The notes under the pieces are model-generated. The model made no database searches. It saw nothing but the letters and a program-made list of their open reading frames with translations, and was not told the origin of the DNA. A stretch of 64,000 nucleotides of DNA, from contig JAUXNQ010000012.1 of the NCBI GenBank assembly GCA_030682715.1, positions 1 through 64,000 on the forward strand, given 5' to 3'. Shown in pieces: positions 1 through 64,000 of the stretch (within the stretch, counting starts at the first letter, position 1; every line of letters starts with the position of its first letter). This DNA comes from Methylotenera sp. GTDB lineage: Bacteria > Pseudomonadota > Gammaproteobacteria > Burkholderiales > Methylophilaceae. The translations under genes and the position numbers were made by a program.

Positions 1-129
1 TTGGTGGAGAACGCCTTCCTGCATCTCAAGCGCTGGCGTGGCATTGCAACGCGCTATGCAAAATGCACCTCTTCATTCCTCGCCGCTGTGCATATCCGTT
101 GCATTGCCTTATGGGCTAATATCTCGTGA
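1..129 (+). CDS. IS5-family DDE transposase, C-terminal fragment (cut by window edge)
   Basis: Frame 1 is open from the first base and stops at TGA 127-129, giving 42 residues. The peptide contains VENAFLHLKRWRGIATRYAK and ends in LAAVHIRCIALWANIS. This is the typical C-terminal tail of IS5-type DDE transposases, in which the E of VENAF would be the last catalytic acid. Only the end of the element lies in the window, so the IS may be complete further left. A hairpin follows 11 bases after the stop. Confidence 0.7.
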   Translation: MVENAFLHLKRWRGIATRYAKCTSSFLAAVHIRCIALWANIS

Positions 130-140
130 CGATACTATCT

Positions 141-161
141 AAGGAGCTCAGGCTCCTTTTT
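141..161 (+). terminator. Hairpin plus T-run after the transposase
   Basis: AAGGAGC-TCAG-GCTCCTT forms a perfect 7-bp stem with a 4-base loop followed by further T residues, the form of an intrinsic terminator. It lies just after the transposase stop and may coincide with the end of the insertion sequence. Confidence 0.6.
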
Positions 162-339
162 ATGTTTATACGGCTCTTTATTTTCAGTAATCGACGTTTA
201 CTTGGCTAGCTGCTTCTCGCGCGTTGACAGAAATAACTGATTAAAACATTAGTAAAAACAGAAGTTTTCATGGGGGCGGATTGTTGATGCTTTTAACTAA
301 TTACTTTTTAACCTTAGTAAGTTATGGCACTATTCGCTT

Positions 340-2562
340 ATGAAATCTCCATCAATTCCACTGGTAGCAGCTAACTCAGAAGATGTGAAAGTTAGTCTTA
401 CCGACAATATGATCTCGCCAGAGGAGTTGTCAAAACTTTCAATTGCCTTTAATCAGGCAACTGATTCACCATTATCAAGCTCAGTGATTCAAAAAGTACT
501 CGATTATTTACCTGCGATGATCGGGTATTGGGATAAAAGCCTTAAAAATCGGTTTGTAAATAAGAGTTATGGACTGTGGTTCGGGGTGGATGCCAGTCAG
601 ATTGTTGGCAAGTATATTTGGGAGTTACTTGGTGAGGATTTATATCGCTTAAATTTACCCTATATTCAGGGCGCTTTGAAAGGTGAATTTCAGGCATTTG
701 AGCGCATTATCCCTAATGTTGATGGTAGTAGTTCGCGCCATTCTTTAACCCATTACATCCCAGATGTTAGAGATGATGGTGAAGTGCAAGGTTTCTTTGT
801 GCTGGTGACTGATGTCAGTGCAATTAAAGAAGCTGAGGCAGTGCTTAGAAAAAGTGAAGAGCGGTTTCGTTCAGTGGTGCAAGATCAAACCGAGGTAATC
901 TCAAGATCGCGGGCTGATGGTACTTATCTCTTTGTAAACGATGTTTACTGTCGGTTCTTTGGTAAAACTGAGCAAGAGACGATAGGTTCTACTTGGAAAC
1001 CAGTTGTGTATCCTGAAGATATGCAGCGGGTGGTTGATGAGCTGGCAACGATGTCGCAGGCTAACCCAGTGGTGACGATTGAAAATCGAGTGCTGTCTGC
1101 CAGTGGTGATATTCATTGGATGCAGTTTAGTCATCGTGGTATTTTCGATGATCATGGGCAGCTCACAGAAATTCAATCGGTTGGTCGTGATGTTAGCGAC
1201 CGCAAACGGGCTGAAGAGGAAATTCAGAACCTAGCCTATAAAGATGCGTTAACTGGTTTGTTCAATAGAAGGCATTTGTTGGACCGCCTGCACATTGCTT
1301 TGGCAGCCTCTGCACGTAGCATGCAGTATGGTGCTTTGTTGTTTCTTGATTTAGATAAGTTTAAAGTCATTAATGATACGCAAGGCCACAGTGATGGCGA
1401 TATGTTGTTGATTGAAGTGGCAAAAAGAATCAATGCCTGTGTGAGAGAGGTTGACACTGTTGCACGGCAAGGTGGTGATGAGTTTGTTGTACTAGTAGAA
1501 AGATTAGGCACAAACTTAGAAGATGCTTCCCGTATGGCGGCAAAAATTGCTGAAAACATACGGGTGGCGCTAGCAGAGCCATATCAGATAAACCAGATGA
1601 ATATACATAGTTCATCAAGTATTGGTGTTTCGGTTTTCTGCGGGCATGATAACAGTGTAGAAGAGCTAATTAAGCGTGCCGATATGGCCATGTATCAGGC
1701 AAAAGATGGCGGCCGGAATAGAGTTCGCTTTTTTGATCCAGAGATGCAAAAGCTAGTTGAAGTGCGTGCATTACTAGAGTCTGATTTACATGTTGCATTA
1801 AAGACTGAGCAGTTTGAGTTGCATTATCAGCTACAAGTTGACCACGAAAATCAGCCGATTGGTGCTGAGGCATTGATTCGTTGGGTACATCCACAACGCG
1901 GTATGATTTCACCCGCACATTTTATTCCTGTGGCTGAGGAAAGTACGTTGATTTTGAGTATTGGCGATTGGGTGCTAGATGAGGCTTGTCGCCAGATTGC
2001 TGTTTGGAGTACTCATGAGAAGATGCGTAACTTGGTGTTGGCCGTTAACATTAGTGCGCAACAATTTAAGCAAGCACACTTTGTTGAGCAGATCGTATCG
2101 GCTATTCGTAAACATGGCATTGATCCGACGCGACTTAAATTGGAGCTTACTGAAAGTGTGGCGCTGGATGATATTGCCGATGTAATCGCAAAAAAGAATC
2201 TATTGAGGCAAGAGGTTGGCGTAACGCTGTCTTTAGATGACTTTGGAACGGGCTTTTCTTCACTGTCTTATTTAAAACGTTTACCGTTGGATCAAATTAA
2301 GATTGACCAAAGCTTTGTGCGAGATATCACCACCGACAAAAGTGATGCGGTCATGGTGAAAACCATCATTGATATGGCACAGAACTTTAGCTTAAATGTA
2401 ATTGCTGAAGGCGTTGAGACTGAAGCGCAACTGGCCTTTTTAAAGCAGCATGACTGTATGGCCTATCAAGGCTATTTGTTTAGTAAGCCCTTGCCTATCG
2501 AGCAGTTTGATGCGCTCATGAAACACTACGGTTCTGCTACTGATATTACCAAGTTAGTTTAA
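340..2562 (+). CDS. PAS-PAS-GGDEF-EAL cyclic-di-GMP signalling protein
   Basis: This is a soluble 740-residue protein with two PAS folds (about 50-165 and 170-290), a GGDEF domain (about 295-460) and an EAL domain (about 470-725). The diguanylate cyclase motif is intact (ARQGGDEF) and is preceded five residues earlier by REVD, an RxxD inhibitory site. The EAL domain has EALIRW, VNISAQQF, ELTES, LDDFGTG, KIDQSF and AEGVET, so phosphodiesterase activity is also expected. It is likely bifunctional or condition-switched through its PAS sensors. No signal peptide or membrane helix is visible. It stands alone, with about 180 bases upstream after the IS remnant, and converges on the isochorismatase-like gene. 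The ligand of the PAS domains cannot be read from the sequence. Confidence 0.93.
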   Translation: MKSPSIPLVAANSEDVKVSLTDNMISPEELSKLSIAFNQATDSPLSSSVIQKVLDYLPAMIGYWDKSLKNRFVNKSYGLWFGVDASQIVGKYIWELLGEDLYRLNLPYIQGALKGEFQAFERIIPNVDGSSSRHSLTHYIPDVRDDGEVQGFFVLVTDVSAIKEAEAVLRKSEERFRSVVQDQTEVISRSRADGTYLFVNDVYCRFFGKTEQETIGSTWKPVVYPEDMQRVVDELATMSQANPVVTIENRVLSASGDIHWMQFSHRGIFDDHGQLTEIQSVGRDVSDRKRAEEEIQNLAYKDALTGLFNRRHLLDRLHIALAASARSMQYGALLFLDLDKFKVINDTQGHSDGDMLLIEVAKRINACVREVDTVARQGGDEFVVLVERLGTNLEDASRMAAKIAENIRVALAEPYQINQMNIHSSSSIGVSVFCGHDNSVEELIKRADMAMYQAKDGGRNRVRFFDPEMQKLVEVRALLESDLHVALKTEQFELHYQLQVDHENQPIGAEALIRWVHPQRGMISPAHFIPVAEESTLILSIGDWVLDEACRQIAVWSTHEKMRNLVLAVNISAQQFKQAHFVEQIVSAIRKHGIDPTRLKLELTESVALDDIADVIAKKNLLRQEVGVTLSLDDFGTGFSSLSYLKRLPLDQIKIDQSFVRDITTDKSDAVMVKTIIDMAQNFSLNVIAEGVETEAQLAFLKQHDCMAYQGYLFSKPLPIEQFDALMKHYGSATDITKLV

Positions 2563-2775
2563 TGCTAGATTTCAGAATAAGAGCCTAGTAAATTCAATGC
2601 CAGTAAATTAGCCTAGACTCATTTTGGTTAAACTATATACTCCTTTAAATAACGACAGGCACGTATCATACAAGGAACGACGCCCCGGCGCGAAGCAATG
2701 TCACAAATCGCGACTCCTACAGAAGTCGGTGTGTATATACCTGACTTTATTTTGGGGTTCGCTATAAATGCTGAC

Positions 2776-3375
2776 TTAACTTAGAACGTCCACATTATCT
2801 ACAATGGCTGCATATAAATCACGCGTTGAGGCAATTGCGGCTTCATGTACTTCTTCAGCAGACAATACTTTTCCGTTAGCGGCTTCTAGTGGGCGTGTAG
2901 CTGTAGCGCTTGCAACCACAGTGACCGTATAGCCTAAATTAAAACCACCATGTGCGGTTGAGTTGATGCACATGTGAGTCATAAAGCCTGCCAGCACAAT
3001 ATTGGTAACACCTAGCGTTTTTAAATGTTGATCAAGTGATGTGTGGATAAATGCATTAGGGTAGTTTTTAACGATAACAGTTTCACCAGCAATCGGTGCA
3101 ACTTCATCACATATTGCGCCTATTTCTGCGGTAATGTCGTAAGGTGAACCCACACCAGCATCGTGCTGAATATGAATGATTGGGATGTTCAGCGCTCTAG
3201 CACGTTCAAGTAGCTTTTTTGCTTCGATGATGGCTGGTTCAACATTCGTTAATTGCATCAATCCTTTTCTATAGGTGTTTTGGCAATCAATCATCATCAA
3301 GGCAGAAGATGCCAGTGATGTTGCCGATAGTCCTAAGCCCGAAATCTCGCGCAATGTTTTAGACGCTGTGGTCAT
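2776..3375 (-). CDS. Isochorismatase-family cysteine hydrolase
   Basis: A 199-residue cysteine hydrolase of the isochorismatase/nicotinamidase superfamily (YcaC-like). The expected catalytic triad is visible: Asp in MMIDCQNTY, Lys in IVKNYPNAF and Cys in GFMTHMCINSTA. The family hydrolyses amide or vinyl-ether bonds of small metabolites. The substrate cannot be assigned here because the neighbours (a c-di-GMP protein and a ubiquinone hydroxylase) give no pathway context. The length matches the family. The gene is monocistronic with its own upstream region of about 105 bases. Confidence 0.85.
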   Translation of the reverse strand: MTTASKTLREISGLGLSATSLASSALMMIDCQNTYRKGLMQLTNVEPAIIEAKKLLERARALNIPIIHIQHDAGVGSPYDITAEIGAICDEVAPIAGETVIVKNYPNAFIHTSLDQHLKTLGVTNIVLAGFMTHMCINSTAHGGFNLGYTVTVVASATATRPLEAANGKVLSAEEVHEAAIASTRDLYAAIVDNVDVLS

Positions 3376-3480
3376 GCTGTTTCCTTTGCAATTAATTGAC
3401 TTGGTAGTGTTTTATGCACTTAATATAGTCAATTAAACCTGATGCAGGTTCACTTTACAATCCATTAATTTGACAGCGCA

Positions 3481-4656
3481 TTAACTTGCTTCAGTGAGCA
3501 TATGCGCCACAGCACGTTTAAAAGGAGAGATACGGTTACCTATACGTAAAGATGCAGCCCTAATGAGGCGTGCAGGCATTGAGTCATTACCATACAGTTT
3601 TGCAATCGCATGTGTGGCAATAAACAGAGGGCGTGTTTTAAGTCTGTGTTTTCTTTCATAACGTTCAAGCAGGGCAGTAGCCGCGATATTGCTACCGCGT
3701 GATTTTGCGGTTTTGATTTCATTAGCAAGGACATCGATGCCAGATAGCCCAAAATTAAACCCATGTGCGGTCACGGGGTGCATGCCGACGGCAGCATCGC
3801 CAATTAATGCAAAGCGCTTTGCAACAAGCTGGCTAGCATAGGCTGTCACTAGTGGGTAAGCATGCCGAGTGGATGCTAATTGCATGGTACCCAACCTGTG
3901 CTTAAATCGTATTGCGATATCCTCATTAAAATCTGTTTCACTTAAAGACATCAGCTGTTGAATGTCAGTAGCAGGCAGTGTGATGACAACGGATGAGCGC
4001 ATGCCATTCATTGGCAGTAGCGCTAAGGTTTGTCCGTAGTCAAACCATTCCCAGGCTGCATGGTGGTGTGGAATGCTATGCTCCATCACGCATACCATCA
4101 TGGTTTTGCCAAAGTCATGCATGGTGGCAGGGATGCCCATTGCCCGCCTTGTTTCAGAGAAGCGGCTATCTGCCGCCACTAAAAGCTGCGCTTTTATTTT
4201 ATCGCCACTGGCAAGGTTAATGTATGCGCCATCATTATCTGTGCTGATGGCTGTTATGTCTGATTCAGTGAGTAAGGTGACATCAGGTGATGATTTCACT
4301 GCTTCATATGCAGATTTGCGGATAAGGTGATTCGCGACCAAATAGCCTAGCTCCTGCTTTTTGCTATCGCGGTGGTCAATATTCATGGCGTAAAGTGATG
4401 GTCCATTAAGCACGCGCGCATCACGCAAGGGTGAAATAGCGTTTGCATCAATGTGCTCCCACAAGCCAAGTGATTGCATTAGTTGGGCAGAATGGTGTGT
4501 GAGTGCAATTTCACGTCCATCAAAAGCTGGGTTTGCCAACATAGTTTCTGGCTGGCGCTCAAGTATAGCAATGCGCAATCCGCATCCAGCAACAGCCTGT
4601 GCAAAACATAATCCAGAAGGCCCTGCCCCGACAATGGCGATATCGAAGTTCATCAT
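3481..4656 (-). CDS. ubiM: UbiH/UbiF/VisC-family FAD hydroxylase, UbiM-like
   Basis: A 391-residue flavin monooxygenase. The N-terminal dinucleotide-binding fold is seen in DIAIVGAGPSGLCFAQA, and the second FAD motif GDAAVGMHPVTAHGFNFGL lies near residue 275. Enzymes of this group hydroxylate the ring of ubiquinone precursors. The HPVTAHGFN version of the FAD motif resembles my recollection of UbiM (5-demethoxyubiquinol 5-hydroxylase) more than UbiH or UbiF, so the symbol is an inference. Two adjacent Met codons allow a start at 4656 or 4653. The general family is secure and the exact hydroxylation position is not. Confidence 0.75.
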   Translation of the reverse strand: MMNFDIAIVGAGPSGLCFAQAVAGCGLRIAILERQPETMLANPAFDGREIALTHHSAQLMQSLGLWEHIDANAISPLRDARVLNGPSLYAMNIDHRDSKKQELGYLVANHLIRKSAYEAVKSSPDVTLLTESDITAISTDNDGAYINLASGDKIKAQLLVAADSRFSETRRAMGIPATMHDFGKTMMVCVMEHSIPHHHAAWEWFDYGQTLALLPMNGMRSSVVITLPATDIQQLMSLSETDFNEDIAIRFKHRLGTMQLASTRHAYPLVTAYASQLVAKRFALIGDAAVGMHPVTAHGFNFGLSGIDVLANEIKTAKSRGSNIAATALLERYERKHRLKTRPLFIATHAIAKLYGNDSMPARLIRAASLRIGNRISPFKRAVAHMLTEAS

Positions 4657-4864
4657 AATGCTACCGAAATATTGGTGTTAGACATGTTGCTTATGATTGC
4701 GGTAAATACAGTCACTGGCATTGACTCAGGTCAATTAGTCATGGTTTTGGGGCCAATTTTTGGTGATTATAGCTATTCCACTAAATAATCCTACCACCTA
4801 GTCATTCCGTGCTTTCACGTGTGAATAACCAGCTGTGACGTATGAATAATGCGCTTTCGCGCTT

Positions 4865-4891
4865 CCACTTAGGGCTTTAGCCCTTTAGTGG
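4865..4891. repeat. Inverted repeat in intergenic region
   Basis: CCACTTAGGGC-ttta-GCCCTTTAGTGG pairs over 12 positions with one mismatch and one possible G-U pair, around a 4-base loop. It has no clear T-run on either strand. It could be a structured RNA end for the kinase-HDOD-GAF transcript or a REP-like element. Confidence 0.5.
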
Positions 4892-4900
4892 AGCGGTGAT

Positions 4901-5041
4901 GCCAAACACTGGTACAGCGCATATATTCTACGGGCAAGCCAAATGCTGGCTCAGCTGGTATATTCCACGGTGAATACCTTTCACACTTTGCTTGCCAGTT
5001 TACTAGCATAGCAAATTGGGGAAGCCAAGCACTGGCTCACG
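4901..5041. repeat. Three degenerate copies of a GCCAANNNCTGG palindromic unit
   Basis: gccaaacactggtacagc (4901-4918), gccaaatgctggctcagc (4938-4955) and gccaagcactggctcacg (5024-5041) align without gaps. The second and third can each fold on themselves through GCCA/TGGC. Spacing is 37 and 86 bases between starts. The function is unknown. Confidence 0.45.
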
Positions 5042-5140
5042 GTCTCGTCGGTATGACGATTTTGTGCGATAGGGCACAGCATCGGATTATTTGATGGAAC
5101 AGCTATACATGATGCTTAAGCAATATGGTGAAGTTTAACG

Positions 5141-7468
5141 TTAGCCTTTTTGCTTGATAGCGAGCACTGACTGGTTGCGCAGGGTGCGCAATAAGGAAAG
5201 CTGCCTAGTTGAAACCTGCATGCTATTGGGCTGCTCCATATCTGCGTAAAACATGCCCAACGCTTTGTTGTTGACCATAATCGGAAGCAGTAAAAAGCTT
5301 TGTGATGAAACAGTTTGCCTGTACCACTGCGGAATTTTAGCCGTTACGTTCTCAGCCGCAATATCCTCCAGCATTAAGTCTGCCCCTTTACTAATGGCAA
5401 GGTGGAACACATCTGGTGCAAAGTCTAAACTAAACCGAAATTTCTTTAATGCAATATCAATGTCTTGACCAAATCCAAAACGTGCGGCCATTTGATTGTT
5501 TTTGATATCTCTTATCAATAAGAGCGTGCGGTTAAAGCCCATGCCACGGTGCATGGTTTCTAGCACCATCTGCATGATGTCATTGAGTTGGTGATCTTCA
5601 ATCAGCGTGTTCGTTACTTCTTGAATACCTTCGGTGAGAATAGACTCAGAATCAAGTTTTGCTGAGTCACTGTTCTTGTCATTGGGGTGTGCTAAGTTGA
5701 TGCCCAGCGATGCTAGCTCAGTCTCTTCAGCAGTTTTGTGTGATGCCTCTGCTCTTGCTCCAATCCAAGCGTTAACTCGCGTCATCAGCATGCTTTGTGA
5801 AGTGTTGATGCCAATTACTCTCGCCCGCGCCGCCAGCTCATCTAAAGCACTCTCCATTGATTTACGTAGCTGTTGCTCCGAAACGCTAAGCGCATGTTCA
5901 TAGCGTGTTGCTAGTTGCTTGAGGGCTTTGGATTTATCGGCGCTATTGCCGTTGCTGGCAATAGCGCATAGCTCATTTGCAAGGTTAACCGTCAACGATA
6001 AACTTTCTAGCTCACCACTCGGTTTGATGACTTTATCCCCGCTTAATTTACGCATACCAGCGATTAAGCGTGGAGGAAAGTTCCAACTTTTAGCGACGCC
6101 TATTCCCAGCTCGTTGTAGGACATGCCTAGCACTTTAACCGAGGCTTTATCCTCGCTATCGCCCTGAGCAACTAAGCGAGAAACCTGTTGGCTTTCTTCA
6201 AAGAAGTAAAAACTGGCGAGCAGCTTGCCTAAATTGCGGAACATAGAACAAATGATAGCTTCTTCTGCATTTCTAACATGGCTAGTGGGGGCTAATTGTG
6301 CCGCCACAATACCCGCAAAGAATGATGCTAGTACATCATCTTTCAGTTGTGATGCCTGTGCTTTATTCTGCAAAAAATCAAGCAATATCAAAGACATTGC
6401 CACATTGCGTACTGTTTCAAAGCCTAAAATTACCACGGCTTTTGAAATGGTATTGATATGGCCGCCAAATTGACCATAAGTGACTGTATTCACCAGTTTT
6501 AATAATTTATTAGTCAGTGCAAAGTCATTCAAAATACTTTGTGCTAATGCATTGTTGCTGGCTGAGTCATCGTCTGCCAGTCGGTTGATTTCGCTAATTG
6601 TGTGTGACAAAGCAGGGAAATCACTTTTACTACGCATGCGGCGTAGTAAAAAATCCATCGTACTGTGAGCATCCACTGGCTTATGCTCACCTTGTACGGG
6701 GTTTAAGTAATCTTGCAGGGCCTGCTTCATCGCGTTAGCATCGGCGTATCGGTCTTCAGGCGCTTTGCTCGTTGCTTTAAGAATAATGCTTTCTAGCGCT
6801 TCATCAAGATGTATCTGTAGGACCTGAAGGGGCACGCCAGTCTTTGGGAGCGCTGTTGGTTTTTTTGCTTTTTCGATGAATGGCAACCCTGTCATCATCT
6901 CGTGCAACAACACACCTAATGAAAAAATATCTGCGGAGACCGTGGCTTTATCGCTAGAAATTATCTCGGGTGCGTCGTAGGGCGTAGCGGAGTGGTTTTG
7001 AGGGCTATTTGTTGCAAGATTAGCCATACCTATGCCCATCATCATGGGCATTTGATCTTCTGTAATGATAAAGTTTTCTGGTTGTAGGTCTAAAGATATC
7101 ACGCCTTGAGCGTGGGTGTAACTAACACCCTCCAGTACGTCTGCAATCATTTGTACTGCAAGAGTAGCCGCGAATGGCTGGGATGATTTTAATTGTTGCG
7201 ACAAAGTGATGCCGTTAACAAATGCATAAACTAGATAAGGAGCGCCATCATGCTCACCAGCATCTAGCAAGGTGACAATGTTCTTATGTTGTAATTTGCT
7301 TACAATGCGTACCCGCTGTAATAGGGCATCTAAATGCTGGCCATTGTGTGGCAGTAGTTTAATAATCACCTCGCGACCCATGTGCGGATCAAGCGCTAAA
7401 TAGACAGCATTTTGTTTGCTTTCATTAAGCTTTCGTAGTATTTCAAAGCGGTCTATTTTATTAATCAT
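5141..7468 (-). CDS. Degenerate Ser/Thr kinase-HDOD-GAF signalling protein
   Basis: A 775-residue three-module protein. Residues 1 to about 255 follow the Ser/Thr kinase fold: a glycine-poor loop (KLNESKQNAVYLA), a beta3 lysine (EVIIKLL), and a catalytic-loop equivalent reading ISLDLQPENF instead of HRDLKPEN. The DFG position reads MGIGMA. With DFG lost and the catalytic-loop Lys changed to Gln it is probably a pseudokinase. Residues about 275-480 form an HDOD domain (LLRRMRSKSDFPALS, ILGFETVRNVAMSL), a module that regulates signalling proteins without HD hydrolase activity. Residues about 600-770 resemble GAF. The start ATG has AGGA seven bases upstream. It is transcribed away from the c-di-GMP riboswitch operon, across an intergenic region of about 520 bp. 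Confidence 0.85.
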   Translation of the reverse strand: MINKIDRFEILRKLNESKQNAVYLALDPHMGREVIIKLLPHNGQHLDALLQRVRIVSKLQHKNIVTLLDAGEHDGAPYLVYAFVNGITLSQQLKSSQPFAATLAVQMIADVLEGVSYTHAQGVISLDLQPENFIITEDQMPMMMGIGMANLATNSPQNHSATPYDAPEIISSDKATVSADIFSLGVLLHEMMTGLPFIEKAKKPTALPKTGVPLQVLQIHLDEALESIILKATSKAPEDRYADANAMKQALQDYLNPVQGEHKPVDAHSTMDFLLRRMRSKSDFPALSHTISEINRLADDDSASNNALAQSILNDFALTNKLLKLVNTVTYGQFGGHINTISKAVVILGFETVRNVAMSLILLDFLQNKAQASQLKDDVLASFFAGIVAAQLAPTSHVRNAEEAIICSMFRNLGKLLASFYFFEESQQVSRLVAQGDSEDKASVKVLGMSYNELGIGVAKSWNFPPRLIAGMRKLSGDKVIKPSGELESLSLTVNLANELCAIASNGNSADKSKALKQLATRYEHALSVSEQQLRKSMESALDELAARARVIGINTSQSMLMTRVNAWIGARAEASHKTAEETELASLGINLAHPNDKNSDSAKLDSESILTEGIQEVTNTLIEDHQLNDIMQMVLETMHRGMGFNRTLLLIRDIKNNQMAARFGFGQDIDIALKKFRFSLDFAPDVFHLAISKGADLMLEDIAAENVTAKIPQWYRQTVSSQSFLLLPIMVNNKALGMFYADMEQPNSMQVSTRQLSLLRTLRNQSVLAIKQKG

Positions 7469-7771
7469 CGATTATTCCTGGATCATTCCTGACGAACTCT
7501 GGCTTCATTTGTTATTAATGCTTGACAGGATGTTGGCCCGCCATCATTGGGTACAACATCATTTTGTGCAAGATGATGCGCAAAATCTGGCGAAAAGTTA
7601 CTTAGTGAGAAGCCGCCCCCATATTTTTGCTGTCGTCTTAAGTATTCATATGATTGCATCATATCATTAGGCGCTATGGCCAGCACTAATAGGATAGCCT
7701 TGTATTGGTGCTTGGTATTGATGATGAATGTATCAATTGTGAAGGGTTAGTATGATATACCAATTGGGTAG

Positions 7772-7800
7772 TTGACAATCTGTAAAAATCTACTGATACT
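7772..7800 (+). promoter_or_regulatory. Sigma70-like promoter of the riboswitch operon
   Basis: TTGACA at 7772-7777 is a perfect -35 box. After 17 bases, GATACT at 7795-7800 matches four of six -10 positions. The predicted start near 7806-7808 lies just ahead of the first riboswitch stem at 7813, which supports both calls. Confidence 0.65.
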
Positions 7801-7812
7801 CGGAGAACATTG

Positions 7813-7903
7813 CATTTGAAAAAGGCAAACTCAGCTGAAAGGCGAGGGCGCAAAATCACCGGTCTAAGGGGCAGTAGCTCTAGGATAGCGGGAGTACCAG
7901 ATG
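7813..7903 (+). ncRNA. Cyclic-di-GMP-I riboswitch (GEMM-I) aptamer
   Basis: The conserved GEMM-I blocks occur in order: GGCAAAC, a GAAA tetraloop, GGGCGCAAA, CACCGGTCTAAG and AGGATAGCGGGAGTACC. The closing stem pairs CATTTG (7813-7818) with CAGATG (7898-7903), with one G-U pair. The aptamer lies about 100 bases before a histidine kinase/c-di-GMP enzyme operon. Downstream, ACTCCC at 7932-7937 can pair either with GGGAGT inside the aptamer (7890-7895) or partly with the Shine-Dalgarno GGGAG at 7992-7996, which suggests translational control. No terminator with a T-run is evident, and the direction of switching is an inference. Confidence 0.9.
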
Positions 7904-8001
7904 TGCGGACTTTCCGTATCTCTCACAAGTGACTCCCCCATTCTATTGTCAGCTCCCTTTAGTGTTTTAGAAGCGAGATTAGTACTTTTGTGGGAGATAA
8001 C

Positions 8002-9621
8002 ATGTTATTGCACCAGCCTACCGTTGATGCCTTGATTGACAGCATGATCCCGAGCGCCGATGAGGTTCAGTCGCGTAAGGATTTTCTTGAGTTCAACGAG
8101 CAAGACTCTCAGCTACTTAAAGAGCTGGGGCCTTTGCTTGCGCCACTTGAAGATACCTTTGCCAATTTACTATATCAGCATTTAGATGCTCACCCACAAA
8201 TCGTTGCTAGTCTTAGCAATCCTGAGCAGTTGTCACAGCTTAAACAAAAACAACGAGAATATTTTAAACAGGTCTTTGCTGGCGATTATGGCCCAGACTA
8301 TATCAAAAGTCGCTTGCGTGTTGGCATCACTTATCAGCAAATAGGTTTAGAGCCGCGCTGGTATCTAGGAGCATACAGCAAATACTTATCTTGGGTGCTC
8401 CCAGAAGTGATGCGCTTAGTAGATAACGATGCTGAACGTTTTTTAGCATATTCAAAAGCGATTACCAAAATCGCCATGTTCGATTCCGAACTTTCTCTAT
8501 CTGCTTATTTCCATGCTGATCATGAAATGTTACGCCTGCTCGCGCAAGTGTTTGAAAGTAATCTAGAAGCGGTGATCATCGCTGACGTGAAGGGCCATAT
8601 GCTGCACGCTAATAAATCGGTGGCTAAAATTACAGGGTATGCTTCAGAAACGCTGATTGGCACATCGATGCAAAACCTGTTAGCAGAACTGGAGCCAACG
8701 CTATATCAGGATTTGTGGACGACAGTCATTGGTGGCGGCCAGTGGCAAGGTGAAATCTGGTTAAAGAATAAGCAGGGTGATGATTACTTGGCATGGATGA
8801 ATATGAATGCCGTTAAAGATGCGGCTGGAAAAGTAACGCAGGTGATTGCTGAGTTTTCTGATATTACTGCCTTTAAACAAACACAGGAAGCATTGGTCGA
8901 GCGTACAGAGGAGCTTGCTAACTCCAATCGTGAGCTAGAGCAGTTTGCCTATGTTGCATCACATGATTTACAAGAACCTTTGCGCATGGTGGCTAGCTAT
9001 ACACAGTTGTTGGCAAGGCGATATAAAGATAAGCTGGATCAGGATGCAAACGAATTTATCGGTTATGCGGTAGATGGCGCTACGCGCATGCAGGCGCTGA
9101 TTATTGATTTGCTGACCATGTCTCGCATTGGCACGCATGGTAAGCGGATGGAGCTTTGTGACACTTCAGTTGCCTTAGAGCGCGCGGTGTCTAATTTGCG
9201 TCTGGCGATAGAGGAGTCAGGCGCTGTCGTTAACCGTGACCCTATGCCTAGGATAGAGGCGGATGTTTCGCAACTCACGCAGTTGTTCCAGAATTTAATT
9301 GGAAACGGTATTAAATTTCGTGGAGACACTTCACCCATCATCCATGTAGGTGCCGAGAAAAAAGAGGGTGAGTGGTTATTTTCAGTACGTGATAACGGGA
9401 TAGGGATCGCGCCAGATTTTTTTGAGCGTATTTTTATTATATTTCAACGCTTGCATGGTAAACATGAGTATCCAGGTACGGGGATTGGGCTGTCTGTATG
9501 CAAGAAAATTGTAGAGCGGCACGGTGGAAAAATTTGGATAGAATCTGAAGTGGGCAAGGGCGCAGTTTTTTATTTTACCTTACCTATACATCATGGGGAA
9601 AGGAAACATCATGGAGAGTGA
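8002..9621 (+). CDS. Protoglobin-PAS sensor histidine kinase
   Basis: A 539-residue soluble hybrid sensor. Residues about 1-165 match the globin-coupled sensor (protoglobin) fold, including [20 protein letters not shown], where the usual proximal heme His is Tyr. A PAS domain follows (about 180-300). Next comes a HisKA-type dimerisation helix with the phospho-acceptor in [13 protein letters not shown], then an ATPase domain with [14 protein letters not shown] and [11 protein letters not shown]. The listed ORF begins with GTG 7990, but GGGAG at 7992-7996 sits five bases before ATG 8002, so ATG 8002 is the better start. It is the first gene after the c-di-GMP riboswitch, and its end overlaps the response regulator gene. 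Its partners are probably the REC proteins that follow. Confidence 0.88.
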
Positions 9622-10063
9622 AGTGGGCAGACAGGTTGAATTTTTATTGGCTGAGGATAATCCCGGTGACGTTAGACTAACGCAGGAAGCATTGCGTGAA
9701 AGTAAGATAAGCAATAATCTTAATGTGGTTAAAGATGGCGTGGAAGCCTTGGCGTTCTTGCGTAAAGAAGGTCAATATGCAGATGCACCGACCCCTGATG
9801 TTGTATTGCTTGATCTTAACTTACCTAAAAAAGATGGACGCGAGGTGTTGGCTGAAATTAAATCAGACCCTCAACTTAAACGCATTCCAGTGGTAATCGT
9901 CACTTCTTCTGAAGCGGAAAAAGATATTCTGCGCACTTACGATTTACATGCAAATTGCTACGTAAGTAAACCTGTGGATTTAGACCAGTTTATTAAAGTG
10001 ATTCAGGCGATTGAAAGTTTTTGGCTGACTATTGTTAAATTACCATCGGACATTAAAGACTAA
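9611..10063 (+). CDS. Rcp1-like single-domain response regulator
   Basis: A 150-residue stand-alone REC domain. It shows the acidic pocket (LAEDNPGD), the phospho-acceptor Asp ([13 protein letters not shown]), the switch Thr/Ser ([11 protein letters not shown]) and Lys (YVSKPVD). The form with EDNPGD and KKDGREVL is that of Rcp1-like regulators that pair with phytochrome-type histidine kinases. ATG 9611 is preferred over 9593 because AGGAA lies six bases upstream. It overlaps the kinase gene by 11 bases, so the two are translationally linked. There is no output domain, so it may act as a phosphorelay shuttle or by protein contact. Confidence 0.9.
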
Positions 10064-10081
10064 TTGTGTAAAGGAGGTTCT

Positions 10082-11812
10082 ATGAGTAGCACGGCACTGA
10101 CCATCTTGCTTGTTGAGGATAATCCAGGAGATATTCGCTTGGTAAGAGATCTGTTGGCCGCTGATCAAAGTGAAAGTTTTACTTTAGTGACGGCGGATCG
10201 CCAAGAGACTGCGTTGGCTATCTTGGATAGTCAGGATATTACAGCGATATTACTTGATTTAGAGTTACCAGATGGCAGTGGTCTTAATACGCTATTGAGA
10301 ATACATGCTAACGCGCCTAGCATACCGATTGTTGTGCTGAGCAGTACTGCCGACGAGAGTCTTGCAGTGAGATCGGTGCAGCAGGGTGCTCAGGATTTTC
10401 TGGTAAAGGGTTATGTTGATGCACACCAGCTGACGCGTTCTTTGCGTTATGCGATTGAGCGTAAGCGAACGGAAGAGCGGTTAAATCACCTTGCTCATCA
10501 TGATAGTTTAACTGGCTTATCTAACCGCAAGCATTTTTACGATACCCTTAAAAATTCAGTTGCTTTAGCACGCAGGCACGAAACCAAGCTGGCATTGTTG
10601 CTGCTTGATCTGAATGGATTTAAGTCTATTAATGACACCTTAGGTCATTATGTTGGTGATTTGCTGTTGCAGGGCGTTGCCCATCGCTTGCGTGAATGTA
10701 TGCGCGAAACGGATTGTGTAGCCAGAATTGGTGGTGATGAATTCACCATGATATTGACTGACATACAGGATGAAGAGGATGTTATTGCCGCAACTAGCAA
10801 AATTATGGAAGCGGTAGGACGTCCTTTTCTGATCGATGGGCGTGCATTAGATGTTGGCGTTAGTATCGGCATTGGCATTTACCCTACAGATGCTGATAAC
10901 TTGGAGTCTTTAGTACGAAATGCTGATGTTGCGATGTATCAGGCAAAAGCAGATACTGGTATACAAAATACTTACCGATTCTTCTCGGCCAGTATGAATG
11001 ACAGGGCCACCGAAGATCGTGTGTTGCTAAGTGAGTTAGCGACCGCGATAGCGGAAGGCGAATTTGTGATTAACTACCAACCCCAAGTGGATGTAAAAAC
11101 TGGCCAAATTAATGGGATGGAGTCATTGTTGCGCTGGCAACACCCGACACGTGGTTTATTGTTACCAGGTGCGTTCATGACTGTATTGGAGAGTTCTCCA
11201 CTTATTTTAGATGTTGGCTTATGGGTGTTGCGTAACGTATGCGCACAAGGCAAAACGTGGCGTGAGTCCTCTGATGTGCCTTTGGTGCTGTCTGTCAATC
11301 TATCGTCACGACAATTGCTCCAGAGTGACTTTGCAGAGCAGGTTGCTAAGGTGTTGGCTGAAACAGGCTTGGCGCCCGATTGCTTAGAACTTGATATCTC
11401 TGAGCATGCATTATGGGAAGACGAAGCGTGTGCTTTTAAACAAGTGACAAAGCTTAATCAATTAGGGGTGAGGTTAGCCCTTGATAACTTTGGTAACGGT
11501 CGCGCTTCATTTTATTACCTACGCAAGTTTCCTTTCCACGCGATTAAGCTGGATCGTAGACTTACGCAAGCAGCTTCTGCCACGACCGATGGCGCCGATA
11601 TAGCGCGTGCCGTGATTCAGGTGGCGCATGTATTCCGTATGAAAGGTTTGGCGGGTGGGGTAGAGACGGCAGCACAACTCGACACTTTGCGTAATCTTGC
11701 TTATGACGATGCTCAGGGCTATCTGTATTGTCATCCATTACCTTCTGACGCTGCCACAGCATTGCTCGAACGTGGGCAACATCTGGGTCCAATTGCGGTA
11801 GCATCAGCATGA
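10082..11812 (+). CDS. REC-GGDEF-EAL protein with degenerate EAL domain
   Basis: A 576-residue protein: REC (about 5-125, phospho-acceptor in ILLDLELPDG), GGDEF (about 140-300) and EAL-like (about 315-565). The cyclase site ARIGGDEF and the inhibitory RETD five residues before it are intact. The EAL domain has ESL instead of EAL, LALDNFGNG instead of DDFGTG, KLDRRL instead of KIDQSF, and AGGVET instead of AEGVET. At least one metal ligand and the glutamate of AEGVE are lost, so it should not hydrolyse c-di-GMP. The TTG at 10064 is rejected as start because a perfect AAGGAGGT lies at 10071-10078 before ATG 10082. It is co-transcribed with the kinase and regulator and is probably a phosphorylation-controlled diguanylate cyclase. 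Confidence 0.9.
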   Translation: MSSTALTILLVEDNPGDIRLVRDLLAADQSESFTLVTADRQETALAILDSQDITAILLDLELPDGSGLNTLLRIHANAPSIPIVVLSSTADESLAVRSVQQGAQDFLVKGYVDAHQLTRSLRYAIERKRTEERLNHLAHHDSLTGLSNRKHFYDTLKNSVALARRHETKLALLLLDLNGFKSINDTLGHYVGDLLLQGVAHRLRECMRETDCVARIGGDEFTMILTDIQDEEDVIAATSKIMEAVGRPFLIDGRALDVGVSIGIGIYPTDADNLESLVRNADVAMYQAKADTGIQNTYRFFSASMNDRATEDRVLLSELATAIAEGEFVINYQPQVDVKTGQINGMESLLRWQHPTRGLLLPGAFMTVLESSPLILDVGLWVLRNVCAQGKTWRESSDVPLVLSVNLSSRQLLQSDFAEQVAKVLAETGLAPDCLELDISEHALWEDEACAFKQVTKLNQLGVRLALDNFGNGRASFYYLRKFPFHAIKLDRRLTQAASATTDGADIARAVIQVAHVFRMKGLAGGVETAAQLDTLRNLAYDDAQGYLYCHPLPSDAATALLERGQHLGPIAVASA

Positions 11813-13854
11813 AAATACTACTGGTAGAAGATAATCAAGGTGATGCGCGGCTCCTAGAGATTATGCTGCGTGAGGTACAGACAGCATGTACGCTCACACA
11901 TGCGGATACCTTAGGAAAAGCCATCTCGCATGCATGCTTAATGCAGTTCGATATTATTTTGCTTGATTTATCACTACCAGACTCGCAAGGCAGTAGTACC
12001 TTTTGGAGTTTGCATGAAGTCGTGTCAGACGTTCCTATTGTGGTGATGACAGGCCATGATGATGAAGTGCTGGCGAATGAGTTAGCACAGGCGGGGGCGC
12101 AAGACTACTTGGTGAAAGGTAGTGTGGATGGACGTTGGCTATTGCGTGTGATGCGATATGCCATTGAGCGTAAGCGCGCTGAGCTTCAATTGCGCCAGAG
12201 CGAGGCTAAAGTACGTGCCCTGTATGAGGCTGTACCAGATTTACTCTTGTTTCTTGATTTAGAAGGCCGCTTCTTAGAGTGTAAACCTGCTAAAGATTTT
12301 CAAACGCATATTGAGCCTGAGCATTTCTTAGGCAAAACGATACACGAGGCATTGCCACAGGAGGTTGCCGATCAGGCGATGGTCTGTTTGGAAAAAGCCG
12401 TTGATGGTAAAGGGATTGCCTCTTTTGAATACCAGATGACCATGTCTCACGGTGTTTCTAACTACGAATCTCGTTTTATTCGAGCCAGTGAAGAGCAGGT
12501 GTTGTGTATTGTGCGAGATATCAGCGAGAGTAAACGCACGCAACAGCAGTTACATTTTCTTGCACACTATGACACCCTGACAGGGTTACCTAATCGCCTA
12601 TTGTTTAATGAAAGTCTGCAACAAGCGCAGACGCATGCTAATCGCACGAGTGACACAATTGCGGTAATGTTTATCGATCTTGACCGATTCAAAAATATCA
12701 ATGACACATTAGGCCATGGTATCGGCGATAAACTCCTGCAACAAGTCAGTAATCGTATTGCACTTTGTATCCGTGAGTCAGATACCGTCGCGAGAATGGG
12801 TGGTGACGAGTTTGCTGTCGTTCTTGTAAACGTGCGAGAAGAAAGGGATGCTGCGGTAGTGGCAGAAAAGATTATCGATACATTGTGCTTACCGTTTGTG
12901 GTCGGTGACCATGAGGTGTTTGTTGGCGCCAGTATTGGTATCACACTTTATCGTCCTGGTCATGATGATCGAGATGTATTGTTAGAAAAAGCGGATGTGG
13001 CGATGTACCACGCGAAGGATCGCGGCCGTAATAATTACCAGTTTTATTCTTCAGAGATGGATGCAGTTGCTTACGAGCGTTTGGTGATGGAAAATCACTT
13101 GCGTCACGCGTTAGATCGCAATGAATTTGTTTTATATTACCAGCCGCAAATCGCAGTTGAAGGTGGCAGTGTCACTGCAGTTGAAGCCTTGTTACGATGG
13201 CAGCATCCTGAGCGCGGCTTGGTCGCACCAGGTGAATTTATTTCACTGCTTGAGGAAAGTGGTTTAATTGTTCCCGTTGGTAAGTGGGTGCTAAAGACCT
13301 CATGTCAACAAGGGCGCGCTTGGTATGATGCAGGTACGCCCGTGCGTGTGGCTGTTAATCTTTCTGTGCGCCAGTTTAAACACCCAGGCCTTGTGGCGGA
13401 TATTGCAGAGACTTTGGCCGAAAGTGGGCTGCCGCCAGAGCTGTTGGAGTTGGAGCTCACCGAAAGTATGTTTATGGACAGTGCGACTGGTGATGTTAAC
13501 AAACTCATACAGCTTAAAGCTTTGGGTGTATCTCTCGCCATTGATGACTTTGGTAGCGGTGCATCATCTCTTGCTTATCTTAAAGACTTCCCAGTAGATA
13601 CGCTTAAGATATGTCAGTCTTTTGTGCTGAACCTGCCTCATAATAATGATGATAGTGCAATTGCCAGTGCTGTACTTGGTTTAGCGCAAGCGATGAACTT
13701 CACTAGTATTGCTGAAGGTGTTGAGAATGATCAACAGGCTGATTTCTTGCGAGAGCGGCGTTGCGATTATTTCCAAGGCTTCCTATTTAGTAAACCTTTG
13801 CCAGTAGAAGAGTTGAATCTGCTGTTAAACGGCGGCAAACTGTCCGGCAGTTAG
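11809..13854 (+). CDS. REC-PAS-GGDEF-EAL cyclic-di-GMP enzyme
   Basis: A 681-residue protein with REC (1-120, Asp in IILLDLSLPDSQG), PAS (about 130-245), GGDEF (about 250-410; ARMGGDEF with inhibitory RESD) and EAL (about 420-675). EAL residues appear retained: VEALLRW, VNLSVRQF, ELTESM, IDDFGSG, the Lys of LKICQSF and AEGVEN. The usual KID reads KIC. The start overlaps the previous stop as ATGA, so the gene is the fourth in the riboswitch operon. It may make or degrade c-di-GMP under control of its receiver domain, which would feed back on the operon leader. A strong palindrome 38 bases after the stop may end the operon. Confidence 0.92.
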   Translation: MKILLVEDNQGDARLLEIMLREVQTACTLTHADTLGKAISHACLMQFDIILLDLSLPDSQGSSTFWSLHEVVSDVPIVVMTGHDDEVLANELAQAGAQDYLVKGSVDGRWLLRVMRYAIERKRAELQLRQSEAKVRALYEAVPDLLLFLDLEGRFLECKPAKDFQTHIEPEHFLGKTIHEALPQEVADQAMVCLEKAVDGKGIASFEYQMTMSHGVSNYESRFIRASEEQVLCIVRDISESKRTQQQLHFLAHYDTLTGLPNRLLFNESLQQAQTHANRTSDTIAVMFIDLDRFKNINDTLGHGIGDKLLQQVSNRIALCIRESDTVARMGGDEFAVVLVNVREERDAAVVAEKIIDTLCLPFVVGDHEVFVGASIGITLYRPGHDDRDVLLEKADVAMYHAKDRGRNNYQFYSSEMDAVAYERLVMENHLRHALDRNEFVLYYQPQIAVEGGSVTAVEALLRWQHPERGLVAPGEFISLLEESGLIVPVGKWVLKTSCQQGRAWYDAGTPVRVAVNLSVRQFKHPGLVADIAETLAESGLPPELLELELTESMFMDSATGDVNKLIQLKALGVSLAIDDFGSGASSLAYLKDFPVDTLKICQSFVLNLPHNNDDSAIASAVLGLAQAMNFTSIAEGVENDQQADFLRERRCDYFQGFLFSKPLPVEELNLLLNGGKLSGS

Positions 13855-13892
13855 ATCCATTCAATTATAAATAATCACGTTTTATTAACTCC

Positions 13893-13928
13893 TAATACCT
13901 AAACTTTTAGTATAAAGTTTAGGTATTA
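13893..13928 (+). terminator. Perfect 15-bp palindrome after the signalling operon
   Basis: TAATACCTAAACTTT-tagtat-AAAGTTTAGGTATTA is a perfect 15-bp stem with a 6-base loop. It is AT-rich and followed by a few T residues. It can act as a terminator for the upstream operon. It ends 13 bases before the ATG of the next gene and could also cover that gene's ribosome binding region or be an operator. Confidence 0.55.
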
Positions 13929-13941
13929 ATTTAACTTAAAT

Positions 13942-14157
13942 ATGAATCCAGAAGACTTACAGCGACTAGTAACACTAGCCATGCCTTATGGAAAATATAA
14001 GGGAAAACTGATCGCCGACTTGCCTGGTAATTATTTAAATTGGTTTGCGCGAGAAGGGTTTCCAGACGGTGATTTAGGTCGATTATTACAATTAATGCAG
14101 GAAATAGACCATAATGGGTTATCGCAACTGCTTGATCCCTTGAGAAAAATGTCGTAG
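13942..14157 (+). CDS. DUF3820 small protein
   Basis: A 71-residue protein. The sequence AMPYGKYKGKLIADLPGNYLNWFAREGF followed by GDLGRLLQLM is characteristic of DUF3820, a family of small proteins of poorly known role sometimes listed as a putative quorum-sensing-regulated virulence factor fold. It is full-length for the family. No strong Shine-Dalgarno is visible because the region before the ATG is occupied by the arm of a long palindrome. The next gene starts five bases after the stop, so they may be co-transcribed. Confidence 0.8.
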   Translation: MNPEDLQRLVTLAMPYGKYKGKLIADLPGNYLNWFAREGFPDGDLGRLLQLMQEIDHNGLSQLLDPLRKMS

Positions 14158-14162
14158 AGCTT

Positions 14163-16463
14163 ATGATTAAAAAGTTATTCAATAAGCAATTTGTTATCAA
14201 TCGCTACCGACTAAGCGTTAGTCAGCTGATTATATTTCTATTGCTAACATTTTTTGCTTGTTTAATAATGCTTTCGGCTACCAAAGCTGAAGATACCCTC
14301 AGAATAAATAGCCATTATGGACAAGTTATACTGACGCCTAATGAAGCTGCCTGGCTTAAAAACAACCAAAACATTCATGTAGCAGTTAAACATGGGTGGA
14401 TGCCCATTGAGTTCAAGTCTGAAGGTAGTAAGCTTAGAGGCATCAGTGTAGATTACCTCCAAGCGCTAAGTAACGTTTTTAATGTTAACTTTGTTCCTTT
14501 GGACTACTCCGAAAATATAAGCCCATTTTCAGTTGAAATCATTTCTGGTATTACTGGCAATAGTGTCAAACATCAAGAATTTAGAATACAACCTTATCCG
14601 TTTTTAACTTATCAATTTGCAATTTATGTCAATAAAAATCTAAAGGATGGTCAGAAAATTGTCTCGATGGACGATTTAAATGATAAACGGGTTGCTGTAT
14701 TTAAAAATGGTCCTATTGCAAAACAAATCGCAGAAAGTTATCCAGAAATTAAGTTGTTGTATGTTGATATAGCAGATGAAGCGTTTGAAGAGCTCCGTTT
14801 GGGTCATATTGATGCGTACATCGGTAATCAAATCATTATTGATTATCATCTAATTGTACATCGATTAAATTTTGTAGAAAAAGCAGGGATGACCCCATTT
14901 AGTTCAACAGTATCAATGGCGGTTAGAGATGATCTTCCTGAGTTAGCCTCAATCTTAAATAAAGGTCTGCAGGTTATTGGTACCAACAACCAAGAGATAC
15001 TTGAGAATTGGAACATTTCAGAAAGTAAATATGACCGTTGGATGTTGCCAATAGTCATCGTTGTTTGTATTACGTTAATTTGGGCGGGTATTAGGATATT
15101 TAGATTGAAACAATCTATGAGGATTCAAAATCAAGCAGCGCAAAAGACGATATGGCATCAAGCCAATTATGACTATTTAACAGATTTGCCAAACCGCCAC
15201 TTGTTAGATAGCCGATTAAAGCAGGCGATGGATAAAGCTGATCAGTCGTTGTCACCAATAGGTATCCTATTTATTGATTTAGACAATTTCAAACATGTCA
15301 ATGATACTGCGGGCCATTCGATTGGGGATATGCTCATTAAAGAAGCGGCTGCAAGAGTGACTCGGTGCGTTCGGTCTTATGACACAACCGCACGATTTGG
15401 TGGTGATGAATTTATGGTTATCATGTCTGATTTTGATAACGAACAGGCACTGGAGAAAACCTCACAGAAAATACTGGCTGAAATTCAAAAGCCATTTGAA
15501 ATTGATGGTGAGCTATTTTATATATCAGCAAGTATCGGCCTTACTATCTATCCAAACGATACTTCAAATCCCGAAGCGTTATTTAGCTACGCGGATCAAG
15601 CCATGTATGAGGCTAAGAAGTTAGGTCGTAATCGATTCCAGTTTTTTAAAGCATCTATGCAATTTGACTCTATTAATAGACTGGCATTAATAAACGACTT
15701 AAGAGACGCTATCGCTTATCGACAGTTTGAACTTTATTATCAGCCGATCATGAGTTTGGGCACACAACAGGTGTTAAAAGCAGAGGCATTAATCAGATGG
15801 AATCATCCGATAAAAGGCATGATTAACCCACTGGAATTTATTTCAGTTGCCGAAGAGACTGGATTAATCGATGAAATAGGTACCTGGGTGTTCAATCAGG
15901 CACTACATGATATTAAGCTTCTGCATACACAATATTCATTAGACTTTCAAATCAGTGTGAATGTTTCTCCTCATCAATTTATTGAGTCAGAGCGATTATT
16001 AGCTTGGAAAGACTTATTGGCTAGTGAGGGTGTCGAAGGTCGTAGCATTTGTATTGAAATTACGGAGGGCTTATTGCTGCACCCCAGTATGTCTGTTGTC
16101 AATACAATATCTGCTTTACGAGAATCTGGTGTCCAGTTCTCTATTGATGATTTTGGTACTGGCTATTCTGCACTTGCATATTTAAATAAGTTTGAAATTG
16201 AGTATGTAAAAATAGATCAATCGTTTACTCAAAATCTTCAACCAAATAATTACGATGCCATTCTTTGTGAGGCCATCATTAGTATGGCGCATAAACTTGG
16301 GATGAAAGTGATTGCTGAAGGTGTTGAAACAGAGGCACAACAAAACTTATTAAACAGTTTTGAGTGTGATTATGGGCAAGGCTATTTGATTGCTAGACCC
16401 AAACCTTTTACAGAATTTATACAATTTTTATTCGAAATGCGAAATCAACAGTCATTAAATTAA
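14163..16463 (+). CDS. Periplasmic SBP-type sensor-GGDEF-EAL membrane protein
   Basis: A 766-residue inner-membrane protein. An N-terminal helix (about 20-42) is followed by a periplasmic solute-binding-like domain (SBP_bac_3/PBPb type, about 60-290), a second helix (MLPIVIVVCITLIWAGI, about 298-317), GGDEF (about 335-495) and EAL (about 505-755). The cyclase motif ARFGGDEF and inhibitory RSYD are intact, as are EALIRW, ITEG, IDDFGTG, KIDQSF and AEGVET. It probably converts binding of an amino-acid-like or other small periplasmic ligand into a change in c-di-GMP. It lies directly after the DUF3820 gene. Confidence 0.9.
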   Translation: MIKKLFNKQFVINRYRLSVSQLIIFLLLTFFACLIMLSATKAEDTLRINSHYGQVILTPNEAAWLKNNQNIHVAVKHGWMPIEFKSEGSKLRGISVDYLQALSNVFNVNFVPLDYSENISPFSVEIISGITGNSVKHQEFRIQPYPFLTYQFAIYVNKNLKDGQKIVSMDDLNDKRVAVFKNGPIAKQIAESYPEIKLLYVDIADEAFEELRLGHIDAYIGNQIIIDYHLIVHRLNFVEKAGMTPFSSTVSMAVRDDLPELASILNKGLQVIGTNNQEILENWNISESKYDRWMLPIVIVVCITLIWAGIRIFRLKQSMRIQNQAAQKTIWHQANYDYLTDLPNRHLLDSRLKQAMDKADQSLSPIGILFIDLDNFKHVNDTAGHSIGDMLIKEAAARVTRCVRSYDTTARFGGDEFMVIMSDFDNEQALEKTSQKILAEIQKPFEIDGELFYISASIGLTIYPNDTSNPEALFSYADQAMYEAKKLGRNRFQFFKASMQFDSINRLALINDLRDAIAYRQFELYYQPIMSLGTQQVLKAEALIRWNHPIKGMINPLEFISVAEETGLIDEIGTWVFNQALHDIKLLHTQYSLDFQISVNVSPHQFIESERLLAWKDLLASEGVEGRSICIEITEGLLLHPSMSVVNTISALRESGVQFSIDDFGTGYSALAYLNKFEIEYVKIDQSFTQNLQPNNYDAILCEAIISMAHKLGMKVIAEGVETEAQQNLLNSFECDYGQGYLIARPKPFTEFIQFLFEMRNQQSLN

Positions 16464-16472
16464 TTTGCGTTT

Positions 16473-16498
16473 TTGATTTAAAAAATGCTTTAAATCAA
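16473..16498. promoter_or_regulatory. 10-bp perfect palindrome upstream of nnrS
   Basis: TTGATTTAAA-aaatgc-TTTAAATCAA is a perfect 10-bp inverted repeat 62 bases before the nnrS start and 10 bases after the preceding stop. It could be a terminator hairpin for the upstream gene or a regulator site. The TTGAT/ATCAA ends resemble FNR/NNR half-sites, but the spacing is wrong for a classical 14-bp box. Confidence 0.4.
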
Positions 16499-16559
16499 TT
16501 TAATAATATTTAAGTTAAGCTAGGATAGGCTTTATTTCTTAATTAAAGGCATCAGCACG

Positions 16560-17765
16560 ATGGCTATTGTCCAAATCCAGATGCATCAGTCGAACTCAAC
16601 TAAGGGTTGTGCCTTATTCAACCTTGGTTTTCGCCCCTTCTTTTTAGGCGCAGGTATTTTTGCCATTGTATCCATTGTTTGGTGGATGTTGATTTACAGC
16701 TCGCACAGTTTTGTGCAAATTCATTCGATTACCAGTGCCCAGTGGCATGCACATGAAATGCTATATGGCTATAGCTTGGCTGTGGTTGCAGGCTTCTTAT
16801 TAACCGCAGTAAAAAATTGGACTGGCATACAAACGCTTCATGGGAAGCCATTGATGGGTTTATTTGCATTGTGGGTTGGCGCGCGCGTACTGTTTTTGTT
16901 TGGTACAAGTTTGATGCTGTGGGCTGCAATCGTAGATTTATTATTCGGTTTAGTGTTGATTCTATCCATTAGCCAGCCGATCATCCGTGCAAAGCAATGG
17001 CCTCAGCTTGCGGTAGTAGCTAAGGTATCCTTGCTGTGGACAGGCAATGTGGTTTTTTACTTAGGTTACTATGGCGTATTGCAGGATGGCATGCTGTACG
17101 CAATTAACGGCGCTGTTTTATTGCTGGTGAGTTTAATTTTGATGATAGGTCGCCGCGTGATTCCATTCTTTATTGAGCGCGGTGTGCAAGAAAAAATAAA
17201 AATTCAACATCATAAGTGGTTAGATATCACCATTTTAGTGACATTTCTTGCTTTGTTTATCAATGAGATTTTTTATAGAAACCCTCAATTAACACCCTAT
17301 TTGGCTTGCGGCTTGTTTCTAATCAATGGTTATCGTTTGTATCATTGGCATACCCGTGGTATATGGCGTGTGCCATTGCTATGGAGTTTATATTTATCTG
17401 CATGGATGATTAATGTAGGCTTTTTGGTTTATGGCGTGCAAGCTTTGTTTTCAATTCCTCTTGTATTGGTGATGCATCTCTTTACGATAGGCGGGATAGG
17501 TCTAATGAGTATCGCGATGATGGCGCGAGTAGCATTGGGCCATACAGGGCGTGATATCAGAAAATCATCTATCTGGCTGGTGTTGGCTTTTATTGCCATT
17601 ATATTGAGCCTGCTGTTTCGTGTATTCGCGCCTATGCTAGACATGCAGCTTTACTCTAGTTGGATTTTTGTTTCAGCGCTCTTTTGGATACTTGGTTTTG
17701 TAGTTTTTGTGTGGATTTATACGCCTATATTGGTAAAACCTAGAGTTGACGGTGCTCCTGGTTAA
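16560..17765 (+). CDS. nnrS: NnrS family heme-copper membrane protein
   Basis: A 401-residue polytopic membrane protein with about 12 hydrophobic helices. The opening FNLGFRPFFLGAGIFA and the WHAHEMLYGY motif are hallmarks of NnrS. NnrS proteins bind heme and copper and help cells resist nitric oxide and nitrosative stress. AAAGG lies nine bases before the ATG. No denitrification genes are in the window, so the role here is probably NO tolerance. It converges on the DUF4186 gene. Confidence 0.9.
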   Translation: MAIVQIQMHQSNSTKGCALFNLGFRPFFLGAGIFAIVSIVWWMLIYSSHSFVQIHSITSAQWHAHEMLYGYSLAVVAGFLLTAVKNWTGIQTLHGKPLMGLFALWVGARVLFLFGTSLMLWAAIVDLLFGLVLILSISQPIIRAKQWPQLAVVAKVSLLWTGNVVFYLGYYGVLQDGMLYAINGAVLLLVSLILMIGRRVIPFFIERGVQEKIKIQHHKWLDITILVTFLALFINEIFYRNPQLTPYLACGLFLINGYRLYHWHTRGIWRVPLLWSLYLSAWMINVGFLVYGVQALFSIPLVLVMHLFTIGGIGLMSIAMMARVALGHTGRDIRKSSIWLVLAFIAIILSLLFRVFAPMLDMQLYSSWIFVSALFWILGFVVFVWIYTPILVKPRVDGAPG

Positions 17766-17902
17766 TTATTTCTTCAAAAGTGATGTTTTTGTTTGATGAT
17801 GAATTACAGGGGTTAATTTTTTAAGCCCAGTACTTAGTTTTGGCTCTCACTGTTTTGGCTTTTTCTGAACGATTACCCAAGAGGTTTATCATTAGTGACG
17901 AA

Positions 17903-18265
17903 TCACGGTGAAACAGATAGCCTAGTACGTAGCCATTTTTCTAGTACAACCACAATATAGGCTTGCTCGGCCAACGTAAGCTCGCGGCCTTGCGGTATTT
18001 GGTGCCACTCCTGTAGGCAACCACGACAACAGCAAGCCGTGGCGTGTTGTGCAACAAACACAGGATGGCCGCGCATTGGTGTTTGTTTACCGTCATTACT
18101 AATGACAGCAGGCGCCAAGCGTTTGCCGATAAAGTCTTCAGCATGATCAAGCACGGTAGATAAGCCTTTCTGCTGTAGGTAGGCTAAATCTTTATCACGC
18201 AATTGAAAGCCAATTCTGAAAGTTGATTGAGCCAGTGTTGCAAATAGCTTATCTAGATCTTTCAT
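17903..18265 (-). CDS. DUF4186 family protein
   Basis: A 120-residue protein with DHAEDFIGKRLAPA, DGKQTPMRGHPVFVAQHATA and CCCRGCLQEWHQIPQGREL, a pattern I recognise as DUF4186. The cysteine cluster CCCRGC and nearby histidines suggest metal binding. The biochemical function is unknown. It starts 15 bases after the stop of the MFS gene on the same strand, so the pair probably shares a transcript. Confidence 0.8.
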   Translation of the reverse strand: MKDLDKLFATLAQSTFRIGFQLRDKDLAYLQQKGLSTVLDHAEDFIGKRLAPAVISNDGKQTPMRGHPVFVAQHATACCCRGCLQEWHQIPQGRELTLAEQAYIVVVLEKWLRTRLSVSP

Positions 18266-18280
18266 CTTTCTTTATTTAAC

Positions 18281-19510
18281 TCAGTGCAATTGGTGCAAGT
18301 GTAATGTACGAAGTTTAGGTGCAAGCTTAGCTGTAGCCCCTACAACACCTAATGTCATGAGGCCGCCAAAAATCACTGAAGGCACTAGCCCCATCAGGCG
18401 TGCAGTTACCCCTGATTCAAACGCACCTAATTCATTTGATGAGCCGATGAAAATACCATTGATGGCCGATACACGTCCGCGCATGGCGTCAGGTGTGGCA
18501 AGCTGCATAATGGTTTGTCGCGTGATGACAGACACGCCATCAAACAGGCCAGAAAGCAATAACATAACAGCAGCCATCCAAAAGCTAGTGCTTAGGCCAA
18601 AACCAATAATACAGAGTCCAAACCCAGCTACCGTACCTAATAACCATCGCCCTGTGTTGAGGTTAATGGGATGCCGAGTGAGCCACAGTCCTGTAATAAT
18701 AGCGCCTAAGGCTGGCGCGGCACGGAGAATACCCAAGCTCTCTGGGCCCATTTGATAAACGTCATGAATAAATGCGGGAAGCATGGCAACGGCACCGCCA
18801 AATAACACGGCAAACATGTCTAGCGACAACGCACCCAGTATGATTTGGTTGCTAAATACAAAACGTAAGCCTTGCGCAATGCTGGTGAAAACAGGGATGC
18901 TTTCTGCCTTCTTAGGCTCTTCTAGCTTAAGTAGTGCGATTGATATTGCAGCGCCTAAGCATAATAATGTGGCAACACCATAAGCAAGCGATTTACTGCC
19001 AAAACCTACTAACATGCCGCCAATCGCAGGGCCTAATACTAACCCGACCTGAAACGTAGAAGTGCCGATACCAGCAGCGCGTGCATATTGTTCACGCGGC
19101 AAGATGATGGCAAATAAGGTGTTATAGCTTGGGGCAATAAAAGCACGCGCTACCCCTGTAAAAGCAATGGAGCCGTAAATCCAGAAAGTGATATTTCCGT
19201 CTAGCCAACCTAACGCTACAGCAGTGAGTGTCAGTGCATTAATGGTGAGCAATCCCGCCGCTAACCCTGCAAATGCGCGCCGTGAATAATAATGATCCAC
19301 CGCATGACCTGCAAATAATACAGAGGCGAAGTAAGGAATCACTTCCGCTAGACCGATTAATCCTAAAGACAATGGGTTGTGTGTAATCTGATAAATATGC
19401 CAACCGACGACCACTGCTATTATTTGGTAAGCCAGTACGATTTGAATACGAAATGCTAGTAGTTTAGCGAATGCAAATTGATGATATTTAAATAATTCCA
19501 TAGGCAACAT
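18281..19510 (-). CDS. MFS transporter (MFS_3/EntS-like)
   Basis: A 409-residue transporter with about 12 membrane helices and internal motifs FAGHAVDHYYSRRAF (after TM2) and ATPDAMRGRVSAINGIFIG, typical of the MFS_3 branch of the major facilitator superfamily (EntS-like and drug or siderophore exporters). The substrate is not predictable. An in-frame Met four residues in (MELFKYHQF) is an alternative start. It is followed closely by the DUF4186 gene. Confidence 0.85.
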   Translation of the reverse strand: MLPMELFKYHQFAFAKLLAFRIQIVLAYQIIAVVVGWHIYQITHNPLSLGLIGLAEVIPYFASVLFAGHAVDHYYSRRAFAGLAAGLLTINALTLTAVALGWLDGNITFWIYGSIAFTGVARAFIAPSYNTLFAIILPREQYARAAGIGTSTFQVGLVLGPAIGGMLVGFGSKSLAYGVATLLCLGAAISIALLKLEEPKKAESIPVFTSIAQGLRFVFSNQIILGALSLDMFAVLFGGAVAMLPAFIHDVYQMGPESLGILRAAPALGAIITGLWLTRHPINLNTGRWLLGTVAGFGLCIIGFGLSTSFWMAAVMLLLSGLFDGVSVITRQTIMQLATPDAMRGRVSAINGIFIGSSNELGAFESGVTARLMGLVPSVIFGGLMTLGVVGATAKLAPKLRTLHLHQLH

Positions 19511-19810
19511 TATAAATGCAAACGTCCTATTGCCTTAACGCTAGTATTAGCACTTATGCATGTATAAAACCATTTAATAATGGAATGTAAACGGATAGAA
19601 TGCACGAGTTAGTGCAGTGAATAAGGTAGTAAGCAAGCTGAAGATTTATCTGAACTTGAGATTTATCTGATTTTGCCGATGAGTCATCATTGACCTAGTG
19701 TGATTCTACCGATATAGATTAGGCGCACTAACCACCCATCGAGTGCATCCATCGTGATGGTGCAATGCTATTCAACTTCGCATTTTTCAGCAAAGCGTGA
19801 TAACGATTTG

Positions 19811-20716
19811 ATGCGTTTAATGACTCATTTTTATCCTTACTTCAAACGGCTCAGCATTTGCCTAGTGGCCTCTGTATGCTTCTTCGCTAATTTAAATAGC
19901 TACGCTGAAACTGACACCAAGCCGACAATCAAAATCTTCGTTACCGTAGATTGGGAAGGATGGTCACTCGATGACGAAAATATTGAGGTGATGCAGGCTT
20001 TTCGCAAGCAATATCCACATATCCCGATGATGCAGCTATTAAACCCAGTCTATTTATTACGATCTGAAACCAATGTCATATTGGAAGCTGAGAAGATACG
20101 TTCTACTTTTTTGCCATCAGATAGCATGGGCTTGCATGTGCATGGCTGGAAATCGCTACTTGATGCGTGTGATGTGCCCTATCAACATGCACCCACATTT
20201 ACAGCACAAAATGAAGTTTGTGAGGCAGGAGATTGTGGATATGCAGTGAGTTTAGAATATGCGTATTCAGCACAGGATTTAACAAAGTTAATTGCTTGTA
20301 GCGCCAAGTTATTAGTGGCGCAGGGTTTCGCTCGTCCGCGGTATTTTCGGGCTGGCGGTTGGCAATTAGGGCCTAAATTAGCGAGTGCGCTGGAAGCGAA
20401 TCAATTTGTGGTTGATAGCTCACGTACCGATGCCAACCTGTTGACTACAAAGTGGGCAGAAAACAGTGGCTTGGTACAAATGGTGAAAGCCTTGCATCCA
20501 GGCGCTTCAGTGTTGGACGAGCCATATCAGTTAACAGCCTCTGTGATGGAGTATCCCAATAACGGAAGCTTGGCTGATTACACTGACACGCAACAATTAG
20601 TAACGATATTTAAAACACTCATTGCACATAACAAGCAGGTGTTAGTGCTGGGTTTTCACCAAGAAACGGCTTTTACTTATTTAAAGCATTTGCAAGATGC
20701 CATTCCTTGTGTTTGA
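19811..20716 (+). CDS. Exported polysaccharide deacetylase-like protein
   Basis: About 301 residues from ATG 19811; the track's ATG at 19754 adds 19 residues before a good signal peptide (FKRLSICLVASVCFFANLNSYAET). The mature protein begins with IKIFVTVDWEGWSLDD, similar to the NodB-type Asp motif region. It also has GLHVHGW (His pair) and YFRAGGWQLG (Arg motif). This fits the polysaccharide deacetylase/CE4-like fold, which acts on acetylated sugars in the periplasm. The substrate is unknown, the gene stands alone, and motif spacing is somewhat divergent. Confidence 0.7.
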   Translation: MRLMTHFYPYFKRLSICLVASVCFFANLNSYAETDTKPTIKIFVTVDWEGWSLDDENIEVMQAFRKQYPHIPMMQLLNPVYLLRSETNVILEAEKIRSTFLPSDSMGLHVHGWKSLLDACDVPYQHAPTFTAQNEVCEAGDCGYAVSLEYAYSAQDLTKLIACSAKLLVAQGFARPRYFRAGGWQLGPKLASALEANQFVVDSSRTDANLLTTKWAENSGLVQMVKALHPGASVLDEPYQLTASVMEYPNNGSLADYTDTQQLVTIFKTLIAHNKQVLVLGFHQETAFTYLKHLQDAIPCV

Positions 20717-20771
20717 AGAAATCGCAAGGGAGCAGGGCATCACCATTGTATGGGTAAGCCATTAGCACCGC

Positions 20772-21380
20772 TTATTTCGGTACACGCCATAAATACCAGC
20801 TGGCGACTGTTCGGTAAGGGCTCCACGCTAGGCCAATTTCTGCCATTTGTTTGCGTTTAGGCGCAGTCTCAAGCTTTTTCAGCCTTTTGTAGCCCTCTAC
20901 AATGCCAAAATCATCAGCGGGTAGAATATCCATGCGCGCCAACGTAAACATCAGCATCATTTCTACCGTCCATTGACCAATGCCTTTAATGGTTGTAATT
21001 TGCTGAATCAACACTTCATTGCTCATAGTGTCAGCAATTTCTTGAGACGGTACTAACCCAGTTACTGCGGCATTTGCAATGCCTTGGATGGTCTCTATCT
21101 TTCTGCCAGAAAAGCCCACCGCACGTAGTTCGTCAAAGGTTGTGGATATCAAATGTTGAGGTGTAGGAAACTGCCCATAACGATTAATCAGCTTTTTTAG
21201 AATAGCGTCACCAACCTTAGTGCTGAGCTGTTGATACGCCACTGCGCGGACTAAGGCCTCGTAAGGGTCACGTTCACTTTTTGTTATAAACTTGCAGGCA
21301 CCAACATGGTCAATCAATTGTGACCAGTCATTGTCTATCGCGCGTAAAAAATCTTCAGCCTGTTGGTAAGGGGAATTCAT
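20772..21380 (-). CDS. alkA: DNA-3-methyladenine glycosylase II (HhH-GPD)
   Basis: A 202-residue base-excision glycosylase of the HhH-GPD superfamily. The hairpin-helix-hairpin is seen in IKGIGQWTVEMMLMF and the catalytic Asp in LPADDFG. It removes alkylated bases from DNA. The track's TTG start at 21407 is unlikely because a good promoter (TTGAAC-N16-TATAAT) lies inside that extension. ATG 21380 falls at the predicted transcription start, so the message may be leaderless. The gene is divergent from alkB, forming a two-gene alkylation-repair locus. It is the short form without the E. coli AlkA N-terminal domain. Confidence 0.85.
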   Translation of the reverse strand: MNSPYQQAEDFLRAIDNDWSQLIDHVGACKFITKSERDPYEALVRAVAYQQLSTKVGDAILKKLINRYGQFPTPQHLISTTFDELRAVGFSGRKIETIQGIANAAVTGLVPSQEIADTMSNEVLIQQITTIKGIGQWTVEMMLMFTLARMDILPADDFGIVEGYKRLKKLETAPKRKQMAEIGLAWSPYRTVASWYLWRVPK

Positions 21381-21386
21381 GCTGTG

Positions 21387-21414
21387 ATTATAAGCATCTG
21401 TATTCAATGTTCAA
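21387..21414 (-). promoter_or_regulatory. Sigma70 promoter of the alkA-type gene
   Basis: On the minus strand TTGAAC (21409-21414) and a perfect TATAAT (21387-21392) are spaced by 16 bases. The expected start is about 21380, which is the A of the likely start ATG. Confidence 0.6.
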
Positions 21415-21468
21415 TATGGATTGATATTCTGATTAAACAAACCAGTCGTATATATGGAGTGATTTAGC

Positions 21469-22107
21469 TTGGATTTATTTAGCAACATAACACCTATCGA
21501 AACACCATTTGGTGGTGTGAGCTTGCTCAGGGGATTTGCGCTTAAAGATGAAGCGACTTTGCTCGCAGATTTGGAAAGCATCATCACACAGGCACCGTTT
21601 CGTCATATGGTCACCCCTAGTGGCTTTGCGATGTCGGTCGCCATGAGTAATTGTGGTGAATTAGGATGGGTGACTGATCGCCAAGACTACCGCTATAGTA
21701 ACTTAGACCCACTTACACAAAAGCCGTGGCCGCCGATGCCAGATAGTTTTTTAGCATTGTCACGAGCGGCCGCTTTAGCGGCGGGGTACGCTGACTTTAC
21801 CCCAGATGCTTGTTTGGTTAATCGTTACCAAACGGGGGCGCGTATGGGTTTGCATCAAGATAAAAACGAACGTGATTTCACGCAACCCATCGTTTCGGTT
21901 TCTTTAGGTGTGCCTGCAACGTTTCAGTTTGGTGGTTTAAAGCGTACTGATAAAGCCTTGAATGTTCCACTTTATCATGGAGATGTGGTGGTGTGGGGTG
22001 GGGAAGCGCGTCTACGCTATCACGGCATATTGCTACTTAAGGCAAATATGCACCCAGCTTTAGGAGGCGTTCGAATTAATCTTACTTTTCGTAAAGCTGG
22101 GCAATGA
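21469..22107 (+). CDS. alkB: AlkB-type alpha-ketoglutarate-dependent DNA dioxygenase
   Basis: A 212-residue Fe(II)/2-oxoglutarate dioxygenase that directly reverses N-alkyl lesions in DNA or RNA. The iron site HxD is in GLHQDKNERD, the second His in RLRYHGILLL, and the 2-oxoglutarate-binding Arg in GGVRINLTFRK. The start is TTG, with GGAG nine bases upstream. It is divergent from the alkA-type gene, and the two share a short control region of about 90 bases. No Ada box gene is seen nearby. Confidence 0.93.
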   Translation: MDLFSNITPIETPFGGVSLLRGFALKDEATLLADLESIITQAPFRHMVTPSGFAMSVAMSNCGELGWVTDRQDYRYSNLDPLTQKPWPPMPDSFLALSRAAALAAGYADFTPDACLVNRYQTGARMGLHQDKNERDFTQPIVSVSLGVPATFQFGGLKRTDKALNVPLYHGDVVVWGGEARLRYHGILLLKANMHPALGGVRINLTFRKAGQ

Positions 22108-22114
22108 AAAAATC

Positions 22115-22441
22115 TTACAGTTTTAACGCAAGCTTAATGCGGCGGAATATCTGGCAAAGCTTAGAGCCATCTAATTGATAGTGTTTATGTAATGGTTTTT
22201 TTACTTCCCAACTTGCTGTCATGCCTGCTGGAAAAGTCACTAAATCACCTTTGCCAAAAGTCACTGGTGTGCCGCCAGTTGGCGTAATCACACATTCACC
22301 CTCTAAAATGTATGCAATTTCTTGCTCAGGAAATGTCCATGGAAAAACAGAAACTTCTTTCTCCCATGTCGGCCATTTGCTTACATTTAACGCTTCTAAA
22401 CGTTGCTGACTTGGGTTTTTTTCAACAGTGATTTGAGTCAT
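22115..22441 (-). CDS. Cupin_3 domain protein
   Basis: A 108-residue single cupin. The motifs FPEQEIAYILEGECVITPTGG and FGKGDLVTFPAGMTASWEV fit the cupin_3 (DUF861/EutQ-like) family, in which Glu often replaces the metal-binding His residues. The function is unknown. It converges on alkB with only seven bases between stops. Confidence 0.8.
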   Translation of the reverse strand: MTQITVEKNPSQQRLEALNVSKWPTWEKEVSVFPWTFPEQEIAYILEGECVITPTGGTPVTFGKGDLVTFPAGMTASWEVKKPLHKHYQLDGSKLCQIFRRIKLALKL

Positions 22442-22570
22442 GTGTATTCCTTTTAAAAAATGTATTTTATCCCATGAAGCAATAAAGCTGAAATGTTCTA
22501 ATTTGAGTGTTGATGTGCGTAAAGTAGTAAAATGTTGCTTTTAGTCATTGTTTAGTCATCGTTGAATATT

Positions 22571-23542
22571 ATGCGTGTTAGTTTAGAACAAGCCATTGCC
22601 GAGCTCAAAAACGGAGGTGTCGTAGCGATTCCTACCGAAACAGTCTATGGTCTAGCCGCAGATGCGACCAATGATAACGCGCTTAAAAAAATATTCGCGA
22701 TTAAACAACGTCCAGCAGACCACCCTTTGATTGTGCATATCGGTGATATGAATCAGGTGAGTGACTGGGCAACGACTTTTCCTGAAGTTGCAATCAAGCT
22801 GGCAGAGGCTTTTTGGCCTGGCCCCTTAACGTTGGTGTTACCTGCGCAGCCTCATGTATCGCGTGTCGTGCGTGGGGATGAACCCACTGTCGCGCTGCGA
22901 GTGCCTAATCATCCTGTTGCCTTGGCATTGCTTAAGCAAGGTAATTTAAGCGTTGCTGCACCTTCTGCTAATTTATTCACTCAGCTCAGCCCTACAACCG
23001 CAGCACATGTTGAAGCAGGTTTGGGTGAGTCAATATCCGTGTTGGATGGTGGCGCTTGTCATGTGGGTATAGAGTCAACGATCGTCAGCGTATCTAGCAA
23101 TGGACAATGGCAATTGCTGCGCCCAGGTATGATTAGTGAAGAGGATATTGCTAAAGTAGCGGCTATTACTAATCAAGCACCATCTACAGTTGGTGCAGAT
23201 GCAAAGCAGGCGCTACCTAAAGTGCCTGGTCAACATGCTTTGCATTACTCCCCTCGCACGCCATTACTATTGTTTAAAGACAGGCAGTCATTGATTGAAG
23301 AAAGCGAAGCATTGCAAGCCGCAGGCTGGTCTTGTGCTGCGCTGTTAATTGGTGATGGCGATGAGGTAAATTTCCAATCGATAAGCCTGCCTAACGCGCC
23401 AGAAAAGGTTGCAGAGTTGCTATATAGCAGTTTACATTGCTTAGATGCGATGAAAGTTGACCGTTTATTGGTAGAGCTACCACCTGCATTACCTTCTTGG
23501 TTGGCAGTGTTGGATAGATTAAGTCGCGCGGGATATCGATAA
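22571..23542 (+). CDS. sua5: L-threonylcarbamoyladenylate synthase, Sua5 type
   Basis: About 323 residues with the YrdC-like catalytic domain at the N terminus (VVAIPTETVYGLAADA, FAIKQRPADHPLIVHI, SVAAPSANLF) and a C-terminal Sua5 domain beginning near residue 215 (GQHALHYSPRTPL). It makes threonylcarbamoyl-AMP from threonine, bicarbonate and ATP for the t6A modification of ANN-decoding tRNAs. The track start is TTG 22562, and ATG 22571 is more likely. The length fits Sua5 rather than the short TsaC. Confidence 0.9.
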   Translation: MRVSLEQAIAELKNGGVVAIPTETVYGLAADATNDNALKKIFAIKQRPADHPLIVHIGDMNQVSDWATTFPEVAIKLAEAFWPGPLTLVLPAQPHVSRVVRGDEPTVALRVPNHPVALALLKQGNLSVAAPSANLFTQLSPTTAAHVEAGLGESISVLDGGACHVGIESTIVSVSSNGQWQLLRPGMISEEDIAKVAAITNQAPSTVGADAKQALPKVPGQHALHYSPRTPLLLFKDRQSLIEESEALQAAGWSCAALLIGDGDEVNFQSISLPNAPEKVAELLYSSLHCLDAMKVDRLLVELPPALPSWLAVLDRLSRAGYR

Positions 23543-23632
23543 TTTGTTGTATATTACGTATTGCTTAACATTAAGCATGCTTCTAATGGTCATCCATTTA
23601 AGTGATTTGTCCGCATAATTTAGGTTTGAAAA

Positions 23633-23995
23633 ATGATTATTAACTTACAAAAGTTTGTTTTAGCACTCTTACTAGTAGCAGCAATCCCAGCTTGTAGCAC
23701 TATTGGGTTGTCCAACCCTTTCCGGGGCGATAGCAGTGAGATGTCTCAGTATCCTAAAGATGCGACAGAGTACGTCTGTGAAGGCAATAAGCGCTTTCAT
23801 GTGCGTATGTTGAATAATGGTAACGATGCTTGGTTAATTTATCCTGACCATGAGGTAAATTTACCAAAATCAAGCGATGATAATCGCCGTTATGCAAGTG
23901 GCGTGATAGCGCTGGTAATTAATGGGGATGCTACAACACTGAATGACGGTGAAAAAATAGCTTACCTTAACTGCAAGCCACAGATGAAGAAATAG
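23633..23995 (+). CDS. MliC-like lipoprotein
   Basis: A 120-residue lipoprotein with a signal peptide ending in the lipobox AAIPAC (Cys about 21). The mature part has YVCEGNKRFHVRML, DDNRRYASG and a final YLNC. The two cysteines and the Y-ASG segment resemble MliC/PliC inhibitors of C-type lysozyme, but the similarity is read by eye and the inhibitor role is an inference. It is monocistronic, with a strong terminator directly after the stop. Confidence 0.65.
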   Translation: MIINLQKFVLALLLVAAIPACSTIGLSNPFRGDSSEMSQYPKDATEYVCEGNKRFHVRMLNNGNDAWLIYPDHEVNLPKSSDDNRRYASGVIALVINGDATTLNDGEKIAYLNCKPQMKK

Positions 23996-24003
23996 ACTGT
24001 TTC

Positions 24004-24039
24004 AAAAATGCATCATCACGATAGTGATGATGCATTTTT
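24004..24039. terminator. Strong bidirectional intrinsic terminator
   Basis: AAAAATGCATCATCAC-gata-GTGATGATGCATTTTT is a perfect 16-bp stem with a T-run, starting nine bases after the lipoprotein stop. Confidence 0.9.
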
Positions 24040-24152
24040 GATACTTTAACTAGTAATGCTAATTGTAATTTGTTGTTAATTCAGCTTGTTCTTGGGCTGA
24101 ATCCTTATTAAATTGTGATAGGATAATTTCACTCTAGCCTTATTGTTTCCTT

Positions 24153-26957
24153 ATGCAAAAAAAGATTTCCACAATTTGGCGTTTCCTCTTGCCCGTGCTG
24201 GTTCTGCTGGCCGTTGCACCTTTTGTCCTCACAGGGCAGCAAGCTTCGCAGCAGTTGGATAATATTCATGCGGGTGCAACCGAACAGGTGCAAACCTTGG
24301 TTCGGCTGTTGGGGGTTACAGAAGAGTTGGTTAGTGAACAGGCCAACTCTGCCATGCGCTTACTAAAACAGCGCAGTCATGAATTAGGTAAGGTACAGAT
24401 TGATGGCTTAATTCAGCTTGGCGCAATAGCGATACCTAACCTTAAAATGGGTGAAACAGAGGTTACTGGTCATTTCGCCTTGGTAGACGGTGTGAGTAAT
24501 TTATTTGGTGGCACAGCCACCATGTTTGTAAGGTCCAATGATAGTTTTGTTCGTATTGCTACTAATGTTAAGCAAGACGATGGAACTCGTGCTGTGGGAA
24601 CGGTGCTCAATCCTAAAGGTAAGGTGATTCAAGCCTTACTTGCTGGTAAAGAATACCATGGCGTAGTGGATATCCTTGGTCAGCCCTATATTACGAGATA
24701 TGACCCAGTGTTCGATAAAAATGGACAGGTCATTGGTGCTTACTATATTGGTTATAAAGTAGATATTAAGATACTGCGCGACACAGTAGAAAATATGCGT
24801 CAGCTTACCACTGGGTTTGCGGTGGTTCTGGATGAAACAGACAATATTCGCTTTCTTTCATCGCATGTAAAAGATGATAAAGCTTCGAAGTTGCTAGAGA
24901 GTAGGCCAGACAACTGGGAGTTCGTGACTGAAAGCGTGCCTAAATGGGGCTTTAAAGTGATTGTCGCCTACCCCATCAGCGAAGCGAGAGCCGTTAGCTT
25001 GGCTAATGCTTGGTTTGTTGTGTTTGCAGGCATATTGCTTGGTACACTGCTGATTGTCATTATTTTGTGGCAATTAAGACGTTTGATTCTGAACCCGATA
25101 GGGGGCGATCCAGCATTAGCGATTGATGTGGTAAAGCGAATTGCAGCTGGCGATTTAGCACAAGACGGTCTTGATGCGAAGCCTGATACCCTGATGGCGA
25201 GTGTGTTAGAAATGCGTCAGAAGTTACGCGAGTCCATTGATACTTTGCAGCAAAACTCAGAGCGCATGCGCTTATCTGCCAGTGTATTCGATCATGCACA
25301 TGATGGTATTTTTATTACTGATGCTCATGCAAATATCGTAGAAGTAAATTATGCGTTTACCCAAATTACTGGATATTCAAGAGAAGACGCAATAGGCTGC
25401 TTGCCTCAGGCATTAGGCTTTGTTACTTACGATGATAGCCTACTTGATCTGCTATGGTTGCAGGCGGAAAGTAACAGTGAGTGGCGTGGCGAGACTTGGA
25501 ATCGCCGAATGGACGGTGATGTTTATGCTGCATGGCTTGATATATTCTGTGTCCGAGACGAAGCTAACCAGATTAAAAACTTTGTTGGATTGTTCTCTGA
25601 TATCACCCAAGCTAAAGAGCAGCAACAAAATCTAGAGCGCATGGCCTATCATGACCCGCTAACACAACTCCCCAATCGTGCGCTACTATCCGATCGTTTG
25701 CAGCAAGCGCTAGCGAGGGCAGAACGTTCAGGTGAGTTATTAGCAGTTTGCTGTCTGGATCTTGATGGATTTAAACCTGTGAATGATTCCTTGGGGCATG
25801 AGGCTGGGGATTACCTGCTAGTGCAATTGGCGGTTCGTATGAGTGCTTGCTTGCGCGATAGTGATACGGTTGCGCGATTGGGTGGGGATGAGTTTGCGGT
25901 ACTTTTGTGTGGATTGCAAAACATCGATGAGTGTACGCAGACGCTAGAGCGTTTACTGAGCGTGATTAAAACGCCTTATACCATTGGCGACAAATCAGTG
26001 GCGGTGTCTTCTAGCATTGGCTATACAATTTTCCCTGACGATGGCTGTGAACCAGACACCCTGCTAAGACATGCAGATCACGCAATGTATCAGGCGAAGC
26101 TTAACGGCGGAAGCCGCGTGCAACAATTCGACTCGCATCATGATCGTCAGTTTAGAGGTTTGCGCCAAGACCGAGAGCGCGTTGAGGCTGCATTACCGAA
26201 TGACGAATTCCGTTTATATTACCAACCTAAAGTAGATTTGCGCCAAGGCAAGGTTGTGGGTATGGAGGCCTTGATACGGTGGGAGCATCCTGAATTAGGC
26301 CTGCGCTCACCAGCTACTTTCTTGCCTATCATAGAAGATACTGATTTTTCTATTCCATTGGGTGAGTGGGTCATCAGTGAAGCCTTGGGTCAAATCAGGA
26401 TTTGGCAAACGGCTGGACTAGATTTTCAGGTCAGTGTGAATATAGCAGCAAAACATATTGTGCAATCTAACTTTACAGAGCGATTAATGCTATTGTTAGC
26501 TGAATTTCCTGAGGTAGAGCCGCGCAAAATAGAGCTTGAAATTACAGAAACCGCTGCAATTGAAGATGTTTCGGGCGTTGCTAATACCATTAATAGCTGT
26601 AAGCAGTTGGGGGTGAGTTTTGCACTTGATGATTTTGGTGTGGGCTACTCATCCTTGACCTATTTACGCCGCTTGCCAGTAGAGACCATTAAAATTGACC
26701 AGTCATTCGTGCGTGACATGCTACAAGACGTTGATGATTTGGCTGTGGTTGCTGGTGTCATCAGCTTAAGTAGAGACTTTAAGCGTAAGGTTGTGGCAGA
26801 AGGCGTTGAGACCTCGGAGCAAGGTGTTTGGTTGTTACGGATGGGATGTTCTGTTGTTCAAGGTTATGGTATCGCGCGCCCAATGCACGCTGATGTTGTG
26901 CTAAATTGGGTGGAGGCTTACCAGCAAGATCCTAGCTGGACTCAGGGCCTTGTTTAA
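24153..26957 (+). CDS. Cache-HAMP-PAS-GGDEF-EAL membrane c-di-GMP enzyme
   Basis: A 934-residue membrane sensor: TM1 (about 10-28), a periplasmic Cache-type domain (about 40-270; GQPYITRYDPVFDKNGQVIG), TM2 (about 285-305), a HAMP-like linker, PAS (about 375-495), GGDEF (about 500-660) and EAL (about 670-920). The cyclase motif ARLGGDEF, inhibitory RDSD, EALIRW, ITET, LDDFGVG, KIDQSF and AEGVET are all present. It likely senses a small extracellular ligand. The gene is monocistronic. A short hairpin (ATTCAGC/GCTGAAT, 24079-24102) lies in its upstream region. Confidence 0.92.
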   Translation: MQKKISTIWRFLLPVLVLLAVAPFVLTGQQASQQLDNIHAGATEQVQTLVRLLGVTEELVSEQANSAMRLLKQRSHELGKVQIDGLIQLGAIAIPNLKMGETEVTGHFALVDGVSNLFGGTATMFVRSNDSFVRIATNVKQDDGTRAVGTVLNPKGKVIQALLAGKEYHGVVDILGQPYITRYDPVFDKNGQVIGAYYIGYKVDIKILRDTVENMRQLTTGFAVVLDETDNIRFLSSHVKDDKASKLLESRPDNWEFVTESVPKWGFKVIVAYPISEARAVSLANAWFVVFAGILLGTLLIVIILWQLRRLILNPIGGDPALAIDVVKRIAAGDLAQDGLDAKPDTLMASVLEMRQKLRESIDTLQQNSERMRLSASVFDHAHDGIFITDAHANIVEVNYAFTQITGYSREDAIGCLPQALGFVTYDDSLLDLLWLQAESNSEWRGETWNRRMDGDVYAAWLDIFCVRDEANQIKNFVGLFSDITQAKEQQQNLERMAYHDPLTQLPNRALLSDRLQQALARAERSGELLAVCCLDLDGFKPVNDSLGHEAGDYLLVQLAVRMSACLRDSDTVARLGGDEFAVLLCGLQNIDECTQTLERLLSVIKTPYTIGDKSVAVSSSIGYTIFPDDGCEPDTLLRHADHAMYQAKLNGGSRVQQFDSHHDRQFRGLRQDRERVEAALPNDEFRLYYQPKVDLRQGKVVGMEALIRWEHPELGLRSPATFLPIIEDTDFSIPLGEWVISEALGQIRIWQTAGLDFQVSVNIAAKHIVQSNFTERLMLLLAEFPEVEPRKIELEITETAAIEDVSGVANTINSCKQLGVSFALDDFGVGYSSLTYLRRLPVETIKIDQSFVRDMLQDVDDLAVVAGVISLSRDFKRKVVAEGVETSEQGVWLLRMGCSVVQGYGIARPMHADVVLNWVEAYQQDPSWTQGLV

Positions 26958-27147
26958 TAAGGGTTGGTGTAAATTTAGTCTAATTGAAGTGGCTTAATGT
27001 TCGCTCCAATTCAATTTGAGCAAATTAATACTTAATCATTCTCATTTATTAAATGCTTGCCGATTTTATAAAAAAGGCGTAACTTAATTATTCCAAGTTC
27101 TGAAATCTGTTTGAGAAATCCAGTTCAGAAGTAACGCGGAGTTAGTC

Positions 27148-27366
27148 ATGGATAATAAATACGGATTAGGTAGCAATAAGGTTGCGACAGAACACCATCG
27201 TCAGCATCACAAACTCACTGACGAAGATATTCCGCATTGTAGAGTCTGTCAAAGCGTGCATCTGGTGTTAAGTCCAACCATGCATGATCATTGCTGTGCT
27301 GATTGCGGTACATGGCAAAATGACGTGCCAGCAGGTTATTCAACAGGTAGAAGTAGCGACTACTAG
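27148..27366 (+). CDS. Small zinc-ribbon-like hypothetical protein
   Basis: A 72-residue protein with two CxxC-type knuckles, HCRVCQ and CCADCGTW, about 20 residues apart, which suggests a bound zinc. The N terminus is rich in His and charged residues. GGAG lies seven bases before the ATG, so it is probably expressed. I do not recognise a named family. It stands alone between the Cache-GGDEF-EAL gene and gnd. Confidence 0.65.
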   Translation: MDNKYGLGSNKVATEHHRQHHKLTDEDIPHCRVCQSVHLVLSPTMHDHCCADCGTWQNDVPAGYSTGRSSDY

Positions 27367-27667
27367 AAATGAGCACATTCATCATTTCGTAGCATTTTAA
27401 TATCTGAGCACTACCATACTGAGTTTTCTGTACTAAATCGCAATATCGAGGCGGTTTTTCCTTAAGAATCTATCTAAACTATGAGTCTAGACTTGAGTCT
27501 TTTTACAGATTCTTCTCCTGATTGTTTAAGTGCTCGCGTTGATTATCGTCAGAAATTAAAAATAATTCTCTGATCTACGTCAATTTTCAGCAATTTATGC
27601 ATGAAAAAGTTCTATAATCTTGCCTACCAAAAACCTTTCCATTAAACAACTCCAAAAGAGAAGATAA
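27367..27667. other. Upstream region of gnd
   Basis: This 301-bp stretch holds no gene that I can support. A TATAAT hexamer at 27613-27618, about 50 bases before the gnd start, is a plausible -10 element, but no clear -35 box is found at the right distance. Confidence 0.4.
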
Positions 27668-29179
27668 ATGACTACGAAAAATGCTGATATTGGCCTAGTT
27701 GGCCTAGCTGTTATGGGCCAAAACTTGGCTCTGAATATTGCCGATCATGGCTACACCATTGCGGTTTATAACCGTGACCCGAAAAAAATGGTGAATTTCA
27801 TCGAAGAATGCAAAAAAAATGAACCTTCACATGCTAACGTAGTTGGCCATGCTGATTTAGCTTCATTTGTTTTAAGTATCAAACGCCCACGTAAAATTAT
27901 TTTGTTGGTTAAAGCGGGTAGCGCAACAGATGTGACTATCAACGCTTTATTACCATTCCTAGAGCAAGGCGATATCATCATTGATGGTGGTAATGCATTG
28001 TGGACAGATACAATCCGTCGCGAAAAAGAATTAGCAGCTAAAGGTATTGATTTCATCGGTTCTGGCGTTTCAGGCGGTGAGACAGGCGCACGTTTCGGGC
28101 CATCATTAATGCCATCAGGTACACGTAAAGCTTGGGCGAGTTTAGAGCCAATTTGGCGTGATATCGCAGCTAAAGTGGACCCTGTAACAGGCGAGCCTTT
28201 AGAAGGTGGCAAACCAGGTAAACCAGTAGAAGGTGGCTTCTCATGTGCTGAATACATCGGTCCTGACGGTGCTGGCCACTACGTAAAAATGGTGCACAAC
28301 GGTATTGAATACATCGACATGCAATTGATTTGCGAAGCTTACTGGTTGATGAAAAATCTACTTGGTATGCAAGCGGATGAAATCGGTAAAGTATTTGCTG
28401 AATGGAACAAAGGCGAGTTATCAAGCTTCTTGATTGAAATTACGGCTGATATCCTGCAACAAAAAGACCCAATGGGTAAAGGTTTCTTGGTTGATCAAAT
28501 CTTGGATACTGCTGGCCAAAAAGGTACAGGTCAATGGACAGCAGCGAATGCGCTTGAGTTAGGCGCACCAGCTAACGCGATTGCAGCTGCGGTGTACGCA
28601 CGTGCATTATCAAGCTTAAAAGAAGAGCGCGTTGAAGCAAGCAAAATTCTTAAAGGCCCAGCGATTAAAGTCGAGACTGATAAGAAAGCCATTATTGAAG
28701 CGATTAAAAACGCTTTATATTGCTCTAAAATTTGTGCATACGCTCAAGGTTTCCAATTGATCGACAAAGCACAAGTGGCTTACAATTGGAAATTGAACTT
28801 CGGTGAAATTGCTCAAATCTGGCGCGGTGGTTGTATTATCCGTGCACGTTTCTTGCAAAAAATCACTGACGCTTATGCATTGAACTCACGTTTGAAAAAC
28901 TTGATGTTAGACCCATATTTCACGCATGCTATGAATGAAGGTCAAGCAGGCTGGCGTAAAGTGATTGCGTTAGCAGTGACTAATGGTATTCCAGCGCAAG
29001 GTTTTGCTGCTGCAATGGCTTATTACGATGGTTACCGCAGTGCAGATCTACCAGCAAACTTGTTGCAAGGCCAACGTGACTACTTTGGCGCACACACTTA
29101 TGAGCGTAAAGATCAGCCACGTGGTCAGTTCTACCACTTGGATTGGCCTGAAGCTGCTCGTCCACAGTTGGAAGTGTAA
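27668..29179 (+). CDS. gnd: 6-phosphogluconate dehydrogenase (decarboxylating)
   Basis: A 503-residue enzyme that converts 6-phosphogluconate to ribulose 5-phosphate and CO2 with reduction of NADP. The Rossmann motif [18 protein letters not shown], the substrate signature [33 protein letters not shown] with the catalytic Lys, and RARFLQKI are present. In ribulose-monophosphate methylotrophs this enzyme closes the cyclic oxidation of formaldehyde and supplies NADPH, which would fit a Methylophilaceae host. It is monocistronic with a clean terminator. Codon use looks highly optimised compared with the signalling genes. Confidence 0.97.
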
Positions 29180-29196
29180 TATTATTCGTTTTGAAT

Positions 29197-29224
29197 AAAA
29201 AACCCGCTAAATGGCGGGTTTTTT
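29197..29224 (+). terminator. Intrinsic terminator of gnd
   Basis: AAAAAACCCGC-taaatg-GCGGGTTTTTT is a perfect GC-rich stem with flanking A and T runs, 18 bases after the gnd stop. Confidence 0.95.
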
Positions 29225-29407
29225 ATTATCTGAACGCTATAATGCAGACACCTTTCATTTTGTTTATTCAATATTGGTCTATGTCATTGGCTTAATCAGT
29301 AATATTGATTGTGCACAGCTGATTTCTAAATACTAGAGGCAAGTGATCAAGGTTTAATGGAAGTATTTTACTTTGCTGATATATATAAATAGGGCTAGAA
29401 ATCAGGT

Positions 29408-30049
29408 ATGGATTTACCAAACATTATTGATCTATTTCTGCACTTAGATAAACACTTAGTCGTGGTAACAGCGACTTGGGGTGTATGGATTTACGCGCTT
29501 TTGTTTCTTATTATTTTTATAGAAACGGGTCTGGTTGCCATGCCCTTTTTACCTGGGGATTCTTTATTGTTTATTGCGGGTGCAATTGCAGCTGTTGGCG
29601 GTATGAGTTTGCCTGTTTTAATGACGTTGCTGTCAGTCGCCGCTATTGGGGGAGATGCCCTGAATTATTCTATTGGACGCTGGACTGGAAATAAAGTCTT
29701 TGCGTGGGAAAGTTCTCGATGGTTCAATAAAGACGCTTTTAATAAGACGCATGCATTTTATGAGAAGCACGGCCCTATCACTATTGTGATTGGACGATTT
29801 TTGCCATTTATCCGTACTTTCACGCCGTTTGTAGCAGGCGTTGCACAAATGAAATATCCAAGATTTGCTTTTTATAATGTCATCGGTGGTTTGATTTGGG
29901 TATGTGGATTAACTGGTATTGGCTTTTTGGTAGGGAATCACCCGTGGGTGAAGGCGAACTTTTCTTTAGTTGCGCTGGCATTGATTATTATTCCTAGCCT
30001 TCCAGCCGTTTGGGTTTTTCTCAAGCACTTGCTGCAGTCTCGTTCTTGA
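29408..30049 (+). CDS. DedA family membrane protein
   Basis: A 213-residue polytopic membrane protein with FIETGLVAMPFLPGDSLLFIAGA, GGDALNYSIGRWTGN, and GRFLPFIRTFTPFVAGVAQM, the conserved blocks of the DedA/SNARE-associated family. DedA proteins are needed for membrane homeostasis, and some recycle undecaprenyl phosphate or other lipids. Which member this is cannot be told from sequence alone. Confidence 0.93.
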   Translation: MDLPNIIDLFLHLDKHLVVVTATWGVWIYALLFLIIFIETGLVAMPFLPGDSLLFIAGAIAAVGGMSLPVLMTLLSVAAIGGDALNYSIGRWTGNKVFAWESSRWFNKDAFNKTHAFYEKHGPITIVIGRFLPFIRTFTPFVAGVAQMKYPRFAFYNVIGGLIWVCGLTGIGFLVGNHPWVKANFSLVALALIIIPSLPAVWVFLKHLLQSRS

Positions 30050-30351
30050 AGAGTCGCATACTTAAGATAATGTCTTATACAAAAGCCTGCTGAATAACAT
30101 AGTTAATCACTTAGTAGTTCAGCCTCTTTATACATGCTGAGACCATAAGCATCTAGAATTAAAAGTAATCGTTGTTTTAAGTTTGCCGATTATGGGCTTG
30201 CTGACGGCAGGCTTAAGCAGTAGATTGATATCTCCATAATATTAACGCACACATCAATACTCATACAGCCAGTTGAAAACTGGCATTAAATATTGTCATA
30301 CAGCTATGATTATTAGTAGCAATTTTGCGGCGACTATCTAGTCTAGCATTG

Positions 30352-30423
30352 CTACTGGCTCAATCCATATTGCGCAAATAGCTCAACAAAAATATCCTGT
30401 AGCTCGTATAAATAGTTTTTCAT
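30352..30423 (-). CDS. Possible 23-residue small protein divergent from oxyR
   Basis: The minus strand encodes MKNYLYELQDIFVELFAQYGLSQ and then TAG. GGAG lies six bases before the ATG, an ideal spacing. The peptide is amphipathic, rich in aromatic and acidic residues. It is too short for the ORF track and for a family assignment. It is divergent from oxyR, with about 160 bases between starts. It could equally be chance, since 23 codons is short. Confidence 0.35.
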   Translation of the reverse strand: MKNYLYELQDIFVELFAQYGLSQ

Positions 30424-30549
30424 TTCAGTCTCCATTCAGATTGCTACTTCAGAACACTGGGAAAACAGTTTAGTGTAGCAATTAACGCCAGTCTATAGCG
30501 ATAATATTGATTTGTATAATTGAATATAAAAATAACATTGATATGCTAA

Positions 30550-30570
30550 ACTTATCAAAAGTGGATAAGT
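30550..30570. promoter_or_regulatory. Possible LysR-type operator upstream of oxyR
   Basis: ACTTATC-aaaagtg-GATAAGT is a perfect 7-bp inverted repeat that contains T-N11-A, the LysR-family binding core. It ends 12 bases before the oxyR ATG, a position suited to autoregulation. Confidence 0.4.
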
Positions 30571-30582
30571 GGAATCTAAATC

Positions 30583-31485
30583 ATGACCTTAAGTGAACTG
30601 CGTTTTGTGATTGCTGTAGCAAAGGAGCGTAATTTTAGACGCGCATCTGAGAAATGCTATGTGAGCCAGCCAGCATTGAGTTTAGCGATTAAAAAGCTAG
30701 AAGAGGATCTAGGCGTACAAATTTTTGAGCGTAGTCGTACTGATATCAACCCAACACCTATCGGTGAGAAAATAATTGAGCAGGCGATTAAAGCGCTAGA
30801 AGAGGTTAACTATATTCGAGAGTTGGCTAAGCAAGGTAATAATCAATTAAGTGGTTCTTTCCGATTAGGCTTAATTTATTCTGTAGGGCCGTATTTGTTA
30901 CCAGAGGTCATCCCTATACTGCGTCTGAGTGCACCAGAGATGCCGTTGGATATTGAGGAGAATTTGACGACTCAGCTAGAAGCTCAGTTGAAGAATGGGA
31001 TAATCGATGCTGCAGTCGTTGCGCTGCCTTTTGATGTGCCAGGTATTAATACATTACCTTTGTATGATGAAAAATATTTAGTGATGGTGCCAGTAAGTCA
31101 CCCGTGGGCAAGCCGCAAATCGGTGAGCGCCGACGAGCTCGCAGATGAAAACGTTTTATTATTAAACAGTGGACATTGCTACAGCCATCAAGTTCTACAA
31201 GCTTGTCCAGACCTGTCCAGAAAAGGTCAGGTATTACAAGGTAACTCATTAGAAACTATCCGTAATATGGTGGCCTCTAATCTAGGGATTACCGTATTGC
31301 CATGCAGTGCCGCAACCGACCGATATTTAAATCCATTAGTAAAGGTTGTCCCATTTTCTGAGCCTGTTCCTGTGCGTAGGGTAGCGATTGCATGGCGCAA
31401 GAGCTATGCAAGAGAGCTTGCTGTGATGTGTGTAGCAGATGCGATTAAGGCGATTGCGTCGGACTGTCTGGAGATGATTGATTAG
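30583..31485 (+). CDS. oxyR: OxyR-type hydrogen peroxide sensor
   Basis: A 300-residue LysR-type regulator with an N-terminal winged helix (FRRASEKCYVSQPALSLAIK) and an effector domain. The OxyR signature LLLNSGHCYSHQVLQAC places two cysteines nine residues apart, as in the peroxide-sensing Cys199-Cys208 pair of E. coli OxyR. Disulfide formation should switch it to an activator of antioxidant genes. No catalase or peroxiredoxin gene is adjacent. It converges on the DUF3426 gene. Confidence 0.88.
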   Translation: MTLSELRFVIAVAKERNFRRASEKCYVSQPALSLAIKKLEEDLGVQIFERSRTDINPTPIGEKIIEQAIKALEEVNYIRELAKQGNNQLSGSFRLGLIYSVGPYLLPEVIPILRLSAPEMPLDIEENLTTQLEAQLKNGIIDAAVVALPFDVPGINTLPLYDEKYLVMVPVSHPWASRKSVSADELADENVLLLNSGHCYSHQVLQACPDLSRKGQVLQGNSLETIRNMVASNLGITVLPCSAATDRYLNPLVKVVPFSEPVPVRRVAIAWRKSYARELAVMCVADAIKAIASDCLEMID

Positions 31486-31582
31486 CGGTAACAGCAGTTT
31501 TTATAGCTAAGAAGTGCCAAGGTTTTTCTTGATGCTTTCTTACCTACTAAATAATGATGAAATTAAACTAGTAAGAAATACG

Positions 31583-32680
31583 CTAGTACGTCACGTAAAG
31601 TCGATATCCGGCCACGCTCACATCTTGTGTAGTAATGGCAAGTTTAATCTTAATCTCTCTACCCGCACTAAAGCCGGCGGGAATGTCAGTATTGGCCGCT
31701 AAATACTCCACAGGTTTGAAGATACGTCTTAGCACTGCACTGTCGTTAATATCAGTGAGTGTTAGTTCTACATTAGGGTATGCTTGAACAAAGTCAGCTT
31801 TGTTCAAGAGACTGCTGCTGAGGTGCATAACACCTGCATGCTGTAGGTCTTCCTGCATATCAGAATCATCAATGATGATCCATTCAATTTGTTTAGGTAG
31901 CTCAATACTACAATGTAGATGTTGGCACAATACTAGCAAATGCGGTTTTAGATTTGGATAATAAATAGCAATCGTATTGCGTAAAAAGTAGACGCTCTGG
32001 CCCGCAGCAATCAATAGTACAAGAAACACACCCAAAATCCATAGCCAGCGAAGACGCTTATTGGCTATCTTTTTTCCGTCAAGCTTTGCGTGTTTTGCTA
32101 GATCATTAAAGTAGTGAGATTGATTTCCAGGGATAAAGCTCAGATTTGTAATGTCATTGGCTGCCTGTTTATCTGGATGAGCCTGAATGTCTGGCTTCTC
32201 GGTAATCAAGTCAGCATCAGCGCTAGACTGATTCAAATCAGCTTGTATCGCATCTGTATTGTCTAAGGCATGGGAAGCCTCTTCTTGTTGCACTGTCGAT
32301 AACTCAATAGCTTCTGCGGTTTGATTTTGCGTGCTAGAGAAGGTTTGTTGCGCCTTCTCTGGTAAATGTATTTGGCTTTGAATATCTTGTGATGGCGGTG
32401 CCTCTGTGATAGCGCTATGGTCAAGTGTAGGCCAAGAGGATGAAGGCGGTGTGTTACTTTGTTCGGTAATGGATGGTACTGATATAGCGCTAGTATCTTC
32501 AGTGACAGCACTGTTTTCTGGTATAGGGTTATCTGGTTGTGCTTGAGCGACAAATTGTTCTTTAGCATTAAATACATGCAGACATTGTCCGCAACGTACT
32601 AGCCCACCATGCTGATTGAGCTGTGCTTCACTAACAAAGAATTGAGTTTGACAATTTGGACAATGGGTTATGTCGCGCAT
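31583..32680 (-). CDS. MJ0042-type zinc finger / DUF3426 membrane protein
   Basis: A 365-residue protein from ATG 32680. It opens with a zinc ribbon, HCPNCQTQFFV then RCGQCLHVFNA, of the MJ0042 type. A long low-complexity Ser/Thr/Gln/Asp-rich linker follows (about 50-195), then one membrane helix (WILGVFLVLLIAAGQSVYF) and a C-terminal DUF3426 domain. This arrangement is common immediately after prmA in betaproteobacteria, and its role is unknown. The start overlaps the end of prmA by 13 bases, so the two are translationally coupled. The track's longer start would lie deeper inside prmA. Confidence 0.85.
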   Translation of the reverse strand: MRDITHCPNCQTQFFVSEAQLNQHGGLVRCGQCLHVFNAKEQFVAQAQPDNPIPENSAVTEDTSAISVPSITEQSNTPPSSSWPTLDHSAITEAPPSQDIQSQIHLPEKAQQTFSSTQNQTAEAIELSTVQQEEASHALDNTDAIQADLNQSSADADLITEKPDIQAHPDKQAANDITNLSFIPGNQSHYFNDLAKHAKLDGKKIANKRLRWLWILGVFLVLLIAAGQSVYFLRNTIAIYYPNLKPHLLVLCQHLHCSIELPKQIEWIIIDDSDMQEDLQHAGVMHLSSSLLNKADFVQAYPNVELTLTDINDSAVLRRIFKPVEYLAANTDIPAGFSAGREIKIKLAITTQDVSVAGYRLYVTY

Positions 32681-33564
32681 TTTTTCGTGCCTGTGAGCAA
32701 TGCCCAAGCATCCATATGCTGTGGTGTGCCCATATCAAACCATTCAGAGTAAATGGCAGAAACAGCGGATTCTTGTTCACGTAAAATACCAGAAAGCGCA
32801 ATCTTTCCACCAGCCCTACATGATTTTGCTAACGCTGGCGCCAGTACACTGAGTGCGCTAGATAAAATATTAGCAACCACAATATCAAACTCTTTAGATT
32901 GATATTGGTTCGCATCGTAGAACTTAGCTTCAACTTGGTTCTGCTCAGCGTTGTATAAGCTAGATTGAATAGCTTGCGTGTCGATATCCGTACCTACAAC
33001 TTCATCTGCGCCTAGTTTTTTAGCAGCAATCGCTAAAATGCCTGAGCCACAGCCATAGTCAAGCACAGAGCTGCCCGCAGCCAGTGTTTGAGTGAGCCAT
33101 GCTAAACATAAATGGGTAGTAGGGTGGCTACCTGTGCCAAAGGCTAGGCCTGGGTCTAATACAATATTGATCGCATCTAGGTTGGGTGACACATGCCATG
33201 TAGGCACAATCCAAAGATTGTCGGTGATTTTGATGGGGTCAAATTGAGATTGTGTTGCGCGTACCCAGTCTTGTTCCTCAATTTTTTCGGTAGTGTAGTT
33301 GAAGTTGTTAAGTTTGGTGCGTTGCTCTAAGTCGCGTATCACAGCGGTGATGTCTACACCCTCGTCAAACAAAGCGCTGACTAGATTTTGTTGCCAAATC
33401 CCTGGCGGAGGGTCGCCTGGCTCACCAAAAATCGGTTGTTCATCAATCGTCTCAGCATTAGCATCTTCAATAATGGCTGAAAGTGCACCAAGCTCCATGA
33501 GTGTATCGCTAATTAAATCAGCATTATTATCCTGTGCTTCAATTTTTAATGATACCCAAGCCAT
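32668..33564 (-). CDS. prmA: Ribosomal protein L11 methyltransferase
   Basis: A 298-residue SAM-dependent methyltransferase. The N-terminal ribosome-recognition part begins MAWVSLKIEAQ. The methyltransferase fold shows LDPGLAFGTGSHPTT, VLDYGCGSGILAIAAKKLG and VANILSSAL. It trimethylates L11 of the large ribosomal subunit. It lies downstream of accB-accC, from which a hairpin at 33610-33644 separates it, and overlaps the DUF3426 gene. Confidence 0.96.
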   Translation of the reverse strand: MAWVSLKIEAQDNNADLISDTLMELGALSAIIEDANAETIDEQPIFGEPGDPPPGIWQQNLVSALFDEGVDITAVIRDLEQRTKLNNFNYTTEKIEEQDWVRATQSQFDPIKITDNLWIVPTWHVSPNLDAINIVLDPGLAFGTGSHPTTHLCLAWLTQTLAAGSSVLDYGCGSGILAIAAKKLGADEVVGTDIDTQAIQSSLYNAEQNQVEAKFYDANQYQSKEFDIVVANILSSALSVLAPALAKSCRAGGKIALSGILREQESAVSAIYSEWFDMGTPQHMDAWALLTGTKKCAT

Positions 33565-33609
33565 ACTTAACCTATCTGTTACTTAACTTATTTAAACAAT
33601 ATTAATGCA

Positions 33610-33644
33610 AATACGCGTTAACCGCACGAACGGTAACGCGTATT
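33610..33644 (-). terminator. Hairpin between accC and prmA
   Basis: AATACGCGTTAACCG and CGGTAACGCGTATT pair around CACGAA with one bulged A. There is no T-run on the minus strand, so it may attenuate rather than fully end the accBC message. Confidence 0.5.
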
Positions 33645-33668
33645 GATATTGCTACTTTGAAATGATAA

Positions 33669-35024
33669 TTATTTGTTATAAATACCAAGCTTTTGCTCTA
33701 GGTAGTGAATGCTTGTACCACCTAAATGAAAAGCTGCATCTGCCATTAAATCAGCATGTAATGCAATATTGGTGCTAATGCCATCAATCATCATTTCAGA
33801 CAAGGCAATGCGCATGCGTGCAATGGCTTGTTCGCGCGTATCACCGTAAGTAATTAACTTACCGATCATTGAGTCATAATGTGGTGGAACCGTGTAGCCA
33901 GCATACGCGTGTGTATCGATACGAACACCAGGGCCACCAGGCATATGGAATTTAGTGATTTTGCCAGGAGAAGGTACAAAGTTATAAGGATCTTCTGCAT
34001 TTAGGCGACATTCAATTGCATGTCCTTTTAGTTGGATATCTTTTTGGCGGAATTTTAGCTTTTCGCCTGCTGCCACAAAAATCTGTTGTTGCACTAAATC
34101 AATACCAGTGATCATTTCTGTCACCGTATGTTCTACCTGCAAGCGCGTATTCATTTCAATGAAATAGAACTCATTGTTTTCATATAAGAACTCAAAAGTA
34201 CCTACACCACGATATTTGATTTTACGGCAGGCTTCAGCACAGCGCTCACCAATTTTGTCACGCAAGCGAGCATTCAGTAACGGTGCTGGCGCTTCTTCTA
34301 TAATTTTTTGGTGACGACGTTGCATAGAGCAATCGCGCTCACCTAAAAATACTGCATTACCATGTTGATCAGCTAACACCTGTATTTCAATATGGCGTGG
34401 TTTCTCAAGATATTTTTCCATGTAAACCATTGGGTTACTAAAGGCAGCTTGAGCTTCCGCTTTGGTCATATTAACAGAGGTAATAAGTGCAGCTTCCGTA
34501 TGTACTACGCGCATCCCGCGACCACCACCTCCACCAGCCGCTTTAATAATCACTGGATAGCCAATTTGTTTAGCGATTTTGATGATTTCGCTTGGGTCGT
34601 CAGGAAGCGCACCTTCTGAACCAGGTACGCAAGGAACACCAGCTTTACGCATCGCATCTTTAGCGGATACTTTGTCGCCCATTAAGCGGATAGTTTCAGC
34701 GCGTGGGCCAATAAATACAAAGCCACTCTGTTCTACACGTTCTGCAAAGTCTGCATTTTCTGATAAGAAACCATAACCAGGGTGAATGGCTTGTGCGTCA
34801 GTGACTTCAGCAGCACTAATCACCGCAGGAACATTTAAGTAGCTTTGGCTAGAAGGCGCAGGGCCGATACATACTGACTCATCCGCTAACTTTACGTATT
34901 TAGCTTCACGGTCAGCTTCTGAGTGAACAGCAACCGTCCTGATGCCGAGTTCGCGACATGCACGCTGTACACGTAATGCGATTTCGCCGCGATTGGCGAT
35001 TAAAATTTTGTCAAACATTGCCAT
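33669..35024 (-). CDS. accC: Acetyl-CoA carboxylase, biotin carboxylase subunit
   Basis: A 451-residue ATP-grasp enzyme that carboxylates the biotin on AccB, the first step of fatty acid synthesis. It begins [20 protein letters not shown]. The ATP-binding glycine-rich loop [11 protein letters not shown] and [14 protein letters not shown] are present. The length matches the family. It follows accB on the same strand after an unusually structured gap of about 110 bases. Confidence 0.97.
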
Positions 35025-35043
35025 GAAAGTGAGATCCTAATAT

Positions 35044-35101
35044 TTAGGCCTTGGTTTTGATACTTCTTATTGATAGTAAGAAGTCTTGTTGTAAGACCTA
35101 A
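35044..35101 (-). promoter_or_regulatory. Nested hairpins in the accB-accC gap
   Basis: The outer arms TTAGGCCTT (35044-35052) and AAGACCTAA (35093-35101) pair with one mismatch. Inside them, ACTTCTTA (35062-35069) and TAAGAAGT (35077-35084) pair perfectly. The structure lies between co-directional accB and accC and could set their relative expression through attenuation, processing or mRNA stability. Confidence 0.45.
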
Positions 35102-35134
35102 TTAATAAAGCAGTAATTTAATAAGCTATAACGA

Positions 35135-35584
35135 TTAGCCGATAATAAACAGTGGTTCACCATATTCAATGGCTTGGCCGTTATCAACTAAGATTTTTTT
35201 GACGACGCCAGCTTTATCAGATTCAATCTCGTTGAGTAATTTCATTGCTTCGATAATACATAGAGTGTCTCCAATGGCGACTGTATCACCTACCTCAACA
35301 AAAGATTTAGCATCTGGTGAAGGTGATCGGTAGAACGTACCCACCATCGGTGACTTTACCGCATGTCCTTCATCAACAACTGGTGCGACTTCATCAACTG
35401 CAGCAACTTGTGGTGCTGGCACATGGTGTTGTTGTGGTGCGTAGTGATTGTAGTTTTGTGCTGGCATATTGGAGGTAAAGTTACGGCTAATGCGTACTTT
35501 TTCGCCATCTTCAGTCAGTTCTAATTCTGAAATTCCTGATTCTTCTACCAGATCGATAAGTTTTTTAAGTTTACGTAAATCCAT
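35135..35584 (-). CDS. accB: Acetyl-CoA carboxylase, biotin carboxyl carrier protein
   Basis: A 149-residue protein with an N-terminal dimerisation region ([23 protein letters not shown]), a Pro/Ala/Gln/His-rich linker (about 38-75) and a C-terminal biotinyl domain with the acceptor lysine in [10 protein letters not shown]. Biotin on this Lys carries the carboxyl group between AccC and the carboxyltransferase. AGGGGT lies just before the ATG. It is preceded by aroQ, as in many proteobacteria. Confidence 0.97.
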
Positions 35585-35619
35585 GATGACCCCTAACTAA
35601 TTCGTTGTAAATTATTATT

Positions 35620-36069
35620 TTAAGAATGATTAATTTTTTCAATAGCGAAATCTAGGGCAAGTTCATAACCTTTTGCACCTAGCCCGCTAATAATGCCCAC
35701 AGCGATATCTGTAAAATATGAATGGTGACGAAATGACTCTCGCGCAAACACATTTGACAAATGTACTTCTATAAATGGAACCTTGACAGCGCTCAACGCA
35801 TCACGCATTGCAACCGATGTGTGTGTGAACGCTGCTGGATTAATGATGACAAAATCTACGTTTTTAGTAGCAATAGACTGAATTTTATCGACAAGATCAG
35901 CCTCTGCATTGCTTTGAAACGTGTCTAATGTGATATTGGCAGACTTTGCCTTGTTTATTAGCGTTTGATTGATACTATCTAGTGTTGCGCTACCGTAATG
36001 CTGTGGTTCACGCAGACCTAATAGGTTCAGGTTAGGGCCATGTAATACTAAAATGTGCTTAGTAGCCAT
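35620..36069 (-). CDS. aroQ: Type II 3-dehydroquinate dehydratase
   Basis: A 149-residue enzyme that dehydrates 3-dehydroquinate to 3-dehydroshikimate in the shikimate pathway. It shows the opening [17 protein letters not shown] with the catalytic Tyr, [17 protein letters not shown], and [19 protein letters not shown]. The length is standard for the dodecameric type II enzyme. It lies 35 bases ahead of accB, the usual aroQ-accB-accC order. Confidence 0.96.
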
Positions 36070-36282
36070 GACGACTCACCCATGTTAAACAGTTTTTGCA
36101 TAAATTACGATAATTCATAAACGCGAGTTTGCCGAAGTTAAAGGGTTTTGTCCAGCAACTTTAGAGAATTTAAGCGAATTTACCTTGGTGAATTTACCTT
36201 AGTGAATTATATAAAGTCCATGACCTAAGTATGGTCTTGAATTTAACAGTAAATGGTTAAATTGTGTATTCGACTTGCGTGA

Positions 36283-36810
36283 TTAAGGTGAGATTAAAGG
36301 TTTGATGGCTGCTTCAAGGATAATTTTGTTAATCCGACCAAAGTGCGTATTAACAACTTTACCATCTGCATTAATGAAGACAGTGTAGGGTAAAACACCC
36401 TTGTCATTGCCTAATTGCTCGCCTAGTAAGCTACCTTCTGCTTCAGATACCACAATAGGATAATTCACAGGTGCTATCTTTAAATACTCGGCAACCACCG
36501 CTGGCTCGTCAATCGCTATGCCTAGCACGATGACATTTTTATCTTTAAAAGATTGCTGCAATGCAATTAACTCTGGCATTTCTTCTTTACATGGCGGGCA
36601 CCAAGTTGCCCAAAAGTTAACAACAATAATTTTACCTTCATATTGTCCGAGGTTCTGCGTTTTTCCTGAAACATCAGGTAAGTTAGCTGCATATAGAGGC
36701 ACACTGCTTAGTTTGTTCTTATTGCTGGGGCTAGAAAAATGGCGTGACACCAATGCTACTGTTAGTGCTAGTGTTATAAAAAAAAGTGGCTTTAGTATTT
36801 TGTTTAGCAT
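36283..36810 (-). CDS. TlpA/ResA-like membrane-anchored thioredoxin
   Basis: A 175-residue thioredoxin-fold protein with an N-terminal membrane anchor (ILKPLFFITLALTVALVS) and the active site WATWCPPCKEEMPEL. Such proteins act in the periplasm to reduce disulfides, for example in cytochrome c maturation. It overlaps the end of dsbD by seven bases, which suggests that it receives electrons from that reductase. Confidence 0.9.
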   Translation of the reverse strand: MLNKILKPLFFITLALTVALVSRHFSSPSNKNKLSSVPLYAANLPDVSGKTQNLGQYEGKIIVVNFWATWCPPCKEEMPELIALQQSFKDKNVIVLGIAIDEPAVVAEYLKIAPVNYPIVVSEAEGSLLGEQLGNDKGVLPYTVFINADGKVVNTHFGRINKIILEAAIKPLISP

Positions 36811-38663
36811 TGAATAGTTTCTGGCAGGCAGCTGCCACGTTGATCTAGAATTTGTAAAAATGCATCTGCATTTTTATAACCCACTACTTTTAAGTGAGTT
36901 TCTTCGGCAGCATTTGCATTAAAGAATAAAATGCCTGGCGGGCCAAACAGGTTAAATCTTTGCATGAGCGCTTTATCGTCGTCTGTATTATTAGTGACAT
37001 CCACTTGTAGTAATAACGTGTCTTTTAAGGCAGACTGAACACGTGGGTCGCTAAACGTAAATTGCTCAAGTTCTTTGCAAGCCACACACCAATCGGCATA
37101 AAAGTCGAGCATCACAGGTTTGCCTTGAGCATTTTTAAGTGCATCTTCAAGCTCGGTAATGCTTTTGATTGGTTGGAAGTTCAAGTTGTTATGCTGTTGT
37201 TGACTATTAGATGCCGTTGCAACCAGCCCGCTTAATGGTTGTAATGGTGATTTTGCATTAGAGAGTGCGCCAATCAGCATTGCTAAACCGATGACGACCA
37301 TCATCACGCCGATGCCTTTCCAGAACTTGAGGGTGGGTTTAGCGTCAGTAGGTAAGCTATCCAGTGCATGCATGTAAATGGCAGGTACAATTAACAGAGC
37401 AGCCCACAACGCTAGTTGAACTTGCATGGGGATGACGGGTGTAATCAGCCATATTGCTACAGCCAGCATGAGCACGCCAAATAAATTACGAACAGCGTTC
37501 ATCCAGCTACCAACTTTAGGTAGAAGTGTGCCTGCCGATGCGCCAATGAGCAGTAGTGGGGTGCCCATCCCTACGGATAGTGAAAATAAAGCGACTCCAC
37601 CTAGTAAAACGTCGTTAGTTTTGCTGATGTAAAGTAAGGCGCCAGCCAATGGTGCTGCTACGCATGGGCTGATAATAAGGGCTGAAAGTACGCCCATTAA
37701 AAAGTCGCTAAAAAAGCGTCCGCCCTTAATGCGACGGCTCAAGCTCATTAAACCATTTTCCATGCTGCTAGGTAATTTGAGTTCGTAAAAGCCAAACATG
37801 GAAAGTGCTAGTAATGCAAAGATTAATGCACCGAACCCTAATGCCCACGGGGTTTGCAATGCACTGCTGAGCATTTGACCAGAAAGCCCCGCTGCAATAC
37901 CTGCTAGCGTGTAGGTTAAGCACATTCCCAAGGTGTAAGCGAGCGATAAATTAAATGCGTGTAAGCGTGAAACATGTGCATTTTTACCGATGATGATAGA
38001 AGATAGGATCGGAATCATGGGAAATACGCACGGCGTGAATGCTAGCAACAGACCAGCAGTGTAGAAGCCTAGAATAATCAGCCACCATTTCCCACTTTTT
38101 AGTAGATTCGCTGCTTGGCTATCACTTTCTGAAGCATTGTTATTACTTGATACCGTTCTGCTATCTAACGTAGTTGCTTGGTTTGGGTTGGTGCTGCCAT
38201 CTGGTGTGATGGTAAAGGTTTTGTGTTGTGGTGAATAGCAAAGGCCTTTTTCACTACAGCCTTGATAGGTGATTTTAACGTTAATCGGTGTACTGATTTT
38301 TTCTTTTATCAGTAAAGTGGCGGTAAAGTCTTCATGATAGACCTCCATCTCTCCAAAGTTAGGATCATTCTTAATATCTGCTTTTGGTAATTTTATTTCG
38401 AACGTTTGCGCTGGAGTGAACTCAAATTTGGTGCGTGTTTTATAAAGGTAATAACTTGGTGCGACAGTGAAGTTTGCATGAACATTTTGTCCATCTTGCT
38501 TAAATGACAAACCAAAAGCGGCATCTGGCGATAAAAACGCATCTTCAGCAGATTCATCTGTGAACAAGTTCTTGATGCCACTGGTGACATTGCCTGCATG
38601 GCTGACAGAGGCAGATAATATGAAGAAGCCGACTAGTAAAAAATACGAAAATCTTTTAAACAT
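36804..38663 (-). CDS. dsbD: Thiol:disulfide interchange protein DsbD
   Basis: About 619 residues from ATG 38663, chosen because AAGGAA lies four bases upstream; the track start at 38699 would run into cutA. It has a signal peptide (YFLLVGFFILSASVSHA), an alpha domain with GCSEKGLCYSP, an eight-helix membrane part with FTPCVFPMIP and ISPCVAAPLAG, and a C-terminal thioredoxin domain with DWCVACKE. It moves electrons from cytoplasmic thioredoxin to periplasmic partners. It is clustered with cutA upstream and the TlpA-like gene downstream. Confidence 0.96.
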   Translation of the reverse strand: MFKRFSYFLLVGFFILSASVSHAGNVTSGIKNLFTDESAEDAFLSPDAAFGLSFKQDGQNVHANFTVAPSYYLYKTRTKFEFTPAQTFEIKLPKADIKNDPNFGEMEVYHEDFTATLLIKEKISTPINVKITYQGCSEKGLCYSPQHKTFTITPDGSTNPNQATTLDSRTVSSNNNASESDSQAANLLKSGKWWLIILGFYTAGLLLAFTPCVFPMIPILSSIIIGKNAHVSRLHAFNLSLAYTLGMCLTYTLAGIAAGLSGQMLSSALQTPWALGFGALIFALLALSMFGFYELKLPSSMENGLMSLSRRIKGGRFFSDFLMGVLSALIISPCVAAPLAGALLYISKTNDVLLGGVALFSLSVGMGTPLLLIGASAGTLLPKVGSWMNAVRNLFGVLMLAVAIWLITPVIPMQVQLALWAALLIVPAIYMHALDSLPTDAKPTLKFWKGIGVMMVVIGLAMLIGALSNAKSPLQPLSGLVATASNSQQQHNNLNFQPIKSITELEDALKNAQGKPVMLDFYADWCVACKELEQFTFSDPRVQSALKDTLLLQVDVTNNTDDDKALMQRFNLFGPPGILFFNANAAEETHLKVVGYKNADAFLQILDQRGSCLPETIQC

Positions 38664-38671
38664 TGTGTTCC

Positions 38672-39001
38672 TTAAGCAGATAATTGCGTAGTTACCCATT
38701 GTAAATATCGAGGTAAGCCACCATCTACGTTGATAGAGATTATTTCAGGAAGTTCATAAGGGTGTGCTTTTATAATTGCTGCTTGAAGTGCATCATACTG
38801 TAATTGAGTCGTTTTAATAAGCATTGGTATTTCGTGCGTGTGTTCTACCTTGCCTTCCCATATGTATACGGATTGGCATGGGCTTAATATGTTCACGCAC
38901 GCGGCTAATTTTTGCGTGACCAGTACTTTCGCCAGTTGATTTGCAGTCGCAGCATCTGGTACGTTGGTGAATACTAATAAAATATTTTCTGGATTCGACA
39001 T
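38672..39001 (-). CDS. cutA: CutA divalent-cation tolerance protein
   Basis: A 109-residue protein with VFTNVPDAATANQLAKVLV, LAACVNILSPCQSVYIWEGK and HPYELPEIISINVDGGLPRY, typical of the trimeric CutA family. It is linked to copper tolerance in some bacteria, with the exact role debated. The start lies only 18 bases from the divergent fxsA start. dsbD follows on the same strand, a common arrangement. Confidence 0.95.
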   Translation of the reverse strand: MSNPENILLVFTNVPDAATANQLAKVLVTQKLAACVNILSPCQSVYIWEGKVEHTHEIPMLIKTTQLQYDALQAAIIKAHPYELPEIISINVDGGLPRYLQWVTTQLSA

Positions 39002-39019
39002 TATTTAGGATAGCAAGAC

Positions 39020-39424
39020 ATGCGTTTATTAATAGGTTTGATTTTACTCGCTTTTCCAATCGCTGAGATATGGCTATTGATAGTGCTTGGACAAGCGTAT
39101 GGTTGGTGGTTGTTAGTTTACCTAGTCGGGATTGCCTTATTAGGCTTACAAATGATTAAGGATGAGAAGTCATTATTTACTGGCCGTATGTTGCAAAGTA
39201 TGCGTACGGGTAATCATCCGATTAAAGCGATATTTGGCAGTGCACGTAATATTATCGCTGGTGTGTTGTTGATATTGCCAGGTGTGATTACTGATATGAT
39301 TGCGGTGGTTTTGCTGTTGGTTCCGATTAAAAATAAGCAGGCACCTAACGCGCAGGCACCTTACCAAGCAGGCCAAGCCGCTAATGATGATGTGATTGAA
39401 GGCGAATTCCGTCGAGAAGACTAA
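39020..39424 (+). CDS. fxsA: FxsA family membrane protein
   Basis: A 134-residue inner-membrane protein that opens LLIGLILLAFPIAEIWLLI and has a helix pair with LLILPGVITDMIAVVLLL, typical of FxsA, a suppressor of F exclusion of phage T7 in E. coli. It is divergent from cutA and followed by a reductase gene 50 bases downstream. Confidence 0.92.
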   Translation: MRLLIGLILLAFPIAEIWLLIVLGQAYGWWLLVYLVGIALLGLQMIKDEKSLFTGRMLQSMRTGNHPIKAIFGSARNIIAGVLLILPGVITDMIAVVLLLVPIKNKQAPNAQAPYQAGQAANDDVIEGEFRRED

Positions 39425-39474
39425 GTTGCACATGATTTAAAATAATTTATTAAAAATAAACAGAAATATAAGAG

Positions 39475-40509
39475 ATGACCTTTCAAATTACTATTCAGCC
39501 CAGTGGGCACACCTACCAAGCAAAAGCCTATGAGACAGTGCTTGAGTCAGCCATAGAGGCTGGTTTTAATATTCCTTACGGCTGTCGCAATGGTGCCTGT
39601 GGTAGCTGCAAAGGCACGGTATTGAGTGGTGATGTGGATCATGGTGATTATGCTAGCAGTGCACTGACGGATGCTGATAAAGCCGCAGGCAAAGCGTTAT
39701 TTTGTTGTGCCAGGCCGCTGACCGATTTGACAATAGAGTGTCGAGAAATTAATGCGGGGGTGATTCCGCCGCGCATTCTTCCTACTCGAGTTGAGCGCAA
39801 AGAACAGCTGTCACATGATGTGATGGCATTGTTTCTAAAGTTGCCTAGCAGTGAGCGTTTGCAGTTTATGGCGGGACAGTATGTTGAATTCTTGTTAAAA
39901 GACGGTAAGCGCCGTGCTTTCTCATTGGCAAATGCGCCACATGCGGATAGCTTGTTAGAGATACATTTACGTTTGATTCCAGGTGGACAGTTTACTGAGT
40001 ATGTATTTAATGAAATGCCAGCTAAAGCTATTTTGCGTATAGAAGCCCCATTCGGTAGCTTTTACTACAGAAGTGACTCGGAAAAGCCGATGGTGATGGT
40101 GGCTGGTGGCACTGGTTTCGCGCCAATCAAAGCGATTATCGAGCATATGATACATAACGATATTAAACGTAAGGTGACTTTGTATTGGGGGGCTAGGGCG
40201 TTAGAAGATTTGTACATGCCTGCGCTTCCTGAGGCATGGGCTGAAGCTTATTCAAATATTGAATTTATTCCTGTTTTATCCGATGCCTTGCCAGAGGATA
40301 ACTGGCAAGGCCGTATTGGTTTGGTGCATCAGGCCGTGTTAGACGATTTTAGTGATTTAAGCGGTGTAGAAGTGTATTGTTGTGGCGCGCCCGCAATGGT
40401 AGATGTTGCACACGCTAGCTTCGCGCAGGCTGGCCTGCCTGAAGGCGCATTTTATTCAGATGCTTTTAACTATGCGAAGCCTGTGCCAAGCGCTGTGGCA
40501 AGTGTTTAG
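39475..40509 (+). CDS. 2Fe-2S ferredoxin/FAD reductase (AscD-like)
   Basis: A 344-residue electron-transfer protein. An N-terminal plant-type ferredoxin domain has the cluster ligands in CRNGACGSCKG and a later FCCARP. A ferredoxin-NADP reductase module follows, with RAFSLANAPH for FAD and VAGGTGFAPIKAI for the pyridine nucleotide. Similar proteins are often annotated CDP-6-deoxy-delta-3,4-glucoseen reductase, but no deoxysugar genes are nearby, so that specific name is doubtful. A bidirectional terminator follows. Confidence 0.87.
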   Translation: MTFQITIQPSGHTYQAKAYETVLESAIEAGFNIPYGCRNGACGSCKGTVLSGDVDHGDYASSALTDADKAAGKALFCCARPLTDLTIECREINAGVIPPRILPTRVERKEQLSHDVMALFLKLPSSERLQFMAGQYVEFLLKDGKRRAFSLANAPHADSLLEIHLRLIPGGQFTEYVFNEMPAKAILRIEAPFGSFYYRSDSEKPMVMVAGGTGFAPIKAIIEHMIHNDIKRKVTLYWGARALEDLYMPALPEAWAEAYSNIEFIPVLSDALPEDNWQGRIGLVHQAVLDDFSDLSGVEVYCCGAPAMVDVAHASFAQAGLPEGAFYSDAFNYAKPVPSAVASV

Positions 40510-40549
40510 ATAAGGCTGTGTTGGTTTTAATTATGGTCACAGTTAGACA

Positions 40550-40583
40550 AAAGTTAAACGCCACTTTGTTGGCGTTTAACTTT
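40550..40583. terminator. Bidirectional intrinsic terminator
   Basis: AAAGTTAAACGCCA-ctttgt-TGGCGTTTAACTTT is a perfect 14-bp stem between the convergent reductase and short hemY genes. Confidence 0.85.
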
Positions 40584-40633
40584 AAATACAGCAGTATTTT
40601 TACTATTAGAGTGAGAGTTGCTGTTGCTGTAGC

Positions 40634-41056
40634 CTATTTAAAAAGTAGCGTTTGTTTGTTCTTTTCAGCAGCAAGTTTTTGAATGAGCGTTTCAAGGTCT
40701 GAGTTTTGAATCAGTTCCTGAGCTAACTTTGCAGAATTCTCCGCTTTCTCAATATCTCCCTCTGCTAGTGCATGCATGCCTTCTAGCAGTGCAGTATTGC
40801 CAGCTTTTAGACGCATGGATTCTTTTTTACTTTTTCTAATTTCAGGTAAATGTCTTAAGAACCTTAAAAACCTTAAAAGATGATGTAAACCAAAAACGCT
40901 GAGCACAAAGACGACTAAAAAGAAGTTAAAAGAGATTTGAATGCGGTAGGGTGAGCGAATAATCAGCACGTAGCCTTGATTGTTGCTAGCTAACCAGACA
41001 ATTAGAATGATGCCGAATAATGTTAAAGCCCACCAAAAGAATCTGTTTTTAAGCAT
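40634..41056 (-). CDS. hemY: Short HemY-type protein (N-terminal domain only)
   Basis: A 140-residue protein with two membrane helices (FFWWALTLFGIILIVWLASN; FNFFLVVFVLSVFGLHHLL) and a following basic helical segment, as in HemY_N. Usual proteobacterial HemY is near 400 residues with C-terminal TPR repeats, and these are absent. The stretch after the stop carries no coding continuation in another frame, only a terminator. It is co-directional with hemC-hemD-hemX, six bases after hemX. The assigned role in heme synthesis of such HemY proteins is not well defined. Confidence 0.75.
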   Translation of the reverse strand: MLKNRFFWWALTLFGIILIVWLASNNQGYVLIIRSPYRIQISFNFFLVVFVLSVFGLHHLLRFLRFLRHLPEIRKSKKESMRLKAGNTALLEGMHALAEGDIEKAENSAKLAQELIQNSDLETLIQKLAAEKNKQTLLFK

Positions 41057-41062
41057 GCCGGG

Positions 41063-42100
41063 TTACTCGCTCTTCTCAAGCATCAGTTTGTAACTGCTCA
41101 CAGCCGCTAAACTATCACTTAATTGTGGAAGCTCTAGGCTGATGTTGTTGCTAGATAGTTTTTTCAAAAGCACCAATGCTTTGATGGTATCAGGGTGTTT
41201 TGTATCAAAATATTGGTTAAGCCAAGTTTTTACCATGTTGAGGTCAGCCTTGTAAGTGCTTTCATCATGTTGTAATAAGGCAATGCGCGCAGTGAGTAAC
41301 CTCAGTTTAAGATTTTCACGCAAATATAATGCGTGTTCTGCTGCAAGTAACGGCGGCTCTGGTTTATCAATACGCTCTACTGTGACCAGATTCTTAATAT
41401 CATCCCAGATTGCCCACCAGAACTTTTGTACCCCTTGTAGCGATTGAACAGGTGCTGGGTTTAGATCAGCATTCACGTTGAGCGTTGGTTGGCGCTCACT
41501 AATGAGTGGGATGGTATTACATAACTCAGCAAGGTAAGTGAGTTGTGTACTCATCGCAATCATATCTATTTGTGGCAGGTCACGTAAGGTTTCGATTTCA
41601 ACTTGTAAGATTTCGCGTAGTTGCACAGCTCTTGGTAAATCAAGCGGTTGCAGCCTATGGTCTGCAGCCTCAAGTGCCAGTAGCGCCGATTTAACATTGC
41701 TAGCTAGTTGCAGTTGTTGTTTCGCAATCGTCAAGAGTTGCTCTACTTCTGCAACGGCGGTGGCTTCGCGGTTCTCTGCTAGTTGTGTGTAAAGCGTTTG
41801 TAAGGCTTCTTGTTGGTCACGAGACTCTGCCAGTTTTTGCTCTAAAATGACAGTGCGTGCATTAGCTTGTGTGCTACGTTCTTCTGCTTGTTTTGCTAAT
41901 GCCAAGCTTTGTTGATTCAGCGTGTGATACTCCTCTAACTTGAAGCTGAGTGACTTTTCAACTTCATTAAATCGATGGCGCGTGTTAAGCCATTGCCAAG
42001 CGAGCGTCAAAATGGCAATAATCACCAATATCATGGTGCCAATCGCGAGTGTAGAAGGCTTTTGCCTAGCTACAAATTGTGAATCTGTTGAATTAGTCAT
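41063..42100 (-). CDS. hemX: HemX family protein
   Basis: A 345-residue protein with one N-terminal membrane helix (LAIGTMILVIIAILTLAWQWL), a coiled coil rich in Glu/Gln/Lys (about 45-110) and a helical periplasmic domain. HemX proteins were labelled uroporphyrinogen methyltransferases, but this sequence lacks the SAM-binding tetrapyrrole methylase motifs, so a structural or regulatory role is more likely. It overlaps hemD by eight bases. Confidence 0.88.
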   Translation of the reverse strand: MTNSTDSQFVARQKPSTLAIGTMILVIIAILTLAWQWLNTRHRFNEVEKSLSFKLEEYHTLNQQSLALAKQAEERSTQANARTVILEQKLAESRDQQEALQTLYTQLAENREATAVAEVEQLLTIAKQQLQLASNVKSALLALEAADHRLQPLDLPRAVQLREILQVEIETLRDLPQIDMIAMSTQLTYLAELCNTIPLISERQPTLNVNADLNPAPVQSLQGVQKFWWAIWDDIKNLVTVERIDKPEPPLLAAEHALYLRENLKLRLLTARIALLQHDESTYKADLNMVKTWLNQYFDTKHPDTIKALVLLKKLSSNNISLELPQLSDSLAAVSSYKLMLEKSE

Positions 42101-42869
42101 GATGTTTTACAAGTTGTGATAAACATTGCAGCATAGCTTCGTCCCCTGGTGCTTTTGCTACGAGCACTTTTAAACCAAGCTGTTTTGGTTCTTCTGCGAT
42201 TCTCTCATGATTTACACATAATGTAACATGACGTAACCATTCTGCATGTTCAGACATCTGTAATAAATGACGCATGGCTTCACTGCTGGTCACAATCACA
42301 GCATTCAGTTTATTTTGTCTCCATTGCATTTCAAGGGGCTCAGCATTCTTTTGCGGGTTAATGCGACGGTAGCTTTCCGCAAAGTAGACATTTGCACCCC
42401 TTGCTTTAAGGGTTTCTGCCATCAGTTCCCGTCCGCCAACCCCACGAAATATGGCGATAGTTTTTGCGGACACATCCTGCATCTCAGGCAGTGCAAGTAG
42501 TGTTTCACTATCAAAACGGGTGTGCGGAACCAGTACCTCATGTACGCCATAAAGCGCTAGTGCTTTGGCTGTTTGATGACCAATGGCCGCGAACTTTAAA
42601 TGATCTGGAATCCTGCCAAACTTCTTGATTAAAAGCGGCATTGAGTAATCAACCGCATTTGAACTGATAAAGATTGCCCAGTCGGTGGTATCAATACGGT
42701 TAAGTTGTTGCTGAAATGGTTGATAATCATCTAACGCCGATATGGCGATTAAAGGGAACGGAATTGTGGTACCGCCATGCTGGGCAATGGCAAGATTAAG
42801 GCTCGCTGCCTGATCTATAGGCCGAGTAACCGCAATGGTTAAGTTGCTAAGTAAATGATCGGCATGCAT
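42093..42869 (-). CDS. hemD: Uroporphyrinogen-III synthase
   Basis: About 258 residues from ATG 42869. The enzyme cyclises hydroxymethylbilane with inversion of ring D. The fold is recognised from the start NLTIAVTRPIDQAASL, IFISSNAVDYSMPLLIK, FAAIGHQTAKAL, FRGVGGRELMAETL and [15 protein letters not shown]. The track start at 42920 is a GTG inside hemC, while ATG 42869 leaves a gap of 22 bases after hemC. Sequence conservation in this family is low, so the gene order supports the call. Confidence 0.92.
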   Translation of the reverse strand: MHADHLLSNLTIAVTRPIDQAASLNLAIAQHGGTTIPFPLIAISALDDYQPFQQQLNRIDTTDWAIFISSNAVDYSMPLLIKKFGRIPDHLKFAAIGHQTAKALALYGVHEVLVPHTRFDSETLLALPEMQDVSAKTIAIFRGVGGRELMAETLKARGANVYFAESYRRINPQKNAEPLEMQWRQNKLNAVIVTSSEAMRHLLQMSEHAEWLRHVTLCVNHERIAEEPKQLGLKVLVAKAPGDEAMLQCLSQLVKHHD

Positions 42870-42891
42870 GGGTAAGTCTACAGTAATGTAA

Positions 42892-43833
42892 TTACAAAGC
42901 AGCGAGAATCTTGTCTGCACCTTTTGAGATCAGTTGATTAGCTAGCATTTTGCCTAACGCCTCAGCGTTCACTCTACTGCCAACCGCAGTTTCTACCAAC
43001 ATTTGTTTACCATCAACACTCGCAACAAATCCTGTCATGCGGATGTTATCGGCTTCGCACACGGCATAAGCGCCAAGTGGAACCGTGCAACTGCCAGCCA
43101 GCGTGCGGCTCATACCACGCTCGGCCTCTACACATGCTTGTGTGTCTGGGTGATTCAGTGGGGCGAGTATCGCAATTAGGTCTGGGCGGTCTGCGCTGAT
43201 TTCTATGCCTAAAGCACCTTGCCCTACTGCTGGAATGCTATGTTCTGGTGCGATAAATTGGCGAATTCTGTCACCAAGCTCCAACCTAATAAGTCCTGCC
43301 GCTGCAAGAATAATCGCCGCATACTGGCCTTCATCTAATTTGCGCAAACGTGTTTGTAGATTGCCACGTAACGATTCAATTTTAAGATGAGGGAAGCGCG
43401 CTTGTAACTGGCTTTGGCGACGTAAGCTTGAAGTGCCAATGATGCTGTTTGCAGGCAGGTCTTCCAGTGAAGCGTAGTCGTTAGAAACAAAAGCATCGCG
43501 TGGGTCTTCACGTTCACCTGTTGCTGCCAATATAAAGCCTTCTGGCAGGTTCATCGGCACATCTTTCATGCTATGCACAGCCAGATCAGCCCGGCCATCA
43601 GCCAGTGCTGTTTCCAGCTCTTTCACAAACAAACCTTTGCCGCCTACTTTGGCTAAAGGCGTATCTAATATCTGGTCGCCTGTGGTCGTCATGCCAAGAA
43701 TAGAGACTTCTGTATCAGGGTAGAGTGATTGCAAGCGGCTTTGAATATGGCGAGCCTGCCACATAGCAAGCGCACTTTCACGCGAGGCGATGACGAGTTT
43801 TTTAGGGCTGGTGTGTTGGTCTGAATTTTGCAT
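42892..43833 (-). CDS. hemC: Hydroxymethylbilane synthase (porphobilinogen deaminase)
   Basis: A 313-residue enzyme that joins four porphobilinogen units. Motifs: [46 protein letters not shown], and [12 protein letters not shown] with the cysteine that holds the dipyrromethane cofactor. It is the first gene of a hemC-hemD-hemX-hemY cluster and is divergent from a channel-like gene. Confidence 0.97.
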
Positions 43834-43988
43834 ATTGTGATTTTAGCACAGGGCTTGCCTGCAAGCATTAAGCACCTAAAGTTTCGGTTTAATGTTTAAA
43901 TGATGTTAATTTATGAGTTAAGCTTATGGCTTAATTATGTTTAAGTCGAAATTAAATTTAAATTTCTAGTAGTGTTAAGGAGGTAAAC

Positions 43989-44669
43989 ATGCAGTATCAA
44001 TTTGAAGTTTTGATGGCATCGCTTAATCAGTTCTGGCTGCAGCTTGCTAGTTTTGTACCTAAGTTACTGGCCGTAGTGGTCATTCTGTTTTTCGGCTGGA
44101 TTGTTGCGAAATTGGTAAGACTTGCTGTTAAGCGTTTATTAGAGTTCACGCAATTTGATAAATTTGCGCAAAGATCAGGCCTAGAGGCCTTTATGAGCAG
44201 CGGTAGCCTGCATGTGACACTGAGCGGCGTCATTAGCCAAGTGGTGTATTGGCTAGTGATTATTTTGTTTATTACAACAGGTGCGAGTACTTTGGGTTTA
44301 AGTGAGGTGGCTAATTTACTGCAACAATTGGCAGGCTATTTACCACGCATTATCTTAGCGATTCTTGTGATTATCTTTGGTACGCTATTGGCGCGTTTTG
44401 TTAATAAACTGATGTTTGCTTGGTTGCATAGTATTAAATTCTCAGCGGCCTTAGCCGTGAGTACTTCTGCTGAGTATGGCATCCAAATATTGGCAATATT
44501 TGTAGCATTGGAGCAGTTGGGTATTGGCATGCAATTGATTCACTCACTATTTGTGATCGTATTTGGGGCAATTTTCCTTGCCTTGGCCTTGGCATTTGGT
44601 TTAGGCGGTAAAGATTGGGCGGCTAAAACCATTGCAGAGTTAGATGCTAATAGAAATAAAAATAAGTAA
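43989..44669 (+). CDS. Conserved TM-helix (MscS-like) membrane protein
   Basis: A 226-residue protein with four or five membrane helices and repeated segments of the conserved TM-helix type (LLAVVVILFFGWIVAKLVR; IILAILVIIFGTLLARFVN). These repeats occur in proteins related to small mechanosensitive channels but here lack the MscS beta domain. AAGGAGGT lies four bases before the ATG, a very strong ribosome site. The function is unknown; it may be a channel or membrane scaffold. Confidence 0.85.
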   Translation: MQYQFEVLMASLNQFWLQLASFVPKLLAVVVILFFGWIVAKLVRLAVKRLLEFTQFDKFAQRSGLEAFMSSGSLHVTLSGVISQVVYWLVIILFITTGASTLGLSEVANLLQQLAGYLPRIILAILVIIFGTLLARFVNKLMFAWLHSIKFSAALAVSTSAEYGIQILAIFVALEQLGIGMQLIHSLFVIVFGAIFLALALAFGLGGKDWAAKTIAELDANRNKNK

Positions 44670-44721
44670 GATTTGGCTGGTGTGGCTTAAGTCGTATTAG
44701 CTTCGTTGTTTTATTACAAAA

Positions 44722-44756
44722 ATGCGGTTTTGGTGCTGCTGGCATCAAAACCGCAT
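44722..44756. terminator. Bidirectional terminator hairpin
   Basis: ATGCGGTTTTGGTGC-tgctg-GCATCAAAACCGCAT pairs over 15 positions with one G-U pair, between convergent genes. Confidence 0.85.
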
Positions 44757-44760
44757 ATGT

Positions 44761-45528
44761 TTAAAGTATATGCTGGCGAATCAGATGTTGCTGTCTTCGG
44801 CTAACGGCAATTGTTTCAGGCACATGTTTAAGTAATGCGACCCATTGTTTCTCAGCTTGGTCATCTTGGTTACGTTTCTCGTAGCCCAAAATGTAAGCAT
44901 TGGCGGCTAGGCAGTTTCGGTGTAGTCGTGTGAAAAGATTGCTGAACTCTTGCTCTAGATGTGAGAGTGATTCTTCTATTAAATATTCGCGTTCAGCGGT
45001 GCGTACCGTAATGTACTTCAGCTCTGCGCGAAGGTAAATCACATCGCTAATCGGCACCAATAAAATACGGCCACGCTCGTTAATGCTTAGATGGCTGCGC
45101 TTAGGGCTTAATGGCGTTAACGCTTCCAGTTGGCTTGGTATCAGCGCGCGTGCTTTTAGTAGTGCGGTTTGTAGGCGCTCAAGGCGAATAGGTTTTAATA
45201 GATAATCCACAGCATTCATATCAAATGCTTTGATTGCGTAAGTATCATAAGCAGTAGTAAAGATAATCGCTGGTGGTTTAGGTAGTTTTTGTAAGTGCTG
45301 TGCGGCCTCGATACCATCCATTTCAGGCATGCGTATGTCTAGCAATACAATATCTGCTGATGTTTGTTCATTTTGCGCGCGGTTAATTATATCGAGTAAC
45401 TCTCTGCCATTTTTTGCCTCAGCTAGTACATGAGTATTTTCAATATCACCCAGTAAAGCTCGTAGCCGATTGCGTGCAGGCGCCTCATCGTCAACAATTA
45501 AAATATTGAGATTAGCGTGATTAACCAT
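44761..45528 (-). CDS. LytTR response regulator, AlgR-like
   Basis: A 255-residue regulator. The REC domain (about 8-125) has LIVDDEAPARNRLRALLG, the phospho-acceptor in VLLDIRMPEMDG and DYLLKPIR. The C-terminal LytTR DNA-binding domain (about 150-250) has the IYLRAELKYITVRT and FTRLHRNCLA blocks. It overlaps the histidine kinase gene by eight bases, forming an AlgZ/AlgR-type pair. Targets are not apparent; the pair sits between heme genes and argH, as is common in proteobacteria. Confidence 0.93.
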   Translation of the reverse strand: MVNHANLNILIVDDEAPARNRLRALLGDIENTHVLAEAKNGRELLDIINRAQNEQTSADIVLLDIRMPEMDGIEAAQHLQKLPKPPAIIFTTAYDTYAIKAFDMNAVDYLLKPIRLERLQTALLKARALIPSQLEALTPLSPKRSHLSINERGRILLVPISDVIYLRAELKYITVRTAEREYLIEESLSHLEQEFSNLFTRLHRNCLAANAYILGYEKRNQDDQAEKQWVALLKHVPETIAVSRRQQHLIRQHIL

Positions 45529-46525
45529 TTGTCTTTTGTTGTTGATTAGGCAAAGTAATATGTACCTCGTATGTGTCGTTTACCTGTTTGCTTTTCAATG
45601 AGGCTTCGAGGTCAAAATGTAGCGTAAGCCGTTCTTTAATGTTCTTAAGTGCCATGTTGTTGCCAGTGTGGTGCTTACTTTGTGCTGTGTATGGATTTTT
45701 TAGTACCAAATGCACTTCATTTTTTTTGGTGTATATCTGAACCGTAATAGTACCGCCACCAGCTAATGGCTCTATCCCATGGTAGACGGCATTCTCAACG
45801 AGCGGTTGTAGCAGCAATGGCGGGATGAGAATATCAGGCGGCACATCGTTAATCAGCCATTCTACGTTTAGTCTTTCATCTAAGCGTAGTTTCTCTAGGG
45901 CTAAATACTGACGACAGAGCCCAATTTCCTGTGCGATTGGCACCAGCTCCCGATTTTCTGCCATCAATACACGAAATAAATCCGCCATGTCTTCCAGTGC
46001 AGTTTCAGCTTGCTTCGGCTGGTCACGAATCAACGACAACACAGCATTTAGACTATTAAACAGAAAATGTGGACGAATACGCGCTTGTAAGGCTTGTAGT
46101 CTGGCCTCGGTCACCGCGGGCGAATAGACGCGATGATGTAGGTTAAAGTAATACAAGGTAATCGCGCTAATTATCCAAGTGTAAATAACTATGCGGGCGA
46201 GTGAGGGTATGTCGCTGAATATCCAAAATTGTGCAAAAAAGCCATGTATGCCAGATGCACTGAGCGTTACCAGCATGAAAATAACAATGATCGCTTGTCG
46301 ATAAGATACTTTTTTTAGAAAGCTAGCACAGCTATACAGTAAAAACAGGCTAATAAGTAAGATAGGTTGAGCGAAAGTAGAAATGCTCGTTATTTGATAT
46401 GAAAACGTATTAATGCTATCGCTTAGAATAAAGGCGCCTAACATCAACGCTGAGTTAGCGATAATGAGGATGCGTAAGACGACCCCTAAATTGCGTAAAT
46501 TAGGCAGGCGGCTCGTATTTTTCAT
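45521..46525 (-). CDS. LytS/AlgZ-type sensor histidine kinase
   Basis: A 334-residue membrane kinase with four N-terminal helices (about 15-145), a His_kinase domain with the phospho-acceptor in IRPHFLFNSLNAVLSLIRDQ, and an ATPase domain with LLLQPLVENAVYHGIEP. No periplasmic sensor domain is present, so the signal is probably sensed in the membrane. It is translationally coupled to the LytTR regulator. Confidence 0.93.
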   Translation of the reverse strand: MKNTSRLPNLRNLGVVLRILIIANSALMLGAFILSDSINTFSYQITSISTFAQPILLISLFLLYSCASFLKKVSYRQAIIVIFMLVTLSASGIHGFFAQFWIFSDIPSLARIVIYTWIISAITLYYFNLHHRVYSPAVTEARLQALQARIRPHFLFNSLNAVLSLIRDQPKQAETALEDMADLFRVLMAENRELVPIAQEIGLCRQYLALEKLRLDERLNVEWLINDVPPDILIPPLLLQPLVENAVYHGIEPLAGGGTITVQIYTKKNEVHLVLKNPYTAQSKHHTGNNMALKNIKERLTLHFDLEASLKSKQVNDTYEVHITLPNQQQKTNG

Positions 46526-46586
46526 CGGGTTTTTATCTGCATTTATGTAGCCTGATGCGATCGCTTTATCTTAAATGACTTTATTT

Positions 46587-46603
46587 TGCATTATACTAAT
46601 GCA
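46587..46603. promoter_or_regulatory. Palindrome upstream of the AlgZ-like gene
   Basis: TGCATTA-tac-TAATGCA is a perfect 7-bp inverted repeat 62 bases upstream of the kinase start and 190 bases before argH. It is a candidate operator for the divergent pair. Confidence 0.35.
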
Positions 46604-46791
46604 TATAAGTAGTTTGTTATTAAGCATTTTTTAATGTTGAATAAAATTTGTACAACAATCGCAATTTAATTCCTTTTATAGACAGAGTAAGTGGGTTAAC
46701 CATTTAAGCTTAATGCAAAGGCTGGCTCTTTCATTAACACTTCTATCAATAAATAGGTATATGAAAAGTTAATACTAGATAGGCAAATAAA

Positions 46792-48234
46792 GTGACACAG
46801 AAAATAAGCGCGCTCAATAAAAAAGACACCAGTTGGTCTGGGCGTTTTAATGAGCCAGTGGCTGAGCTAGTTAAAAAATATACAGCATCTATTGGTTTTG
46901 ATTATCGTTTAGCCTCTTTTGATATTGAGGGCTCAATCGCCCACGCGCGTATGTTAAGTGCGCAGGGTATTATTTCTCAGGAAGATTTCAACGCGATTGA
47001 AACTGGCTTGAATGAAATTCTTGAAGAAATCAATGCAGGCCAATTTGAATGGTCGCTAGATTTAGAAGACGTGCATCTTAATATAGAGAAGCGCTTAACC
47101 GATAAAATCGGTGATGCAGGTAAGCGCTTACATACTGGCAGAAGCCGTAACGATCAAGTGGCAACCGATGTAAGGCTTTGGCTACGGACTACTTGCGAGC
47201 AGGTGATTGCAGGTTTATTTAACTTACAAACTAGTTTGCTTGATTTGGCTGAAGCTAATTTTGACACCGTCATGCCTGGTTTTACGCATTTGCAGGTAGC
47301 GCAACCAGTGACCTTTGGTCACCATTTAATGGCGTATTACGAAATGTTGAAACGTGATATTTCACGTTTTGAAGACTGTAAAAAACGTATGAATATGTTG
47401 CCATTGGGTGCCGCAGCTTTGGCTGGTACCAGCTACCCGATAGATCGTGAAAACGTTGCTGCGAGTTTAGGTTTTGCTGGTGTATGTGAGAACTCACTAG
47501 ATGCAGTGTCAGACCGTGATTTTGCGATTGAATTTACCTTTGCCGCGTCCACAGTGATGATGCATTTATCAAGGCTTTCTGAGGAGCTGATTCTATGGAG
47601 CTCGCCACGATTCGCGTTTATTGATATTGCAGACCGCTTCTGCACTGGCTCATCGATTATGCCGCAGAAGAAAAACCCAGATGTGCCAGAGTTGGTGCGT
47701 GGTAAAACAGGCCGTGTTTATGGGCATTTAATGGGGCTGTTGACTTTAATGAAAGGGCAGCCACTTGCCTATAACAAAGACAACCAAGAAGATAAAGAGC
47801 CATTGTTTGATACTGCTGATACGCTATTAGTGACATTGGAAATCTACGCAGACATGCTACGTTTGCCAGTGATAGAAAATGGCGTGGTAGTAAAAGCTGG
47901 CTTTACCGTGAATAAAGAAAATATGCGTAAAGCCGCGAGCGAAGGCTTTGCGACTGCAACCGATTTGGCTGATTACCTCGTAAAAAAAGGCATGCCATTT
48001 AGAGATGCACATGAGGCGGTAGCTTTGGCTGTGCGTTATGCGGTAGATCAAAAAGTGGATTTAAGTGACCTACCTTTAGCTAAACTACAAGCGTTTGCTA
48101 AAGAAATCACTGATGATGTTTATGCCGTGCTTACTTTGGATGGATCACTCAATAGCCGTAACCATATTGGTGGCACTGCACCATCGCAGGTAAAAGCAGC
48201 AATCGCTAGAGCGAGAAAGTTACTTGAAAGTTAG
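46792..48234 (+). CDS. argH: Argininosuccinate lyase
   Basis: A 480-residue enzyme for the last step of arginine synthesis, splitting argininosuccinate into arginine and fumarate. Seen are [37 protein letters not shown] with the first catalytic His region, and the superfamily signature [12 protein letters not shown] with the catalytic Ser. The start is GTG. It is divergent from the AlgZ-type kinase. Confidence 0.97.
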
Positions 48235-48429
48235 TAGATTGTATTTTGAGTAGGGATACTTTAGCAATATTCGCTTTTATTCTGCGGTTAGTGCTTGATG
48301 TTGCTTAGAGTAAATCATGTAGGTTGAACTGTCGCTGTATGGCATCAGGTTCAACTGCATGGGTTGCTTGAGACAGTATTATCCGCCTTTACTGGCCCAT
48401 AATATTCGCATAGTGCAATGTAGTTAAGG

Positions 48430-48936
48430 TTAATGAGCTTTTGTAGGGCCGTTAATTGGGAACGTTGTATTTCTGCTGATAAACCAGTCTTGAAGCTTAA
48501 GAGACTGTTCATTACTTAGTTTAAGATGCGCTAAATTTCTTAATATAAAATCTATAATACTTCTCTCGGTTGTTTCATCGACAGCTGTCCATAAGGCGCT
48601 CGACAGTGCGACAAATACTGAGTTCTTAGCATCAAGTACGATAGTGCTATCATCCTCATCATCAACTAGTGTTTGTTTACCAACCTGAGAGCCTGGGTCA
48701 CTTAAGAGTAGGGCTTCAGGTGACTCTAGTGCGGTAATGAGCGCTCTTAAAATATGAGAACGTGCTCTTCTTAATTCATCGGTCGTGCAGCAGCGGGTAA
48801 CGAAGCTTGCTAAGGCATAAGGAGGTTTTAATGAAAACTCTGTTTCCCACATGCTTAATGCCTGCGACATCTCCGTAGCATTTAAAAATGGTTTTAGGCC
48901 CGTATAAATGGCGCGGCGTCTTAATGGTAAGTTCAT
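48430..48936 (-). CDS. Hypothetical protein downstream of the broken amt gene
   Basis: A 168-residue, mostly helical, soluble protein that I do not recognise. It has no signal peptide or membrane helix. It lies 10 bases after the amt stop on the same strand and so would share its sigma54 promoter. The first codons read MNLPLRRRAIYTGLKPFLNA, and a short acidic stretch VDDEDDSTIVLD lies in the middle. There is no evidence for a catalytic site. Confidence 0.65.
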   Translation of the reverse strand: MNLPLRRRAIYTGLKPFLNATEMSQALSMWETEFSLKPPYALASFVTRCCTTDELRRARSHILRALITALESPEALLLSDPGSQVGKQTLVDDEDDSTIVLDAKNSVFVALSSALWTAVDETTERSIIDFILRNLAHLKLSNEQSLKLQDWFISRNTTFPINGPTKAH

Positions 48937-48946
48937 CTGCTACTTC

Positions 48947-50292
48947 TTATAGTTTCTGTAGTAGTTCTAAATTCTCAGCTTTATAAGCTGCATTGTGGCT
49001 AAACTCCGGGTAGGCAATCTCACCATGTTCAGTAATATCTAAACCGCGTTGCTCATGCATGGTGCTCACACGTAAACCAACGGTTGCCTTAATTAAGCCA
49101 TACATAATGAGGGCCGCAAAGAAAACCCAAATAAACGTAGCGCTGATGCCTATTAGTTGCACAATAATTTGATCACTATTAAACATATTCCCTTTTAGGA
49201 ATATGCCTGCGGCTAAAGTGCCCCATACACCAGCAAAACCATGCACAGAAATGGCACCAACAACATCATCAATGCGCACCTTTTCTAGTAAAAGTACACC
49301 CAACACTGAAATGACACCGCCAATAAAGCCAGTAAGCGCAGCGTAAGGCACATCTGTTGTGGCGTAACCTGCGGTAATGGCAACTAGCCCAGCAATACTG
49401 CCATTAACAGTATTGCTAATTAATATGGGTTTGCGCACCATGACGCTAATGAGCACCGCACCAACAGCGCCTGCTGCTCCAGATAGTTGCGTGTTAAGCA
49501 CAATTAGCCCAATATTGGTGCTTGCTTCTAACGTGCTACCAGCATTAAAACCAAACCAGCCAAACCATAAGATAAAGCCACCAAGACCAAGCATGCCGAT
49601 ATTATGGCCAGGAATGCTATGGATTTTTCCACTTTCACTAAAGCGACCTAAGCGTGGGCCCAGTAAAATAACGCACTGCAAGTGCGCACCAGCCACCTAG
49701 TGAATGTACAACGGTAGATCCTGCAAAATCAATAAATCCCATTTGTTTTAACCAGCCTTGATCATTCCATATCCAGCTACCCAACACTGGGTAAATGACC
49801 GCTGTAATACCGATAGCGCCAAATAAATAAGAGAGATAGTTTGTGCGCTCTGCCATGGCGCCACTCACGATGGTGGCGGCAGTGGAGGCAAACATGATAT
49901 GAAAAACAGCAGGGTGAATTCCCAGTCATCTCCATAACCTAACGCAAAGTGATCTGTACCTACCCTCCAGTTGCGTTACTACCAAACATCAAACCATACC
50001 CTACCAGCCAAAACAGCACGGTACCTACGCACAAGTCCATATAGTTTTTCATCATGACGTTGACAGCATTTTTGGAGCGAGACATGCCAGTTTCTAGCAT
50101 GGCAAAGCCTGCTTGCATCAGAAATACTAAGGCGCCAGCAAGTACAACCCAGACACTATTGATTGCAATTGTCGAAACCGTTTCATTGGTGATTTGATTG
50201 GTGACCGCACCAGCGAAAGAGACTGATGGAATAACTATACCTAATGTAAAACCTAGGATAGTAAGCGCGGTTAGACAAGTAATTCTTTGCAT
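48947..50292 (-). pseudogene. amtB: Ammonium transporter, broken by three single-base indels
   Basis: Together, the three minus-strand reading frames encode a full Amt protein: signal peptide, ETGMSRSKNAVNVMMKNYMD, then TDHF and STAATIVSGAMAER, then GFIDFAGSTVVHSLGGW, GPRLGRFSESG and the rest to the C terminus. The frame is lost by one missing base at a GGG run near 49966, one missing base at a TTTTT run near 49905, and one extra base near 49678, after GGWCALA. Correcting each restores family spacing. Normal Amt is a trimeric NH4+/NH3 channel. As written, the protein cannot be made in one piece, though sequencing error in homopolymers is possible for two sites. No glnK gene is adjacent. Confidence 0.9.
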
Positions 50293-50339
50293 AAATAACC
50301 TATGGCGTAAATGATTGTAATTTTTTATATTTCATACGA

Positions 50340-50355
50340 AGCAATATGTATGCCA
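50340..50355 (-). promoter_or_regulatory. Sigma54 promoter of the amt gene
   Basis: On the minus strand TGGCATACATATTGCT has the GG and GC elements separated by exactly ten bases, matching the -24/-12 consensus. Transcription should start near 50330, about 40 bases before the ATG. A GGTGCA half-site of the NtrC type lies just upstream at 50370. Confidence 0.75.
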
Positions 50356-50538
50356 TGGTGTAAAAGAAAGGTGCAGAATAAACAAGATGTAGCGCTGAGT
50401 GCTTGGTACTTAATAAAAAGCGATGGCAAGTAAACTTTAATCAAAATGATTTAAAGAATATTAAATATTTTTGAACAACTGAGCATGATGATTTGTCTTT
50501 AAACAAGCAATCTAACTATTAAGAGCGAATTAACCACG

Positions 50539-51129
50539 ATGAATAAACTTTTACAGATCATTTATATTAGCCGTTCTACATTTAAATCAACTGATTCACT
50601 GAATAGAATTGAGCCAAACGTTGCAAGAATTCTGGCTAAATCTAGAATAAATAATCGTAAAAATGGCTTAGTTGGTGTGTTGTACTTTGGCGATGGCGTT
50701 TTCTTTCAATGTCTTGAGGGAGATGAGGCAACAATCAATCAGCTAATGAGTAAATTAGAAGCAGACTCACGCCACAAAGATTTAAAAGTGGTATCGAGGA
50801 AATATATCGATCAGCTTTCGTTCTCTGATTGGGCAATGAAATTTGCGCCAATTGATGCCAAGATAGCACGTTTTCTTAAAGCAAACGGATTTGAGCGGTT
50901 TAATCCATATTTATTTTCAGACGAAACGGTTAGTAACTTTTTGAATGAATTATTTTATGCGGATGATCCAACCAACCCCTTGGGGGCATCATTGCTACCA
51001 AGGGAAGGTTTTGAGGGTGCTACAGTTCAGTCTGCTGGTAAAAGAACTGCTAACTTAGCATTGATGTGCTCAGTATTAGCTTTATTGATTTCCATATTCT
51101 CGCTTCTAGCTGCAAAAAACTTGATTTAG
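50539..51129 (+). CDS. Membrane-anchored BLUF blue-light sensor
   Basis: A 196-residue protein with an N-terminal BLUF flavin domain (about 1-95). The key Tyr is in IIYISRS, the flavin-contacting Asn in RINNRKNGLVGVLYF, the Gln in FFQCLEG, and the SDWAMKF segment carries the Trp/Met pair. A linker is followed by one C-terminal membrane helix (ALMCSVLALLISIFSLLAA). BLUF domains change hydrogen bonding around flavin in blue light and pass this to a partner. No enzymatic output domain is fused, so it should act on another membrane or nearby protein. Confidence 0.9.
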   Translation: MNKLLQIIYISRSTFKSTDSLNRIEPNVARILAKSRINNRKNGLVGVLYFGDGVFFQCLEGDEATINQLMSKLEADSRHKDLKVVSRKYIDQLSFSDWAMKFAPIDAKIARFLKANGFERFNPYLFSDETVSNFLNELFYADDPTNPLGASLLPREGFEGATVQSAGKRTANLALMCSVLALLISIFSLLAAKNLI

Positions 51130-51191
51130 TAAGCTTCAGTGAACTAACAGCTGATTTTTATTAGGGTAGTTAGATGCGGGCGTTGGATTCT

Positions 51192-52442
51192 TTACTCATC
51201 ATCTAAAAAAATCGTTAATAACTCGTTTAAATAGCGTTGACCTAACAGGGTTGGTTTAATGTAGCCATCTTGAATAGTCAGCAGTTTTTTAGCTTGTGCT
51301 TGTTTGATTGCTGGTTCTAGCGTGATGAGGTTAAGCCCTGTGTGTTGTTGAAACAAGCCTAGTGGTACACCATCAATCAGCCTGAGTGCGTTCATCATAA
51401 ATTCAAACCCTAGTGCATCTTGGCTAATGATAGATTCACTCTCAACGGCACTGCCGTGAAGCGCTTGCTCCATATATGCTTTAGGGTGTTTTGGGCGAGT
51501 TTCTCTGGTGATTTTATCGTGGTAGCTTAATTTGCTGTGGGCGCCTGCGCCAATGCCTAGGTAATCGCCAAATTGCCAGTAATTGAGATTGTGTCTAGCC
51601 TGCTGGCCTTTTTTGGCAAATGCGGAGGTTTCGTAATGCTCATAACCATGTTGTGCCAGTAAGTTTTCAATCTCAATTTGCATTTCAGCGCTGGTGTCAT
51701 CATCAGGCAGGCTTGGCGGCGTATGATAAAACGGCGTATTGGGCTCAAGTGTTAAATGATAAAAAGAGAGGTGGTCAGGATTAAATGCAACGGCCTGCTT
51801 TGCATCGGCTAAAGCATCTGTTAATGATTGATTTGGCAGACCATACATCACATCCAGATTAACGCGATCAAAGGTAGTGAGTGCTAACTCTGCGGCGTAA
51901 ATCGCTTGTTTGTCATCATGAATCCGTCCCAATGCTTTTAAATAGTCAGCATTGAAGCTTTGTATACCTAGCGATAGCCGATTAACGCCAGCTTGTTTGT
52001 AACCAGCGAAGTTGGCAATGTCCACTGTGCCAGGGTTGGCTTCAAGTGTGATTTCAGCGTCATATTCTAAGGGCGTAAGTGCGCGTACTTGGCTTAAAAT
52101 GGTATCAATCGCTTCAGGTGAGAATAAGCTTGGTGTGCCGCCACCAAAGAATATACTTTTGATTTTTCTGCCCCACACTTTTGGTGTGGCAAGTTCTAGG
52201 TCTTTAGTCAGCGCTTCTACGTAGGCTTTTTCTGGGAGTTCGCCGTTTTTATGGCGGCTTTCGTGTGAGTTAAAGTCACAATAAGGACATTTCTGCACAC
52301 ACCAAGGGATATGGATGTATAAAGAAAGCGGTGGCGGGTTACTTAAGCCAGAAAGGGTTGCCGCACCCGCAAGTGGCGCAACAGTATTAATTAACTGAGG
52401 CTTAAACTCAGCAGCCGCTTTAATTTCAATAATCTTTTTAAT
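51192..52442 (-). CDS. hemW: Radical SAM heme chaperone HemW, with probable ATT start
   Basis: This radical SAM protein has LSLYIHIPWCVQKCPYCDFNS, the CxxxCxxC 4Fe-4S motif, IKSIFFGGGTPSLF and a C-terminal HemN-type domain. The track's GTG 52298 start cannot be right because it removes the first cluster cysteine. The frame stays open to a stop at 52449 without any ATG, GTG or TTG, but ATT 52442 has AAGGTGA six bases upstream. With that start it is 416 residues. HemW inserts heme into respiratory proteins rather than acting as coproporphyrinogen oxidase. It is the last gene of an rph-rdgB-small protein-hemW series. Confidence 0.88.
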   Translation of the reverse strand: MKKIIEIKAAAEFKPQLINTVAPLAGAATLSGLSNPPPLSLYIHIPWCVQKCPYCDFNSHESRHKNGELPEKAYVEALTKDLELATPKVWGRKIKSIFFGGGTPSLFSPEAIDTILSQVRALTPLEYDAEITLEANPGTVDIANFAGYKQAGVNRLSLGIQSFNADYLKALGRIHDDKQAIYAAELALTTFDRVNLDVMYGLPNQSLTDALADAKQAVAFNPDHLSFYHLTLEPNTPFYHTPPSLPDDDTSAEMQIEIENLLAQHGYEHYETSAFAKKGQQARHNLNYWQFGDYLGIGAGAHSKLSYHDKITRETRPKHPKAYMEQALHGSAVESESIISQDALGFEFMMNALRLIDGVPLGLFQQHTGLNLITLEPAIKQAQAKKLLTIQDGYIKPTLLGQRYLNELLTIFLDDE

Positions 52443-52497
52443 GACAAATCACCTTGAATGCAAAATCCGCTTGAATGTAAAAGCCTTGAGAGCCGCT

Positions 52498-52719
52498 TTA
52501 CTTTTGGTAAGGGTTGATGAGCGCATCTACTAATTGATGGAGTGCCTCGCGCATTTGTTGTTCTGATACTTCCATGAGTAAACCATCTTCAAGCGCATCT
52601 TGCGCAATTTGCTTTAGTTCATCAAAGTTTTCAGTCATCACTTTCACTTTTTCAGTGCATGAGACCACGCTGCCATCATCCCGTAACCATTTAGGCCATG
52701 CTTGCTCTGGCTTAGTCAT
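52498..52719 (-). CDS. Conserved small hypothetical protein
   Basis: A 73-residue protein with WPKWLRDDGSVVSCTEKVKVMTENFDEL and EALHQLVDALINPY, a pattern I recall from small proteins next to rdgB or hemW in betaproteobacteria, without a known function. It overlaps rdgB by eight bases, supporting a real gene. Confidence 0.75.
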   Translation of the reverse strand: MTKPEQAWPKWLRDDGSVVSCTEKVKVMTENFDELKQIAQDALEDGLLMEVSEQQMREALHQLVDALINPYQK

Positions 52720-53335
52720 GACTGAGCCTTTCCAGCTTTTGTAGCAGTTTTACCATGGCATGGCCGCGGTGACTAATACGGCTTTTAATGTCTAAAGGCA
52801 GTTCGGCCACAGTTTTATCGGTTTTTGCATCTAAAAACAGAGGGTCGTAACCAAAGCCATCCGTGCCCCGCAGTTCAGTTAAAATCTCTCCAATCCATTG
52901 GCCTTCTGCAATGATAGGCTCAGGATCGTGCTCATGACGCACCAGTACCATGACGCAGTAAAAATGCGCATGACGATTAGTTTCGCCTTGTAATGCATCT
53001 AGTAATTTTAGGTTGTTTCGAGCGTCTTGGCTAAGCGTAGAAAGCGCGTCTGCTTCTGCGTATCTGGCTGAACGTACGCCAGGTGCGCCGAGTAAGGCAT
53101 CGACACATAAGCCAGAATCATCCGCCAACGCTGGTAAGCCCGTATGTTTGCTGGCATGTCTGGCTTTGGCCAAGGCATTTTCTATAAAGGTGCATAATGG
53201 TTCTTCACACTCTGGCACATTGAGATTAGATTGCGGAATGATCTCAATCGCTAATGGGCTGAGTAAGTGCTGAATTTCACGTAACTTGCCTTTGTTGCCA
53301 GTGGCAATCACAAGTTGATTAAATGGTAGCGCCAT
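52712..53335 (-). CDS. rdgB: XTP/dITP pyrophosphatase (RdgB/HAM1)
   Basis: A 207-residue enzyme from ATG 53335 that hydrolyses non-canonical purine triphosphates such as dITP and XTP. It has VIATGNKGKLREI, LADDSGLCVDALLGAPGVRSARYA, and GTDGFGYDPLFL. The start is set just after rph; the longer track start would overlap rph. rph-rdgB is a common pairing. Confidence 0.95.
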   Translation of the reverse strand: MALPFNQLVIATGNKGKLREIQHLLSPLAIEIIPQSNLNVPECEEPLCTFIENALAKARHASKHTGLPALADDSGLCVDALLGAPGVRSARYAEADALSTLSQDARNNLKLLDALQGETNRHAHFYCVMVLVRHEHDPEPIIAEGQWIGEILTELRGTDGFGYDPLFLDAKTDKTVAELPLDIKSRISHRGHAMVKLLQKLERLSHD

Positions 53336-53339
53336 GTGT

Positions 53340-54065
53340 TTAACCGAGTGCTTTGTTTTGTTCAATAATCAATTGTTGAATACCGTGTGCAGCTAAATCC
53401 AGCATGGCATTCATCGCATCACGTTCAAAAGGTTCGCCTTCTGCGGTACCTTGAATCTCCACAAATCCGCCTTTGCCAGTCATCACTACGTTCATGTCTG
53501 TATCGCAGTCAGAATCTTCAATGTAGTCTAGATCTAGTACTGGGGTGCCCTTATAAACACCGACAGAAATGGCAGCCACAGCATCTTTTAATGGTGATTC
53601 GCTGATTTTACCGCTTTTTAACAAAAATGAAATTGCATCTTGTAGTGCAACGTAAGCGCCAGTGATACTTGCCGTGCGGGTGCCGCCATCGGCCTGAATT
53701 ACGTCACAGTCGATTTGAATGCTACGCTCGCCCAATTTTTCTAAATCGATAATGGCGCGTAAAGAACGGCCGATGAGTCGCTGAATTTCCTGTGTACGGC
53801 CAGATTGCTTGCCGCGTGCCGCTTCTCTATCCATGCGGCTGCCTGTTGAGCGTGGCAACATGCCATATTCTGCTGTGACCCAACCTTGGCCTTTGCCTTT
53901 TAAAAAGCCTGGTACCTTCTCCTCAACACTGGCTGTGCATAACACGTGCGTATCGCCAAACTTAACCATTACAGAGCCTTCTGCGTGTTTGGTGTAATGA
54001 CGAATAATTTCAACGGGCCTAAGTTGGTTGCAAGCGCGTTGGCTTGGTCTAATGTTATCTTGCAT
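53340..54065 (-). CDS. rph: Ribonuclease PH
   Basis: A 241-residue phosphorolytic 3'-5' exoribonuclease that trims tRNA 3' ends. It has the opening [51 protein letters not shown] and [20 protein letters not shown]. The length is standard. It follows the PP2C gene after 36 bases, in the same direction. Confidence 0.97.
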
Positions 54066-54101
54066 GATGTAAATCCTGAATTTCTAGTAGTGTATAAATG
54101 A

Positions 54102-55013
54102 TTAAGCGCGTTTGGTTTTGCTTAGGGCTTGCTGAATCTCGGCGATGGTTCTTTCAATATCATCATCAGAGAGATCAAGGTTTGCCTGATTATTTGGGCG
54201 CGTCGTCGGGTTCATGATGGTGGTAGTTGAACCCATCGGCATGGTGATGGTTTCAACGGCTAATTGACTATGAAGTTTGTCGCCCCATTGTAGTCCAATT
54301 GCGCTCATGTTATCACCATGCACTTGGCTGATAGTTTCTGCTTCGTCTAGTAACAGTGTTACGTTGTCCGAAATTGAAGGGCCATTTAACATGCGTTTGA
54401 TTTGGTCATCAGTAATCGCTCCCCATACGCCATCAGTGCAAAGTAGCACAGTGTCGCCTTCTAACAGTTCTTGCCTATCTGAAAGCGTAATTTTGGGGGG
54501 CACGTCACCACCTAGGCAACTATAGACTTTATGTCGGTATGGGTGTGTAGACATGTCGCTTTTATCAATCATGCCGCGATTGTATAAAGATTGCACCACC
54601 GAGTGGTCTTCAGTGCGATACAGTAAATGGCCATCGCGAAAGTGATAGAGTCGAGAGTCACCCACATGGGCACAATATAGCATGCCACGCTGCACGATTG
54701 CCGCCACAATTGTAGTGCGCGGTGCTTCCAGCATTTCTCGCTCTTGCGTAAGTTGGTCAATCATATCGTGCACTTGCTGAATATGATCGGTTAAGAACTT
54801 TGCTGGGCTAGATAATGCAGGCATGGCTAGCCGTTGAAAAGCCTCAGTCATGGTAGTAACGGCAAGTTGTGCAGCTACCTCGCCGTGGCGATAACCGCCC
54901 ATACCATCCGCGACCACTAAAAGTAATGCATCTTTACTATACGAGTAGGCGAGTCGGTCTTGGTTATATGGCCGCGGGCCTTGGCGGCTATTCTGGAAAA
55001 TTGTAAATTTCAT
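54102..55013 (-). CDS. PP2C-type Ser/Thr protein phosphatase
   Basis: A 303-residue metal-dependent phosphatase with the PP2C metal-binding motifs RPYNQDR, VVADGMGGYRHGEVA, HVGDSRLYHF and LLCTDGVWG. A Thr/Asn-rich tail follows (MGSTTTIMNPTTRPNNQ). It overlaps the kinase gene by four bases, so the two form a reversible Ser/Thr phosphorylation pair. No type VI secretion genes are present in the window. Targets are unknown. Confidence 0.93.
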   Translation of the reverse strand: MKFTIFQNSRQGPRPYNQDRLAYSYSKDALLLVVADGMGGYRHGEVAAQLAVTTMTEAFQRLAMPALSSPAKFLTDHIQQVHDMIDQLTQEREMLEAPRTTIVAAIVQRGMLYCAHVGDSRLYHFRDGHLLYRTEDHSVVQSLYNRGMIDKSDMSTHPYRHKVYSCLGGDVPPKITLSDRQELLEGDTVLLCTDGVWGAITDDQIKRMLNGPSISDNVTLLLDEAETISQVHGDNMSAIGLQWGDKLHSQLAVETITMPMGSTTTIMNPTTRPNNQANLDLSDDDIERTIAEIQQALSKTKRA

Positions 55014-55984
55014 TGTGATTTATTGTTGCTAAGCGATATCGATTTATTGAGAACACTCATCATTCTATGTACTAGGCCTGTCTTTTTGTCGCTCTTGGGC
55101 ATGTTTTCTAGCAATGATTTTTGTAGTGAAAATACGCTTTGAGGGCGTTTAAGATAATCTAAACTTAAGCATTTATCGATGGTTTGCAGTAAATCCTGCG
55201 AATAATGGTCTTTACCTATTTTAACAGCAGGCATTAATAAATCATTCTTGATGCGCTGATTAGCCGCAAGTGGCGATGTGCGTGTTAAGCATGAGTACAT
55301 GGTGGCGCCAATACTATAAATATCGCTCCACGGCCCCAGTAACTTTCTATCGTAATATTGCTCTGGCGGCGCAAACCCAGGCGTGTAACTTGGTGATATT
55401 TTAGCTTGATTCTCACTCAGTGCCTGACGAGATGAGCCAAAGTCTAACAATACTGGTGAGCCATCTAACCGAATATAGATGTTGGCTGGCTTAATATCTA
55501 AATGTAGCAGTTTTTGTGTGTGCACTTCGCGCAGGCCATTTGATAGCTCGCTAAACACTCGACGTATAAATTTTTCAGAAACAGGTTCTGATTGGCTAAG
55601 GATGTATTCTTGTAGGGATTTACCGCGCTCGTACTGCATCACCATGTAGACGGTTTCATTGGCTCGGAAGAAATTAAGCACCCGCACAATGTTTTTATGT
55701 TCAATTTTAGCTAATGCCAAACCTTCGTCAAAAAAACACTTCAAGCCGTGCCTGAATAAAGCAATATCTTCAGCATTAGGCTGTACTGTAGCGCTATCGG
55801 CACGTATCGCAATAGAAGTAGGTAGATACTCCTTAATCGCAACCACATTTTTTTCTTTATCGCGCGCTAAATAGACAAAACTAAAGCCACCAGAGCTTAA
55901 CACTTTGGTAATTTCATAGTCATGCAACTGGTAGCCAGCTGTTAACGCTAAATTCGCTGAGGTTAAATGCTTAGTAGAGGTCAC
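55010..55984 (-). CDS. Hanks-type Ser/Thr protein kinase
   Basis: A 324-residue soluble kinase. Motifs: glycine loop LSSGGFSFVYLA, catalytic Lys in VVAIKEYLP, LHLDIKPANIYI (the Arg of HRD is Leu, making a non-RD kinase), LDFGSSRQ, and FAPPEQYY. All residues needed for phosphotransfer are there, unlike the degenerate kinase at 5141-7468. No membrane helix or sensory tail is seen, so it differs from PASTA kinases. It is encoded just before its PP2C partner. Confidence 0.93.
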   Translation of the reverse strand: MTSTKHLTSANLALTAGYQLHDYEITKVLSSGGFSFVYLARDKEKNVVAIKEYLPTSIAIRADSATVQPNAEDIALFRHGLKCFFDEGLALAKIEHKNIVRVLNFFRANETVYMVMQYERGKSLQEYILSQSEPVSEKFIRRVFSELSNGLREVHTQKLLHLDIKPANIYIRLDGSPVLLDFGSSRQALSENQAKISPSYTPGFAPPEQYYDRKLLGPWSDIYSIGATMYSCLTRTSPLAANQRIKNDLLMPAVKIGKDHYSQDLLQTIDKCLSLDYLKRPQSVFSLQKSLLENMPKSDKKTGLVHRMMSVLNKSISLSNNKSQ

Positions 55985-56255
55985 TTTAAGTTGGTTTCTT
56001 TAATGATATTTATCATTAAGCCTGTATGTAGCCTGCATAGAATCTTATATTTCAATGATAGCCAGCTTTTTGTCCGTATTGACTACAGCAATATAGCGCG
56101 TAATTGACTGAAATTAAAGTTTTTTGATAGATAGTTTTGATTAAATATCAGTATTTTGTACATATAAATACCTATGAGATTGCATTTTTTAGTGATTAAT
56201 AGACAGTATTTGATACCATGGTGCCAATTTATTTTAATTTTTGGAAAATCTTAAT

Positions 56256-57119
56256 ATGATTTTTAGCATGACGGGTTTTGCCGCATTAGAACAGCCGATA
56301 GAAAATGCCACACTCTTATTAGAGCTACGGGCAGTAAATAGTCGCTATTTGGATATGCATTTCAAATTAGATGAAAGCCTTCGAAGCTTAGAACCTACAA
56401 TCAGAGAGATTCTCTCTGCACATTTAAGCCGTGGAAAGCTGGAATGTAAGGTGCACTTAATTCAGCGTTCGCAATCAAATCATGCCCCTAAGCTTGATGA
56501 GCAATTAATGCAGCAATTGGCAGCCTTGCAAGCAAGGACGCAAACATTGTTCCCAGAAAGCCGCCCGCTCAGTGTGGCAGACATTTTGCGTTGGCCAGGT
56601 GTGGTGATGCATGATGAATTAAGCCAAGCGTCGTTGGTAGAAGACGTAAAACAGCTAGTCGAGCGTGGCTTGCAAGACTTGAATGCATCTCGTCAGCGCG
56701 AAGGTGAAAAGTTGAAAGCATTGATTTTAGATCGATTGCAGCAAATTGAAGCCTTGGTTGCTAAGGTGAAGCCTTTGCTACCTGAGCTGAACAAAGAATA
56801 TCAGTTAAAGCTTGAAACTAAATTACATGAAACTTTAAAAACCATCGATCAAGACCGTATCGCTCAAGAGTTAGTGCTGTTTGCACAACGTATTGATGTG
56901 GATGAAGAGCTTAGTCGCTTAACCGCTCACATCTCAGAAGTGAAACGTATTTTAAATAGTAATGTGCCTGCTGGTAAACGCTTAGACTTCTTGATGCAAG
57001 AGCTGAACCGTGAGGCTAATACATTAGGCTCAAAATCGGTGTCAGTACACACGACACAAGTATCGATGGAGCTTAAAGTGCTGATCGAGCAAATGCGCGA
57101 GCAGATTCAAATTCATTAA
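56256..57119 (+). CDS. yicC: YicC family endoribonuclease
   Basis: A 287-residue protein that starts MIFSMTGFAAL, the usual YicC opening, so ATG 56256 is chosen over the TTG at 56241. It has LRAVNSRYLDMHFKL, RGKLECKVHL and a C-terminal DUF1732 segment GKRLDFLMQELNREANTLGSK. YicC is an endoribonuclease affecting small-RNA stability in E. coli. It is divergent from the kinase-phosphatase pair. Confidence 0.95.
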   Translation: MIFSMTGFAALEQPIENATLLLELRAVNSRYLDMHFKLDESLRSLEPTIREILSAHLSRGKLECKVHLIQRSQSNHAPKLDEQLMQQLAALQARTQTLFPESRPLSVADILRWPGVVMHDELSQASLVEDVKQLVERGLQDLNASRQREGEKLKALILDRLQQIEALVAKVKPLLPELNKEYQLKLETKLHETLKTIDQDRIAQELVLFAQRIDVDEELSRLTAHISEVKRILNSNVPAGKRLDFLMQELNREANTLGSKSVSVHTTQVSMELKVLIEQMREQIQIH

Positions 57120-57177
57120 TAAAAATATTAATATGTTGGTATTATCGAATTAAATAATTAATAACAATGGAGTAGTA

Positions 57178-58443
57178 ATGAAATATAAATTTATAGTTCA
57201 AGCCTTACTTATCCCACTATTATTAGTGGGTTGTGGAACACCTGCCGTCATAAAAAAAGTTGAGGACAGGCCCGTTCAAGATCTCAAAGCCAGTGAAAAC
57301 GCGAAACCTATCCAATTTGCCAAGATAGTTGTAAAGCTAAAACGTGGTGAGCATATTGGAGCTTGGAAAGCAGGTTTCTTATGCGTTCCTAATGGTGATC
57401 TGAATTGGAAAGGTGGAAAAATTAATATTGATTCTGAGGAGTTTACAGATACATTTAAGGATGAGTTAGAAAAGTACTCATTCAAAACAGTGGGTGATAT
57501 GAATGCATTATTTGAAGATTCTTCGACGTGGAAGTCAGAAATTCTAGTGGCAGGGCTTGTTAAAGAGTTGAAAGCGAATATTTGTTATCCAATGGCTGGA
57601 TACGGTAACTTTAACTCATCTAAAGGAGAGGCTTATTTGAAAGTTGAATGGCAAATATACTCAAAACTAGATAGATCGGTTGTTCACAGCGTAACAACTG
57701 AAGGGACTGCAAGTTCAAACGACTCTGTCGGTGGCGGTGATTCTTTAGTTGTACTTAATGCCTTTTCACAAGCAACTAGAAATTTGTTAGCGGATGAGAA
57801 GTTTAGGCAGATAGCAAGTAGAGGCGGTGAAGCTATCAAGCAAACAACATTTAAATCAGGCGATTCAATTGTTATCGCAACTAATACAGCCAAGAGTTTA
57901 GGAAAGTTGCCAGAATCATGGCCGCAAGCAGTTGTTACTGTTTTTGCTGGTAATGGGCATGGAAGTGGCTTTGTAATTTCAGATGATTTGATATTAACAA
58001 ATCATCATGTTGTTGGCGACTCCGATTCCGTAACAGTTAAGTTTGACAGTGGAATGCAGGTGGTGGGGAAAGTTATTGCGTCAAACTCAGGTCGTGATGT
58101 AGCTGTCGTTAAAGTAAATGCTATCTTGCCAAAACATTTTAAGATTATTAGAAATAGGCCTGTAATTGGGTCAAATGTTTATGCATTAGGCAGTCCTTTA
58201 ACCGAAAAGTTAAGCTCAACTCTCACGCGCGGTATTATTAGTGGATATAGAGAAGAGAGTAATAAAACTCTCATTCAAAGTGATGTAAATATTAGGCCTG
58301 GAAATAGTGGAGGCCCACTAGTTGATGAAAATGGAAATGTTGTTGGAATTGCTGTATCTGGACTAGTTGTAAATAATGTTTCACAAGGGATTAACTTTTT
58401 CATACCAATTGATGATGCACTAAAATCACTAGGCGCAATTTAG
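57178..58443 (+). CDS. Trypsin-like serine protease lipoprotein
   Basis: A 421-residue protein with a lipoprotein signal (LLIPLLLVGCG, Cys about 20), an N-terminal part of about 200 residues without a recognised family, and a C-terminal S1 trypsin-like domain. The triad is seen in ILTNHHVVGD (His), GRDVAVVKV (Asp) and RPGNSGGPLVDENG (Ser). The PDZ domains of DegP/HtrA are missing. Base composition is visibly more AT-rich than in the neighbours, which hints at horizontal acquisition. A palindrome follows. Confidence 0.85.
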   Translation: MKYKFIVQALLIPLLLVGCGTPAVIKKVEDRPVQDLKASENAKPIQFAKIVVKLKRGEHIGAWKAGFLCVPNGDLNWKGGKINIDSEEFTDTFKDELEKYSFKTVGDMNALFEDSSTWKSEILVAGLVKELKANICYPMAGYGNFNSSKGEAYLKVEWQIYSKLDRSVVHSVTTEGTASSNDSVGGGDSLVVLNAFSQATRNLLADEKFRQIASRGGEAIKQTTFKSGDSIVIATNTAKSLGKLPESWPQAVVTVFAGNGHGSGFVISDDLILTNHHVVGDSDSVTVKFDSGMQVVGKVIASNSGRDVAVVKVNAILPKHFKIIRNRPVIGSNVYALGSPLTEKLSSTLTRGIISGYREESNKTLIQSDVNIRPGNSGGPLVDENGNVVGIAVSGLVVNNVSQGINFFIPIDDALKSLGAI

Positions 58444-58494
58444 ACAAATAGTGCTATTGATTCTTTCAAGAACATAAAACTGCTTTAATTTAGC

Positions 58495-58523
58495 AATGTG
58501 CAGGCATAGATTGCCTGCACATT
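58495..58523. terminator. Hairpin after the protease gene
   Basis: AATGTGCAGGCA-tagat-TGCCTGCACATT is a perfect 12-bp stem 52 bases after the stop, but the T-run is weak. Confidence 0.6.
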
Positions 58524-58752
58524 AGCTGTCTTGCTACAAATATCACCAATTTAAGTCGATTTATCTGGGCACTTTTCGTCCTGCGCCTATACGTCACCTT
58601 AACTTATTGTCACTTTGCTTTTTTATAACAATCTCGCACATTAATATTGCGTAATCTACCTATGCCTTTTATTCATGCACTTATTATGGGCGGTATGGAC
58701 TGAAAATCCCCAGCGTGCTTTGTAACCATATGATTTATTTATATTAATTATC

Positions 58753-58768
58753 TGGTACGACCCTTGCT
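58753..58768 (+). promoter_or_regulatory. Sigma54 promoter of the Anbu-type cluster
   Basis: TGGTACGACCCTTGCT matches the -24/-12 consensus TGGCACG-N4-TTGCW with one substitution and the exact ten-base GG to GC spacing. Transcription would begin near 58779, and a purine-rich ribosome site precedes ATG 58801. A partly symmetrical CGCACATTAATATTGCG at 58635-58651 lies at a suitable distance for an enhancer-binding protein. Confidence 0.8.
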
Positions 58769-58800
58769 TAAGCCTTAACCATCAAGGGAAGGCTTACATC

Positions 58801-60291
58801 ATGAAAAAATCACAACCGCAATTTTTTAATGAAATGCAACTGGACCTCGCTGCAAGTAGTGCAGATGGCGTTCGTGAGATTTATAAGGCTTATCACCAGT
58901 GGCTTAAAAATGTGCCACATCATCAGTTAAATAGTAAGCGCATGGAAGCCGAGTTGTTATTTCGCCGTGTGGGGATTACTTTTAACGTTTATGGTGAAAA
59001 TGACGGCGCTGAGCGTTTGATACCATTTGATGTGTTGCCGCGGATTTTGTCCGCAAAAGAATGGCGTCACTTGTCTACTGGCTCCATTCAGCGGGTGCGT
59101 GCGCTCAACATGTTCTTGCACGACATTTATCATGATCAGGATATTATCAAGGCGGGCATTATGCCTGCGACCATTTTAGCAAATAGCCAATATCGCCCAG
59201 AAATGTTTGGTGTGGATGTACCTAATCAAATTTATGCGCACATTGCGGGTGTTGATTTGGTGCGTACCAGTGAATCGCAGTTTTATGTGTTGGAAGACAA
59301 TTTACGCACACCATCAGGCGTGTCTTATATGTTAGAAGACCGCAAAATGATGATGCGTTTGTTCCCTGAGTTATTCCGTCAGTATCCGATTGCCCCCGTT
59401 GAGCATTATCCGCAAGTGCTGCTTAATAATCTGCGGGCAGTTGCACAAACCAATGTACAAGAGCCAACGGTGGTGGTGTTATCGCCAGGGGCGTCCAACA
59501 GTGCCTATTTTGAGCATGCATTTTTAGCGCAGCAAATGGGGGTTGAGCTGGTAGAAGGCCAAGACTTATTTGTGCGTAATAACGGCGTGTATATGCGCAC
59601 TACCGAAGGGCCGCAACGTGTGGATGTGATTTATCGCCGTATTGATGATGATTATTTAGACCCATTGGTGTTTAACTCTAACTCTATGTTGGGTGTGCCA
59701 GGGTTACTTTCAGTGTATAGAAACGGTGGCGTGACACTTGCGAATGCCGTGGGTACAGGGGTTGCAGATGATAAATCGACCTATATTCATGTGCCTGCGA
59801 TGATTCGTTTCTATTTAGGTGAAGAGCCACTACTTGAAAACGTGCCTACCTATGAACTCAGCAAAGCGGATGACCTCGCTTACACATTGGCGCACTTAGA
59901 TGAGTTAGTGGTCAAAGAGGTGCAAGGGTCTGGCGGTTACGGCATGTTGGTAGGCCCTGCGGCTAGCAAGCAGGAGTTAGATGAATTCCGCTTACGTATT
60001 ATTTCTAGCCCCGCCAGTTATATCGCACAACCTACATTAGCGTTATCTACTTGTCCTACTTTGGTAGAAGAGGGCATAGCGCCACGGCATGTAGACCTCA
60101 GGCCGTTTGTGCTTTCTGGAAAAACCTGCACTTTAGTACCAGGCGCCTTGTGTCGTGTTGCCATGAAAGAAGGTTCTCTGGTAGTGAATTCATCACAAGG
60201 TGGTGGCACCAAAGATACTTGGGTGCTGGAGGAAGAGGTTGAAACACCAAGCAAGGTTAAAACTAACCAAGTAGAGGAAATGATATGTTAA
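58801..60291 (+). CDS. Circularly permuted ATP-grasp type 2 protein
   Basis: A 496-residue protein of the circularly permuted ATP-grasp family (formerly DUF404/DUF407). Segments RVRALNMFLHDIYHDQDIIKAG, FYVLEDNLRTPSGVSYMLEDR, VKEVQGSGGYGMLVGP and DLRPFVLSG are characteristic. Family members are thought to ligate amino acids or peptides using ATP. It is the first gene of a cluster with alpha-E, transglutaminase and Anbu proteins, which comparative genomics links to peptide synthesis or tagging. It overlaps the next gene by seven bases. Confidence 0.92.
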   Translation: MKKSQPQFFNEMQLDLAASSADGVREIYKAYHQWLKNVPHHQLNSKRMEAELLFRRVGITFNVYGENDGAERLIPFDVLPRILSAKEWRHLSTGSIQRVRALNMFLHDIYHDQDIIKAGIMPATILANSQYRPEMFGVDVPNQIYAHIAGVDLVRTSESQFYVLEDNLRTPSGVSYMLEDRKMMMRLFPELFRQYPIAPVEHYPQVLLNNLRAVAQTNVQEPTVVVLSPGASNSAYFEHAFLAQQMGVELVEGQDLFVRNNGVYMRTTEGPQRVDVIYRRIDDDYLDPLVFNSNSMLGVPGLLSVYRNGGVTLANAVGTGVADDKSTYIHVPAMIRFYLGEEPLLENVPTYELSKADDLAYTLAHLDELVVKEVQGSGGYGMLVGPAASKQELDEFRLRIISSPASYIAQPTLALSTCPTLVEEGIAPRHVDLRPFVLSGKTCTLVPGALCRVAMKEGSLVVNSSQGGGTKDTWVLEEEVETPSKVKTNQVEEMIC

Positions 60292-61241
60292 GCAGAACGG
60301 CAGATCATCTTTATTGGATGGCGCGTTACATTGAGCGCGCAGAGAACATGGCGCGTGTGTTGGATGTTACCTATAACATGTCTTTAGTGCCGAACGCCGC
60401 GGAAAGCGAAGCGGCTTTGTGGTTGCCTGCGCTAGAGATTTCTGGCAATGTTGAGGCATATGAACGTGATTATTTTAACGAAACTCAGCAAGAATATACA
60501 GCAGCAGGGGTGATTCATTATCTCGCGATGGATATGAATAATCCGTCTAGTATTTATAGCTCTTTGCGAAGCGCTAGAGAGAACGCCCGCGCAGTGCGGG
60601 TGGCGATGACTTCCGAAACATGGGAGAACATTAACTCACTGTGGTTAGAATTTGGTCAGTTCTTTGGTCAAGACTTATCGCAAAACGGTTTGAGTGAGTT
60701 TTGTGATTGGGTGAAAGCACGCTCGCATTTATTTAGAGGCGTGTGTTTTGGCACCATGTTGCGTGATGATGCATTCAGTTTTGTGCGTTTAGGTACTTTT
60801 ATTGAACGTGCGGACAACACGGCACGTCTACTAGATGTGAAATACCATTTATTGTTGCCAGAGCAGGAAGAAGTAGGTGGGGCAGTCGATTATTACGAAT
60901 GGAGTGCGGTGTTACGTTCAGTTTCGGCCTTTCAGGCGTATCAGAAAATATTTAGCGATACGATAGAACCTTGGCGTGTCGCAGAGCTGTTGGTGCTCAG
61001 GCGTGATATGCCAAGGTCTTTACATGCTTGCTTTGATGAAATTACTTCAATTTTAGAGCAACTTTCTAGCTCGCGTGCAACTGAGTGCAGAAAGATGGCG
61101 GGTGAACTGCACGCCAAGTTACGCTTTGGCAAGATGCGTGATATCTTTCAGCATGGTTTGCATGAGTTTTTAAGTGAGTTTGTCACCGCAAACAACAAGC
61201 TTGGTGTCGAAGTGCATAAAACCTTTTTAAGCATTTCTTAA
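60285..61241 (+). CDS. Alpha-E domain protein
   Basis: A 318-residue all-helical protein that opens LSRTADHLYWMARYIERAENMARVL and repeats a related motif at FIERADNTARLLDVKYH, the alpha-E (DUF403) signature. It nearly always accompanies circularly permuted ATP-grasp and transglutaminase genes, and its activity is unknown. It overlaps the upstream gene and lies 11 bases before the transglutaminase gene. Confidence 0.93.
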   Translation: MLSRTADHLYWMARYIERAENMARVLDVTYNMSLVPNAAESEAALWLPALEISGNVEAYERDYFNETQQEYTAAGVIHYLAMDMNNPSSIYSSLRSARENARAVRVAMTSETWENINSLWLEFGQFFGQDLSQNGLSEFCDWVKARSHLFRGVCFGTMLRDDAFSFVRLGTFIERADNTARLLDVKYHLLLPEQEEVGGAVDYYEWSAVLRSVSAFQAYQKIFSDTIEPWRVAELLVLRRDMPRSLHACFDEITSILEQLSSSRATECRKMAGELHAKLRFGKMRDIFQHGLHEFLSEFVTANNKLGVEVHKTFLSIS

Positions 61242-61252
61242 ACCCAATTTAG

Positions 61253-62167
61253 GTGCTCAACATGTTACTTAATATCGAACATCACACACGCTACGCATAT
61301 AGCGAAGATGTGAATTACACCATACAGGAGCTACGCCTAACGCCGCAACATGGTTTTGGTCAGCATGTCAGGCACTGGGAAATTAAGGTTAACGGTGAGT
61401 TGCAGCCCTCTGAAGACGCTTATGGCAACACCACCCATACCTTGGTTGTCGATGAGCCGCATGCTGAAATACTTATTATTGCCATGGGGCAGGTTGAAAC
61501 AGGGCTTGATGTAGTTTCGCAACATTTAGCCTTACCTTTGCCTATTTATCTCCGAGATACGCCGCTTACGCAAAGTAGTGAGGAGATGCTCGCGTTTGCC
61601 AAGCAATATCAACAAGCACATCGCCAAAATGATGCGCTAGAAGAAATGATGCATGCTTTATTGTCGCGTGTGCAATATATCCAAGGCGCGACACAGGTTA
61701 CCACTTCAGCCGTTGAGGCATTTTCTTTAGGTCAAGGTGTCTGTCAAGATCACGCACATGTGTTTATAGCCTGCTGTCGTGCTATAGATTTACCAGCACG
61801 TTATGTTAGCGGGTATTTGTTTACAGAAGATGGTAGCTTAATGCAAACCCATGCATGGGCAGACGTGTATGTGGCGTGTGAAGGATGGCAGAGCTTTGAT
61901 GTGTCTAACGGTTGTCGCGCGGGTGAAACCCATGTCCGTTTAGCAACAGGGCTAGATTACAGAAGCGCTAGCCCTGTTAGCGGCATGCGCTCTGGCGGGG
62001 GTGTTGAAGGCATGGCATCGAGTGTCATTGTTAATCAGGCAGGGTTAGCGGCAAGTCAGCAGCGAAAAATGAACACAGCGCAATTGTTAGCACAGGCGCA
62101 GTTAAGCAGGGAGATTCTCACAGAGGCTGCTTTGGTAAAACACTCACAACATGCGCAGCAACAGTAA
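61253..62167 (+). CDS. Transglutaminase-like cysteine protease
   Basis: A 304-residue protein (longest form from 61253; ATG 61262 also possible) with a bacterial transglutaminase N-terminal domain (HHTRYAYSEDVNYTIQELRL) and a catalytic core. The Cys is in GQGVCQDHAHVFIACCR, the His in QTHAWADVYV and the Asp in FDVSNGC. It may cleave or cross-link the peptides made by the ATP-grasp partner. The N-terminal sequence has no export signal, so action is cytoplasmic. Confidence 0.92.
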   Translation: MLNMLLNIEHHTRYAYSEDVNYTIQELRLTPQHGFGQHVRHWEIKVNGELQPSEDAYGNTTHTLVVDEPHAEILIIAMGQVETGLDVVSQHLALPLPIYLRDTPLTQSSEEMLAFAKQYQQAHRQNDALEEMMHALLSRVQYIQGATQVTTSAVEAFSLGQGVCQDHAHVFIACCRAIDLPARYVSGYLFTEDGSLMQTHAWADVYVACEGWQSFDVSNGCRAGETHVRLATGLDYRSASPVSGMRSGGGVEGMASSVIVNQAGLAASQQRKMNTAQLLAQAQLSREILTEAALVKHSQHAQQQ

Positions 62168-62219
62168 TTTTTAGCTATAGTACTTAAATCAAAGTTTCAA
62201 ATGAAAGAACGGTCAACTG

Positions 62220-63428
62220 ATGAAGAATCTTGTCAAATCGCTAGACTTTGAACGTCACGGTGACAAAGAGAACTCCACGTTTTTTGAAGAAAATCTGATT
62301 CGCTTATTAGAAGAGCGCGATGCCATAGGCTTGACGGATATGATTCACGAAATTGATGCGCTGATGATCACAGTCGACCCAGGCAATGCCATTCAGTATA
62401 TCGCTGAGTTGGCGTTAATGACGCCTTATCATTACATGGTTACGCTAGAAAGCGAGCAGCATTTAACGCATGTGTTGCGTATTGATTTAAATTCACCAGA
62501 CATTTTATTGCGCGAAGTAAAAGATCCTAATATACGTGGCATTTTTAGAAGTCTGAATGAAAGTTATCCGATAGGTGCTAAAAAACCTAACAGTCGTTAT
62601 ATGGGTGAGATTTTGCGCGTAAGCAACTTGCATAGCGTAGTAGATTTGCAAAAAGCACGTGATTTCAGATTTTTCAGCCAAGATGAAGTACGTAAATTAG
62701 ATTTTCCTGGCAACCTTGCAGTCAGCAAGCCCTCGCCTTATACCCATAATATTGTCGCTTATTTAGAAAGAGCGCCTGATGAAACGCGCGTCTATTCATT
62801 AGGGGTAAGTACTATTTCGTCCGAGGCACAAGCTGCCTACGAAAAAGCAAAAAATTTGCAAAATAAACTAGGTATTAACGACTTATTGTTACCGCTGGAT
62901 CATCTGGCAACGCGCGTTTATAGCCAAAACCGCGAAGTCGCCATTTTGGAATATCTATCATGGTCTAGTTATTACTTCTGGGGTGCTTATAACATTAAAG
63001 ACCAAAACTCATCGACCAACGTGACAAAAAGTACGCATGCGATACCAGAGTCTAAAAGCCCTGCAAAAGTGTTTACAGCCAACAATACTCCCTATTTTGT
63101 TAATCATTTAGAGCACTTGCCATCACCTACCGAAACTTTTGTACGGAACTACGGCCCACGCTTGCATCATATGGCAATTTCAGTGAAAGATGGTGAACGT
63201 CATGGAAAAGAGCATATCGATATTGTCGTCGATGCGATTTCGAAAAACGGCAAAGGCTTTTTGTTAGATGTCATTGGCTCCAAAGAACAGGGGCTAAAGC
63301 AGATATTCTCCAACGCTTCCGAGCATTCTTCATTGATTATCGAATACGTACAACGTTATGGCGGATTTGATGGGTTTTTTACTAAAGAGAATGTTGCAAA
63401 ACTTACTGAGGCGGCTGGTTTTATGTAG
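62220..63428 (+). CDS. HPPD/VOC-like protein inside the Anbu-type cluster
   Basis: A 402-residue protein that I cannot assign to a named family. The C-terminal third, with LHHMAISVKDG, GKGFLLDVIGSKEQGLKQIFS and LIIEYVQRYGGFDGFFTKENVA, recalls the metal-binding C-terminal half of 4-hydroxyphenylpyruvate dioxygenase and other vicinal-oxygen-chelate proteins (His, then Glu in IIEYVQR). The N-terminal part is unlike any family I know. It lies 52 bases after the transglutaminase gene and 140 before anbu, all in one direction, suggesting a shared role. Activity is unproven. Confidence 0.7.
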   Translation: MKNLVKSLDFERHGDKENSTFFEENLIRLLEERDAIGLTDMIHEIDALMITVDPGNAIQYIAELALMTPYHYMVTLESEQHLTHVLRIDLNSPDILLREVKDPNIRGIFRSLNESYPIGAKKPNSRYMGEILRVSNLHSVVDLQKARDFRFFSQDEVRKLDFPGNLAVSKPSPYTHNIVAYLERAPDETRVYSLGVSTISSEAQAAYEKAKNLQNKLGINDLLLPLDHLATRVYSQNREVAILEYLSWSSYYFWGAYNIKDQNSSTNVTKSTHAIPESKSPAKVFTANNTPYFVNHLEHLPSPTETFVRNYGPRLHHMAISVKDGERHGKEHIDIVVDAISKNGKGFLLDVIGSKEQGLKQIFSNASEHSSLIIEYVQRYGGFDGFFTKENVAKLTEAAGFM

Positions 63429-63568
63429 GTTTCGGATTTGTCGTTCAGGTACGTAGTACATTTCACTTATGCCTAATAATATTTAGGTATGCATTTTTCC
63501 TTGCAGTTTTTTAGCGAGGGATTACGCAAAATGGTATGATTACCTTTCTTCCAAATTAAACAAAAAAT

Positions 63569-64000
63569 ATGACTTATTGTGTCGGTTTATTACTGAAACA
63601 AGGATTAGTGTTTGCTTCTGATACGCGTACTAATGCAGGCGTGGATCAAGTGTCTTCTACGCCTAAGATGCATATTTTTGAGCTTAAAAATGAGCGTGTT
63701 ATTGTATTGTTAACAGCTGGTAATCTTGCGATTACACAATCTGTTGTGAATGCACTTAAAGCTAACGTTGAAAAAAATGAGGATGATAGTAAGCACTTAC
63801 ATAATGTCGATAGCTTGTTTGATGCGGTAGGGTTGGTAGGCGCGGAGCTAAGGGCGGCTTTTGAGCGTGATGGTGAGCACTTTAAAAATCATAATATTGA
63901 GTTTAATGCCAGTATTCTAGTTGGTGGCCAAATTAAAGGTGAAAAGCCACGTTTATTCAATGTGTACGCCGCGGGTAATTTTATTGAGACTACACAAGAA
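63569..64000 (+). CDS. Anbu proteasome-like peptidase, 5' part (runs off window)
   Basis: Open from ATG 63569 to the window end, 144 codons without a stop. It begins MTYCVGLLLKQGLVFASDTR, where the Thr after Met would be the N-terminal nucleophile of the proteasome-type Ntn fold, and TRTNAG follows. This is the Anbu/bacterial proteasome homologue, usually about 240-250 residues, so the last 40 percent is missing here. Its position after the ATP-grasp, alpha-E and transglutaminase genes matches the conserved Anbu cluster. Confidence 0.88.
   Translation, partial: MTYCVGLLLKQGLVFASDTRTNAGVDQVSSTPKMHIFELKNERVIVLLTAGNLAITQSVVNALKANVEKNEDDSKHLHNVDSLFDAVGLVGAELRAAFERDGEHFKNHNIEFNASILVGGQIKGEKPRLFNVYAAGNFIETTQE

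Follow-up and report, generated by a model that had tools for sequence, protein, structure and literature searches.

Does a c-di-GMP riboswitch that precedes genes for c-di-GMP enzymes place those genes under the control of the messenger that their own products make or degrade? This question is raised by a 5' leader in the window, by which we mean the whole stretch of 64,000 nucleotides of Methylotenera DNA that was analysed. Riboswitches for c-di-GMP are usually output devices, and many of the described c-di-GMP-I copies precede genes for motility, chemotaxis or adherence; the window copy, in contrast, heads an operon of c-di-GMP enzymes. The presence of GEMM-I elements upstream of GGDEF and EAL genes was already remarked on in the work that identified the ligand (Sudarsan 2008, as cited in PMC7266159), and a later review describes c-di-GMP riboswitches as rarely controlling c-di-GMP metabolism (PMC6366702). 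The element described here is a riboswitch of an ordinary class in an uncommon and conserved feedback context, of which the globin sensor is the less expected part.

The RF01051 (c-di-GMP-I, GEMM-I) covariance model matches positions 7814-7901 of the + strand (69.8 bits, E-value: 1.3e-11). The match covers the full model (1-87 of 87) at about twice the gathering score of 35 bits, and it is the single RF01051 match in the whole Methylotenera assembly (2.45 Mb, 67 contigs searched). The original prediction had placed a GEMM-I aptamer at 7813-7903 and proposed a search with the Rfam model; this search returned a significant match rather than none, and the predicted span is correct if the matched region is extended by the P1 stem (7813-7818 with 7898-7903). 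The parts of the aptamer are as follows.

7814-7901 (+): c-di-GMP-I (GEMM-I) aptamer, located with the RF01051 covariance model; contact columns invariant in 10 leaders
7813-7818 (+): P1 5' strand, CAUUUG, partner of 7898-7903
7898-7903 (+): P1 3' strand, CAGAUG, partner of 7813-7818

This element shares with Vc1 and Vc2 of Vibrio cholerae (RF01051) its sequence, its P1-P3 layout with a GNRA tetraloop and its position in a 5' leader. It also has equivalents of G20, A47 and C92, the ligand contacts of Vc2 (PMC4744006). When the window bases are aligned by hand to the Vc2 numbering, the predicted contacts are G7824 (G20), A7852 (A47) and C7897 (C92), all of which are invariant in the 10 leaders. 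The named structure is kept as well, with 95.4% of cells paired across the 10 orthologous leaders (48.5% or less with slid partners) and two-sided changes in seven pairs of the leader structure. For P1, 98.3% of cells are paired in the 10 leaders; one pair has changed two-sidedly and two have changed one-sidedly. Judged from its sequence, the aptamer is a c-di-GMP class I riboswitch with c-di-GMP as its predicted ligand.

The gene content proposed for the operon (a histidine kinase, a single receiver, a REC-GGDEF-EAL protein and a REC-PAS-GGDEF-EAL protein) was confirmed by domain search. The four genes overlap or are closely spaced, and a terminator-like hairpin follows the last of them.

8002-9621 (+): globin-coupled histidine kinase, Protoglobin-PAS-HisKA-HATPase_c, 539 aa (Pfam: Protoglobin 4.6e-40, HisKA, HATPase_c)
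9611-10063 (+): single-domain response regulator (Response_reg 6.8e-20); the start is probably 9611, overlapping the kinase end
10082-11812 (+): gene 3, REC-GGDEF-EAL; GGDEF intact with RxxD, EAL degenerate (DNFG, GGVE)
11809-13854 (+): gene 4, REC-PAS-GGDEF-EAL; intact GGDEF plus RxxD, most EAL residues kept (KID to KIC)
13893-13928 (+): intrinsic-terminator-like hairpin at the operon end; stem of 15 pairs, against 0.0 expected in shuffled sequence

Both enzymes have the GG(D/E)EF signature and the RxxD inhibitory site in 10/10 orthologs. In the EAL domain of gene 3, DDFG is replaced by DNFG in 10/10 orthologs and AEGVE by GGVE (SGVE in the ortholog from genome G177). Because this degenerate EAL domain accompanies an intact GGDEF domain, gene 3 probably encodes a diguanylate cyclase. 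In the EAL domain of gene 4, DDFG and AEGVE are intact and KID has become KIC in all 10 orthologs; the E(A/T)L motif is present in nine of the 10, the motif scan having found none in genome G110. On these motifs, gene 4 probably encodes a phosphodiesterase (hydrolase) or a dual enzyme.

Several other genes lie close to the operon. An SBP_bac_3-GGDEF-EAL protein is encoded on its 3' side (14163-16463, +), followed by NnrS, and the spacing and content of these genes vary among relatives; they were left out of the operon. On the other flank is a GGDEF-EAL-like protein (340-2562, +) that resembles gene 4 at 35%. The divergent protein kinase-HDOD-GAF gene (5141-7468, -) adjoins the operon in Methylotenera relatives too.

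Across 187 Methylophilaceae genomes, GEMM-I was found in 39 (69 matches) and the kinase in 12. In 10 of the 12 kinase-bearing genomes, a riboswitch is located about 100 nt 5' of the kinase, with the same genes further 3'. Among named relatives, Methylotenera mobilis 13 has the operon closest to that of the window (kinase 95% identical), and the pairing spans two genera, the most distant kinase (61% identical) coming from the other genus. A pairing that persists in 10 of 12 genomes and down to this level of identity is not due to chance, and its conservation in 10 genomes of two genera makes a regulatory link between riboswitch and operon very likely. The remaining two genomes, G051 and G049, have the start of the operon and no GEMM-I by their globin-kinase genes. 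As the kinase tree gives no firm order for its deepest branches, the riboswitch and the kinase may have been paired once or more than once.

The original prediction overlooked that GEMM-I recurs 5' of GGDEF and EAL genes in this family. A GGDEF or EAL gene is present in the same-strand run 3' of GEMM-I in 17 of the 69 family leaders (a count that includes G144, taken from the operon comparison); ten of these leaders belong to the globin-kinase operon and the rest to about four other gene types. G177, from another genus of Methylophilaceae, has 13 GEMM-I riboswitches, compared to one in the window genome. Outside the family, the order kinase-regulator-enzyme is common in several lineages, mostly with other sensor domains. 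Ten related loci from outside Methylophilaceae were scanned and no GEMM-I was found in them, and the idea that the riboswitch accompanies the kinase beyond the family was rejected on this result.

Two other readings of the aptamer bear on this link. GEMM-Ib riboswitches have the same fold as GEMM-I, and a single nucleotide, A20, switches their selectivity to c-AMP-GMP (PMC6456294), such that the window aptamer might sense this dinucleotide instead of c-di-GMP. Position 20 is, however, a G in the window and in all ten leaders, which argues for c-di-GMP as the ligand, and the enzymes of the operon are of the c-di-GMP type with ordinary GGDEF motifs. Specificity for c-AMP-GMP was rejected on G20 and is very improbable. 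The other reading, in which a decayed and non-functional aptamer sits 5' of the operon by chance, would be in keeping with the single copy in the window genome and with the occurrence of GEMM-I in only 39 of 187 family genomes. It is very improbable and hard to reconcile with a score of twice the cut-off, with ligand contacts that are invariant over 10 genomes, with pairing that is kept through sequence changes and with the location of the leader before the same operon in two genera. A functional c-di-GMP-I riboswitch is the reading followed here.

The elements through which this riboswitch could act on the kinase gene are listed below.

7772-7800 (+): sigma-70-like promoter, TTGACA-17 nt-GATACT (10/12 matches); similar hexamers in the aligned Methylotenera leaders
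7905-7917 (+): short conserved hairpin GCGG/CCGU 3' of the aptamer; 100% of cells paired in 10 leaders
7917-7924 (+): predicted anti-Shine-Dalgarno 1, UAUCUCUC; in the window fold with forced aptamer its partner is GGGAGAUA
7933-7937 (+): predicted anti-Shine-Dalgarno 2, CUCCC, in 8/10 leaders; could alternatively pair with GGGAG of the aptamer
7992-7996 (+): Shine-Dalgarno GGGAG of the first gene (kinase), 5 nt 5' of the ATG at 8002; conserved

A -35/-10 pair with an RNA start shortly before the aptamer had been proposed, and the promoter at 7772-7800 agrees with this proposal and is recognisable in the Methylotenera leaders. As a promoter scan of the leader region found two sites where about 1.4 are expected by chance, this conservation is the better evidence for it. 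From the position of the promoter, the RNA is predicted to start at approximately 7806-7808, a few bases 5' of P1. No intrinsic terminator was found between the aptamer and the kinase ATG, and intrinsic transcription termination was therefore rejected as the expression platform.

In folding calculations with the aptamer and P1 forced, the unpaired fraction of the Shine-Dalgarno sequence is 0.00-0.17 across the 10 leaders. Without this constraint, the sequence is open to at least 0.5 in four of the 10, including the window, where openness falls from 0.52 in the free fold to 0.00 with the aptamer forced; in the other six leaders the free fold closes the site as well. With the aptamer forced, the site is closed by UAUCUCUC (7917-7924) in the window and by CUCCC in most relatives. 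It is plausible that CUCCC would alternatively pair with the GGGAG of the aptamer 3' strand, giving an exclusive choice of partners. Changes in the anti-Shine-Dalgarno helix are one-sided only, with no two-sided change in the 10 leaders. These predicted folds tip the balance toward translational control in which c-di-GMP would close the Shine-Dalgarno sequence, making the riboswitch an OFF switch. Shuffled linkers also often close the site (mean openness of 0.08-0.17 under the forced aptamer) and, together with the six closed free folds, this means that the folding supports the OFF direction weakly. The same riboswitch might instead be an ON switch, with c-di-GMP raising operon expression, either because the Shine-Dalgarno sequence is freed or because Rho-dependent termination or decay is prevented. 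The lack of an intrinsic terminator leaves the output mechanism not fixed, the closed site in the free fold of six leaders would fit, and there is a precedent in Vc1, which increases the expression of gbpA although neither a terminator nor an anti-Shine-Dalgarno sequence is visible (PMC4744006). The forced aptamer, however, does not open the site in any of the 10 leaders, and where the site was initially open it becomes closed; an ON switch is on the whole unlikely. The OFF switch is the direction used in the model below.

The kinase has a sensor that the original prediction overlooked. Its N-terminal domain is a Protoglobin domain (Pfam, 4.6e-40), and a tyrosine occupies the haem-ligand position of this domain. 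The AlphaFold2 model of the globin domain (mean pLDDT 85.1) matches AfGcHK (5ohe; TM 0.82/0.89) and HemAT. On this modelled protoglobin/GCS fold, combined with HisKA and HATPase_c, the kinase is a globin-coupled sensor histidine kinase. AfGcHK and NmpU likewise join a protoglobin sensor to a histidine kinase; the window kinase differs from them in the PAS domain that separates these two parts and in Tyr111, which takes the place of the proximal His. The register of the proximal His was fixed by alignment with HemAT (1or4), which puts Tyr111 (codon 8332-8334) at this position. Among the orthologs, the residue is Tyr in the window and in five close Methylotenera relatives, His in five and Gln in one; among 31 related globin domains, it is His in 29, Leu in one and Tyr in the window.

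The dN/dS of the Tyr-bearing globin domain is about 0.07, equal to that of the His-bearing pair, with synonymous sites near saturation. This value indicates purifying selection, and decay of the Tyr-bearing globin was rejected. In NmpU, changing the proximal His to Ala (H96A) leads to the loss of haem binding and of most autokinase activity (PMC11841059). Given this precedent and the Tyr at the haem-ligand position, labelling the kinase an oxygen sensor would exceed the evidence. A literature search of titles and abstracts identified no paper on globin-coupled sensors with Tyr at the proximal position. The His-to-Tyr change, which is conserved in six genomes, is in effect an experiment of nature on whether a kinase with a globin sensor still functions when its customary haem ligand is missing. 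A second protoglobin is encoded in the same genome (L220, contig C55, 2977-4563, -), with PAS, GGDEF and the start of an EAL domain, and this protein has the proximal His. The remainder of its EAL domain is encoded in a frame that overlaps the first, which may reflect a frameshift or an assembly error.

Taken as a whole, the locus is in all likelihood best explained as a riboswitch-controlled four-gene signalling module whose amount is set by c-di-GMP. The proposed sequence of events is as follows. The c-di-GMP class I riboswitch in the 5' leader would control the four genes as one signalling module, such that the c-di-GMP level would determine how much of it is made. With ligand bound to the aptamer, the anti-Shine-Dalgarno sequence would be available to pair with the GGGAG of the kinase gene and close it, and the downstream genes would be coupled to the leader via translation or message stability. 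The globin-coupled kinase would pass phosphate to the free receiver and to the receivers of both c-di-GMP enzymes. In this model, c-di-GMP binding, phosphotransfer to the enzymes and the coupling of the downstream genes are what we infer, the enzymes being presumed partners of the globin kinase from their shared operon.

A loop through c-di-GMP is likely, with its sign set by whichever enzyme dominates. If the cyclase is dominant the feedback would be homeostatic, and if the hydrolase is dominant the operon would act as a self-reinforcing switch; as gene 3 is cyclase-like and gene 4 is hydrolase-like or dual, the sign is not fixed. The original prediction had proposed such feedback at the RNA level. 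The architecture that makes it possible stands, with the pairing conserved in 10 genomes of two genera, whereas ligand binding, direction and sign are still a matter of inference. More tentatively, the operon may be a two-input module in which c-di-GMP sets the amount through the RNA switch and the globin kinase sets the activity, with a globin that, in one Methylotenera clade, has exchanged His for Tyr and binds haem differently or not at all, and is yet under selection.

A parallel in arrangement is Cdi-2-2 of Clostridioides difficile, a c-di-GMP riboswitch that also heads a two-component system operon, cmrRST (PMC8844915). Cdi-2-2 differs in having a class II aptamer and in raising transcription, and cmrRST encodes two response regulators and a kinase but no c-di-GMP enzyme. 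Operons of other bacteria share the kinase core, the single-receiver regulator and the REC-GGDEF-EAL protein in the same order; these mostly have other sensor domains, and GEMM-I was found in 0/10 of those tested. A literature search on Methylotenera riboswitches returned nothing relevant. While the riboswitch class is known, its conserved link to a globin-sensor operon and the unusual haem pocket look new. Here, in two genera, the riboswitch precedes a complete sensing and turnover module, and this pairing makes RNA-level feedback on c-di-GMP directly testable.

Two further features of the window are located 3' of the operon. NnrS (16560-17765, +) is a membrane protein of nitric-oxide-linked gene sets, and its location within about 13 kb 3' of the riboswitch is kept in five relatives; this neighbourhood might suggest a context of NO instead of O2. 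A Methylophilales-1 RNA (RF03011, 98.2 bits), in keeping with the placement of the organism in Methylophilales, is present at 19607-19733 (+), with an internal loop that is longer than that of the model.
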